Source: Hippasteria phrygiana
Taxonomy: Eukaryota > Echinodermata > Asteroidea > Valvatida > Goniasteridae
DNA length: 64,000 nt
Assembly (NCBI GenBank): GCA_037893225.1
Contig: JAZGUH010000085.1
Span: 62,001-126,000, forward strand
Direction: 5' to 3'
Shown here: piece by piece, positions 1 to 64,000 of the stretch
Layout of the letters: every line of letters begins with the position of its first letter
How positions within the stretch are numbered: the stretch's first letter is position 1
Notes under the pieces: model-generated
What the model saw: the letters and a program-made list of their open reading frames with translations, nothing else
The model's database searches: none
What the model was told of the DNA's origin: nothing
Made by a program: the position numbers and the translations under genes

Positions 1-359
1 TAGCGGAGTCTCCTGACTTCTCGGTAGTGAGCTGCAGCGGTATTCAAAAGAAATCATGTGCGCACCTGACTATTCTAGACGGGCTCGGCAATTTTGAAAT
101 GGCAGTTAGATAAAAACCTTTAGAAACATCAAAACTGAATAGAGTACAAGTTGACCTATGCATTTTTTTCTAGAATACGGAAATCTAATAGGAGCTAACG
201 GTGCGGCGTCCTATTTTATTGGACTATTTTGTTTTCTGATTTAAAGGCACACATTTCATCTGTTTGGTATTAAAAAAGACCTAATATTTCTAATGTCCGA
301 GTGTAAAAATACCATAATGTACACGAATACGGAGACATGTGAGAAAAACAAAAGCATTG

Positions 360-690
360 ACATCCGGACATTCAGACTGGCGCCTCACATAGTGCAGCCT
401 GTACACAACCAAAGCGCTAGGTAAAGGCCAAGGGCACCACTCTGAATTTTTCAATTTTCCAACGATCCGACTTTCTGAACCGAACCGGCGTCCCCGGAAT
501 GGTTTTCGTCAATGATTCCGAGACAAAAAACGGCGCATTTCAGGGGATAGTCGTGTCAATTATTATATTATACTTTTTAATGATCTTTCCAAATGATGGC
601 AATTTTAGGATAAACCCATTTTGTAGCCTAATTGGGTGTCTCCAAGGCAACGTGTCCCTTTTCATTTACCACGTTGGCGTACAACATTGA
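360..690. repeat. Dispersed repeat, copy 1
   Basis: Shares ACATTCAGACTGGCGCC, CAAGGGCACCA and AATGATCTTTC blocks with 30740-30990, and the related theme TGGCGCCGCAG with 38510-38880. Confidence 0.55.
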
Positions 691-1206
691 TAAACAAAAA
701 TAATAATGCAAAATTTTACCTCAACTTCCGGTAAATCGGCCGTGCTTCGAAAAACACAACAAACTATGGAGTCATGTGGTACCAACACATTCACACACAC
801 AAAAAAACGATAAAATGTGATCGTGATGTCGCGAGACTTGCACTCCGTGTCGTGCAATTGATGCCAAAAAAAAACAACAATAAAAAAATCCCAAATCCAT
901 CATGTGAAAAAAATGGTTTTGTACCGGTTTGTTCTCTAAACATCTCTCTCTGCATGTCACTATATCTTTGAAACGACACGGCTATAATAACATTGAGAGA
1001 GAAAGATTAGTTTCGTAGCTAGTTACATGATGTACATGAATCGTGTTCATTTTAAACTGCCAATTTTCATGTGCCTTTTAAAAAAGATATATAAAAGCAC
1101 AGCGTGGGCTACTTTTCAGTAAAACTTTGGCAGAAAATCGATTACATGCAATTCGGCCCAAAATAGGATGTACATGCCAAACCATGAAACATGATGAAAA
1201 TGAGAT

Positions 1207-2005
1207 AAAGGTAGTGTACACGATTGGTAATCCTCCAATTTGTTTTACTGAATTATTACGAAATACCCATACTAGAATTTAAGTTAATAGTAGTCTCAAT
1301 CATCCTGTGAAATGATGGCACCAGGTGTGCTGTCGTTGTCAAGAAAAGGCGAGCGTGGCTACCCGGACGAATGGCGCGCCCCAGACCATAGATATAGAAT
1401 TAAAAAGACTAGATGGGCAGCGCGTACGAATGCGCCATTGAGTGTTTACAAATTTTCCCGTTTTCTCATGGACACTCTACGCACTGTAGTGCATGGGGTG
1501 ACGCACATCGAGAGTGAGAACGTCACTCAATACAAATAATTAATCGAATTGAGTTTTTTGAAAACATTTATTCACACATTGCATCAAACAGATTAAAATT
1601 AATACAGTAAAATAATATTGGCTTCCCAGTCGTCTTTTATTGCTGTGACAAACTGCAGCAGCGCAGTTTGAAACCATTTCTAATGTTGAAAAACGTAACG
1701 TCATAATGCGCGTTGCCCCACGCGCTGAAAAATGGCGCTGCCCATGGCAGAATGCGTGTCTGTACGCGCTTCCCTAGTCTTTTTAATTCTATATCTATGG
1801 CCCCAGACATGCTGGCATTCGGGGCGCGTCACGCGTCCAGATAGCCACGCGCGCTTTGACTAAAGGCTATCATCCGCCCGACGATTGAAAACGAGCGCCG
1901 TTTTTCCACAGGTCAGTGGAACGATATTTCCTTAGTAAAATACTAACCCCCAAATCCACCCATTTCTGAAAATTGCAACAATGACCAATCATGTACACTA
2001 CCTTT
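1207..2005. mobile_element. Inverted-repeat element (AAAGGTAGTGTACA family)
   Basis: Starts AAAGGTAGTGTACACGATTG and ends with the inverse of AAAGGTAGTGTACATGATTG: near-perfect 22-bp terminal repeats with one mismatch. Related half-copies with the phrase CACCTGGTG and GTTTGCAAATGTTGTATA lie at 4995-5480, 6045-6310 and 63310-63620. Confidence 0.7.
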
Positions 2006-2056
2006 AAAATGATGACGGGTGAAAAAATAATGAACCAGAATTGTGCCGTGCAGTAC

Positions 2057-2357
2057 CTGAGAGTGTCGTGGATGCCGAGTCCAGGTACATATCCTTCATA
2101 TTCAGTGCCGTCTCCGCCATCAAATACTGTTCGCCATTGATGATTACCCCGTAGACTGCCCCCACCAGGCCGCTGTCACTTCCTGTGGTCATCCTAGCCA
2201 CTATCTTGTCTGGGCCAGGGACCCCTCCGACGTTGACCCTCGGCCCGGGCGGGAAGTTCATACCAGGTAAGGATAGTTGGATGGCCGGTCCGCCCTTCAC
2301 GCGCATCTCGGCCTCACGGCCTCGCACGGCCAGCTTGACTATCGCCCACTTGAATAG
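2057..2357 (-). CDS. Exon 17: laminin-G domain 2, C-terminal part
   Basis: 301 nt, phase 0 in and 1 out, donor GTACTG. KWAIVKLAVRGREAEM is the W-H-x-V-x-V strand, PRVNVGGVPG the Y-x-G-G-x-P signature and GLVGAVYGVIINGE the end motif, again with Ala in place of the conserved Cys. Its acceptor lies 15 bp from the end of a small inverted-repeat element (2373-2516), which supplies part of the upstream splice context. Confidence 0.85.
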
Positions 2358-5300
2358 CTGATGGGCCAATAAGACAGATCGATTATAAGCACCGCCCGTT
2401 GGCGCATTGACCAATCACATGCGCACCTGTAGTCCGATAAAATGCGGACTGTTGTGTGGCACGCGGCTGTGATTGGACAACACGTCAAGGGGCGGTGCTT
2501 AATGGATCAGTCTATCGGGTTAGTGTTCAGTGAATAATTATGTGGCGATTGCAAAAATTGATTTCTAGATTTATATACCATTGCAGTGTTCTCCACGGCC
2601 TTAAATTTTAGCAGGGCGGCAGACACAATGCGAGCGCGGAGCCCTTACGGCGTGGGGCTCTAGATGCTAGATGCTGTGTGGTGCAATCTGAGGCATTTCC
2701 TGGCCACTTTCTTCTGACTCTTTGAATCAAATTTGCTCGTGTTTACAACTTGAAATGAAGGCAAGATTTTTAGGGGGTTAAGCCGGCCGGCCGGTGAGCT
2801 AAACATGCACGTGGGCACAGCGCGCGTGAATAAGGTAATTTCCGAGAGAAAAAGACGCCCTCAAGTGTTACGGAACATTGTAATTTAGGTAAACTGGTTC
2901 TCGACGCGACAAACTGAAAATGATATTACCAGGGAGATTGGAACCAGTCCAGAATAATATTACGTATTAATGTATAGTTTTATGATGTAAATGCATAATA
3001 TGTTGCGTACGTTGCATCCAGATCTGTTCGATAATTACTATAAACGCTACTGCAATACTGCTGAATGTTAATCAGTGGCGGATCTACGGGAGGGGTTTAG
3101 GGGGTTTAAACCCCCCCCCCCCCCTTGGGCTGCCCAGTGAAATTTTTCCGGGGGGCATGCTTTACGGGTTTAATGCCCTGGACCCCCCTAGCAAGGCGTG
3201 CCTTCGGCACGCTGGGGTGTGTAGGCCAATCACCTCAGGTAAACCCCCCCCCTTAGTTAAAACCTAGATCCGTCCCTGTTAATGCTAGCAAACTCTTCAT
3301 GTTCGTTCCACAGAGTGCGGTAAACTTCTTCGTACTTAGATAAACTGTGAAGACGGTGGAGAATGGGGAAAATCCAATGGAAAAAAAATAGCAGGGCGGT
3401 GAACATTTTAGCGGGGCGGTAAAACTTTAGCGGGGCGGCATACAATTTTGGCAGGGCGGCCCGCCCTGCTAAAACCCCTCGTGGAGAACATTGCATTGGA
3501 AAGAACTATTAAAATCGGAGGAGTATTAAAAAAGGTTATGATAATTTTAGTTTTATTAGATGATCCAGCACTATTGTAGAAATCAAGCGATAAAGTTTGT
3601 CCTTCATTTCCACACGATTAGGGGGTGGCCTTGTTATCTCCTAAAAGTCTCTCTCATTGGATTATTTGTGGAAATATCGGTCAGATCGGCCAGTCAATGA
3701 AGAATTTAGATCACAAGCTTTAAATTGATACCGAGTTTGTTATGATTGCATTCAAAATGGCGATGTACACGATTAAAAAAATAATGAATCTTATAAACAA
3801 AACTAAACACAAATTCCGGTGATTTTCAGTGAGTTACCTTACTAAAATCTTTTTTAAACATTCTATTGTACTAAAATTTAAAAAACCATAACACAGTGAT
3901 TCTATTTTACATAAACTAGCATTTTAAGCAATAAATCCTCAATGGATTTTTTCCTGTAGCTCAAAACGGAGGAATGCGACTTCCGACTGGTCCCTTGTAA
4001 GAATGGCACATATTCTAAACAAGTTTCCCCGTTCCATACGCAAGAAGCTACTGGAATCTGCCACTTGGGGCACTTTACGTGATGCAAATGATGACATTTC
4101 CTCATTTTGTGTCATCTTAAGTGCCTCATTTTTTTAAATTATTTGGAAGTCACCCAATACAAGGCTCAAAGCCACTTCTAGTACATGGCCACAACAGAGG
4201 TGGGGTTGGCCACATTTTGAATTGCCAACCCAAACACCCTTACGCTTTTCCTGGGTCAAGGTCTAAATAGAGGATAACTTGGATATTCATTTCAAACGTG
4301 GTGAACTCAGCAAAGACAGAAGTGCCATGCGTTCCCGCCTTGTTTGATAGATGCAGTATTGGAAACCGGATCTAGTTTGTATAGTAGTATTTCACGTAAT
4401 CCTTAAAGCTTTTAACAATGATAAATCTAATTTTGTGGGTAGGTTTTTAAGTTAAATATTTGAGCCTTCCTATTTTGTGGAGAATTTGGTAAATTTGACT
4501 AGTATAATATGCCATCGGATATGGTGGTGGTGTTTCGTTTATTTTGCATCAAGCTATAGTGGGCTTGAAGTCAGCCCACTAAGTTCAATGAAGATAACAG
4601 CGTGGAATACAATGAGAACCTACCGCTATCTCTTCACTGGTGGCGTATGCGGTATCATCGCCAAGGTTGGCAAACAGAGAAACGCGGCAGTCGATCATCG
4701 TCATTGCCACGAACGAGCCCGGAACTAGACCTGCGGCATACAGGATGATACCGTTCGGGGAGTCTGGTCTGAAGGTGATCGTGACGGAAAATTGTCCCTT
4801 TTTTTGTGTGTTTTGAATCGGAAGGAAGGTGAACTCGTCACCTGTAAAAACCTTCACTTGTGCATCGATGTCTGTTGAGTGTGAAAGGGAAGCATCAATG
4901 ATTATCAATGTCGGCTTCGATGCATAAAAACCAGATTTTCGAGTTGTTCAAGACACTTCTGAAATTCTGGTAACAGGAAACGAATGGCGAAGGTTAAAGG
5001 TAATATACAACATTTGCAAACATTCAAACAACAAAACTACTGAATTATTGTGAAATACCTGACATGACTGTAAGTAAATAGCAATCTCAAGCGTCCTCTG
5101 AAATCATGTCACCTGGTGTGCTGTCATTTTTAAGAAAAGTGGAATTTGTGTAGTCGCCCGACCATAGTTTGGAAAACAAATCTAGATCCCCGACCTGATA
5201 ATTCCCCGACGTCTATAAATTGCTCCGTTTTGTCTTAAGTAGGGTCAGCAAACCAGACTTCAATCATTTTTCTCTGTTTTCCCCCCGACTTTCACTGCTT

Positions 5301-8300
5301 GAACCGACATTTGGATTGGGTTTTCAGTCCCTGCTTGATTCCGTGAGTTTCCCCCAGAAAATTATTCCGGAGTTTTGTTCCCACATCTCAAACAGAATAT
5401 TTTCTTCGTCTTCTCTTCACGGGTTTCTTCAGGCTTTCAAGCTTTTCAGGAATCCTTGGTTTCAGTACCAAAAATAAATAATATTGAAATACAGTAGAAC
5501 GCCACTATAACGAGCATTATGGGGTCCACACAAATGTTCACTGTAGTAGTCGTTCGTTATAGTGCATAATGGTAGGCCTATGTATTGAATACATCACTTT
5601 GGGAGCCAGAGAGTTCGGTATAGCCATAGCCAAATGTTTGCTATAACGAAGTTCTACTTGCAGTGATTTTTGTTCTTAATCATTGCTGTGAGTGCAGTGA
5701 AATAGCAAACATTTTCCTTATTTTATTTCAATAATTTTCACCGTAATTTTTCATATAGGCTTATGTTAATAGGTTATTCCCTTTCGTTGATTTCATTTCT
5801 GTCGAAAAAAAGCTCTCTGACCTGCCGGATGAGTTCCAACGTTGAAGCTGACAAACGGCAGGCCCACGCCCGTCCATTCTGGTTTGATATCGTGCAGCGT
5901 ATATTCCTTGTAGTTAACCCGTATTATGGAAACGGCACCAACAAAACCTGCATGAAACACACGGTAAAATAAAACAAAATCAATATAGCAGCCGAGAATG
6001 TCAATTTTGTTGTCCCCTTCTTGATTTTGCATTGCCCAAATCTTAAAGGCAGTACCAGTATACAACATTTGCTTTTGCTGTAATCTTCAGAAAAAAATGT
6101 TGTTCTTGTAGTCTGGTTCCCTGACCCTATTTATAGACGTCAGGGAATTGTTCAGTCGGGAACTGGACTATTTCCAACGATGGTCGGCCGACCATCGCTG
6201 GAAATTGATACAGAAATCCTACTTTTCTTGAAATGACAACACACCAGGTGCCATGATTTCACAGGATGCTTTCACAATAATTGAGTAGTTTTGTTTTTTG
6301 ATGTTTGCAATGACCCAGCAAACACATGTCTTATGTTGTTCTGAAGTCCCGCTTTACGTTTTGCTGAAAACTCATTATTTTCTTACAGGGTCATCAATCA
6401 AACAATTTTAATGCGCCTTGTGTGCAGATTATTTTTTTACTGTTGCAACATCAAGAATTGGGATAATGCGTTGTTTGACCGATTTTGGCGCCCCGTGTAA
6501 TTTTTTTGGTTTGGAAAAGTAGTGCATTCGTTTCATGCTGAGCCTTATAACATGTTGGCTAACTTGGGCACCGGCATGTTTTAACACCAATTTTTAAAAT
6601 AGGACAATGCAACGTTTTCAAACGCCGAGTGAAAACTGCCGTGATTGCTTTAATGACCTTATACATAGAAACCATACATCCACAGAACAAGGTGCGGCGT
6701 TTATCGGCCTAATGTACTAGAACTATAAAATGTTTCAGTTAATTTAAGTGACATTTTACACGGGTGAATATACAGTCAAACAAACCATAAGTTAACCAAT
6801 ATATTTATGTTCATTTGCTTTTTAAAGTTGAAAAAAAATCTGTCACTGTTTGACTGAGATCCGAGGGCAAAATCCGTCAGCCCCTGTCACGAAAGGGAAA
6901 TACCTGGATCTTTTGCAGGTTTATGCAAATTAGTTGGGATATCTCTATTATAATGATAGGGAATATGAAACATTTTGCTCCTCAAATTCAGTGTATTTGA
7001 AAGATGGGAGGTGCAATGTATGCCTTCGAGATTATTGCCTTTGTTGTACGTTGGTTCAATTTTGCTAAAAATAAAATTAGAAAGACATTAAACAAAAAGT
7101 TGTTTCTTTTGATGTTGTCGTCGTCAAAAATTAGTGTATAGAGAAAAACGAAATCGGGGAAACATCTGCCCGTCTTGGAACTTACCGACATATTCGCGAG
7201 CTGGTCCGGGGAAAAGATTTGGCAAGGCACCGCCGATGTACATGGGCTGGTCCCAGTCCAGCCAGGTGGGCAGTGGGAGGCTGAAATTACTGACAACCGG
7301 AGCGCCGTCATTCAGCCGTACGCTGGCGTGCCCGCCACTAATGGTGACTTCCACACTGTTCCATTTATTCAGTAGCTGGTTCAGGGGGAAATGGACAAAA
7401 TCTGTGTTGCTGTAGGTAGATATTTCTTACAAAAATCCAAAATTTGATATTAAGACCTCTCATTTGGGTAGGGAACATGCATTTCTTTGCTGAATATATC
7501 AATCCTGAAAAGTGGGCATATTCTCGCGTAATTGTGGAATTATCGAGTGATTACTTTCCATGTTTCGAATTATTGGCGGACCGTCAATAATTATGTTCAC
7601 GCAAGACGGATTGTCTGAACTAGATCATGACAAAAACCTTTTTTGGGGGGGGGGGGGCGGTATCGGGGCCTGCAGATGCAAACAAGCAATTCTACGAAAA
7701 TTCGTAATTTTTAAGAGCACAGGCATAGCAACTTTAAGTTCGGTTTTATTTTGATATGAGAAGTTGAATTTAACCTTAAATGTGGTGTTTTGCGAACCTT
7801 AAACTAACAAAGGCACCTTGGCATGCACCAAAAATGACTTACTACTTCATCAGTGCTTGTGACGTCACTCTTGGCCTCTTTGATCTTAGCGTACAGTCTG
7901 ACGCGACCTTCGGCCATCCCGACTGTGACAACCTGATAAGAGAGGTCGTCGTCGTGACGTAACGCCAGCAGGCCGCTGAGGGTGCTCGGCATGAACCGCA
8001 TGTAAATGAGGAGGTGTCTGGTGGGCGCGGCTGCACCACGGTACATCATGAAGGCGGTGCCGTCGAACGTGCGGATGATCTCGTCCGGGGCTGCATGAAC
8101 AAAGACAAAGTTAATCACTGTCATGAAACCCCTCTCTGTGTAGGGTAGGTCATGTTCGGTGGTCGAATGGTCAAGACGTCTGTATTCAAGCAGGAGGTCG
8201 TGGGTTCGAGTCCCACTAGAGTAAGCCTGTGATTTTTTCCCCCCACAGGCTCTCGAAAAGCACTGAGCAGAGTGCTTTATACACTACGTCGGGAAAGGGT

Positions 8301-11300
8301 AAAAATCTCCCCTCGGATTTTGATCTGTGCCGGAAATTTTGGGCTCATTTATCTGTGTACAAGCCTAGGACGAAGGTCCTATAGTTGATAAGTCCAAACT
8401 TTTTGTAAAGTGGCCACCCAGGAGATTTAAGAAAAATTGCCGCAATGACCAGGTTGCCATTTTTGCAGGTTTGGTTTTGTACGTGTGTAATACACCTTTA
8501 CTTGGGACCATCGCAGGTTGGTCACATTATCCCTAACTCCCTAGGGTGTGTGGAAAATCATATTTAAATTGGAGGATTCAGGAGTGTTAGGGTTAAAGAT
8601 GAATATTTACTAATGCAGAAAATGAATATTGAGACACATACAGAAATATTTACAGAAATACAAAAAATATTTACATAAATCTATAGGGTTAAATTTTTAG
8701 CTTTTCAGTACAAGGCTTGTCCTTGTACTGTTTAGTACGAAAAACGTGTTGGTATCCAGTGCAACCATGCCCTGTTTGTTGGTTCTAAGATAGTCGACTA
8801 GACAACGTTCGGCAAAGTTAATCCATTAATAATTTAACTATGCGTCCTTGATCGAACTCGTGTTTTACTGTACTCTAGCCGACGTTGTGAATGATGTACC
8901 TGGGCAGGGTTTCTCGTAGCAGAGCACGGTCTCCGTACCGTAGCCCCCGCACAACTGTCCGCTGCCTGCCGGTGAGGGGTCCGTGCACGTCCGATCTCGC
9001 TTCACCACGCCCTCCCCGCAAGTCCTGCTGCAGACGGCCCAGTCGCCCCAACTCGCCCAGTTACCATCCACTGAAAGAGATTCAGCAGATTCTCACAGAA
9101 ATTTCATCGATTTGGTGTCAATAGGAAGGCACGTTATGCTGTTAATCGTCGTCGTTATAACAAAAGCCAAGACTGCACATGGGCAACATTCCCACAGACT
9201 TGTACACAAAACTTTTGTTTCCCATTCTGTTGTAAACCTTTGACCGCGTATGAACTTCAAAACTTACGAAATCGTATTTGCGAACATTTTCAACAATCCT
9301 GGACCTCGGAACACCTGCCACCCCCCCCCCCCCCCCCCCCCCCCCACCTCCCAATTCCTTTTTAGGGTACTTGTGGCACAACTTTCCCCCGGCGACATTT
9401 TGCTATCTTTTATTATTTATTTTAATTTTAATTGAAAGCGCCACCGCTTCACAACTGGTATACTGACACACCAACTCAGCTCTTGAATTTATTTCCGGTC
9501 AATACAAAAAATGAAGCCGCCTGTTCAAACAAAATGCCTGCGCAACATAAAAATGGGCCAACCTTTAGAACAGAATTTCCAGCTTTTTCCTCCCCCCCAA
9601 CCGAAAACCTTGATATGCCACTGAATAGCTTCCCAAACGAAACCTATATTGTTTGTGGTCTGCAATTTTGGCTCACTTCTTGTTTTAAGTTTGACGAAAA
9701 GAGATCTTGAACGAACCTGGACAAGGCAAAAAGTTGCACACGTTGATCTGTTTGTACTCTCCACTGCATGTCGGCAAGGTTTCTGGCTCACTACCGTCCC
9801 TAGCCGAACACCCCCGCGTCCGCGTGCTGGTTCCGCCCGCGCACGTTACTGTGCATCGGGACCACTGACCCCACAACTCCCACGTGGGGGAAGAGGCTGT
9901 GCATAGAGGGGTTAGAACCAAGGGCGTAAATTCATTGTGTTTGGAGGACTTGTGCTGTAATCAAGAATGGCATGAATGGAAGTGTGTTAAATTAATGAAG
10001 AAATATAATTTGTAAATTTGTAAAAACCTTGACCAAAGTGCCACTTACAAAATTCGTGTACAAAGTCTACGGGATTTGGGATAGTACTAAAATTTTAGCC
10101 CTTTTGTAATTGTACAAGCAGTGCCGGTAATAGATTCTTTGGCTTCAGTTTATGTCGTTCCCAAGCAGAACTCGAGATGCGTTTCTTTTCTTTTTTCACA
10201 GACTTCTTTATTTGACCTACAGAAACTTCTGAAGCCGCTGTAGGATACACTTCCAAATCTATAATAAAAATGTATACAGCGCCCTCATTTACTCAAAAGT
10301 TTGGTCCCTATGACGTTACTGTCGCGTCATTTGAACCGAGAGATACAGTGCAAACGTGGATGCACACGTGTTACTTCTTATACGAAGAGGATTAGGGACA
10401 GCAGATAAAAGGTAGTTGAGCAAAGAAACAAGGTAAAAGTGGAGGAGGATGAAAGAAAGTCTGTTGTTCATTTTACCCGGGCACTCTGACACGAGACATT
10501 TCTTATTCTGGCTGGCATCGCCTTGGCAGCTCCGCCCGCCGAACTCGGGCCGGGGCTGAATGCACTGGCGGTGCCGCTTCGTCTCGCCCTCGCCGCAGGT
10601 AACTGTGCAGACTGACCACTCCGTCCACTCAGTCCAGCCACCATCAACTGTATAATCAAAAGACACGATTCAGGGTGGACGTTCATTTCGCCTTGATAGC
10701 GATCAGGTTGGTGCCGTCTTCTACCACTGCGACCCCGTTTAATATTGGAATTCCACCTGATGCACGCGGATTTGCAGGCCTTGCAAGTATTTCTACTTTT
10801 GCTACTTTTCCTAATTGTTTTGGTTTACCTTGCTCCTATTTTTCCCACTTTTTTCTTGAAATTCCTATTTTTTCCTACTTTTTCGTCCCACAATTATGAA
10901 AAATGAAGTCTCATTGAATATTTTTTTCAGAAGTGTTACACACTTTCATATGAAAACCACAGGACTTGGGTGCAGGAGTACTGTAACTTTACCTCCATAG
11001 AGTACAATTGTTGTGAGTACAGAACATACCAAATGAGGCTTGTGATGCTGTGGACATGGGTGAGTATCAACAAAAAATACTCCTGAAAGTCCGCAAAAGT
11101 CCTACTTTTATCCTGATTTTGTCTTCCGAAATCCTGGATTTGGTTCGTCGGTCAATGCTTGATTGCATGGTTTTTCAGTTATTCTTTAGATATTACTCTG
11201 TAGTTTTTTTCTCCCATACCCGTAAAACTGGCATCTTCCTTGTCGTTTCCTCTCATTCATATCTGGGCCAGGGGCAGCGCGTGAGCACTGATCAGGCTAT

Positions 11301-14300
11301 GCATGTCTGAACCCAGAATGGTGAAAAGATTACTTTCCAATAAACCTGCTTACTTGATGCATCAAATTCGAAGAGGAAAACCTGCCCTTGATTTCCTAAC
11401 AAATTATTTTTTTTTTCACCATGACAAATAAAGTACTAACGTTTCCATTAATGAAGGTTAGATTTTACTGTTACCAAAGTAAAAATGAAATTCGTAGATA
11501 ATTTTGATATTCTTTTTTTTTTTTTTTACCCAAACACTCGGCGTACAAATGTATAAAGTCACCATTTCAAGATTCCAATACAGACGCATGTAAATAGGCA
11601 AGCAGCCTAAATGTAGTTCCTGCATCTTTCTTCTGGACCGAATCATGTACCTTTGCACGGCAAGTCGACATTACACAACTGCAACTCGTAGAGTTCACCC
11701 CGGCACGGGTGTTTCTTCTCCGGACAGGTGCGATGGCGGATTCTCACCCCACTGTCACAGGCGGCGCTACACTCCGACCAGTGGGACCACTCCTCGTACA
11801 CTAAAATATAGGCGAAGTCAATATGTTGTTTTGTTTGTTTGTTTGTTTTTTTTTTTTCTTTTTTTTATCAACATTTATTTCCAATTCCAACATTAAACAA
11901 TTAATAATCAAGAGTATAAAGGAAAATTGGAATTAGGGGCACAGTTTGGTTCGAAAAAGAAATAAATGGATTTTCAGCAGCCGTACCTTGGTCTAAAGGG
12001 CTGGTCACACGAAAACGGTGAGAATAAACGCCATCGATTGCTGGAATTGTTGTGCGTGGAATACGTGCGCATTCCACCCACCAATAGAGAGCGTTCATTC
12101 GCATTGTTTTCGTCATCGTTATCGTGGCCAGTGTGACTGGCCCTTTACGCTAGTTTCCGTAAGTACATTTTCAATCCGTTTTGTGGCCGTTGCGTTAGGT
12201 CTGTGGGTAAGCTGTCAACCTGATTCCCAGGATCTAGTTTCGGTTACGTTCTCAATGGTAGACCCTTGCTGGGAAAGTACCTTTTTCTGATTGGTTACTT
12301 CAATAACAAGCCGATAGTAAGCAGGAAGTCGTGGGTTCGAATCCCGCCCGAGTAAGCCTGTGATTTGTTTTACACAGACTCTCGGAAAGCACTGAGTATA
12401 CAATGCTTCATATATTACGTCGGGAAAGGGCAAAAGAGAAAACATCTCTGTTCTAATCGTAAATATTCGCCCGTAACGATTCCATGAAGACAATTTTCCC
12501 AAAACTGTACATGAGAAAAAATAATTAATAACCTTCGAAGTAGCTCGAAAATTCCAGCTCTTGGCTTATGACATGTGAGGCGAATCTCACATGTCATAAG
12601 CCAAGAGCTGGAATTTTCGAGCTACCTTCAAAGAGTAAAAAAAATTCACACAAATTGTTTTTCTTTTTACATTTTTAAAAATCTGTCGCTATCGTTATTT
12701 TCAGACGTGCATCTTGAGTGTATGCACCAGAATGGAAAATTACGACAATGTACCTGCAATGTATGGATTTTGTACTGGCAAGGTTTAATGCGATACCCCT
12801 TGTCCCCGTAAGTTACGGAAGCTCAGTGTTCTGCAGCACCAGACTATACTATTCCGAACAGATAGGCCATTTCTCAAACTATCTGGCTTCGTCTTTGGCT
12901 TTGGCTTCGCATAATTTTAGGTCCCCGAATTTGGCAAGATCTTGGACACTGTTTTTGGTACATGTACATCAAAGTCATTATTTTAATCCAGAGCCACAGC
13001 CTGTTCATTTTATTTACTTATTCAAGGCTCCGGATTGGCAATGGGCTGGGGAATAGCTGCAGACGTAAGACAAAGCCGAAACCGAAGACGTCCAGGGTTT
13101 GAGAAATGGCCATCGTCTGTAATCCACCTAATTATAATATTCAAACTTTTTGAGAGAGCGCCTAGTACTAGCGTATAACAACTCGATCGCCATGGGTACG
13201 AGGTTGGGTAGGCTGAAGAATAAAACGCAACGGACATAAAACGGAACCTATAAAACGCAATTACGGAAAGCCACATGCCACGTGCTTTATAATCAAACAT
13301 CTGATTTCAGAACTGAAATTCTATTGAGCATTTCCCCATATCTGTTCCTTCCAACACAGGGTGCAAGTCTCGCGACTTTCAGATCACTTGTTGGGGCTCT
13401 TTAGTGAACGTCTTTGTACCAAACATCGACTAGCCCAGCGACAGGGCTATTTAGTTTGTCTTGATACTTTTCAAGTTCAAGTTTCTTCACACACATATTC
13501 CAATGTTGACAACAAAAAAGTCATAATAAAAATAACTACACAATATTAATGAAAAGAATTTTAATAAAATGAAAATTAAACTATTCTATGAAAATGATAG
13601 ATTAATCAGAAGTCTAAGTCATATTTTTATTATCATTTTGGCCTTCAATCTGTGATACATGCTTATCCAAAATGCTGCACATTGAAATGCCTTTCCTCCA
13701 CAAGACCACAGTATTTTAGTTGGTTTGTATCTAGAGACGAATTCCAAATTGACGAAAATAGCACAGATCTGCGCACTTCCGGGTTTGTAAAAGAGGCTAT
13801 CGCGGTGCTCAGTATACAGCTGACTATGCTAAACGTGCGCTGCGCTGCCATTTATGGCGTGATTTATTCATGCATTAATTGATGTGTTGAATTAGCACTG
13901 TTTTTGTTTTATAGCATTGACATCCTCGCTTTCAACCCGGAAGTGCGCAGATGGGGCTAATGTGAAATTCTTCTATTAAAAGAAATATTAGACCACACAT
14001 CAGCAAGGAACAAAAAAATCCACATGACACATAAGGCCTTTTCACACTTGAGCGCCCCCGGGGCAGCCCCGGGGCCGCCCCGGCGTTTTCACCCCCCGAG
14101 TTCAACCCCGCGTCGTTTCACACTCGTTTCGCGCTAACCTACCTCAACCAACCCCGAGGCGAGCTCGCCACGGGGTTGGGCATGAGCGTTTCACATTAGT
14201 TTGTATTTCATCGACCCCCAGATGGCCAGTAAATTCCTAACTTCCTCCTCGCTGAAAATAATTCCTGAGATTCTGGGAACACAATGACCATCACAAAAGA

Positions 14301-17300
14301 GGGGGGGGGGGTTCCCTCTGCCACATATTGTGCTTCAGAATAATGGCGCTGTGCTTTCAGCCAAGCTGTATACAATTAACATATTAAGTGGCGGCCGCCA
14401 GATAATTAAGTGGCGGCCGCCAGATATTTATGTGGCGGCCGCCACATATTAAGTGGCGGCCACCAGATAATTAAGTGGCGGCCACCAGATAATTAAGTGG
14501 CGGCCACCAGATAATTAAGTGGCGGCCACCAGATAATTAAGTGGCGGCCGCCAGATAAACGGTACCAAAAAAATGTTTTCGCGCATTTGCAAAAAATTAT
14601 CCATCCCTTTTCAGTGGCACTATCTCCATAACTGCCGAATGCATTATTCTTGTATTCTGTAACCTACTTTCTACATCCTTTGGTATTCCCTCGCAAAACG
14701 GTGCGTAATGACTGCACTCTTCTACCTCGTAAGACTCCCCCACGCACTCGTTTCCCGCCCCTTGGGGGCGGGGCGTGTTGCACGCCCTCTCCTTTATATG
14801 TCGGCCCTGTCCGCAGATGGCCGTGCATACGGTCCACGAGCTCCACTCGCTCCAACCTCCCACTTCTGAAATTTGATGCAAGGTTGTTTGAACTTCAGTT
14901 CATATTAGAAGTACTGTAAATTCGTGTTCGGAGGGGGGGGGGGGGGGGTGATAATTTTCTTTTTCCAAAATCACCACCAAAAAGTGACCCCAGAACATTT
15001 TCAGCCTGAAAAAGATTAAGAAGAGGAAGGGGGGAAGGAGGTGATTAATATGAACATAGGGGCCGCTGATCAAAACACGTATACAATAATGTTTACAAGT
15101 GCAATGCATGAGGTACACAGAACGCATTTTTTATTACTTTTTGCCGTTTTTCGTCTGGGAAAATATCTCCCTTTTTTACGGTAGTAAAATTTCGGGGTGG
15201 AGGGGGGGGGGGGGGCGATCTTGTGAACCGTCACCACGGCCAAAAAAGTGTGGGGCCGTATCCATATATATCCTTGCAGTATTTAAACCGAGTATATCAA
15301 GAGTCTGAGTTCTGACTCGAAACTGATGAAGTGAACATGCATTGGTAGACCGACTTCACCGACATCGACGACTTGTCTGACTTCAGTCAGTGAATATGTG
15401 AATTGGAATGTCAGACTTTGTTTCTTTGCCAGGTGGATTTTGGTGAGGTTTGCTCTTTTTGGGCCATAAAGTGACCTAAATGAATTGACATTACAACTCA
15501 TTTCTAATAATATAAAGGGAAAAATTTTTATTTTGGAATTGTATCCAATTGGCTCAGAATTTCAAAAGTTTGGCATCCTCAAAAAAGGGCACTTTTGGCC
15601 CCAAAATCAAATTTGTTCAAAATCCACCATTAATGTTCCCAAAAGAAGGGACTAGGCAAAAAAGTCTCATGATATGTCAACTCAATTCAACCAGTTTAAG
15701 GGGGAAATTTGCCATTTTGAAATTTTGTCCAATTAATTTCAACAGTTTGGCATAGGTAGCAACTTCAAAAACAGTCACTTTCGCCCAAATATCAACCTTG
15801 TCTAAAATCCACCAAATGTTCCCAAAAGGAGGGACTATAGGCCTAGGCAAGAAACTCATTTCAACCAGGGGGGGAAATGGCTATTTGGGAATTTTATCCA
15901 ATTTTATATCAGAAGTTTGGGATAGCTAGCATCCTCAAAAATGTCACTTTCGTCCCAGAAAGTTTCAGGGGAATTTTTTTGAATTATCGAATTTGCTCAG
16001 AAATCTATGCAAATCTACGATCGTTTGTAAGCGTTGGTCTTACCGGGACAGAGGCCCGTCGTACCGGTACATGGTATTTCCCTGGTCAGCACCGCCGCGA
16101 CTCGCCCGTTGCCCACCGCGCACACGTCGCTGCCTTGGCACCGTCTGGTCGAGGTTTCCACCCCCTCGTTGCAGGTGGAGGAACACGCTGACCACATAGA
16201 CCACGGAGTCAGGAAAACACCAACTATCACATTACAACAAACGTTCTTTTCATTTCCAATTTCTCAATGAACTCATTTTTATCGGGGTCTAAAGTAATAT
16301 TTTATTAAATCAACCGTATGTGTGTTTCTTTTTCACTCTAAAATTTGGCGACATAAAAATTAATACATTTCAATTTTAAGACGCAAAAACTGATAAGTTG
16401 TAAGTTTGGACCAAAAACATTTTCCCGATTTTTAAAATAGTACGGAGTTTAAAAACAAAATCGGCATATTTTCGGATAATAATGTTCTTATGCGGAAGTG
16501 TAAACTTGTTCTGTAAGAAATGGCCCAGACCTTTGTTTTTTTACTTGCAAAAATGTACCAGGAACTCTTTGCACTTCCGCTTAGAACTTCAAAAGAAGGT
16601 AAATGTATCGTTTGCACGTCTTCATTGCCCACCTGGCCAATTAATGACTGGGACCAAGTCTACCATATTCAAGTCCCATCTACCATTGTTCATCACCCGA
16701 CTACCGATTTCTATGTGTTATATTGTGCACAAAATATAAAATAAAATAGTAACTTGACACACCTGCATCCACGCAAGAGTCATCAAAGCACGTGCCTTCC
16801 TCGTACTCCGATCCTTGACAGTACTGGCCGCCGTGCCGTGGCTGGGGGCTGGAACACCGCCGGGACCGATATGCCTTGCCGGTCCCGCACCGGGATGAAC
16901 AGCCGCTCCACATAGTCCACTCCGCCCAGCCGCCGTCAACTATTATAAGGGCGAGTCAAATAGGTATAATTAAACCCCAAATGTGATTTCATGAAAGTAC
17001 AGGTTAAACGATGTAATGTGATATATTGTGTGTTGTGGTACCCCAGCCCCGATACAACCTTGTAGAGTTATCAGAGTCTTGACCCCTTGAACCCGAGTTC
17101 AAAAAAGGAATCAACTCCTAAATAATATTTTGAGAATGACTCGGTTTAAAAACTTTGGGCTATGATAGAATAGGGTTTTTCAAAATACATTTGTTAGAAT
17201 CCCCAAATTGACTTTTCAGTGGGAAAAATGTTTGTTTCTGCTTGTAACTCAGAATCCATAGTGCGACTTTCCACTCATTTTGTGCTGCCAGGTCACAAAT

Positions 17301-20300
17301 ATATTACATATTAATCAGATCCCCCCCCCTAAAATAGTATCATTTTGTAGCCTAAGATCTTTTTAGACACTAAACCAGATGAAGTCACGGATTACCGAGT
17401 ATGAGTGACCAGTAACACGTAAAACCAGTCAAGATGTCAAAATTGGCACTAGATTGAATTTAATACATTTTTAAATATGAACAAAGAAACTGGCAGGAGC
17501 GGGATTCGAACCTGCGACCTCCGGGTTACCGTACCGGCGCTCTACCAACTGAGCTATCTTGCCCTATGTTGGCGGTCTCCCAAATTGTCAGTATCTTTGT
17601 TCGGGTGGGTGCAGATTGAATTTTACACGAATAATTTCAAGGCCCATAAATAAATAAGTTTACCTTTTCAGTTCGAAAATATTGCTTAAGTTCGAAATGT
17701 CAGGTCAGCTAATTTTGTTGATTTGTATATTTCAGGTGAATCTAACTAGTCATTTAGCAGTTTGCAGCAGTTTTAGTCATTTTCGAAAATATCACAGACT
17801 TTGGATTCTTTGATATTAAGAAAATTCTTTGTAACATTTGACACGTAGGACGGTAGGAGAATCAAGAAAATTCATTGCAAGATTTGCCAGAAGGAGATTG
17901 TATGTGCTTCACACAAAAATGCTAGTGCGCTGTAAACGTGTACTCCCCAGGATAATTATTTAAATAACATTCAATTTTTTATTCAGGGTCCTCGTTTTAA
18001 CAAAAACACGTGTGTGACGAAACACGGTACTCATACATTTGGCGCAATCGTTCCAACAATCAAGTCTACCACAAACTCACCGGCGCATCCTTCGAAATGT
18101 TTGTAGCAAATCAAATTCGTCCAGTAGGCATCCTGTACAGCGATAATAGGAAATGTGATGAATCGCAATGGAAAAATGTTTGACGGGGTTCATAGGGGGT
18201 AATGGACCTATGTTGGCACACCTTTCTCATCCTATCTGCACGCATGCAAGCCTCAGCAAAGTGTTACGCTATTTCTTCGTCGGTCTATAGACTATGTGCC
18301 CTTTGTTTACATCTGCACCGCCCTATATTCAAATATATGGAGGTTTTGCATAAACTAATTTGGTTAAGGGTGACACCAAAGGTCACATGTTCAAAGCATC
18401 TGACATAGACGCCACTCCTAAACCAAATGTTATGCAAAGCACGATGCATGCGTATACCGCCGGGACATTTCAATATAGAGTACCGAAGTGATGACGTCAA
18501 TCAATGCAATGTTCAGTGGAACCAGAATACATTCTAAACTGCATGTGTGTGGAACCATTGCCCCAGCAACTGACGTCAGACTTCGGTACTCTATAGATGT
18601 TAGCACGTGACGTCAGAGGGTACTTCGTCTATCACCAGTCTTTCCTCATAAAAAAGACGCGGTGTAGGCCTATAACAGGGCAAGTTGATATACGTACGGC
18701 TAGTTTACGGGGTCTGACCATCTCCGTTACTTGTTGGTAACTGCAGCGCCAATCCATGCACGCCATACTCAGTTCAGTATTTTCCTCGTTGAACGGCTCA
18801 ATCACCTTCAGAGCTCTTTGCTGTACAGAGTCCTCCTGGTTCTCCTCTGTAGAACCAAAGTCATCATTTCACATTTATTTCCGTAAACTGTACAAGACAG
18901 CAGCTCACATTATAGGCACAAGAAGAAAAACAATCATAGAATTTGACAATTACCAGCATGGCACATCCCAGAAGCCGAAACTTGTATAAAATACATCACA
19001 AGCGAACAAAATCTACTTTTAAAACACTGTTAACTGACCATAAACCATATATATTATTAGGGCTGTCCCGAATATACCAAATATTTGATCGTCAAGCGGA
19101 TATTCGAATACCATTTTGCCAGTTCGAATATTCGAAAAGATATATGCATGTACAGATACGACTCTGATGCTATTTTTAATAGAAAAGTTACGGCGCTTAG
19201 CAGTGTCAAATGCCGCATTTTTGTCAATCGCAATTTTTTTGTGGACGGAAGTTTATTGTTCCTGTCGCTGTCGGTAAAACCCTTGATATACAACAGAGGC
19301 ATGCAAAAAAAATGCTGTTTGAACGGTCCATGATATCAATCGCCATACGTAAAACACTGGCGTGCTTTTACGTGCAATGTTTTTTTTACCGGTGTGGCAT
19401 GCACTGAAAAACTTGATCGCCGAGTATCGAATATTCGAATAGTCAATAATTCGAAAATGAACAGCCCTAATATATATTATGGGCTCTATCTACTTGCACT
19501 GCGATGGAATACACCGTTCTACACATAGAAGGGACCCCTGGGCTGGAGACAAGACAGGCAAAGAGATAAACTAAACAGACGGATGAGACAAACAAACTAA
19601 TGACATAAACATGAAGACATTGTAATTTTAAATTAAAATCTGATAGGAACAAAGCACAGACTATACACACATGGACTGGCATTGAGGTATAGTAGTGCAC
19701 ATCTATGCACCCCGAGGGACTGTGAGTGACCAGAAGAGGGTCCTATTTCCCGAGGCCGAAGGGTAAGTAACCAGGCTATCCTGGTCACCGATAATGGATA
19801 AGCTCATCCTTTTGACCAATGGCAATATTTCAACCCCACGTATATATATTCATAGACATAGTATAGGAGTACCGAGTTCTAATACCCAACCCATAGGCGT
19901 AGCTAGTGGGGGAGGGGGGGGGGGGGGTAAGGGGGGTATTTACTCCCCCCCCCCAATATTTTCAGAGTGCCCTATTTTCTTTTTTTTACACCAAACTTTT
20001 TTTCCCACAAAAAATCAAAACCCTGCCCTCTACATGTATCTACGACATATCTGTGTTTAATGTCGCAAGCTATAGGAATGTAGCCCGTAAGTACACAATC
20101 GACGCAACATTAAAAATAATTTCCTTCATGCTGCTGGCCCTAGTGTGCCCTTACTGGAAATTATAGTGACCCCTGTTTTCCCCACTGAAAAATGTTAGTG
20201 GCCCCCACTGAAAAATGTTAGTGGCCCCCACTGAAAAATGTTAGTGGCCCCCACTGAAAAATGTTAGTGGCCCCCACTGAAAAATGTTAGTGGCCCCCAC

Positions 20301-23300
20301 TGAAAAATGTTAGTGGCCCCCACTGAAAAATGTTAGTGCCCCCTGTGCCCTAAAAATGTTAGTTCCCCCAGTGCCCCCACTGAAAAGTATTAGTTCCCTC
20401 AGTGCCCCCACTGAAAAATTTTGTTTCTCTGTGCTCTCACTAAACATTCTGGTGCCCCCTGTATCCCCACTAAAATTGCTGGTGCCCTCCTTGCCACAGC
20501 TAGTTGCGAATGCTGGTGCCGGGCCGGGCCCTCACTTAAAATGCTGTTGCCATGCATGGACCCCCCACTCATAATTATTGTGTCCCCAATGAAAATCCTT
20601 AGCAACATCACTGCACAATTTTCCCTAAATTGTTAAGAGTACGTAGCTGGCCATTCTAAGCTGTACAAACAATATGAATCTATGCCCTTTCCAATGCACT
20701 CCGGTCGAATGTGTGGAGGGAGCTGGATTCAAACACTCTCGTTGTTCAAAATAATAAAAATTGTTGGCTCAGTGGAAGAGCAAGTGGCGCATTACTGAAG
20801 TTAAGCAACGTTAATTGCAGTACTTGGATGGGAAACCACACAATGTAGCGTGCCTGGTAGCTATTGTACGACCCTTTTGGGCATGTTTGGGCTAGCCCAT
20901 TTGAGACCCAAGTGGGCCCCATCGGCCAAAACTGTATAGGGGCCCACTCAGTTGCCCATCAAAGGCCCCACAGGGCTTGCTGGCTTGGAAATAGTGTATT
21001 TAATTGTTCTGGGGCACGACAGGCCCTTATTCATCTCAAAAGGTCACGTCCTTCGGATGGGACGTTAAGCCGGAGATCTCGTGTGCTCTATGTGTTCAGT
21101 GCACGTAAAAGAACCTAGAGCACCTGTCGTGAAAAAGTAGGGTTTGCCCCTGTGCTTCTGGTGCCCTCATCACACATCCTGCAGTGTAATTGGCGCTTGT
21201 GTTGTTGGATGTTGAATGTTGAATGTTGAATTAAATAAAATAAATAAAATAGAGTTACTAAAAAGTACAGAAGTTGTTTTGTAACAGAAATTGTACATTA
21301 AGTTTATTTTTTGCAATTTAATGTTAATGACAGCAATTTTTTTAATTACAATTTTTAATTAAATTGCATGTCTTTCAAAACAAATCTATTGATCAAGAAG
21401 TGGTTGTATAGCGAATGTTTTTTTCACTTCTCACAGCCAATGGGCCATTCAGATCTTAAACAGGGTGTCTAAAAAAAAGCCCCTCCCAGGGTTGCAGCAT
21501 AATTCGAAAAAATGAAATGTTATTTCTACTTTTCTTAAATAATTGTGAAGCATATTTATTTGTACTATTTTCGGTAAAATTTCCACTTCAAAAAGGGAGC
21601 GGGGACATAATTTCCCTGCTGTTTAATCTGTTAAAAATCCCTGTCTACCTCTCAGCATGGATATATCACTTTATCAGGTGCCCTTTTTCACGTTTACCCC
21701 CCCCCCCCCCCCCCCCCAATAAAAATGACCTTGCTACGCCTATGCGACCAATTACTTGGAATAAAAAAGCTGATTTACCGGTTGTTGGGCAGGGCACGTG
21801 GACCCTACAGCTTGTCACGCCAGTGGTCTGTCCGTGACACTCGTTACCGCCGTTACTTGGCGGTGGCCAGTCGCAGACACGATACCTCAGTCTGGTTCCT
21901 TCACCACAGGTCGTGTCGCAGCCTCCCCACTCACTCCACGCACTCCATCCACCGTCCACTGTTGACCGTTCAAAAAGTGTTACACGAGTCTTCATCGACA
22001 CTCGGTGACAAACAATTGAAATGCTAACGGTTCAATATATCCAATATTATATCTTTGCCATCACGGGTACCAATTGTACCCCTATAATTTTACTCAATCC
22101 TTTCTCTTTGGGGGAAGAGAATCTGTCTTAAAGAACATATTGCTCAAGGACATAATTTAAGCACCGAGATCCACGGTTTGGCTTCAAGTAATCTTGAGAA
22201 TTGACCTATCGCCGTTTAACGAGCTAACCACGCCCCTTAGACAACCCAATAGGAACTTTGTGTGGTAATTTTTGTTTGTCCCAGATTTTGCGCGTTCCAC
22301 GTGAATTATAAATTGACGTGATTGGACAATAATTCACAAGCTGCGTTGTTGACGCGATTCGACTGCGATAGGTCAATTCCGAAGTTCACCGCTCTCAAAC
22401 CCTTTCAGGACACCGGCAATAATTTGCCCAATAGTCAGTGCTGAGTATAATGAAAATTATAAACAAGTAAACTGGACGAAGTAGGCCCTAAAACCCCAAA
22501 TTATAACACACTCGAAACTGATATCACTTGATTTCTCGTACCATAAGTTTAGGAAGAAAAGAAGTGCTGTTAAGCGAGGATGGGTGTTTGTGAACACAAA
22601 CCCACACATACCCTCGTACTTTCCTGTACTCATGAGGACATCAATGCTTTGTGTTTCCTATTCTGATTTTAACAAAAGATCGACTCTCGAGGACAAGAAA
22701 GATTCTTTTGTATTTTCTTTCTCCTCTTGTCCTCGAACGTGTGTTTTCTTCCTCCATGAACGTAGTACAATACAAGAGCACACCCACCCACATGCGTTTT
22801 ACTATACTTATGAGGACCATGAATAGACCCCTTCCCTTGTTTGTACTTTAACTTTTGCCGAACAGCTCCCATAAGGTTTGTACACGAAATTCTCCCAAGG
22901 ACTGTTATGGCTCAGGTCCTCGGGGTCATTCACTGTTATCCCTAATCCCCCATTGTCCCAAGTCCGCTATCGTATAGCTTAACCCGCTCATCGGCATACA
23001 TACATTTGTGTGGACATTCCTTTGTTCTCGAGTATAGATAAGACAAAACACACTTCAAAACGTTGCCATGCCTCGGACTGTAAACAGTTTTGGGGCGTGA
23101 AATTTCGACCATGATTTCCTGCACATTAATGCTACAGTAAACTTCGACATGAATAGTGTTGACTAAGGTCATTAGGGCCTAATGCATGACCTGATACGGT
23201 TGAGCGATCTATCATTTCAAAGAGAAGATCGTAAGCTATACACAATAAACTACTGTGGTGATGTCCGTTTGATCTGACAGAAGTTTGAGTCTGTGTTTCT

Positions 23301-25832
23301 GAAAAATGCCGCAGGAAACCGTAGGGTGTGAGAAATCAACGGCGGGGCCGGGGGGGGGGGGGGGGGGGCTAAAAAGCAGGCAGCCACTGCGTACACCCAT
23401 ATACATAATAACTTGTAAAAGAAAGGGAAGCAAAATCCCTCCGTTTTATCTGCAATTTGTGTACGGTTTTATATTTTTCCCCCCTTTTTCGGGAAAATAC
23501 ATTTGGTCCCCCCAAAAGAATTGTGTTCTGGATCCGCCCTTGTGAGAAATTGTGCCACAGTGCATACAAAGCGTATATGTTCGCCATTATTAAAGCCAGC
23601 TTGAAAAAATACACGTTTTTTAGCTGTTGCTTTGAAATCGATGGTGCTCAGCACTGCTCAGTCTGTCATCCGTTACTGCAGGGATGCCAGAAAGGTATGA
23701 ATGGAAAGTTGAAGAGCCAACCTCTATGATGCGACCATATTTGCAGCGGTTTCAAACTAAGACCAAGAAATAGAAACGAGAACTAGGTCACACTGTCACG
23801 ATTTTAACAACGATAGCTAACGATTCACAAAATCCGGGTAATTCGTGGACATACTCGTAGCGGCATCTTGGTGGACCCTGATGAATTTTGATGAGTCGTG
23901 ATGAATCTTGGCTGGTCGGCAAACTCCCCGACAGTTTGAACTGTTCAAAACTGTCGTGGCGGTGCTACGATTTGTTCAAGCCGTAGGGCACTCGCAGTGC
24001 GATCGTAACTCAATCGCGCACAGTCGCAGCGCCATCTTGTAGGCATTCGTGGCCTTCCGTGGCCAATCTTGGTTTATTTTTTATCACGAATCACTACGAA
24101 TATCCACGACTGTTCTATGATGTTCACGATGTTCTACGCATATGCTACAGTTTCTCTACAGTTTAGCTGCGATTCCACTACGATATATGACGATAACACA
24201 ACGACTAGTCCCGATTGACCACGACTACGCGACGATTGATGCCGATGTCTCTACGATTTATCAAGAATGCGCCACGATTCGCCACGATTCGCCTATGGTA
24301 GCGCTACGATGGCGCTACGACTGTTTAAGAATCTTTCCGATGTCACGTGATGATCGGCATAAAAAGGGGAGCGCCACTGCTGGACAAGTCATTCTACACG
24401 TTGCCATCGATGACTGACCAGATCCAGATTTTGGGCACATATATCGGAAATTCGCCTGAAATCATAGTGAAGCGTGACAAATCCTGGTACGTCGTAGGTC
24501 CATCGTCCTAAATTGTCGTTAACCTTAGCGCAATCGTCTGTAATCGGCTGTAATCGTAGAGTAGTCCTGACTAGTCCTGACGCCACTACTGAAACCGTAG
24601 TACACCTTAATAGACAGTAGCGGGTCGTGATAAATCGGCTTCAAAATCGTAAAGACATCGTCGATATACGTACAGAGGTCGTCGATATTCGTAGTGTCAT
24701 CGTAGAAGGATCGTGAGGGGGATTCGTAGGAGGGTGCAATCGGGGCACTTTCCTCCCGATTCACCCCGATTAAAACTGGTACGACTAATCGGGGGCTGTG
24801 GTCGCAAAAAATCGTGACAGTGTGACCTAGGCTTTACAGGGACGAGGTCGCAGCGATGTTAACGTAGCGCAGACCCCTACTGAAATTTTGGAGCCGTGTT
24901 TAAACGCTCCAAAACCCCTCACCTGGACAGTCGCTTGGGTCTTCGGTCCAAGCACAGGAGTACGTGTGCCAGAAGCGCTCCTGCGCCCCGGCATCTACTT
25001 TCGAACTCTCCCACGAGAAGGCGGCCACCTCATCCTGGCTGCACCGGGACGCGCCCAGGCACGCCCAGGCGAACCGTAGCCGCTCCTCCGGCATCAGGAG
25101 GTGCAGGGCATCCGACATCTCCGGGGAAAGATGGGAAGAGGGCATACCTGCCATGACCGTAAAAAAGAACAAGCTGTTTAAAACACAATTTTGCAGAGCG
25201 CAAAAAGTTTTTTGTAAAAAACAAAACAAATGAGTTACAAGCCGAAAAGTGATTTATGGGAGATCTATTGCTCGTGACTGATTCTCGGCTGTTTTTTGCC
25301 GAGTAGAAAATTTGCAGAACAATATTCTTTGCTGAGCATTCATGTGAAATTGGGCTCAGGATCCCAATTTTTAGATCTGCAAAGTAGGAAATGTTGTTAA
25401 GCAAAAGTTCTTTCCAAAGTTAAAATAGAAATCAGCAGCGAACCAGTCGCAAGTAATTTGTATATACGTCATTTAACATTTCGACTTGTAACATATTTTT
25501 TTTGCAAAGATGCAGTGGCGTATCAAGCGGCCCCCCCCCCCCCCCCCCGGCAGCATTTGAGGCGTCATAAAAAACAAAAGGGAATAGTGTTTTTGCGACG
25601 GTTTTCAGACGGTTTAGACGTTGTTTGCCCTCCCTGGCACAAAAAGCTGGATACGCTACTGCAAAGATGTCTGCTTTTAGCAGCTCCGTGAAATTGGCCT
25701 ATGATAGGCAGGGGTAATTTAATCTCTAACTTGGGCGTCAGTAATCAAACACGTACTGCGTGATGTTTGCTTACCAAAGGTGAGATGTACACAGCACACG
25801 ATGACAATTTGTGTATAAAGTTGCGCCCACAT
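2057..25832 (-). CDS. Secreted multi-domain TSP1/laminin-G protein, 17 exons placed, 3' end not seen
   Basis: Seventeen exons on the minus strand join into about 1,005 codons. Order: signal peptide (25775-25832), Cys-rich module A (24923-25147), TSP1 (21779-21958), Cys-rich module B (18719-18846 plus 18081-18132), seven TSP1 exons (16763-16939, 16044-16223, 14668-14865, 11651-11800, 10477-10647, 9717-9896, 8900-9070), laminin-G domain 1 (7843-8090, 7186-7409, 5822-5947) and laminin-G domain 2 (4624-4871, 2057-2357). All TSP1 exons are symmetrical phase 1-1, as is usual for shuffled extracellular modules. TSP1 repeats typically bind glycosaminoglycans or matrix proteins, so an extracellular matrix or immune recognition role is inferred. 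The final exon exits in phase 1, so coding continues, probably left of the window. One junction (7843 to 7409) has mismatched phases and is unresolved. No named orthologue was recognised; the mix differs from properdin, agrin and thrombospondin. Confidence 0.85.
2373..2516. mobile_element. Short inverted-repeat MITE next to LamG exon 17
   Basis: Left GACAGATCGATTATAAGCAC-CGCCC and right inverse GATAGACTGATCCATTAAGC-ACCGCCCC, both followed by a CCAATCA box. About 145 bp, ending 15 bp upstream of the exon 17 acceptor. Confidence 0.55.
2584..3493. mobile_element. Inverted-repeat element interrupted by a MITE
   Basis: Left end CAGTGTTCTCCACG followed by TTTTAGCAGGGCGG; the right end is the inverse (CAATGTTCTCCACG, then TTTTAGCAGGGCGG). 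Near the right end TTAGCGGGGCGG-like units are repeated several times. The MITE at 3073-3279 splits it. Confidence 0.6.
3073..3279. mobile_element. hAT-like MITE nested in a larger element
   Basis: Ends CAGTGGCGGATCTA and inverse CAGGGACGGATCTA, with a C/G-rich interior. TGTTAAT occurs at both edges. Sits inside the inverted-repeat element 2584-3493. Confidence 0.65.
4624..4871 (-). CDS. Exon 16: laminin-G domain 2, N-terminal part
   Basis: 248 nt, phase 1 in and 0 out, donor GTAGGT. QFSVTITFRPDSPNGIILYA is a typical LamG opening (strand then G-x-I/L-L-Y). It is followed by SFVAMTMIDCRVSLFANLG, equivalent to the strand that carries V-D-G-R-V in other LamG domains. The acceptor ACAG was chosen for its pyrimidine tract and fitting phase. 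Confidence 0.83.
4995..5480. mobile_element. Partial copy of the AAAGGTAGTGTACA element family
   Basis: Shares with 1207-2005 the blocks TACTGAATTATT, GAAATACC, CACCTGGTGTGCTGTC and a following Lys-like AAGAAAAG stretch. An inverted relative at 6045-6310 lies on the other side of LamG exon 15. Both are intronic. Confidence 0.5.
5822..5947 (-). CDS. Exon 15: laminin-G domain 1, C-terminal part
   Basis: 126 nt, phase 1-1, acceptor ATGCAG and donor GTCAGA. GFVGAVSIIRVNYKEYTL matches the LamG end motif G-F-x-G-C-I, but the cysteine is Ala. The usual partner position reads VGTH instead of a Cys. The domain therefore appears to lack its usual C-terminal disulfide. Confidence 0.82.
6045..6310 (-). 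mobile_element. Inverted partial copy of the same element family
   Basis: Contains the 24-bp near-palindrome AACGATGGTCGG-CCGACCATCG at about 6177-6200, then GACAACACACCAGGTGCC and the TGAGTAGTTTTG block, the reverse of the copy at 4995. The palindrome recurs at 63353-63376. Confidence 0.5.
7186..7409 (-). CDS. Exon 14: laminin-G domain 1, middle part
   Basis: 224 nt, phase 2 in and 1 out, donor GTAAGT. Contains NKWNSVEVTISGG (the W-H-x-V-like LamG strand), SVRLNDGAPV (the L-x-V-D-G equivalent) and PMYIGGALP (the L-Y-I-G-G-x-P signature). Confidence 0.88.
7843..8090 (-). CDS. Exon 13: laminin-G domain 1, N-terminal part
   Basis: Acceptor ATGCAG in phase 1; 248 nt to the strong donor GTAAGT (phase 0). 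Beta-sandwich style sequence: LLIYMRFMPS, SGLLALRHDDD, VGMAEGRVRLYAK, which fit LamG strands and the usual G-R-V-x-L segment. The phase-0 exit does not fit the phase-2 entry of the next exon. Either a small exon between them was missed, or the donor is GTGCCT at 7814, which restores the frame but adds an odd insertion. Confidence 0.8.
8155..8320 (+). mobile_element. tRNA-derived SINE, copy 1
   Basis: A-box region GGTCGAATGGTCAAGACG and B-box GGGTTCGAGTCCCAC, then GTAAGCCTGTG, ACAGGCTCTCG and AAAGCACTGAG ... ACGTCGGGAAAGGG. Same body at 12296-12450 and 58094-58280. Confidence 0.7.
8900..9070 (-). CDS. Exon 12: thrombospondin type-1 repeat 8
   Basis: 171 nt, phase 1-1, acceptor TTTCAG and donor GTACAT. 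NWASWGDWAVCSRTCGEG, KRDRTC, then VLCYEKPCPG; all six cysteines. Last TSP1 before the laminin-G exons. Confidence 0.92.
9717..9896 (-). CDS. Exon 11: thrombospondin type-1 repeat 7
   Basis: 180 nt, phase 1-1. WELWGQWSRCTVTCAGG, TRTRGC, then NVCNFLPCPG. Six cysteines; the usual GGW start is replaced by SSPTW. Confidence 0.91.
10477..10647 (-). CDS. Exon 10: thrombospondin type-1 repeat 6
   Basis: 171 nt, phase 1-1, acceptor ATACAG and donor GTAAAA. GGWTEWTEWSVCTVTCGEG followed by KRHRQC and LVSECPG; a canonical repeat with three tryptophans and six cysteines. Confidence 0.94.
11651..11800 (-). CDS. Exon 9: short thrombospondin type-1 repeat 5
   Basis: 150 nt, phase 1-1, acceptor TTTTAG and donor GTACAT. 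EEWSHWSECSAACDSG, RIRHRTC and LCNVDLPCKG; six cysteines. It is the shortest TSP1 of the series (50 codons) because the loop between Cys3 and Cys4 is reduced. Confidence 0.9.
11995..12147. mobile_element. Short MITE (AAAGGGCYRGTCACAC ends)
   Basis: AAAGGGCTGGTCACAC on the left and the inverse of AAAGGGCCAGTCACAC on the right, about 153 bp. The same GGGC ... TCACAC ending type is seen at 55691-55890. Confidence 0.6.
12296..12450 (+). mobile_element. tRNA-derived SINE, copy 2 (5' truncated)
   Basis: Retains AGCAGGAAGTCGTGGGTTCG (B-box side), GTAAGCCTGTG and the shared body up to GGGCAAAAGAGAAAACATCT. The A-box side is missing. Confidence 0.68.
12540..12625. repeat. Perfect hairpin: 40-bp arms, 6-nt loop
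   Basis: Left arm 12540-12579 and right arm 12586-12625 are exact inverses; the loop is GCGAAT. The arm begins GTAGCTCGAAAATTCCAGCT. Pairing continues imperfectly outside (CTTCGAAG against CTTCAAAG). Lies in an intron of the TSP1/LamG gene, downstream of a SINE. Confidence 0.95.
14386..14558. repeat. Minisatellite of palindromic 22-bp units
   Basis: Eight units of AAGTGGCGGCCGCCAGATAA-TT with G/A changes. Each core TGGCGGCCGCCA is a perfect palindrome containing a NotI site in four units. Intronic in the TSP1/LamG gene. Confidence 0.9.
14668..14865 (-). CDS. Exon 8: thrombospondin type-1 repeat 4
   Basis: 198 nt, phase 1-1. GGWSEWSSWTVCTAICGQG, then KERAC and four more cysteines up to APFCEG. 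The donor is taken as GTAGGT because it gives phase 1; this leaves a short extra tail of six residues after the last cysteine. Confidence 0.88.
16044..16223 (-). CDS. Exon 7: thrombospondin type-1 repeat 3
   Basis: 180 nt, phase 1-1, acceptor GATAG and donor GTAAGA. TPWSMWSACSSTCNEG with a single WxxW, an Arg strand TRRC and six cysteines, ending GLCPG. The segment between Cys4 and Cys5 is longer and less typical than in its neighbours. Confidence 0.88.
16763..16939 (-). CDS. Exon 6: thrombospondin type-1 repeat 2
   Basis: 177 nt, phase 1-1. VDGGWAEWTMWSGCSSRCG, then YRSRRC and four further cysteines ending in DDSCVDAG. All six TSP1 cysteines are present. Confidence 0.92.
17491..17564 (-). 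repeat. tRNA-like sequence (likely tRNA-derived repeat), copy 1
   Basis: Reads GGCAAGATAGCTCAGTTGGT ... GGTTCGAATCCCGCTCCTGCC with A- and B-boxes and a foldable acceptor stem (one A-C mismatch). Position 33 of the anticodon loop is C, not the near-universal T. The flanks AACAAAGAAACTGG and CTATGTTGGCGGTCTCCC are conserved at the other two copies, so this is a dispersed tRNA-derived repeat more than an ordinary tRNA-Thr gene. Confidence 0.55.
18081..18132 (-). CDS. Exon 5: second half of Cys-rich module B (micro-exon)
   Basis: A 52-nt exon between the acceptor TGTACAG and the strong donor GTGAGT. Phase 0 in gives DAYWTNLICYKHFEGCAG, which matches the end of exon 2 (Trp, Tyr, Cys, Cys then Gly). 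It exits in phase 1, as needed for the following TSP1 exon. Confidence 0.6.
18474..18598. mobile_element. Short MITE (TATAGAGTACCGAAGT ends)
   Basis: ATAGAGTACCGAAGTGATGA at the left, inverse CTATAGAGTACCGAAGTCTG at the right. TGACGTCA-type words are present in both arms. 125 bp, intronic. Confidence 0.55.
18719..18846 (-). CDS. Exon 4: first half of Cys-rich module B
   Basis: Open frame after the acceptor CTACAG, phase 1 in and phase 0 out. Encodes an acidic stretch followed by MACMDWRCSYQQ. The donor is uncertain: GTCAGA (used here) and GTAACG at 18730 both give phase 0 and fit exon 5, while the better-looking GTAAAC at 18716 gives the wrong phase. Related in pattern to exon 2. Confidence 0.55.
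19058..19469. mobile_element. Second copy of the TAGGGCTGT hAT MITE
   Basis: TAGGGCTGTCCCGAATA at the left and the inverse of TAGGGCTGTTCATTTTCG at the right. The interior shares GGCGCTTAG and AGTGTCAAATGCC with the 36689 copy. Flanks are AT-only, so the target duplication is unclear. Lies in an intron of the TSP1/LamG gene. Confidence 0.72.
20160..20600. repeat. Minisatellite, 23-bp unit GTGGCCCCCACTGAAAAATG-TTA
   Basis: About seven nearly identical units (20180-20340), then progressively degenerate units with GCCCCCACTGAAAA and TTAGT to about 20600. Confidence 0.88.
20765..21245 (+). mobile_element. 5S rRNA-derived SINE
   Basis: The head reads GAAGTTAAGCAACGTTAATT and GTACTTGGATGGGAAACCAC, which match the internal promoter region of 5S rRNA. 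The body then has GACGTTAAGCCGGAGATC and AAAGAACCTAGAGCACCTGT, and the tail is a simple repeat of TGAATGT followed by AAATAAAATAAA. This is the layout of a SINE3-type element, not a functional 5S gene. Confidence 0.75.
21779..21958 (-). CDS. Exon 3: thrombospondin type-1 repeat 1
   Basis: 180 nt, phase 1-1, acceptor AACAG and donor GTAAAT. Shows the tryptophan ladder WSAWSEW, the core CDTTCGEG and the Arg-rich strand RLRYRVC. Six cysteines in the TSP1 pattern end with VPCP. The WxxW sites are candidates for C-mannosylation, as is usual for the family. Confidence 0.93.
22198..22380. mobile_element. Short MITE (GAATTGACCTATCGC ends)
   Basis: GAATTGACCTATCGC at the left and its near-exact inverse at the right, 183 bp apart end to end. 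Interior includes GTGATTGGACAATAATTCAC. Intronic. Confidence 0.6.
23783..24830. mobile_element. 1-kb foldback-like element with perfect terminal repeats
   Basis: Ends in CTAGGTCACACTGTCACGAT and its exact inverse (the match continues to 23 bp). The interior is built of degenerate CGA-type words: ACGA and GATTC forms dominate the left half, TCGT and CGTAG the right half, so the element is roughly palindromic throughout. No coding capacity seen. Lies in intron 2 of the TSP1/LamG gene. Confidence 0.75.
24923..25147 (-). CDS. Exon 2: Cys-rich module A
   Basis: Bounded by an acceptor CAG and the donor GTGAGG; 225 nt, phase 1-1. Encodes about 75 residues with the pattern AWACLGASRC ... RFWHTYSCAW ... 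DCPG, that is, two cysteine pairs and aromatic residues. It has no family I recognise. It matches in layout the two exons at 18719-18846 and 18081-18132 (MACMDWRC ... AYWTNLICY ... EGCAG), so the module occurs twice, each copy followed directly by TSP1. Confidence 0.72.
25775..25832 (-). CDS. Exon 1: start codon and signal peptide of the TSP1/LamG protein
   Basis: Begins with ATG and encodes 19 residues, MWAQLYTQIVIVCCVHLTF, ending at the donor GTAAGC in phase 1. The hydrophobic core after a short N-terminus is typical of a secretory signal peptide. The exit phase matches the phase-1 acceptor of the next exon, forming a Gly codon. The exon is too short for a normal ORF scan. It was chosen as the start because frame, splice site and signal-peptide character agree. 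Confidence 0.7.
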
Positions 25833-26389
25833 CTAACAAACAAATATATCAAACAAATCAGTAATTAAATCACAGAGATCATCAACGATATCGACCATGA
25901 TGATATCGACCATCAAAAGTTGGGTTGCTGCAAAGCCTATTAAACGATAGGCATGAATAATTAGTTAAGGTAACAACAAATATACCGACGGGTAAAGCCT
26001 ATAGCTATTCGGTTATTTTCATCTCAAATGTGGTAAAACACATTTAAAATAAAAGAACCGAAGTCGAGTTAGGTTTAGCCTATGGGGGAAAAAGATTGAT
26101 TGAGGCTTCAAACTTAATTTTGGGACGATAAAACCATTTACGAACTTTAAAAAAATATAGGTGTCATATGAAGTAGCTGCTATCGCCCTTTGGATCAAAC
26201 TTTCTTCAGTGTGTGTCAATTAAATATGTTTGCACGGCGCTGTTGGTCGAATTAATGTTCTGATGAAAGCTGTAGTTTATAGGCCTAACGTCGGACTTGT
26301 AGTCCAAGAAATCGACTTCAATTGGAGAAGGTTGGGGAAGGGTACGATGGGAAAGGGGTTTGTAAGAGAAAAGAAGGAATAAATCTGTT

Positions 26390-26830
26390 CGATATTCTCA
26401 ATGCATCATGGGATGGGTGGATGACAAACAGTACGGCATTAGAAGAGCATGCGCACTTAGACATGCATGTGATTGGTCATTTTCAGATTTTGGTTGCATT
26501 GGTTGTAAAATCCTATTCTGATGTGACATTATAGCTGTTTTAATTTCAATTAGTAACCAATTCATTAGTAACCGATACCCCGAGATTCTCCTATTATTTC
26601 CGTATTGTTATTGCCATTAAAAATTGATTTGTTCTTGTTACATGTATTATTTTCCTTATCTTCCACGCAAATAAGATGGGCCTTTAAGGCTTTATGCTAT
26701 ATGTGAAAAGAGGCCTATGTGTCAACTCACGACAGATATTTAATCAATTAATATTTTGACCGGTTCACAAATTCCACAGGTCTATGTATAAATTACATGG
26801 TTTGTTTGTCATCCAAACCCACATTGCATT
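26390..26830. repeat. Dispersed repeat, copy A
   Basis: Collinear with 45455-45850: GGCATTAGAAGAGCA, GTGATTGG, TACCCCGAGA, ATTGCCATTAAA, GACAGATATTTA and the GTTCACA ... TATAAAT end. Confidence 0.6.
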
Positions 26831-28177
26831 GCATTGAGAATGTCGAAATAGTTTATGAGGGTCGGGCACAGAGAAAGTGTGTGGGGGGGATTGTGTAGTG
26901 TAGGGACCCTCTTTATAAGTTTTGATCAAATTCTAACAGTTAGTCAAGGATATTTTGTCTTATTCCAAAATGACTTTTTCAACCTAAAACAGTGTTCTCT
27001 TAATTTTACTGACATCTTGTTTGTAATTTTGAACAGTTTATTGCAGTAGAAAAAGCAATTTTCTTACGCGCTTTACGGCAGTTGCCATGCGAATCAACGC
27101 GGTTTTGCGTGTGCATCGCGGTGATCGCCATTTTTTTCGCGTTGCGTTTGGTCGTCTTCATCGTCACTTTACCCCAAAATTTCCCGAACGTGAAAAACTA
27201 AAACCCTGCAGTTCTCTATCTACGGCATACCTGTTGGTTTGTAATGTCGCTATTTGGCAATTCCAATAACCTAAAAGCGGATTTTTGTTCCCTTGAAGGA
27301 AACAGGGCCTTACACTACAGTACACTACACAATCGCCGGGTGGGGTGTTATAAAGAAAAAGTAGGAGGCTATGTTAAAATTGTTCAAATCACAGTGGACA
27401 ATAAGTTAAACCTGGGATTTTTTATCATAATTGAGCAATCATTCAGGGTTATTTGAAATATAAATCCTCACCGTTATTAAGACCAGCTCAGTTTGAACCG
27501 TAGGCCTATACTGAATGTAGGCCTAGTCCTACTGCCTCGCCAACGATAGAAAGCACATCCTTAACCTTGACCTCCAAACTGTTATTTTCAACAAGCGTTC
27601 CAACAAATTGGCTCCGAATTGTGTTGCGAAGGCGCAGAACTCAAGGGCACTATGCGGCAAAAAGGACAAATCTTGAAAATCTCTTGAAATTGCGAAGAAA
27701 ATGCCGTTTGTTAAAACAAAATAGTGCTAAGAAATTCGTTCCCGATTTTTCAAAAACTTGTGTGTGCGCGTCGACGCGTGCTAAATTTTCTTTGAAACGC
27801 GCGCGCCTCAAACGGTACAGCTAGCTGGCCGCGAGTCGATCTCAAAATCTAACGAGATTTGGCGAGAATTTGTATGCACTACAAAGTGTGCAGCGTGCTG
27901 TTTTGTGATGTTTTTTCGACTATGGGCGGCACAAGGAACTTTGGAGACGTCTTGAGGAGATTCCTGAAGTGTTTCTTGACAAAACAAGGTGAAAATATTC
28001 TACTTTTTGGGCATCGGCTGTATACGTGCGCGTACACCAGCAGCGTCATATAGAACAGTCTGATAACAACTTATTGTGCGCTGAACTACTGTTCTAATTC
28101 TATGAGTTGTGTGCGTTGTGCTACCCCATTGTTGACGTCACTTAAGTAAGGAATATGTAGCACTTTTCACCATGCAT

Positions 28178-28676
28178 GAGCAAGTTCGGTTGGGCGACTA
28201 GAGTGACTAGACTTAACCATAGTCGATCTAGATGTCACCCGAACGCTGCGCGGTTTGACTAGCTAGTGCAACTGGATTAACCTAGCTCCGGACCATGGTT
28301 TCTCTAGTCACTCGCGAGTTTACGTCACGGTTTCAAGATGGAGGATCTGGGCAAGTTTTGCAAACGTTTACGATAATTTGTTGGTTTTGTCGAATGGTAA
28401 TAACTCTTTGCAATAAGATAATGAATTATTTATTGCACCAAAGTTAAGTACAGAAAATAATAGAAATAAATAATAGAAAGAAAAAAATGACGTAAAAACA
28501 TTTGCTTCGTTAACAATTAGCAGACGACATTCTTTACAGTTTGTTGTTGCTACACAAACTAGATTTGACGTAGTTGGTCGACTAGATGCGTTCGACTGAA
28601 AACAGACCACGCATGCGTGATTTGAATCGCAAAATTGACAAAAGGGACTAGATCAGCAGCACCCGAACTTGCTCTT
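28178..28676. mobile_element. Probable inverted-repeat element (GAGCAAGTTCGG ends)
   Basis: GAGCAAGTTCGGTTGG at the left, inverse GAGCAAGTTCGGGTGC at the right, with CTAGT-rich subterminal words on both sides (GACTAGAGTGACTAG, GGTCGACTAG). No target duplication seen. Confidence 0.45.
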
Positions 28677-29821
28677 GGATACGAACTTTCCTGAGTAATA
28701 GGAATGGGTTTTCGAAACTGTACCTTGGCTCCACCAACATGGCGGCTGCTGGCGACAGTTGTTTGTACAGCGCGCGTCAACGGCCAATGAGCAATCCAGA
28801 TTGTGTATACATGGAGATGGCTATTGCTGGCAATCAATTTCCATCAAAGATTTCTATTTCGAATTTACATTGTGCCATATTGTGGTCTGGTATCTTAAAA
28901 CTGGCATGTACTGTAACATTGCCTCATGATTTGTTAGCCGTGTTAGTCAGCTACATGTAGATACAAATAAATACAGTATTGAAAGTAGCATGAGAGATAG
29001 GCAGCACTTTAACCCTAACAGCTGAATCCATCAATATCAATACGAATTTCCACACACCCTTGGGGGTTTAGGGTTAACGACTAACTAAAATTATGGTAAC
29101 TAAAATTATGGTATAATCTTTCGTAGCTTGCAGCTACATCTTCAGTTGCATATGGTGAAGTCGCTATAGCTACGAAATCTCTCATGATTTGTAAAGCTTA
29201 CATGCACATTGCAGTGGTTGCACTATTTCGTTTCTTCTCCACTGAATTAAAACTAAACTAGTACACTACCCAAAATGACTGGCACAGCATTCCAGTGTTA
29301 TATGCAGATCTTTAAAAAAAAATACATTTTATTTGCCTCGGACCTAAATTTATTTTACCATTACACTCTGAATGTTACTTAACAAAGTTGTTTAGCTAGA
29401 TACAGATAAACATTGAAGGTAGCACTTTGTAATATTTAATTATACAAAATAATTTTGGATATCACTTGAGGTATTGTAAATGCATTACAAAAAATTACTT
29501 ACAAAGATCACTAAACAACAACAACCAATGCCAGACAGTTTATACTTCTGGGAAAAAAATATATAAAAATATACTTTTGTCCTAGCATCAAATGCCAATG
29601 CCTGCAGAAGAGTACCTGTTTCATGGATATAGTGCTAATAAGAATAAGTACATTAGTTTTAAATCTGATAACAATGTTTAATAAATCTTTATAAAGCAGA
29701 TTCGGGAAAAAATACCAAAAAACGAAAGGGTGAAAATGTGTAAAGTATCAAAATGCAGCATGTACCACGACCATATTTTACAATTGTTCGTGTCACATTG
29801 AATCCGACATTTGGAACTAAC

Positions 29822-30200
29822 AGGCCATCAGCCTCGGTCCAAAAATCGGGCCACCGGTATCAAATGATCGAGAGGAGTAATGCTCATAGCGATTTTTGGC
29901 AAGGTATGCACACCTAGAGTTGGAAAATGTGTGACAGCATTGCAGCGTGAGCGGTGGCAGCTTTTGGGTTGTTATCACCTTTTAATTTTGCTTTTCAAAA
30001 TGGCCTCCAATTTGCTTGTTACCGGATTAATTATATGTGGTAACAAGGATTTTAGTGGCAATTTTTTTCTTTTTAAGCTGCCACCGCTGCAATGCTATCA
30101 CATATTTTTCAACTACACTAGGGGTGTATACATTGCCAAAAATCACCATGAGCATTATTCCCCTCATTTGATACCGACCAACCCCCCAGGCTGATGGCCT
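29822..30200. mobile_element. Foldback MITE (AGGCCATCAGCC ends)
   Basis: AGGCCATCAGCC at the left and GGCTGATGGCCT at the right. Arms of about 150 bp remain recognisable, with pairs such as GTATCAAATGA, TGCTCAT and GCAGCGTGAGCGGTGGCAGC against their inverses. Confidence 0.7.
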
Positions 30201-30739
30201 ATAATTTAATTCCCTCCCAATTTTCACCATTGCTGTATAAACTATAATCCTAAGTTTTGAGTTCATTGACAAGGATTTTTATGACTCGAATACATGTAGG
30301 ACAGCGCTATATCAGAGTTACTGTAAATCTCCACGTCCTTTGTACCAATTCTAGGGAGTAATTACAAGATTTTGGTTTTCACATTCATTTAACAATTGTT
30401 GACTGCTGTGATGTGAGATATGACGTTTTTAACACCCGAGGGAGGCATAGCACCCGAGGCAAAGCCGAGGGTGCTATGCGTCCCCCCGCCTGGGTCTATA
30501 GGTCTGAAAATTGTTATCTATCAAAGATTTATCCTCTATTTAGAACTGGACACAGGAAAACAGTGAAATGTAAGGGTGATAGGGCTGGTAATCTCCAGCA
30601 CACACTGCCTTAAAATGCCCCCCCCCCCCCCCCCAAGTTAATCTCTTGGGTTAGTTACCAAAATTATGTCCAAGGTCTAGATGCCTAAATTATAATCATA
30701 ATGTGTAATATTACAGAGAAATAAAGACAAACCAAAGCA

Positions 30740-30990
30740 TTGACATCTAGACATTCAGACTGGCGCCACAGGCAGCGTGGCCTGTAAGCAACCAAAGTGC
30801 AATATGGACCAAGGGCACCAGTCCGACTTTTCTGAACCAAACTGTTACCCCCGAAATGATTTTCCGACAAACAGTGCATTTTCAATGGGTGGCCATGTAC
30901 ATGATTATTCTATTATGTTGAATGATCTTTCAAACCGTAGCTATTTTAAGCCCAATCGGGTTCCTCCCAGGCAGTGTGGCCCCCTTTAGG
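30740..30990. repeat. Dispersed repeat, copy 2
   Basis: ACATTCAGACTGGCGCCAC, AACCAAAG, CCAAGGGCACCAGTC and GAATGATCTTTC in the same order as 360-690. Confidence 0.55.
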
Positions 30991-32410
30991 TTCCTGAATT
31001 ATTACCATATTAGTACTAATAATTCCAGAGAATCATATCTTTGGGAGAAATTCCCAAAACAAAAACCTCTGACCCATGAACTCTTAACTTCGGGAACCTT
31101 AATTTGGGTGCAATTCCAACCATTTTCCCTTTTGAAACTACACCCGAGGCATTAGGGAGACATCAAAATGTCTTGCTAAGTCGTCATATATCCCAAAGTA
31201 CGTTATTTAAACAGTAAATACTGCTCGTTTGTCATAGCTTGTTGCCATCTTGTGAGTTGCTAGTGAGATTCTGTGTACTTTGCTATGGTAGCTGCAAGAC
31301 TGGGTCTTAGACTTTTTTCCTTACAAAAAATCATCCAAACCACGAATCAGAAAAAGAGCAATCTATTAAATTTTACTCTTTTTGAACAGAAATAAGAAAA
31401 AACCAGAAATAGTTTGAGAATCGAACTTGGTGCCCGTGATCTAAAAATCAGACGCTTTTACCAGAGTCACCCGAGCAGCTCGACCAAATCAGCTCATTTT
31501 GTTTTATTCAATGCTTACGCACCACACTGGAGGAAGGAGCAAATATTAGCCAATCACAAGATGACAACAAGGCTAGGACTGTGGAGCAGTCGATGAATGG
31601 TGTATTTAGTAATTCCCTGATGATGCATACCGTAATTGCCATAACTTGGTCAAATCTGATAAGACATACTGTAATTTATATGCAGCAAAGACCTTTTCGC
31701 TTCCTTTTAGGAATGTGGTGTTGGTATTCTGTGACCAACTTGAAAAATGTCAGTATGAAAAATAAGATTTTGGAAAATATGAAAGAATGGGGAAAACAAA
31801 GCCTCTATACACCTAACCTTTTTAAAATATCCATTATGCTATAAACCCATACTGCTACATGTAACACAACTTTTAAAAATATAGGAAGTGCATTAGGTGG
31901 GATGGGTGAATGTAAATTTGTTAACAATATTTTATTAAATGTATTTCTGTTTATTTACAAAATGTTCACAGGAAAGTGAACCTGATTACTATGAAAGCCA
32001 ACTATTCGTTGAAACAAAGAAAAGGTAGGTAACCATGGTAAAATCAGTTTGTAGGTGTTGGAGGAAAACCCCAACGATTCTCTCTGGGGCAGAACCTGAG
32101 CAATTTAATATTACGGGAAAACATCTTTATTTAACAGGCAGAATTATTAGCATTACCGCTATTGTTTTTAGGTACTAGTATACCCCACAAGGTGGCTCTG
32201 ATTATTCTTGTTTTGTGACTACATGCATGCAGTTTTTGTCAGAATAATTTATATTACCGACAAAAAGTTGATGAGTTCTCTGGCTAATTTTTGACCTCAT
32301 ATCTTTTCTACAGTTCAAAAAATTGAGATTTCCATTCAAAAACTTGATACACTATGCTGAATGTGCTACAGCCCAAAACAATCAGCGGTACTGCTAATGA
32401 TACAACCTAT

Positions 32411-32602
32411 TTAACCCCTTGCGTCCGGAAGACGTCTATAGAAAATTACCACCTGGCCGGATGATGTCTATTCACGCATTCTTTGCATTTTCAATCCATT
32501 GTTTGATTATTGTGTATGTTATGCTTGGCTGCACAAGCCTCTTGTGTCCGTTTCGCTTTGGCACCCCGCGCCCCATTATAACAACCGTACTCAAGGGGTT
32601 AA
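32411..32602. mobile_element. piggyBac-like MITE with TTAA duplication, copy 1
   Basis: TTAA-CCCCTTGCGTCCGGA at the left and the inverse of TTAACCCCTTGAGTACGG at the right. Interior CAATCCATTGTTTGATTATT is shared with the inverted copy at 39131-39351. TTAA target sites and CCC-type termini are piggyBac hallmarks. Confidence 0.75.
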
Positions 32603-33418
32603 CCCTAACCCCCATGAGGTATGCTCTGAGCACCCTGCCAAATGCAACAGAATACAACACAGCTCAAATAGGAACCCTGCCAAATGCAATATTGCACTGT
32701 GCAGTGAACTCATCTGTACCAGCCTTGTTGCTGAAGGCTTATGTATAATACTAAATACAAAAGAATGCATCAGACCAGGAGACATGCCTTGACTGCTAAA
32801 TGCAACAACTTTTTACGGGTCATGCTAATTAGCGTCAACAACTTATAAAAGCACTGTTAAGCTTAAACATGTTATTCACAATATTTAGTGGGCTCCTATG
32901 AGTATTTAAAAGTATCATTAGTATTTAAAAGTATCTTAAAATGTGTGATTTTTTAAGCGAAAAAGTACGACATCAACGGTCCTTTTTCCCGGCAGCCATC
33001 TTGTTTTTCTGGAACATGCGCAAAAGAGAAAACTAAGATGGCGGCGCCCATTCGTCGTAATTTTGTCGTAATAAAATTTCATTTTTATGTGGGATTGTGA
33101 ACGAGAATTCGCCCAATTTCTTACATAATACGAGATGCGAGAGTTTGCTGAATACAAGTATAGCTTTTGTGAAGCTTAATGTGAATTTTGAGCTTGTTGA
33201 CGCTTTGTTGACGCTAAATAGCATGACCGACTTTTTACCATTGGTGCATTGTGTTGCATTTAGCAGTGTTAGGTAGGGTTAATAAGGATGTCCTCCCAAA
33301 AGACAAATGTTCGAAACTACGGGTTTTTTTTGGCCTAAAGAGGCATTCATGTTGCATGTCTTCACAAAGCTATTATAAATCAAATGAGGAAAGATCAATG
33401 CTTCATAGTGCTCCAGAG

Positions 33419-34212
33419 TTAATTGAAGTTGTGTTCCTTGATGTATTTGAGTTTCGGAGGCTCATTGTGTAAGTCGATGCACGATGTACGTCCATGAATC
33501 ACACCTTGTGGAAAGCATCGCCAGGGGTCATTGGTAGCGTGACGCCAGTCGCAGATGGCCTTCTGCATGGCCTCGAGCGTGGCCTTGTGCATCGGGATGT
33601 AGGCCAGGTTGACCTTCTCCATGGGGTCGTGTGCGAGGTCATACAGCTCCCACTCAGGTCGGTAGTAGTACTCATCCAAGGTCTTGAACCACTTGGTGGG
33701 CTTCCCTGCAGCTGACTTGTTCAGGATGTCTTCAAGCGTCGGGGATGCGGCAATATCCTGAGCGATGGGGTACGGGGCGCGGTTATTCATGTTGTGGATC
33801 AGGCGGTACTGGCGGTCACGCATGACCCGCATGGGGTAGGACATGGTGATCTCATGGAAGTCATGGCTGGAGAAGATGTGGTCCCAACCCTTGGGTTCGG
33901 CCAGCGTAATGGGAAGCATGGACTTACCCGTCAGGGTGACTTTCCTCCTAAGTAGGCTGTAGTCGGGGAACTTGACCCCAAACCAGTCCAGGACCGTGGG
34001 AACAATGTCGGTGGTGCTGGTCAGTGCCTCACTGTATTGGCCCCAGCGCTGCTTGGAGTAGGGGTTGGAGACCATCATGGGTTCTCCCATGCCTGGCTCG
34101 TACAGGTTGGTCTTGGCATTTGGGAAGGGGATGCCGTTATCAGCTGTGTAGATGATGAGGGTATCATTGAGGTAACCAAAGGCCTTCAGCTCCTTCAAAA
34201 GCATACCAACTC
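33419..34212 (-). CDS. SGSH: SGSH terminal exon
   Basis: 794 nt from the acceptor TGTACAG (phase 1) to the stop TAA at 33419-33421. Includes [14 protein letters not shown] (catalytic Asp-Asn), [27 protein letters not shown] and [13 protein letters not shown]. The C-terminus extends about 15 residues beyond the human protein's end. No obvious AATAAA was seen directly downstream. Confidence 0.96.
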
Positions 34213-37200
34213 CTGTACAGCCAAAGAGAGATACGGCATAAAAGTATGCAACACGCACAATAGAATGAGTCCGACATCAGGGGCTATTTTCATGGAGTTG
34301 CACAACAATTTTGTTTAACCTAGAAAAGCCTTGCTTAGTAAAAACAAACTTATGACTGGTTCTCGGCCAAATCTTTGCTTGGCAGGAAATAAAGCAATGC
34401 CTGCTGCTATGCCTGCTAAGCACTAGAAGCTCCTGAAAACTGAGACCGGGTTAGTAGAGTATCAGTATGGTACTATCATAGAGGTATATTTAAGGTATAT
34501 ACTAGAGCGCTGACTCGATGTACAAAGTGATGCCTGCTGGGCACATCCATGTTTGTGTACAAACCTATGAAAAACTCAAAATTTTGTATGGCTATTTGCA
34601 TATTTGCATATTTGCATTTGTATTCTATAAAGTTGCGTCATCGAAGCTGATACGCCGAAACCTGAAACGCACAATCAATAAATGAGCGTTTCATTTTGCT
34701 CTGCGCAAACAACGCAAACGCGTGCGCGTACTGCGCCGCAGATGATTTTTGCCGTGACGCTTTATAACCGTCATGACGCGCTATACGTTGTACTTCTGCG
34801 CTGCATTTAGAGTACACTTTTAAAATTCACTCCATCTAATTTCAGTATGTTCTACAAACACGCACATGAAATGGCTGCGCGCAGGAAGGATTTAAATACC
34901 TCCTCGCCTAAGATGGGGAGTTAGCGCTCTAGCAATTTAATATAGCTCTGTGGGTACAATGTACTTCCACCTCTGTGACCCGAGTTCAAACTCCGTCTGC
35001 GTTGATATGTGTACAGGGTTTTCAGCTCCCACCTGGGCCCAACTTCATGGCATCAATGATGCAAAATTCTGTGTCAACAACGCTAGCAATGATATTCTGC
35101 ACTAACACTGTAAGCACAGAATTCTGTAAGCAAAATTGAGAGGTGGAAGGCAAAGAAAGAACCACTGCACCAACCTGAACAGTCCAACTGGTTTAGAAGA
35201 AGAGCCAAACTACATGAATACCTGCATCCATCCTGCTGATGGAGATATACTGAGCGGCAATATCGCCTCTTGTTGCTGGGGTATCGGGTAGGTACCATGG
35301 CACAATCACCTCGGAAGGGTTGTAATTTGCCGGGGTCCAGTCTTTAATCACCCCCATCCCTGGCCGACCATTGCCAAAGCGCTCCGCGAACTGTCCGTAT
35401 TTGGGTATGTCCGTCGGGTCAGCCCGGTGTGGGTCCTTGAACCCAATGTAGAGAAGGAAAGGCCTAGAGAGGAGGGGCAGAGGAAAGAGCCAGAGAGAGA
35501 AAGTTATATACCTTGGTCCATGCGGCTGATGGACGTGTACTGCGCAGAGAGGTCGGTACGTGTCGCTGGAGTGTCCGGCAGGTATGGGGGCACGACCACG
35601 TCCTCGGGTTTGTAGAACAGCGGGTTCCAGTCGGGAATAACCCCCATGCCGGGCGCACCAGTGCCCCATTTATCACAGAACAAACCCAGCTTTGTTCCCG
35701 AGCAACGGTGGGGATCATTAAATCCCACATAAAGCATAAAGGGCCTGGTGGAGGAATGGAGACAGGTTTAAACCGTCAGAGCTCATTTTTGTGGTACTAC
35801 ACAACATTAGCAAACAAGCTGGTGCTTATTAAGTTCTTCCAAATTTTAAATTTTTTATCATTATCCCTAACCGCCTTGGGTACATGCAAAATCATAATAA
35901 AATTGCTGGATTGAGCAGGGTTAGGGTTAAAGACATATCGAATATGACTTCACATGCAATGCTAGTCAGAGCTTAACATTCCTTAAAATGCTTGCAAAAA
36001 TGCACTTAGGTTTTTTTTCTCAACCAGCCTGTACATGTAGGCCTACCGTCTACAGAGAGATCCTTTGCCTTGTCCAATTAGGAATAGGGCTGTGCATCTG
36101 AACCCGGTACCCGACCGTTACTGTCAGGAACCGGTTCCAGATTCTGGAATCGAGTACCCGTAACGGAATTAACACATTACTTAATTTCTCAGGCAATGAA
36201 AAAGAAAGTTTTTCAATGTCTTTTGTGGGGATTTTCAAAATGAAACCAGGGTAGGCCTACACGGAAAAACAAAATAGATTAGCAATGACGCTTGCGAAAA
36301 TGCAATTTACACTGTAAAGCTCACTGTACACACTTGTATCTTGCTGCATTGATGCACTGATGTGGCTTTATTATATTTAACATGTGGACCTTTATGAACA
36401 ATATGAACAGCAATTTCAGAGATTCAATTTTTGGGATTGGCTTTCTTTAACCCTAACCTACCTGAATCCATTCAGGATACCTCCATATTGAAAACTGGGG
36501 ATTTTGATGGATTGAGGATTGTAAGCCTAACGGAACTGCAGGATTTTGATGGATTCAGGATACCACCATATTGAACCAACTTTTTGTGCATGACAAAATA
36601 GGTGGATTTTGGCGGATTCAAGGGGTTAGGGTTAACGGGGGTACCCGTTGCTTTTGTTCAATCAGGTATCCAATTCCCGTACTACCAATAGGGCTGTCCC
36701 GAATATACCGAATATTTGAATATTCGATGGTCAACCGAATATTCGAATACCTTTGTACCGGTTCGAATATTCGAAAAAATATATATGCATGTACAGATAC
36801 GACTGATGATATTTTAATAGAAAAGTTACGGCGCTTAGGAGTGTCAAATGCCACTTTTTGTTGAAGGTAACTTTTGTGTGGGGGGAGGTTTATTGTTCCC
36901 GTCTGTAAAACCCTTGACACTTATAAAATAATTACTGCACAAAGGCAGGCTTTAGTTTGGTTTCTTGTTATCAGAACGTTATGTGTACCCGTAATGATCT
37001 TGAGCCAACAGGCACAGGCAAAACGTGGATCGGGCGGTCTATAATATCGATCGCCGCAAGTAAAACACCACCGTGCTTTGCGTGCAACTTTTTACCGGTG
37101 CGGCATGCAGTTGCAGCTGACGCATGAAAAACTTGATCAGCGAGTATCAAATATTCGGTCAAACACAGTTTCTAATAATCAAATACTAAATTATTCGAAA

Positions 37201-40200
37201 ATGAACACCCCTAACTACCAATAAGTTAAAATCACACTTCTAATTCTGAATGCTCTGAAGACATAAAATAACAAAAATGAATAACCACAACATTTTGTCA
37301 GCCACTTGCTTCTCAATCTAATAAAGCCGGCAGAGTTTTTCCTGCTCTGGTTGTTGAATAAATATAAACAAATAAAAATAAAACTGATAAAACACATTCC
37401 AAATAGTTCGGACGTTAAAACATAAACATCCCAAAATGACATCAACAATGAATGTGAAAGCCCGACTCCATGAAATGCATGCTCATCCCTGGTGGTTTAT
37501 ATTGCATAGTCCTAGCCATAGCACAGTCTTCAGGGGTAGTCTGAAGTGAGTGCCTTACTTGGTAGGGTCATTGCTGAGGAACGTCCGTACAAACTCCTTC
37601 ATGCGAGTGATGTTGCGGGCGCATTGAAGCATGGGGTTGTTGTACTCGGTCTCTTCATAGTCAAACTTGTAAACCTCAGGTGGGCCGACGTGCTTCTTGC
37701 CTATAATTGCTGTGACGGTACACAATAAGGAGGGGAATTTACATTTAATTTGATAAACGTTTTGCAAAACTTTCCACTTGCAAAAAGGCTGCGGTGACAT
37801 GTTTGCATATGCACCTGTGTTTCAGCTAGCTGAGAATTCCAATTGGCAATGTCTCCAGCTTGCACATGGAAGGAACCACAACCAATGATGTATCTATTTG
37901 CTGGGAACGGCATTTAATTGGCTGAAATATCATCACTGTTCATCAGCAAAGAACACACCCATTAACTAGCCACACATCTTCAAAGTCCAGTGGCCTACCA
38001 CTGAACCCAAATATATACTTTGTAATAAACAAAGAGACACACTGTATCAATTTAAACAATGGGGCTGTCAATCATTCTCTGGAAAGGCTTTTTTGGAGTT
38101 GGGATTTTATTTGGGCTTTTTTTTTTTAAAGACCGTGGAAAACTTTATACGAAAAAATGAACTGAAAAACTGAAATGAACATAAAAATTTCACCCGTTTT
38201 GTGTATGCACATGGATAAACGCTTCGGGGGATATTGCCAAGTCCAAATAATTTATTAAATGTATCTTTTTTCGTAGTAGAGGTTAAAGGGACACATTGCC
38301 TTCAAATGTCATGAAATTTTGCTGTTTGGAATTGTGTCTTATCTTTTATAAGAGTTGTTCATGCAAAAAACACGTATAATGTGTTGTAATTAGTGAGAAG
38401 TGATTACAAAACAAAAAATTGGCCTCTGACCCCTGACCCGCGAAACATTGACTTATTTCCAGTAGTAAATACCACCGTCTAAATAATGCGCAAAATACAC
38501 TGTAAGAGTCTTTAGGCTGGCGCCGCAGCCAGTGGCCTTGTAAACCTATCAGATGATCGCCAGGTACCATTCTCGACCTCGCGACACATATCGCCAGTGC
38601 TACTCGCCGTGCCACATTACATCCAAATGGATCAACAGAACGTACTTCAACCAGCTGCGACTGGTAATACGACTGCTGAACACGGTCCGCCATTTTGTGG
38701 AGTCAAAAATGTTGTTCTACAAAATGGCGGACCGTTATTTGTCACGAAATTAAACAAAAACCACGCAATTTGAAGGGATAGTTATGTGAATCTTTATATT
38801 CTACTTTTAAAAAAGCTCCCCAACCATATCCATTTCAGTTTTATAGCCAAAATCACAAAATCCAAAGCAATGTGTCCCTTTAAAACTAGATTGAAAAAAA
38901 GGCCCGGTATTAAAAGCCCGGATTTTATGCTAGACCAAATTTGACACATTATTTTATTCAGACTAACACTAGGACGTAGGAGAGGTGCCGTCCGCACCGA
39001 GCATTAATCTTGGCCCAACGGCATATTGAAAACATCAAACACAGACAATTGTATACACTGTGTATCCACACAATAGATAGTTATCAATTAACCCTCTTGG
39101 AATGTGATCAAGTACTGAAGGCTTTGTAAATTAACCCCTTGAGAACTTCTTTTTAAGGGAGACGTCGGCGTGTCACGGCGGTTCTGGCAGCCAAGCGAAC
39201 CGCTACAATGTGTTTGTGCAGTCAAGGCGTAACATAAACAATAATCCAACAATGGATTGAAACTGCACAAACGGCGGCAAATGGCGTCATCCGGCCTGGT
39301 GGCACTTTTTTTTTTGACGCCACATGGCGTCATCCGTACGCAAGGGGTTAAATAAATTTACAAAAATCATGCAAGACCTATTCCAAGTGCTCTCCGCAAC
39401 AAATTCCTCGGAACAAAAAATATAAACAAGAAGTGGCATGGGCTTGTGATTTCCATATTGACAAACTCTTTTTAAAAAAAATTTAAAAAGAAGAAAGAGG
39501 CCCTGTTTTTGCCAGATTGCGGCCCATATTTGTTTCAAGATGGCTTTCACTGACACACATTTACTCTCTTCCCTTTGCATTTTAATGAGTTTTTTGAAAA
39601 AAGCAAAAAAACTAAAACAAAACAAAAAACCAATGGAGGTGGCCTCAAAAAAGAAAGCGATCAGGGACACTGAACATGTTCTTTTTTGTGGCCGCATGGT
39701 CTAGTGTAAATACGATTTGAAGCTTTGCATGGTGGGTGCGATACGAGAAAGACTGGGATTGCGGGTAACACCATGTGAAATAAATCTCTTCCAGGAAGAA
39801 GTGTGGTTCTGAAAAGAACCGGGATGAGTGTGTAACTCGACGTTTCAAACAGTGTACTCTGTCCGTCCTCAGGAGTGGGAGTGACGTGATGCGGAGTTGC
39901 CGCAGCTTTTATGCTTTCTGGGTGCCTAGTCAGGTGTGACGGATGGATGCTGTTGTGTGCATTGGGGTGTGGCAGTAGCTTGTTGGGTGGCGTGGGTGTA
40001 GGATGTGTGGTGCTTGAGGAGTTGGGACCAGATGTTGTTGATGTGGAATTCGATGTCTTGAGAAACTGTGTTGTGTTTGCAGATTTCGATGGCCTCTCTG
40101 ATGCGTTTTGGGTGCCAAAATGTGACTGGGGCGATGATCTTGGCCTGGTTCCAGTTGATGCGGTGTTCGTGTGAGTGTTTGATGATAGCTGACTTGTCTA

Positions 40201-43200
40201 TTTCTCCTTTCCTGCCGTGTGCTTGGTGTTCCAAGTCTTGCGTCGAGGTCTCTGCTGGTTTCTCCGATGTATACCTTAACCGCATTCAAAGGTCTAGTGT
40301 ACTCGGAGATCGAAATATCCACTGGACCGCTGGACCGAGTCCAGTGAATTTTTTCATACACTGCGTGAAATGCTATCACTAAAGTTCATTTTTTTCTAAA
40401 TCTGGTGAACTGAAAAGCCCCATAATTTCTGGAATGGCTATTTTTAATTTTAAGGCAGGGAGTTTAAAAGAAAACAGCATTTCTAACCCATCCCCCCCGA
40501 CAGCACAGTTGTTCAAAACACAGTGTTCTTATTTTTTACCATTGGTCTTGTGAAATACCTTCTGGTCGAGTAAAATTTATGTGCTACTAGCCCAGCTGTA
40601 TAGTTGATTTTTACCTGAAATTTGACCCCTGGTACTGGACTCAAGATCACATCAACACTACTGATTGGGGGGTTCAAATCCAGCAGGGTCATGTTGCTTG
40701 TGTCCTTGAGCAAGACACTTTGTCACAAGTTGCTTCACTCCACCCAGTATTAAATGGGTAAAGGGCAGTGATAGTTATGCGTTTGATAATAACCCGGGGC
40801 TGTTGTATACTCCCAGGGAGTTGAGGTTTCAGGAATCATTGTTGGTCCTGATGAGCAGGATAATAATAATGGTAAACATTTTTACTTAACCCTAACCCAC
40901 TAGGCCCTTTGGCTAGGAACCTTCCTCAATCCTTCAAAATCCTCCAATTGCTCACCCACAAAAGTTGCATTCACCCTCAATCCTCCAAATTCCTCTAAAA
41001 TTTAGGACTTGTGTTCTGATGCATGTTCCCCATTTCCTCAATCCTTCAAAATCAACCAGTGTACAAAACCTATGAAGTTTTTCCCAAAAAGTTAAAGTAT
41101 AAACAATAGGAAAATGTACATGTATATGGTTGGTGATGCTGTACTAAATCACCATTTCTCCTCAATCCTCCAAAATCAACCGGTACTAAATCACCATTTC
41201 TCCTCAATCCTCCAAAATCAACCGGTACTAAATCACCATTTCTCCTCAATCCTCCAAAATCCTCCAAAACCGCATAGAGGATTTTGGAGGACTGAGGGGG
41301 TTAGGGTTAATAACTACGACTACGAGTGAGAAAATGCGGGTTATTATTACTATTTTTTATTTTCAAAGTGAACAAAGAAACTGGCAGTAGCGGGATTTAA
41401 ACCTGCGACCTCCGGGTTACCGTACCAGCGCTCTACCAACTGAGCTATCTTGCCCTATGTTGGCGGTCTCCCAAATTGTCAGTATCTTTGTTCGGGTGGG
41501 GGCTAGTCAGAAGTCATAAACCCAGAATGCCGTATAGCCAGGGATCACACCCAATTTTACGATACAACCAGGGAAGCGACATTGTGGGGATCACTCAATG
41601 AGGATACGACTTTTTAACTTATAATTCGTCAAACAATCCACAAGGGAAACTGACAATTTGGGAGACCGCCAACATATGGCAAGATAGCTCAGTTGGTAGA
41701 GCGGCCGGTACGGTAACCCGGAGGTCGCAGGTTCGAATCCCGCTCCTGCCAGTTTCTTTGTTCACTTTGAAAATGTATTCAAAAATGTACCTAGTCAGTT
41801 TCCTTTGTGGACTGTTTGACAAACTATTTTGTATTTTGTCTTACCCGTTTTGATTCCAGCTGGCTTCAGAATCACTGGAAGTGTCTTGACCGCCTCAAAT
41901 GACTGAAAATTGTGGGGTAGGTGGTGGAGGCCGTACATGCCATTCTGGTGCTGGGGCAGGCCGGTCAAGATGGCTGACCGACTGGGCGAGCAACTGCTGA
42001 CCGAGGTGTAGGCATGACGGATGGTGACACTGCTCCGTGCCAACGTGTCAATGTTGGGCGTCTTGCAGACACTATTGTTGTACACCTGAGTTTCAAAGCC
42101 TGCATCATCAGCTGGGTGATAAGAAAAATAATGCTTTGACTGACTAGTTCATGAGGTTTTTCACACAAGACGGGGATTATGCCCTATTGTAACGATACAA
42201 CCTGGGAAGCGACATTGAGAAGATCACTCGGTGAGGATAGGACTATCGTCAAACTGTTCAATGATAACAACCATCTAAACATGTGGCACAACCTGTTATT
42301 TCAAGATTTTTGTCAGCAAAATCCATAAAATCCAATAAATGTATGTGAACACTATGAGTGACCATACAGTCACTGTGGCAAAGAACAGAAAACACAAACT
42401 TTCTTCCCCTAGTACATGTATATTGCATGAAAATTTCACCAAAAAAGTCCACAATAGACCGGCTATTGTTATGTAGATTAGTGTCATTGTCTGGCAGGAT
42501 GACTTTAAGTAATATATGTTGCTGTTTTCCTTGTAAAATTTTGACTAATTTCTGTTGTGTATATTCTCTATGTAGAAGGCAATGGAGAGAGCGTTGTACA
42601 GTCAATCGCATCCAACGGAAGGCTACATTTTGCCTACAAATCATCAGTTCGCAGTGTCTTACCTGGTTGGAGACAAGGAATATCCGAGATCAGGGTCTCT
42701 ACATCCGAAGCACGAGATGATTAGCCAGGAATTATTTAGCAAAATGAAAGAATATTCTGAAAAGATTTGCGACACCAACAATCACGGTCGACCAAGACGT
42801 GCGCTATTTTGGCCGGTTGCCACAGACTCATTATTCATAATGTATTACCACCTGACTCAAGGGCAGTTTCATTCTGTGCTGGAGGGGTGTCCACTTTTAG
42901 TCTACATACGTGTGATGTCCTAATGGTATATGGTGGTCGAGTCCGATTTATTGTTATTTTACTTCCAAAGTTAAATTTTCCGTCGTCACCACACGGGTGG
43001 TACAATGTAGGAGTGTCGAGCGTCGGCCGTCGTTCTGCATGTTCTTATGAGAAATTTTCATTTGCAAAAACTGCTGATCATTTTCAAGTTTGTCTCCCTT
43101 TTTGTGAAAAATGTATCGCATTTTGCGATGCGAATCCAGCTATTTCAATCACTGCATAATAATGATTCTTCTTATTCTTGGTGTTTCTTATGTCTCTAAC

Positions 43201-46200
43201 AGAAGAAAAGACAGAGTTTATGCATTAAAATGGCAACATAATAATAATACAAGCATTTGTAAAGCGCCATCTATCTATGTAGACATATTCCGAGGCGCTT
43301 GAAGAAAAGAAACTGTCCAGAACTCTACAAATAATTAAATATACATGTACATGTATGTATACTTGAAACAAAACCAGCAATCTAATTATAAGTTGAGTCA
43401 AAACACACACCCATGTTCTCTTCAAAGTAAAGTGCGTCTAAGAAACGGGGGAAATATTCAAGAATGACAATTTCACCCAAACCAGCAACGATGTGCTTGG
43501 CCTAGCAGTCTAGAATGATGGATGCTAATACGACTGATGTCTGTCGATGGAGGTTCGATTCTCACCAGGAGCTACCAGAAAGGGGTTGGAGAAAAAGAAG
43601 GAAAGGAAGCTGGAAGAGAAGACGAGGATAAGAGGCGATCAGGGAGGAGGGAATGGGTGAAGAGGGCACGGGGTATCGGAAAGATGGCAGCGTTTTTTTT
43701 CAACGAACTAAAATATATTTGGGGTTATTTTTTTCACCACCCCTCCCGTCCCCTGTCCCCTATCCCCTGCCACACACCCACACCCCAAGCAATGCATTCC
43801 ACACATTTTCGTCCAGATTGAGGTACGACAAATCACCTTTTTTCTGGGGGTATTAAAGTAAAATCTTTCCCCCATTTTATCTACTGTCGCCTTTACCTCA
43901 CAATGTTGCATAAAAATCAAATAATTTTACTTTAAAAAAAATTGTACATGTAGCTTGCCTGATTGTATAATGTGCGTCTTGGAAAACGTCTTTTTCACAT
44001 ATATTTTTCGGGTATATCTGATAGGAAACTCAACTAAGAAATAATTAATTTGAATGGTTCGTGTTGTCACAGCATTTGTACAGTATGTTGACAACACATC
44101 TCTGGCATCCCCATGTAAGACTATCTCACAGACATTGTTATCAATGGCTAGTGGTCTAATTCCAGATAAGAGTGTTTTTGTCATTTCACCCCCCTCCCCC
44201 TCCCCCTCCCCCCCCCCCCCCCATAACCCCCCCCCCCCAATAACCCCCCCACATCCCCCTCCCCGCACAGTGCACACGCGCCTAGTGTAGCGTGAAATTT
44301 TGTTACCATGAAATATTGTAGTATTGCACACGTATGCACATGTCTTAAAGGGTGGCTGCAATGAAATTGTACCAACAATTTAATTTTGTGATGTATAACT
44401 CTTTTACAATATAAGAAATGTGATTAAAATGTGTTTTCTGTGTTTCTGCCCATTTTTGGTGTTTAATTTTCCCGGAATAAAGTGCCCCCCTTTCTCTGTT
44501 GTTTCCGCGCCCCTAAATGCATGACGTCATCTCGGGAACACAGAAACTCAGCAAGAGCAGTTTGATCAGTGTACGTGTGGATGTATGCCGTTGTTGAGGG
44601 AACCAGCCACGCGCGATTAAATAGCTTTGGATGAAGGGACCAGGGAAACATTTCTCGTCGCGTTAAAATCTTCAAACAGAATCTTTTGGATCTGAATCTG
44701 ACAATCAAGTGTCGATTTTAGACTTGTTGATTCAGACACTTCTTCGGAACATTATTGGGGCGAGGAAGAGGAGGATCTTGGAGCTCTTCCATACATGTAT
44801 GAGCCAGAAGGTGAGAGTAACAACGAAACTACTGAAGACTCCGAATCGGACTCCCGATGCGGAACGCGTGAAAGACTTGAAAACAACGATTGCTAGGCTA
44901 AATAACACTCTCCGAGTCCAAATACGACGGTATTTAAGTTCTACTGGAAAGAGGTGAAGACTGACACCATCCTTAGTGGTGTTGCTGAATCCAGCAGCAA
45001 CACAACGACACGGTATTATCGACGAAAAACATTCGCAAAACACTGAAAGCTTTCCGCGACAGCGAAAACAACGTGCATGTCAATGCAACGCACGCTCGGT
45101 TCCCGGGATGACGTCACATCGGCGTTACCACTTGATGGGCGGGGCTGACCCCCTCCCGCATTAAAAAAAGAAATTTTCAAATGCTTACGCGAAATAAAAA
45201 AATACAAACAACACACAGTTGTGTTTCAAAAACTCTATTTCATCGATATACACAATAAAAATTGCATTGCAGCCACCCTTTAAGTGATCAATGAATCAAT
45301 TATTGGAAGAGTGGCCAGTCACGTGAGAGGGTTTAACCAAAAATAGGAAGAGGAGTCGGATATTCATGGGAGTCGGATATTCATACGACACCAGCCGGCA
45401 GTTCCAGGGGATCAACAACCAACAACTGAATGCTATACCATTTCGACATTCTCAAAGCATCATGGGAACAGCATCGGCCCTTACTGGCATTAGAAGAGCA
45501 AGCACATTAGAACGGACGTGATTGGGCGCATTGGTCACATGTTGCCTTTTTTTGTTGGTTGTCATGGTTGCAAAAATCCTCTTCTGATTGGCTAATAATG
45601 TGCCATTATTAGCTTTTCTAATTCTAGAGAGTTGCATTCATCAGTAACTGGTACCCCGAGACTGAGAGGGATTCCCCAATATTTCCTTTATTTTTATTGC
45701 CATTTAATTGCCATTTAAGATATGTTAAAAGAGTATATCTCAACTCATGACAGATATTTAGCATAAAATAAATTAATATTTGGACTGGTTCACAGTGCCA
45801 TAGGTTTGTGTATAAATAACGGTTTGTTTGGCCTCCATACGCAATGTCAAAAACGCCCTAGGCCTATTTAGGGGCCATTCAACATTTCGTCGTGTGCCCG
45901 GCAGAAGGGCATAAGGACGAAACATGGGTCAAAAGGTCAAATTCAGGTTTTGGGGGTAATCGAAAGAGTATTGGAGTATCTTCATTTTGATATACATTTT
46001 GTATTAGGGGCTACGTCATTCTGACGTAATTAACACAATGAAAAGGACATAAGGGGATTTTGCATTTTTTGTTCCCGGCAAAAGGGCATTAGCGTGTAAT
46101 ACCAATGTAACAATACATGCTAAAAGTGCATTCACCTCTGCACTTCAGTGGGACATAAGCGCGCTTAGAGCAAATTTTGTTCCCGGCAAAAGGGCATTAG

Positions 46201-49200
46201 CATTTCACATGCCGCTTAAGCGCACGTTTATGCCAGAATGACTTCCCGGCAAAAGGGCATTAGCATAAAGATGTAAATAACTTTAAAATTAAGCAATATT
46301 TTTATTTAAAAATGCACAGCATTATTGGAAATATCAATAATTTTTATCTGACAAAAAAATCAACCGTTTGCGAGTTTTAATTTAGAAATGCCAACACATA
46401 AACCTTAAAGTCGATTTTCCCGGAATGTGTAATTACGCTTCAATGCGTTCTATATGCCCTTCTGCCGGGCACACCACGATTTTCAATGTTATAAAATTTC
46501 GATATTTTTTTTCGAAATTTGGAAGACCCACCCACCCACCCCAATTTTCGATCTTAAAATATTGATTTGCCATTCCATTAAACAAATAATAAAATGTCCA
46601 GTTTCATGACAGCGTGATGCAGCTGTGGATTTCCCCCACTTTAACACGTGCCCTGATGGTTTCTGACCTAGCGCTGGCGATACTGATGTTTTTTCATAGT
46701 CGATATTTTTTTCCGCTATATCGCAGATATGGCGATAAAATTGTCTACAAATTACGGCATGATAAAAATGTTGTGAACGGTTAGCGATCTTAAAATCCTA
46801 ATGTACAAACGCATAGGCCTAAACAACTTTCAAAAACTTAACACCGCCAAACAAAGCTCTGTCACAATATCGCCACTCAGATCGTCCACCCATACGGAGG
46901 AATGCCTACGTGGCAGCGAGTGTTAATTTGCAGCCAACTTTTTTACCAAGTCATCATTTTTCAATTCAAGTCACTAGTTCATTTTTTCAACAACTTCCAA
47001 AATTCTTGAGTTAAAGCCACACAATACTCCTTTTGAAGTTAACTTTCATGTAAAAATCACGCATGTCCACTTATCGTTTTCCCAGGGCTTCGCAACGCGA
47101 GCAAGCAACGCGTATGCTTATCAGCACAGTTCCAATCTCTGTTGCGGTATTTAATTGATAGCAGTAGATATGGGAACCAGTCTACAGTGCGTACTCGATT
47201 GGGTATATTTTGATGCATGACTCGGGGAGAATTTAAATGTCTGTATAATTTTACTCTCTTGATCTCAGACACCCTTATTTGCATTTCAAATACTCTAAAG
47301 ATGTATTGTGATTTTATTTATACAAACGTTACTTCATCATTTTGAATGTTTGTAGGACATTACATAAAGCATTTTCCAACTAAATGTTTTTGCCGAAAAC
47401 GAGGAATTCTTGCTACGCTTTAATTGTACATTTAAAGAAAAGACGATGGCAGTCGTAAGATGTTTCTTCCTTCATGCTTTTATATCTGATCAATAATGTG
47501 CAGCCAAAATGCCAAAAAGCCATAAGACCAGTCTATGAAGTATAGAAATTATTAGAATAACCACTCTGTTCCTTCCTCCATGGTTGAACCATGTATGGAG
47601 GTTGAACAACGGATGATACGTCTAAGACTAGTAAGAGGCCGTACGGGTATAGTCTGGGTAAAAAAAACAAAAAAACGAATCAAAATGCGGGAGTGGAATT
47701 GGCAAGTCAAAAGAGCATTTCTTTTAATTTTCCTTTATGTTTTTTATTAAAAAGTAAATTTCGATTTTCAATTAACCAGTTCGATGTTTCGCTCGCGCAT
47801 GCACCAACTCCCTGACGACCGGATTTTGTTGGATAAACAAACCTTTCCGCCCGATAGCAACGCACGTCTTGGACACGCGTTTTTCCATTTCAGCTTGGAT
47901 TTCTTCATATTACAAGTCTAAATTTTCCAAACATGTCGAAATGTCTGCCATCATAGGAAACCCCATTAAATAAACTATAACTTGGTTTTGGAATCGGCAT
48001 TTTATGGCTCAGAACAAAAAAGTTGTGATTTAGTTTTCCGAACCCCCGCACATTGTCCGGGCCAACCGGACGTCCAGCCCGTGAGACACGGGCAAAATTA
48101 GTTCCAAATCTCGCTTCGCACAACGCAGCAACATGGAAAATGTGTCGCGTACCGCGAGCCAGACTAAGTCTGGCAATGGACTTATGGCATCCACACACAA
48201 TACGCATACGGTACCAGTCTGGTTTCCGCCACGCAAGATGTCTCGAGGTTGTTACAAAATAATCGTTTCGCTTCTGTACTCGATCTATAAAAATACTTGT
48301 TGACTAAGTGCGCCTGGTTTGTCTGATTTCTTTTTATATCACCCTGTTTATAATAATTTGGACTTCATGTGTACGAAGCTTAGGTGTTTTTTGGGGGTTC
48401 CTTTTATTTATAAAGTTACATTCGAAAAAAGTTACAATTTGTCAAAGAGATTTAGAGTTTTAAATGTGATTTCAATTAACGTTGCGGCACCGACGCGTGA
48501 AAAGCGATATATTGTATTTTCCTGCCAAAATGAATGAAGTTTCTATATAGACACCATCATGGATCGTAAGAGTTAATATTCCTTTTGATATCAGGGCACT
48601 TGTTAATTGATTTAGAGCCATGCTAATTATTATCACTGTTTGAAATTGACTACTTTTGAGTACGCTATGCACAACACGAATGGCGCGCCCACGTACATGA
48701 GTTTGTTTATCCAATTTCTGTCCCACAATTCCCTGCGCACCCGAGACATCAACACTATGAACATCTTTATCCCTTAAAAATTTGTTAAAGAGCCACTTTT
48801 CCTTTGATTTACCGTGAACCAAAATTTTCACGTTTTTTTCAACATATTAAGGGAGATTAGGAGTCCGTGAAAACACCCTTAGAAAAGTCCTTTGTTTAGC
48901 CGTCCATGAAAATCCGGTGACTTCAGCCACTAGTGCCAGATTGTGTAGTGGAATCCATGAAAACTCCTGTATTATAATCTTGTGGTTGAGCTTGGCAAGT
49001 CTGCTGCCTGGCCCTCCAGAGTGTTTAGAATGTTTACAATAGAGAGTTTATTGACCGTTATGTATGACCATGGAGGAAGCCAATAATAATCCTCAGTGGC
49101 CAGGGTCATTAAAAAACCGTGAAAAAGACCTTACAGGATTAGTGCTATAACTTATAAGCCCCAGGCAGTGTTCGATTTAGACGGGTGCACGCATGCACTG

Positions 49201-52164
49201 GTGCATGTACTTTTTCCTCTGTGCACGTAAACCTCTGGTACAACGTGCACGCTGTGCATGTACTTTTTTAGGCCTGTACCTGCTGGTATATTTCCCCATG
49301 TTGAACAACGTATCACAAACACAACGCGCACCCGATTTATTGCACGCAACGATCGACATGATGTGTGCGTGCCTGCATATTACCATCGTTGTAGTCTTGG
49401 TCAAGTGCAAAACAACCGCAACCGATCTGCTACCGTATTATTCCCAATGTACAATGTACGTACATGCAGCTAACATTGACTTGAGAAAAGACTCGTTAAC
49501 CCGGCCCCCACGACCTGGGGTTAGAGCAATTGATCAATAAAGCCAACCCCAAAAGCGCATCTGCGCGTGCGCGTTGCTTTGTTGCTAGTCTTGGTCAAGT
49601 GCAAGCAACCGCACTGAATGCCACCGTCTTATTCCCAGTGTACAATGCATGTACACGCATCTAACACGAAGCGAAAGTCGTCTTGAGAAACGACAAACGC
49701 GTGCGGCACATGCACAAGACATGCAAGACAATGTTTTTGACAGCTCACGTGTGATTTGGGCGTCCATGGTATACATTTTCAGCTGTTACTAATCAACAGT
49801 GTCGAAATAAAAACAAACGCTCGTCTTTCTAGTGCCGCAAGGAAGCCAACTGAAGGTAAATGTCGTAGTACTCCAACTACTCAACAAGTGAAGCCTTGTC
49901 ATCAACCCGGCCCCCGATCCTTCCTGCCCCGATTGCCGGCGCGGCCCCGGCCCCTGGGCCCCGGCCCGATTCGCGATCTCTCGGTGGCAGTGATATTAAA
50001 TTTTAGCGGAACCGAGCTCAGTCCCGGCGGGTCCGATCCCGGTGGGCCCGATCTCATGATGCTGTACACGTTGTGATTTCCATCAGGTATTTAAAAAGAA
50101 AAATTATTCCTCCGTTCTTCCGGTAAGGAAAAGGTTACGTCATCACGATAATATCGCGATATTTTTGGGCCGATATTTCGGTATCAAAATATCGAACAGC
50201 CTTCTGACATGGGCAGGCAGCGGCACCGGTATTTATCATCGCACCGATGCAGTGATCATAAGCCGGTATTCTTAAACATCTCAGTTGATGATGGTCAGTG
50301 CAGCGGCAAGATTTTATATTTGTGGATTCCAAATTTGTTATGGTTTAATTCTAGTTTGTTATTCAAAGTGTTTTCTTATAATTTGTAATCACTCATACCG
50401 TTGGTTGAAAATAAATTTGTTGGATCTAGTTACTCGAAAAACTTGGCTGTTTGTACTTTCATAATGCCCACGTACATGTGTACTTTCCAATGGGTTACTG
50501 CACAAGTTTCTGCACATGCGACAATTAATATAAATTTCCATACTAATTAGTTGACACCGTGGAACATGATACTACAGTAGTAACGTAACTTCGGCTTCGC
50601 CTTCGTCTTCTCGCGATCGTGTCAGATATTGCTAATTACCACTGATGAAATAAACAAACAGCGAATACCAATTGTACAAAAACACATTTTATTTACAAAG
50701 CAAAACAATACCATTAACAGCACTATACATGTAATAGCTACATTTGAAAATTTGTAGGAATACACATATTTTAAAACAACAAATATGTCTACCTATTGTT
50801 CTTTTGGGTTATGACTTGTGTGCACATTTTTTTGTGCATGTAAAATTTATTTTGTGCATGTAACTTTTTCGGTCTACATGCACCAGTGCATGCGATTTTT
50901 TTCCTCTAAATCGACCCCTGGCCCCAGGTAAATATCCATGAAACATCCCTTAGGGGTTAATTTCACAGCAAAGTGGACTTTTAATGGAATTTAAGGGATT
51001 AGATGTTCATAGTGCGAATTGGCTTATTATTTACCTTGACCTAGCCCCACTAGTGTGCCCTGTATGCTGCGCTATACAAGGCCACACATCGTGACACGCT
51101 TTTTTTGGTTGAATACTCTTTCCAATCTGTGCGCATTTGTCCAAGGAACTGGCGAGTTGCAATTATACTGGATGTATTTGGTAATCTCTCAGCTTTTATT
51201 ATCTGGAGTTTACATTAATCTTACCTCTAAATTTTCGAGAAATTTGGGCATCTTTTCTAGGCTTGTACAACGTCTCTTGGCGGCAGCCATTTTGAATGTA
51301 AGAAGCGAATGACCCCAAAGTTGTGACGTCGTGTTATGCAAATCGCTCTTGCCGCTCGACGACCGACGCGACTTCACGAGTTGTGATGCGACGGCTGTTT
51401 CTTGTACAAAAAACTTGCACGCGCGGCGCCCCGTACAATTATTGCCATCGATACTGTATGGGTTGTCGCCGGACCAAGTCAGAAAACATCGTTTCTGTAC
51501 CAAGGTTTGCGATGAGAACCCCATAGGAAGAGCAACTCATGTTTTGTGTCACTTAAAGCATCAGGTAGGGCCTATGTTAAATTCTTTCAAGAGAAACAGC
51601 TGCGCATCACAACTCGTGAAGTCGAGCGGCAAGAGCGATTTGCATAACACGATGTCACAACTTTGGGGTCATTCGCTTCTTACATTCAAAATGGCTGCCG
51701 CCAAGAGACGTTGTACGTGTGCATATGAAGCCTAGAAAAGATGCCAAAATTTCTCGAAAATTTAGAGGTAAGATTAATGTAAACTCCAGATAATAAAAGC
51801 TGAGAGATTACCAAATACATCAAGTATAATTGCAACTCGCCAGTTCTTTGGACAAATGCGCACAGATTGGAAAGAGTATTCAACCAAAAAAAGCTTGTCA
51901 CGATGTGTGGCCTTGTTGTATAGCGCAGCATACAGGGCACACTAGTGGGGCTATTCCTTGACCCACCCACCCACCCACATTTTCGAAAAGAAATCGAAAT
52001 TTTAAAACATTGAACATTTTGAATGGCCCCTTACCAAATTAATGATTCAGAGAGATTCGGAGCTCACCTATGATGATCAGTGCATTTTTCTTGGCAGATT
52101 CGCTCGTCGACGGCTGCCAAATTGCCAGAAACAAAACAATCACAAGAAATCGGGAAGCGTACAT
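33419..52164 (-). CDS. SGSH: N-sulphoglucosamine sulphohydrolase (heparan N-sulfatase)
   Basis: Five constitutive or alternative coding positions: 52068-52164, 41845-42111, 37559-37709, one of 35512-35744 or 35222-35463, and 33419-34212. They give 513 or 516 residues against about 502 for human SGSH. The enzyme removes the N-linked sulfate from terminal glucosamine of heparan sulfate in the lysosome. Visible active-site elements: ADD near the N-terminus, CSPSR (the Cys converted to formylglycine, plus its Arg), GKKHVG (Lys and His), DPHR (His) and TADNG (Asp, Asn). The human Arg282 position after PFP is Lys (PNAKTN). All intron phases agree. Identification rests on extended similarity I recall to the human protein, for example [15 protein letters not shown] and WGQ, MSYPMR and DPW motifs near the C-terminus. 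Confidence 0.96.
35222..35463 (-). CDS. SGSH: SGSH alternative exon 4B (cysteine-free version)
   Basis: 242 nt, phase 2 in and 1 out, so interchangeable with 4[17 protein letters not shown] ... [11 protein letters not shown] ... [10 protein letters not shown]. Catalytic DPHR is kept, but both cysteines are Ala. Length around the loop is closer to human SGSH than 4A. The acceptor has a long pyrimidine tract (CTCCTCTCTAG) and the donor is GTATTC. The frame is fully open, with no sign of decay. Confidence 0.92.
35512..35744 (-). CDS. SGSH: SGSH alternative exon 4A (cysteine-containing version)
   Basis: 233 nt, phase 2 in and 1 out. [16 protein letters not shown] ... LFCDKWG ... [10 protein letters not shown]. 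Carries the catalytic His in DPHR and the two cysteines corresponding to the pair that forms a disulfide in human SGSH (Cys183 and Cys194 by recollection). The acceptor is CCACCAG and the donor GTATAT. Only 48 nt separate it from exon 4B. Confidence 0.93.
36689..37213. mobile_element. hAT-type MITE with TSD ACTACCAA
   Basis: Starts TAGGGCTGTCCCGAATA, ends with the inverse of TAGGGGTGTTCAT, and is flanked by exact 8-bp copies ACTACCAA (36681-36688 and 37214-37221). A second copy is at 19058-19469. Near both ends the sequence is rich in ATTCGAAT words. Lies in an SGSH intron. Confidence 0.8.
37559..37709 (-). CDS. SGSH: SGSH exon 3
   Basis: 151 nt, phase 1 in and 2 out, acceptor GTCACAG and donor [26 protein letters not shown] holds the catalytic Lys and His of sulfatases. 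The exit AA joins with the first G of either alternative exon 4 to make a Lys codon before PF. Confidence 0.96.
38283..38883. mobile_element. TTAA-flanked element (AAGGGACACATTGC ends)
   Basis: TTAAAGGGACACATTGC at the left and its exact inverse at the right. The interior (GGCTGGCGCC, ATTCTCGACC, TTGAAGGGATAGT) resembles the repeats at 360-680 and 30740-30990. Non-coding; a piggyBac- or Kolobok-type element by its TTAA site. Confidence 0.7.
39131..39351. mobile_element. piggyBac-like MITE with TTAA duplication, copy 2
   Basis: TTAACCCCTTGAGAACTTC at the left, inverse of TTAACCCCTTGCGTACGGAT at the right. Read in reverse it matches copy 1 at 32411, including ATCCATTGTTGGATTATTGT. Lies in an SGSH intron. 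Confidence 0.75.
39704..40380 (-). mobile_element. Penelope-like retroelement 3' fragment with broken GIY-YIG region
   Basis: Minus-strand frame [14 protein letters not shown] (about 40230-40280) is the GIY-YIG start of the Penelope endonuclease. After a frameshift near 40230 the next frame continues [20 protein letters not shown] and then [15 protein letters not shown], with the catalytic-type Glu. The remainder is 3' tail. No reverse transcriptase is present. A second copy of its end is at 59675-60080. Confidence 0.75.
40660..40800 (+). mobile_element. SINE fragment with conserved central domain
   Basis: B-box-like GGGTTCAAATCCAGC followed by TGTCCTTGAGCAAGACACTT and then CTCCACCCAGTATTAAATGG. 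The middle phrase resembles the V-type central domain shared by SINEs of distant animals. The 5' part is truncated or diverged. Confidence 0.55.
40886..41310. repeat. Element of the TTAACCCTAA ... TTAGGGTTAA family
   Basis: One of at least six inverted-repeat units with these ends. Others: 8528-8596, 29009-29077, 35861-35930, 36447-36635 and 54373-54423. Short copies share CTAGGGTGTGTGGAAAATCA. TTAA at both edges may be the target site. Confidence 0.6.
41142..41270. repeat. 42-bp tandem repeat, about three copies
   Basis: CTAAATCACCATTTCTCCTC-AATCCTCCAAAATC units in direct array, within a larger element bounded by TTAACCCTAAC (40886) and GTTAGGGTTAA (41310). Confidence 0.85.
41382..41454 (-). 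repeat. tRNA-like repeat, copy 2
   Basis: Same unit as 17491-17564, with GGTTTAAATCCCGC at the B-box (degenerate) and identical flanks. Forms an inverted pair with 41678-41751. Confidence 0.55.
41678..41751 (+). repeat. tRNA-like repeat, copy 3
   Basis: GGCAAGATAGCTCAGTTGGT through GGTTCGAATCCCGCTCCTGC, with the same outer flanks in opposite orientation to copy 2; about 220 bp lies between the two. Lies just 3' of SGSH exon 2. Confidence 0.55.
41845..42111 (-). CDS. SGSH: SGSH exon 2: catalytic CSPSR exon
   Basis: 267 nt, phase 1-1, acceptor CACCCAG and donor GTAAGA. Starts with metal-binding DDAGFE, carries [19 protein letters not shown] with the formylglycine-precursor cysteine, and ends KPAGIKTG. 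Very high similarity to animal SGSH. Confidence 0.97.
42582..42830 (+). other. Unassigned open frame in SGSH intron 1
   Basis: A balanced open frame starting [20 protein letters not shown] and running through [20 protein letters not shown], preceded by an acceptor-like CTCTATGTAG. It lies on the opposite strand inside the intron between SGSH exons 1 and 2. It could be an exon of a nested gene or part of a decayed element. No family is recognised. Confidence 0.2.
44345..45283. mobile_element. TTAA-flanked element with coding remnant
   Basis: TTAAAGGGTGGCTGCAATG at both ends in inverse orientation, perfect over 20 bp when the outer C is included. The interior (44727-44896, plus) has an acidic frame [20 protein letters not shown] then PYMYEPEG and SESDSRC, which looks like the N-terminus of a transposon-encoded protein. 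Only a remnant is visible. Lies in an SGSH intron. Confidence 0.72.
45455..45850. repeat. Dispersed repeat, copy B
   Basis: Second copy of the 26390-26830 repeat in the same orientation; lies directly before the inverted-repeat element at 45888. Confidence 0.6.
45888..46485. mobile_element. Inverted-repeat element with CCCGGCAAAAGGGCAT subrepeats
   Basis: Left GTGTGCCCGGCAGAAGGGCA and right inverse TGCCCTTCTGCCGGGCACAC. Three internal direct copies of CCCGGCAAAAGGGCATTAGC at about 46075, 46184 and 46244. Non-coding. Confidence 0.65.
49166..50920. mobile_element. hAT-type element with 8-bp target duplication
   Basis: Begins CAGTGTTCGATTTAGAC and ends with the inverse of CAGGGGTCGATTTAGAGG, continuing into a shared GCATGCACTGGTGCATGTA segment. 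It is flanked on both sides by exactly GCCCCAGG (49158-49165 and 50921-50928). The 8-bp duplication and CAG ends are hAT hallmarks. 1,755 bp, with no transposase recognised, so probably non-autonomous. Lies in SGSH intron 1. Confidence 0.8.
51042..51955. mobile_element. Long foldback element with about 360-bp arms
   Basis: Left arm 51042-51405 and right arm 51590-51955 are near-identical inverses (for example AGTGTGCCCTGTATGCTGCG and AATTTTCGAGAAATTTGG) around a spacer of about 190 bp. CCTTGACC occurs directly at both outer edges (51034-51041 and 51956-51963), a likely 8-9 bp target duplication. Long arms plus that duplication suggest a Mutator-like or foldback transposon. Lies in SGSH intron 1. 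Confidence 0.8.
52068..52164 (-). CDS. SGSH: SGSH exon 1: signal peptide and start of sulfatase domain
   Basis: ATG at 52164, 32 codons plus one base, donor GTGAGC in phase 1. [20 protein letters not shown] is a clear signal peptide, followed by KKNALIII, which joins to ADDAGFE as in animal SGSH. An in-frame upstream ATG (52305) exists but would bury the signal peptide, so 52164 is preferred. Confidence 0.9.
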
Positions 52165-52217
52165 CTCTGTAGCTTTGGTCAAGCCTTGTTTGAGTCTGCA
52201 TCCATCCGCGCCCGGTA

Positions 52218-52223
52218 TCCACG
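52218..52223 (-). promoter_or_regulatory. CLEAR-like E-box (TCACGTG) upstream of SGSH
   Basis: Minus-strand reading ATCACGTGGA, 54 bp before the SGSH start codon. CACGTG preceded by T is the core bound by MiT/TFE factors (TFEB) at lysosomal gene promoters, and human SGSH belongs to that network. A second CACGTG lies at 52331-52336. The match is short, so function is inferred from position and the gene's identity. Confidence 0.4.
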
Positions 52224-52254
52224 TGATACCTGCTGCAAAAGTGGCCTCGCGCAT

Positions 52255-52400
52255 ACGCGCAGCGCTTGCACTCACACGTACGGGTCCGTACACACCAATG
52301 TACATGTACGTGTGTGGTTACATGACTGTGCACGTGTGCGTGCGTACCGTGCGTGTGTGTGTACGTTATGCCCGTGGTGCGTACACGCATACGAAGCGCA
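52255..52400. repeat. Alternating purine-pyrimidine (CA/TG, CG) tract upstream of SGSH
   Basis: Dense GTACGTGTG, GTGCACGTGTGCGTGCG and GTGTGTGTACG runs about 90-235 bp upstream of the SGSH start codon. Such sequence favours Z-DNA; a regulatory role is only inferred. Confidence 0.5.
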
Positions 52401-52763
52401 AACAGCGACCTCACGCGGCTATATGTTGCAATATGCAAATCAGTTGAGTCGATTTGCATAATTATTCACGTTGCCGCGTGAGGTGTCGGTTCGCGATTTG
52501 TTTGGCAATAGTGAAAAGAACTCGCCACACTCCCGATCCCATCCGATCCCCTGCACGAAGGGGGGAGGGGGTGGGTGTTGACATTGCGTACACCATGCGT
52601 ACAGGGGGAGGGGAGGGGGATCCAAGCCAATGCGTACCGTACGCAACCGACAATTTGCTTTTAATGAATTGTCATGAAATCAATGTAATCAATGTAATAC
52701 AAGTCTGACGCCGCCACTGGATCTGGATCTCATTCTGGATCAGTACTGCAAGCAATCTCCCTA

Positions 52764-52971
52764 GAGGGGGGGGGGGGACGGGGGCTTGGCTATTTTCAAG
52801 GGGGAAAATTCGCTATAGTAACGCATACAGTAACGCATTTCCCAATTTTCCAGAGGGGGGGGGGGAGAGGGGGGGGGTGGGGGGGGAGAGGGAGGGGGGG
52901 GGGGAGAGGGGGGGGGGAGAGTTCCCACAGGGGGGGGGGGAGTCCCCCCCCCCCTTAGCTACGACACTGAT
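52764..52971 (-). mobile_element. Degraded copy of the poly-G/C hAT MITE
   Basis: Reverse-orientation copy: the right end reads TTAGCTACGACACTG, with interior blocks of G, GTTCCCACAGG and GGCTTGGCTATTTTC as in the other copies. The opposite terminus has diverged, and no target duplication was found. Confidence 0.6.
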
Positions 52972-54206
52972 GGGATGTACACAGGTTGCAGGTGTGTGTG
53001 GCTGTGGGGGCACACACATTAATTTTTCAACAAATTTACCTTGGGGATCATTTTAACCATAGAAATAGACTGAAGGGTAAACAGGGTTGGGCTACATGTT
53101 ATTACGAGTTAGTTTATAGTGACTTCCCCACTTGGCGCGGCTGCACAGAGAAAACGCTGTTCAAACTTTTTAAACAACCCGGATTGTTTAAGTGCCCTGC
53201 TTAAACAACCACGTGCGCTGTTTAAGCAGGGCACATGAACAACCCGGGTTGTTTAAACAACTTTTTAAACAGCGTTTTAACAGTGTAGCTTGTCAACAGA
53301 ATTTAACCTGCCGAGTCCACAATTTTGCTCGAAATGACGTCACAGTCGACTCCGATTGGCTGACACACAGTGTCGCATAAATTAACATGTACCCTGTAGC
53401 TAGCCTTATTTGATCCCAAAAGAATTTCTACCAATGTTTTTTTAAACAGCTTAAGCCTATAACTATAGACGCGATTTTTTCCGTTCATATTAGTTCTGGC
53501 ACAGCGATCTATGTTTGCCGATGTTTTGTGTAATCGCTAATAAATTAAGTTAACAAAATATCGCACGAAACGTTTACAACTTTGTTCTCAATGTAGACAC
53601 ATTTATTTGATTTGCGCGATATTGTAATAAACACCTTTACTGCGCACAAAGTAGCTTATTTGTCAAGACCACTTTACGGTTATTTTATCATTTTGAGTTA
53701 ATTTACAGGAAATAAAAACCAACTAGTTTTGGAGAATAATTCCCGGTGGATTTGAAAACTCAAAATACCCAACTGGCGTATGTACTTCGGCGGCATTTCT
53801 AGACGTCATAGAAAATTATTACATTTTTGCACGGTTTTCAGAATTTCAAGACGTCGTTTGCCCTCCCTGGCACAGTACTATGCAATGACAGTTGAGTAAA
53901 ACTCGGTTTATACCAAAGTTGATAAAAATAATAAAAATCAGATTTAGAAAAATTCAAATCGGATTGTTTCTATTTAAATCAATTTTGTTTACCATTGACA
54001 TTTGCATAAAAAATTTGTTTTAAATAAGTCAATTTAAATGACCATCATTAAAAGTCTAGTATAACCACACACAATTGTTCATGAAATCAGAACTGAAATC
54101 GCTTTCATTTATCATATTCTTTTCTAGAATACATAGTTTGTCTTAAAATCTCTGTTACAGCATCACCATCATACTGCACATTTCTCATCCAAGTTGATAA
54201 CAGGAA

Positions 54207-54237
<31 letters not shown>

Positions 54238-55530
54238 ACACAACCATGGTGGAATAAAACTATTTAATGCAGCCACCATGAATATCACCATGTAGGCATG
54301 TGCAGTACGTTTTGTTTTCTTTTAAAATTTATTTTCTTAGAGTCAGAACAGATTGCATACAATGTACAAACGTTACCCTAGGGTGTGTGAAAAATCATAA
54401 GAATTGAGGACTGTTAGGGTTAAGACATCATTTACATGGATTGCAAATCCAACAATGTTAGGTTTAATAGTCAGCTTCCATCTCTTATCTTGTTTTCAAT
54501 TATAATAATTATGTTTATGTGCCCACAATACATTGAGCTTATGCGCCTATCAATTGCCCCCCCCCCCCCCGGCCACCCCACCTTTGAGGTGGGGATTGTC
54601 ACTTTTGAAGTGACAAAATCCCCACCTCTGGGAAAAAAATCTAGCGACAATCCCAACCTAAATGGGTGGGGACACCCCCACCTTATAGGGTGGGAATTTT
54701 AATTTTGATGCTGTCATGTATGATTTATGTTTTGATTAAAAAACACCGTGCAAAAGGATCGAGGATTGGGGGGGGGGGCTGGGGGAATCAATTGATAGGT
54801 GCATTACATGCATTGAGTTAAACCTATGTACATGTAAAAGATAAATACTGTATCATACATCTAGGTAGTACATTACTTCAGAATCATATGCATTGTACAC
54901 AAGCTAAATGTGGTACACTGCTTCAGGAAACTGGCCCCTTTAGAATGAGTATAAGCGATTTAAAGTTATTGAAAGTCAGGTTTGAATAACAGACATTGTT
55001 TTTACATTAAAACATAACGGAAAGACAAAAATAATAAAATGTGATTTTTATTAGTGATTTGTTTCCATTGATATAAATCATGATTTAAATCAATTATTTA
55101 AATCGAGTGATTTAAATCAAACAACCCTGGTTTATACATTCCTGTCCTTGGTAGTTAATAACACCATAATAACACCATGCATATTGTGTCACATAATATC
55201 CGAGTTTTGCGACCAAATGTGTCATTTTGTTTTTCTTTCGCATCAACCTTTGCCAGTCGTACCCAGTTATGGTTCCGGAATCCTGATTTTTGTGTCCAAC
55301 AGCATTTTTGTTGATTTAAACTTTTTATGATTCTTTAGGCACAAAGTCTCAGGATAAACCTCGTAGGCTGCAGTTGTAATGTTGCCCTTTGTTCCCATCT
55401 CTTAATCCGTTGTTGTGATATCTGCGAATCATTGATGGGTTCAGCTGGCTACGTGCAGACACAGACAAGACTATCTGGATTCGGCTGTTTGGTAGATTCC
55501 ACGCCACCCCCCCCCCCCCCCCCCCCCCCC

Positions 55531-55690
55531 AGTGTTAGGGTGCACCGAGTGCCAGTGTTAGGGTGCACCGAGTGCCAGTGTTAGGGTGCACCGAGTGCCA
55601 GTGTTAGGGTGCACCGAGTGCCAGTGTTAGGGTGCACCGAGTGCCAGTGTTAGGGTGCACCGAGTGCCAGTGTTAGGGTGCACCGAGTGT
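55531..55690. repeat. Minisatellite, 23-bp unit containing TTAGGG
   Basis: Seven copies of AGTGTTAGGGTGCACCGAGT-GCC, right after a poly-C run of about 26. A related looser array (GTGTTAGGGTGCAA) is at 55905-55995. Confidence 0.9.
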
Positions 55691-55890
55691 TAGGGCGTTG
55701 TCACACAAGGCAATTTTTACTAGCAATTTAATGGCAACTAACAGCGCTGCAGCCAAAAAGAAATGCTTGGAGAGCAATAGTGACATTTTTCTTCCTAAGA
55801 AAATTATGCGAAAAAAAGTTTCAACGTTTTTCTATGTGGAATTTGGTTGAACCCGATTGCTTGTAGATTGTACAGTGTGACATGGCCCTT
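55691..55890. mobile_element. Short MITE (TTAGGGC ... GTCACAC ends) inside a minisatellite
   Basis: TTAGGGCGTTGTCACAC at the left and the inverse of TAAGGGCCATGTCACAC at the right. It lies between two blocks of the TTAGGG-type minisatellite. Confidence 0.55.
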
Positions 55891-58093
55891 AGAGTGAGTA
55901 TACAAGTGTTAGGGTGCAAATGTTAGGGTGCAAGTGTTAGGGTGCAAGTGTTAGAGTGTTAGGGTGCAAGTGTTACGGTGCAAGAGTTAGGGCGTTGCCA
56001 CACAAAATGTATGCACTATTCGAAAATCACCGGGATCGCTGGTTCAGTTAATCAATTGCTGCAACAGAATCGAAGCACAGCCTACACCGGGTTTGAACTC
56101 GTGAATCTGACCCAAAAAAAAATGTGCACACTAGTAATCACCAGAAAGGTTTCAAGTTGGTCGTTAGCTTCACTTCCATGGGATTCGCATTCTTGTAAAA
56201 ACCCCGCTTCCAAAGAATCTCCTGAAAACTATGACAGCAATAGAGGAAATCAACGAATATCACTGCTTGTAAAAGGCTACTATGCAAATCAATTACGCAA
56301 CACCATTGTGCCTATTCAAACGCAAATAGTCGCCTCATTGCTTAAAAAAGAAACCGATCTGACGTCACTTGTACAACACAAAGGGTAAACTGTAGATCTG
56401 CACAATGAGCAAAACTAAGTTGGCGGAGGAAACATACGTGATATATCCTAGGAAAACAATTATGCCTGCAGGGCATGGTCGCGTTGGTTATCAATAGCAA
56501 CACTGCTGTATTAAACCGTGACAATTGAGCGGGAACCAGTAGAACCATAGCTCGACTAGCTAGTTGGATGTCACTGCGGAAGTATAAGTTGACCACTAGT
56601 TAACCAATTTTCCTTCATCAAACGTCCCCAGTTTGTCATTCCTTAATTTAAAGGCAACTTGGCATAGCCAAAAGGTTCATATTTTCTTTTAAATGTGCAA
56701 AATCTAAGCCAAAGTTACAGCACAACACACATGTCCATTCTCAGTTTCGTGGAACTTTTTTTTATTGCCTTAGCACTTCAACATCACACTATTGGTTTAA
56801 ACATTGGGGAGTAAAGAAAAGACTGACCCATTCATAAATAACAGGGAGCCAATACCAAGTACAAAAAATGAGCAGAAACAAACAGAACCGCCCGTACCAA
56901 GACTTGTCTGTACGAAGTTCAAACAAAATGTTTAAGTTGATACTGAAATAGTGTAGATCTTTGCTTAAAAACTAAATTGTGTAGGATTTATACACAAATT
57001 ATGCAACTTTGAATACATTATTTTGAATACATTAATTACATATAACTGCAACATATCTATTGACCCTTTAAATTGTCCTCATATTTTAGCATTTGGACAC
57101 TATAATAACTCTAACATTTATGTCAAATTTGTTGACTGTATAATTTTTTTCTAGCCGATTTGATCTAAAAACAGGAATCTTCTGCATATTAAATGCCTTA
57201 CCAGTCTCCATTCAACGGGAATATTTCTGTGATTTTGTTGATTTGACCAGTAAACAAAAGATCTTTTTCCTGTTGGAATCTATTGGACTCTGTTGGATTC
57301 AGCAGGTTCATATTTCAATAGCTGGATATTGTTGGATACAGCACTGCCCTCTAAAAATATTTGCAGCAGGGTTGGTTGACATGAACCCTGTGCACTGTGG
57401 GGAAAACAAATTATAATATCTTTCCTTCTACCAACTCCCTCTTAAGACTTTTCATTTGAAATGACTTTAACATTTACAACCAAACATTTGTGGTTTTCAT
57501 TTCATAATTAGCAGATTTTGAATAACTCTGAAGATCATCTCGGTTTCTTCAAACCAATCGGCTATCAGCAATGTCTAACTGACCAATCAGGTTCCTCATT
57601 TTTGCAATTCACGTTGATAAAACCATGACATGTAACTGGCAGACATCTCTTTTGGTGCTTTAAAGGTTTCACTTTAGAAATTACAACTTTTTCCATCAAC
57701 AGATTCGAGTAATTGTACATGGTCTAAATCACAGTCAACCCTTTTGTTCATATATTACTCGATTCCAACATGATTTCGATAACAAACTAATATTTACAAT
57801 ATAAGCCATTGTTAATATATACCAGTTCTCAATTTGTATACACATTCTATACACCAATTGATTAACTTGCGGCAACATTTTCAAGAGTAGGCGGGTTCCC
57901 CACTTCACACACCGAAATACAGGCATTGACAACTGCTGGGTACCATTCATAAATAACGGGGTGCCAAAAACAGGGCAAAAGAGAAAACATCTCTATTCTA
58001 ATTTACATCATCCCCCGACGCAAACATTCCATCTTCTGACTGATTACGCGGTACCCGCTGCTGCATTGGATTCGAATCGGCCAGCCGACCCCG

Positions 58094-58280
58094 GCAAGCT
58101 CGGTGGTCGAGTGGTTAAGACGTCTGCACTAGTAAGCAGGAAGTCGTGGGTTCGAATTCCACCCGAGTAAGCCTGTGAATTTTTTCACACAGGCTCTCGG
58201 AAAGCACCGAGTATACAGTGCTTCATATATTACGTCGGGACAGGGCAAAAGAGAAAACATCTCTGTTCAAATTTGCTGGG
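58094..58280 (+). mobile_element. tRNA-derived SINE, copy 3 (fullest head)
   Basis: AAGCTCGGTGGTCGAGTGGT-TAAGACG is a good A-box and GTGGGTTCGAATTCCAC a good B-box. The body matches copies 1 and 2 and ends in GGGCAAAAGAGAAAACATCT. A detached tail with the same phrase lies at 57973-57995. Confidence 0.75.
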
Positions 58281-58807
58281 TACCAGTTAACAAAAACCCT
58301 CCTTCAATTATTTTTTCCCGACATCCTTTCAAAACAACACACCAACCCTTTCTGAATTACATTTGTAATTCACAAGCACAGCTATCTGGGACATACAGCT
58401 AGGCATATAAAGCAATTAACAAATTATTTCACCATTAAATAAACTATGTTTTGCGCAAAATAAAATAAACTCCATCAGCACTAATGATTTGGTTTATAAG
58501 TATAAAAAATAATTCTTGCAATTCACCAAATATATCGATAACAAATCAAAGCTCTTTTTTTTTGGAACTTCTGACAAAAAAATATGCATATTAATTACAC
58601 AATTAATTAATTGCATATTAATTGTTCAAAGGCTCCATTTATATTCTCTTTTTTCTCTTTTCTCCCACCGCTAATATCTTCCTTTTGCTGATTTTCATTC
58701 ATCAGGCCCTAACCCTGCTAAATCCAACAATGGTAAAACATGTTGTAATTTGCTGGATTTAGCAGTCAACACATGGTGTGTTGGATATTGTATTCAGCAG
58801 TGTATGT

Positions 58808-58890
58808 ACGAGGGTCGGCTGAAAAGTTCGTAGGTTGACTCTGAAAGAGTAGGCCCTAATGAAAGATCAATGAAACCTAAAATGCATTTA
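58808..58890 (+). mobile_element. Mariner-like terminal fragment
   Basis: ACGAGGGTCGGCTGAAAAGT-TCGTAGG resembles the ACGAGGG ... TGAAAAGT termini of mariner elements. No transposase motif was seen downstream, so it is a solo end or MITE. Confidence 0.4.
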
Positions 58891-59293
58891 TTTCAACGCT
58901 TTTGATAACTAATTGCATGTTGTTGAGAGAGTTGAAACATTCTGAGTACAGAACTTGGAATGTCAAAGATTTTTGCTCGGTGGGTGCCACGTCATAAATT
59001 TTCTTTGCAGATTTCGGCCGTGGATTCAGCCGCAGACTCAAAATCTCAAACGCATCAAGTAAAATGTGGTCAACAAAGTGTGCTTTTTTGGGGGTTCCAT
59101 CAACAAAATCTGTTAAGTTTTTAGCAAAATTACACGTTTTTTAAGCATAGTCTAAATAACAAATATATATTCTACATGCTCAAAATTGAGAGTAGACCGA
59201 TAACTTCTAATTAAAGGGCCAATGTGAACTTTTCATCCAGAAGTGCAGAAAACTGCATTTTAAAACTGCTTTAAAAGTAAATGCACCTCACAT

Positions 59294-59534
59294 CAGTGGC
59301 GTAGCCAAGGGAGGGGGGGGGGGGCTAATTCCTCCTGTGGGAACTCTTGCCCCCCCCCCCCTCTTATCTTACCCCCCCCCCCCCCTCCGGAAAATTGGGA
59401 TTTTCGCCATCTGTAGTGTGTAGATATGCGTTACTATAGCGTGGACCTATTTAACAAAGTCGAATTTCCCCCCTTGAAAATAGCCATGTCCCCCGTTTGC
59501 ACCCCCCTCTAGGAAGAGCCTGGCTACGCCAATG
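59294..59534. mobile_element. hAT MITE, poly-G/C bearing, TSD CCTCACAT
   Basis: Terminal inverted repeats CAGTGGCGTAGCC and CATTGGCGTAGCC, with exact 8-bp duplications CCTCACAT at 59286-59293 and 59535-59542. The interior is G-run, C-run and GGGATTTTCGCCATCTGTAG. Same family as 60939-61196. Confidence 0.85.
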
Positions 59535-59674
59535 CCTCACATACTTTCCCCAAAGTGTATTTTTATTGCAGATTTTATCTTATCGGCCGATAATCGTTGG
59601 AAATAGTCTAGTTCTCCGACCTGATAATTCCCTGACTTTATAAATTGCTCCGTTTTGTCTAAAGTATGGTCAGG

Positions 59675-60080
59675 TTACCAGAGAGGCCATCGAAATCTGC
59701 AAACACAACACAGTTTCTCAAGACATTGGATTCCACATCAACGACATCTGGTGCCAACTCCTCAAACACCACAACACACAACCTACACCCATGCCACCCA
59801 ACAAGCTACTGCCACACCCCAACGCACACAACAACATCTAGTCGTCACACCACACTTGGCACTTAGAAGGCATAAAAGCTGCTGCAACTCCACATCATAT
59901 CACTCACACTCCTCCTGAGGATATGTAAGCACACATCCGAAACGTCGAGTTACACACTCACCACCGGTTCTTTTCAGAACCACACATCTTCCTAGAAGAT
60001 ATTTATTTATTTCACATGGTGTTACCCACAATCTCAGTCTTTCTCGTATCGAATGCAAAGCTTCAAATCATATTTCTATT
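59675..60080 (+). mobile_element. Penelope-like retroelement 3' fragment, second copy
   Basis: Begins inside the endonuclease region (REAIEICKH) and runs through the shared tail including CCGAAACGTCGAGTTACACA and CACATGGTGTTACCC. 5'-truncated. It ends about 290 bp before the start codon of the PAN gene, so it may contribute upstream or 5' UTR sequence. Confidence 0.7.
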
Positions 60081-60374
60081 TTCTGCTTGAAGTAAATTTC
60101 TTAGACAATATAAACCAGCAGAGGGCGCTTTGTACTCTCTTCCACGCATATCGTGACGAGGTCCATCCTCGACTCCTGGCCTGGTACTTTTTACAACATT
60201 CTACGGAACAACTGATTCTACAGAGGGCTGTGTATTTCCGTCGCAGATAGTATTTTTATGGCTAAATAGAATAGGTCGTCGCGACTCGACTGTTTCTGGA
60301 TAGGCCAATAGCACTGCGAGGTGCCTCTTTAGTTGATTTTAAGGGGGAAGGAAAATAAAGAATAATACGATACA

Positions 60375-60710
60375 ATGTTGGTGGTTTTCCTACTCACCTT
60401 CAACCGTAACATACTAGCCGAGGCCTTTGTCGGATCCACATGCCGAGAAAAGTACTCTGGAGACTGCCCACGGGTCCTGCACAGCGATTTCAACGGCGTA
60501 GCGAACCGTGTCTTGCCCAGCCACGGATACCGCAACTTAACGGGCATTTCGCGTGTCATGTGCGGCACGAAATGTCTGCCTGATTATCGCTGTTTCTCTT
60601 TCCACTACACAGACGGGGAGAGGCGGTGTGAGCTGAATGGGGCTTCGGCGTCACGATTCCCGCTAGCTCTGACTGAGGAGGTCGGTACCAACTACTTTGG
60701 CTCGGAAGAG
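60375..60710 (+). CDS. First exon of a secreted PAN/Apple-like domain protein
   Basis: ATG then 112 codons to the donor GTAGGC, phase 0. Residues 1-17 (MLVVFLLTFNRNILAEA) form a signal peptide. The rest fits a PAN/Apple-like module: Cys at 23, 31, 63, 67, 73 and 85, with the diagnostic run CGTKCLPDYRCFSFHY and then RRCELNGAS. Such modules bind proteins or carbohydrates outside the cell and in invertebrates often sit at the N-terminus of larger lectin- or fibrinogen-like proteins. The remainder of the gene lies beyond the window; no second exon was found by 64000. A Penelope fragment (59675-60080) and two hAT elements flank it. Confidence 0.75.
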
Positions 60711-60938
60711 GTAGGCCTCGATAACTGTTAAACCCTTTATATTTTTTAATATTCACTTTCTCTAGTTTTGAGAACGTGAAAGAAAAAGCTATTTCACAGG
60801 CCCTTTTTATGAAGTCTAGTGGATAATTTCTTTGGTGTCTATTGAAGATTCATCCTCTAGTTTTATAGACCCAGGAAAACCATAAGGGCGGTACTAGGGT
60901 TGGCAACCTGAAATGTGGCCAACTCCACCACCACTGTA

Positions 60939-60953
60939 CAGCGGCGTAGCCGT

Positions 60954-60994
<41 letters not shown>

Positions 60995-61196
60995 AGGGGG
61001 GAAACTGCCCCCCCCCCCCCTTCCCCCGTGGGAACTCTTGCTCCCCCCCCCCCCTTGCCCCCACCCACCCCCTCTGGAAAATTGGGATTTTCGCCATCTG
61101 TAGTGTGTAGTATTTAACAAAGTCGAATTTCCCCCTTGAAAATAGCCATGCCCCCCCCCCCCCCCCCCCCCTAGGAAGAGCCTGGCTACGCCACTG
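60939..61196. mobile_element. hAT MITE, poly-G/C bearing, TSD CCACTGTA
   Basis: Ends CAGCGGCGTAGCC and CAGTGGCGTAGCC (inverse). Exact 8-bp duplication CCACTGTA at 60931-60938 and 61197-61204. Contains the same interior as the copy at 59294, with longer homopolymers. Lies in intron 1 of the PAN gene. Confidence 0.86.
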
Positions 61197-61499
61197 CCAC
61201 TGTAAGCCCTTTTATGTAGAGAAACCCCTTTCTTAGCCCAAAGCGAAGAAATTAAAGCATATAGGATGTGCTACATAATGCGGGCTGTCAAAAATTCCAA
61301 CTTGAAAATAAACGTCACACCCGTAACCGATGTCACAATACGGGGTCAAATGCAGGCCCGTCGCTAAGGGGGGCCCGGACGCGGAGGGGCCAGGCCCCAT
61401 GGCAAGCAATTGGCCCCCATTGGCAAAAAAACAATCATCAAAATTATATAAAACATACATGTACATATTATATATATCTATATGGTGGCCCTGAAGGGC

Positions 61500-62350
61500 G
61501 TCGAAAATCGTGAATTTTGACTTGCCCCTAATCGTGAGACGTCAATATTCGCGTAAAAAAATCACGACTTTCCACAAATCGTTAATACTGACGTCAATAT
61601 TCGCGTAAAAAAATCACGACTTTCCCCAAATCGTAAATATTGACGTCAATATTCGCGTAAAATTCACGTCTCCCTCTTCGGTCGCAAATATTGACGTCAA
61701 TATTCGCCTCAAAAAATTCACATCCCCCTCTAGCTCTCCGGCCAAAAGTTTTTGGACGCGAATTTTTTTCAGCAAGATAAGTGCTGGTTGTCAAGTCGAT
61801 GTGCGAGTGCGAACTCAGTCGCGAATTCAGTGGAACGCATGCAGCAAAGGGAGCTACATAAAATCAGCAGATTCTGTAAATCTTCTACAAAACTCAGTTT
61901 TTAGGGTACATTTTTCCAACAGAGACCAGTTAGCACACTTTAGTACAAGAACAATTTATTTTACCTTTCCATTGTTCATAAAATAACTGTTTAAAGTTAT
62001 AATATCTCATTTTAAACAATTATTTTATGAACAATGGAAAGGTAAAATAATTTGTTCTTGTGCTAAAGTGTGCTAACTGGTCTTTGTTCGAAAAATGCAC
62101 CCTAAAAACTGAGTTTTGTAAAAGATTTTTAGAAAAGTGTTTCCAGAATCTGCTGATATTATGTATAGCTCCCTTTGCCGCATTCGTCTACTTTATGAAT
62201 TCGCGACTGAGTTCGTACGCGCACATCGACTTGACAACCAACACTTATCTTGCTGAAAAATTCGCGTCCACAAATTTGTGGCCGCGAATATTGACGTCAA
62301 TATTTACGATTTGGGCACGTCAATATTCACGTTTTGAGGCAAGTCGTGAA
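61500..62350. mobile_element. Large foldback element with TGACGTCAATATTCGCG subrepeats
   Basis: Arms 61740-61996 and 62012-62268 are strong inverses (AACTCAGTTTTTAGGG, CAAGATAAGTG, TTGTCAAGTCGATGTGCG, CCATTGTTCATAAAATAA) around a tiny spacer. Outside the arms, GACGTCAATATTCGCG-like units recur at about 61541, 61590, 61639, 61693, 62294 and 62320. No ORF. Lies in the first intron of the PAN gene. Confidence 0.78.
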
Positions 62351-64000
62351 ATGTTGTCATACACCTACTGGCAGGATCAGAGACGTTTACGACAATGGTT
62401 TCTCTTATAATGGTCTTAATCACATAACAAAATCGATAACCAGTGACATAAAAATAATTAATTAATGAAGCCAGCCTTGAGCCTCGATAACAAGGAACAA
62501 ACACAACATCACAGTTTGTCATGATGGCCTACACACACATTTTAAATACATAGTTGCATTTAGCATTTATCTATGCCCTACACGAGCCGGGTTTTTTCAG
62601 CCAGGGGAGAGGGGGGGGGGGGGGATTCGAAGCTAATCATTATATCAGCCAAACATTAAGAGGCTTTTACGAGGATTTCTATGATAATTACCAATGGAAA
62701 CTTTTAGTCCAATTTACCAAAGGGTTTTGCAGTTATGATGCCTTATACACGCCGCACCAAGATCTTGAAGCAGTCATGGCACTTTTCACCAACCGTAGAG
62801 GGGGTATTCCTACCCAGGGTCCTTAAGGATTAAAACGTAAGAATCTCTTTAGTATTTAAAACTTTCATGAAGGTTTAATGTCATCATGTAAGTTCATTTG
62901 TTTGGCTGCTAATTTTCCATTTGGGCTAAAAAATTACTAATCGTTTTGGATACGTTTTTGTCACAAAGACGTGGTGTATTTGTAACCAAAATACACAGCA
63001 ACGTGGAATAATTGTAATGTTTGACAAGCTTAAAGTGCTTTTTATTCTTTAAGGCTTTTTTATTGCTACCCATGGCAACCCCTACTTTTCTTGCATGCAT
63101 GTGTACATTCAAGTTGGCTGTAAATATTGTGCTAAGCTCCAATCGAAGATTAGCTTGAACACAGGCGGTGCAAGAATTGAGTCCCTGAGTCCTTGATCCC
63201 ACCCCCACACTCCACACCCCCCCACCCCCCGCAAACAAATATAGATTTCTGGTGTTAGCTCTTTATTATGTCACCATGAACGACGGTAAACTAGAATTTT
63301 TTCAGGCTGCAAGTAGGAAATTTTATACGACATTTGCAAACATCAAACACTAACGATGGTCGGCCGACCATCGTTGGAAAAACCTGAAACTTTAGTTAGT
63401 ACACATTTTGTGTGGGTATAGTGCAATTGGTTACGGGTGTCAGCCAGATGGTCTATTTCCCCGAGCTAATAATTCTCTGACTTCAATACCTTCTCTTTTT
63501 TTCCAGCATGCACACAAAACTTTAAAATGGTCAGTGTTACAGTATTTGCTATACAATACTAACCCCTAAATTCATTCATTTCTGAAAATTACAGAAAAGG
63601 CAAATGTTGTATACTACCTATATTTCTACACAAAGAACCATGTCTTACAACAATATACAAGTATGTTCTACATACTTGTTCTCAATAGCATGTTAACAAC
63701 GCATGTTAACAAGTTGGTTAGAAGTGGATTTAATACGTCAAGCCATGTGTGCAAATGATCTACCGTGGAACCTTTTCTTAGAATTGTTTTAAATATACAT
63801 TGATTTCTTTATACACAATGTTATGGAGACAGCACTGTTTTGCCTCTGATGACATCATGCTTTGCCTCATGAATATGAAATTTTTTATTCTCATAAATAG
63901 CAAAATGTTGCAATTATTTCCTAAAATTGCCATAGAGGGCCTGGAAATGTACACTAATACGAAAACAACGCTGTCCTATTCCTTTAGGCTCCCATCCGAA

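Follow-up and report, generated by a model that had tools for sequence, protein, structure and literature searches.

Alternative use of homologous neighbouring exons has been described for OGDH (exons 4a and 4b) and Tpm1. In OGDH, exclusive splicing is imposed by branch points lying at 25-41 nt from the donor; a threshold of ~50 nt is proposed, and the distance from donor to branch point amounts to 41 nt in Tpm1 and 48 nt in the SV40 t-intron (PMC7969005). In addition, a tandem-duplicated exon has been described in an invertebrate enzyme, the alternative oxidase of Crassostrea virginica, with two messengers observed (PMC5589949). Here we analysed a stretch of 64,000 nucleotides from the sea star Hippasteria phrygiana (contig JAZGUH010000085.1, positions 62,001 to 126,000; hereafter the window), in which an SGSH-like sulfatase gene carries what we regard, with a probability of about 0.85, as a tandem-duplicated and mutually exclusive exon pair, 4A and 4B. 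As in OGDH and Tpm1, the two exons are homologous and adjacent, a single one would be used at a time and the branch point, here predicted, lies near the upstream donor; as in OGDH, exon choice would alter an enzyme (PMC7969005). In those genes, however, the distances of 25-41 and 41 nt are found within longer introns, whereas the whole sea-star spacer measures 48 nt with the predicted branch point at its base 8 (PMC7969005). Moreover, unlike in OGDH and Tpm1, the swapped part bears a catalytic residue, and the sea-star case is known from sequence alone. The oyster gene differs in the enzyme concerned and in that its two messengers were observed, those of the sea star being predicted (PMC5589949). 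The kind of exon system is already known; this enzyme, this swapped part and this tight geometry did not turn up in the openly accessible literature searched, and among the matches listed there neither SGSH nor any other sulfatase was described as having mutually exclusive exons. We know of no comparable exon pair in human SGSH. SGSH goes unnamed in the main text of a study covering 236 tandem-exon events in humans, and it is included among the splicing changes tabulated for human macrophages. Two further papers that mention SGSH refer to this splicing class separately from it, either in general or with respect to another gene.

The gene model comprises exons 2 to 5 (Table 1); exon 1, encoding the signal peptide, was not located.

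Table 1. Features of the SGSH-like sulfatase gene, in positions of the window.
Feature	Positions	Strand	Remarks
Exon 2, SGSH-like gene	41845..42111	-	Asp31/Asp32 equivalents, CSPSR formylglycine motif
Exon 3	37559..37709	-	donor CAA/GTAAGG, exits in phase 2
Alternative exon 4A	35512..35744	-	233 nt; DPHR, both loop cysteines present; groups with Patiria and Acanthaster
Spacer between 4A and 4B	35464..35511	-	48 nt; 4A donor, then pyrimidine tract, then 4B acceptor
Predicted branch-point adenosine for 4B	35504	-	spacer base 8, inside the 4A donor region; predicted from sequence only
Alternative exon 4B	35222..35463	-	242 nt; DPHR, alanine at both loop-cysteine sites; groups with Asterias isoform X1
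Exon 5, constant, through the stop codon	33419..34212	-	Lys at the Arg282 position

A preliminary description of this DNA had proposed two intact homologous versions of the DPHR exon within 35222..35744, and both were recovered with stop-free frames and identity at 49 of the 77 aligned residues, 4B being longer by three residues. Compared by search, the two exons share 62% amino acid identity with E values of 6e-30 to 8e-30, and a human SGSH probe matches 4A at 4.7e-28 and 4B at 2.3e-27. Each exon is preceded by AG and followed by GT, is open in frame, and has intact catalytic residues and splice sites. The phases first proposed for the pair, entry in phase 2 and exit in phase 1, also held when the reading frames were joined: exon 3 runs open through either 4A or 4B into exon 5, and inclusion of both, or of neither, shifts the frame into stops. 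Single use of one of two homologous neighbours in equal phase hence keeps the frame and double use breaks it, as is expected of mutually exclusive tandem-duplicated exons. Reading through from 4A into the spacer gives an immediate stop, the open frame at 35504-35767 ending ...RMDQGI.

The differences between 4A and 4B fall 22, 19 and 50 times on the first, second and third codon positions over 77 codons (p = 6.5e-5 against an even split), a pattern which indicates purifying selection, as would be expected if both exons had been translated since they parted. One method found dS between them to be saturated, hence no dN/dS is given. The introns flanking the two exons showed no homology past the exon limits, except for a stretch common to both compared pieces. 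Furthermore, tblastn of the window with E values up to 1 revealed neither a further exon-4 copy besides the two nor a duplicate of exons 2-3 or 5. These observations bear on the idea that the pair is an artefact of assembly, or results from merged alleles or gene copies. SGSH-like paralogues are common among echinoderms, as seen both in the protein search and in the tree of the constant part, which speaks for such merging; against this, 62% amino acid identity is too low for alleles, the flanking exons are present in one set in the window, and in the proteins of other sea stars the constant parts attached to either exon type belong to one clade. We consider such an artefact extremely improbable.

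Each of the two exons has relatives in other sea stars. In the protein search scored on 4B, three of 1163 candidates passed, namely Asterias rubens "isoform X1" (83%), a sea cucumber protein (64%) and a bacterial sulfatase (47%), and in the search scored on 4A five of 11 passed: Patiria miniata "isoform X2" (91%), Acanthaster planci (84%), Amphiura filiformis (71%) and two nameless proteins (66% and 41%). A third search with alignment, in which 1560 of the 8000 candidates scored passed and the best 120 were used, was combined with these into a working set of 122 proteins. We built an exon-4 tree of 53 rows and 79 columns from 51 proteins chosen by hand among the 122, together with 4A and 4B. 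Many of its forks are open, 4A stands with Patiria and Acanthaster (98/90), and 4B stands with Asterias (100/98). AU tests rejected the pairing of 4A with 4B (p = 0.009) as well as placement of the Asterias exon among the A types (p = 0.036), and gave p = 0.49 for all five sea-star exons as one clade. Fixed differences between the three A and the two B sequences occupy 18 of 81 alignment columns. The 52-row tree built from the constant part unites the four sea-star genes in a single clade (100/100), within which Patiria stands outside Asterias, Acanthaster and the window gene (98/89), an arrangement that may differ from the species order. Since A and B exons group separately and the constant parts form a single clade, the two exons appear to have parted before these sea stars did, barring transfer of exons between species.

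Conservation of the pair also speaks to the proposal that a single exon is in use in this species and the other is a relic that happens to be still open. The listed proteins of other sea stars carry one exon type each, no second species with both being shown among the proteins of the 90%-clustered collection. In such a collection the two isoforms of a species, 94% identical in the present case, would fall into one cluster, with one visible. The X1 and X2 labels belong to predicted proteins and may denote differences elsewhere, such as the longer N-terminus of the Patiria protein. On the other side, 4A of the window is identical to its counterparts at 70 of 76 positions in Patiria and 65 of 77 in Acanthaster, compared with 344 of 403 and 353 of 404 in the constant part (Fisher p 0.14 and 0.46), and 4B is identical to that of Asterias at 66 of 80, compared with 331 of 403 (Fisher p 1.0). 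Each exon is accordingly conserved like the constant part, which is 82-87% identical to the three proteins, and splice sites, frame and catalytic residues are whole in both. Purifying selection on both exons is accompanied by conservation of each in relatives, and neither appears to be decaying. We therefore regard a relic as improbable and favour alternative use of both exons.

The intron of 48 nt first noted between the two versions was borne out (35511-35464). It opens with GTATATAAC, after which a pyrimidine tract follows (C/T at 92% of positions 10-46), and adenines ahead of the final AG occur at positions 3, 5, 7 and 8 only. Within 120 nt of 4B a single branch motif passed a simple score, that of the adenosine given in Table 1, 40 nt upstream of 4B; under the same score the three other acceptors of the gene have four to six candidates each. 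The donors of 4A and 4B reached scores of 6.5 and 4.9 by a table of base frequencies, lower than those of exon 2 (9.0) and exon 3 (8.5), a point against the exclusive-exon reading. As in the Tpm1 and OGDH type of steric interference, the spacer places the predicted 4B branch point less than ~50 nt from the 4A donor. Any branch point within 48 nt would lie under this threshold, and thus the steric argument does not depend on one adenosine. Joining of 4A to 4B appears sterically implausible. Some animals do splice very short introns, and the argument against 4A-4B splicing is to be taken as strong but not as proof. The spacer also contains three CTCTCT motifs and one TTCTCT (PTB-like), and one TGCATG lies upstream of 4A; these are raw motif counts, on which no claim is built.

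The mechanism we infer is that exon 3 would be spliced to either 4A or 4B and the chosen exon then to exon 5. Binding of U1 to the 4A donor and of U2 to the 4B branch point would require the same bases, and this competition would block the joining of 4A to 4B; mRNAs with both exons or neither would be frameshifted and presumably removed by nonsense-mediated decay. Exclusive use of 4A or 4B is very likely on these grounds. A variant of this scheme would have the exons alternative without being strictly exclusive, some transcripts with both or neither serving to switch the gene off by frameshift. Both kinds of transcript would run into early stops, and poison-type frameshift patterns occur in other genes; yet the 48-nt spacer, with its predicted branch point inside the donor, should prevent 4A-4B joining, although skipping of both exons would still be permitted. 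We consider this variant rather unlikely, if somewhat less so than a relic exon, and retain strict mutual exclusion as the preferred reading. If correct, the 48-nt spacer would be an extreme example of exon choice imposed by steric constraint, and one that is readily tested.

The preliminary description had presented the locus as mutually exclusive exons in SGSH, the lysosomal sulfatase. The exclusive arrangement was upheld by the frames, selection, conservation in sea stars and the short spacer; the gene itself is not canonical SGSH. In the constant-part tree of 52 rows, rooted at its midpoint, the window gene belongs to a group of 16 rows (14 echinoderm, including the window, and two nameless; 92/88). 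The vertebrate SGSH proteins form a separate clade of 25 rows (100/99) together with canonical copies of Acanthaster (P0025) and Asterias amurensis (P0029), and sea stars accordingly possess canonical SGSH apart from the window-type gene. Identity of the window gene with canonical SGSH was rejected by its place outside this clade and by the O-sulfatase lysine at the position where sulfamidase has its distinguishing Arg282; this lysine is encoded by the constant exon 5 and is shared by both forms. Among the 122 proteins, this position holds Arg in 68 and Lys in 54 (48 by pattern, 6 by eye). On the 52-row tree, with the Arg282 column still included, the fewest changes are two: of the 25 canonical rows 24 have Arg, Oculina being the exception with Lys, and the remaining 27 rows have Lys. 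Because of this lysine and of the separate echinoderm group, a sulfamidase label for the product seems unsafe; O-sulfatase activity would be a reasonable guess. Many animal proteins named sulfamidase or sulphoglucosamine sulphohydrolase likewise have the lysine of O-sulfatases and are possibly not true sulfamidases, and such misnaming is probably widespread.

Both predicted isoforms exceed the Pfam cut-offs for Sulfatase and SGSH_C, and the domain match is accompanied by the CxPxR motif, the metal ligands and the catalytic Lys and His of type I formylglycine sulfatases. Models of one A-type and one B-type protein both had sulfamidase as the best structural match. Compared with human sulfamidase as described (PDB 4mhx, 4miv), fold and family are the same and 9 of 10 listed active-site residues are present in both isoforms; the window gene differs in the lysine for Arg282, in its separate echinoderm group and in the absence of Cys183 and Cys194 from 4B (PMC4014121). 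These two cysteines, retained in 4A, form the disulfide pair of the loop. Exon choice would exchange ~80 residues that include the presumed catalytic-acid histidine and an adjacent loop-rich segment, yielding two enzymes with the same catalytic residues and a loop that is disulfide-tied in the A form and disulfide-free in the B form. The two forms would probably serve different substrates or conditions. Thus conceived, one gene would encode two sulfatases differing only in the presumed catalytic-acid segment and active-site loop, and nature would thereby have run a loop-swap experiment bearing on substrate choice, in the family that includes the human gene underlying Sanfilippo A disease. Loss of the loop cysteines was also seen several times among SGSH-like paralogues (P0039, P0048, P0073, P0084, P0093, P0097, P0106, P0082, P0006 and others), the named ones among the matches listed being mostly from snails.

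A wider reading, possible but doubtful, would see here an O-sulfatase of SGSH-family descent with a splice-switched active-site loop, in which the overlap of 4A donor and 4B branch point acts as the toggle and the exon pair dates back to the origin of the echinoderms. Two proteins of the crinoid Anneissia japonica (P0015 and P0017), encoded on different contigs, carry one A-like and one somewhat B-like exon 4 (72/74 for the grouping with 4B). Were the pair of echinoderm age, these proteins would represent its two exons sorted into separate genes.

Elsewhere in the window, several open frames at about 9685-22031 (-) resemble, by eye, thrombospondin type 1 repeats such as those of a neighbouring gene; one of the frames, 14597-14899 (-), gave a TSP_1 match (1e-8). 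The open frames at 39930-40385 (-) and 59628-59918 (+) are similar to each other by eye and are probably copies of a mobile element, the former having no match in a Pfam scan. Finally, a PAN domain match (6.1e-6) was found for the open frame at 60366-60731 (+).
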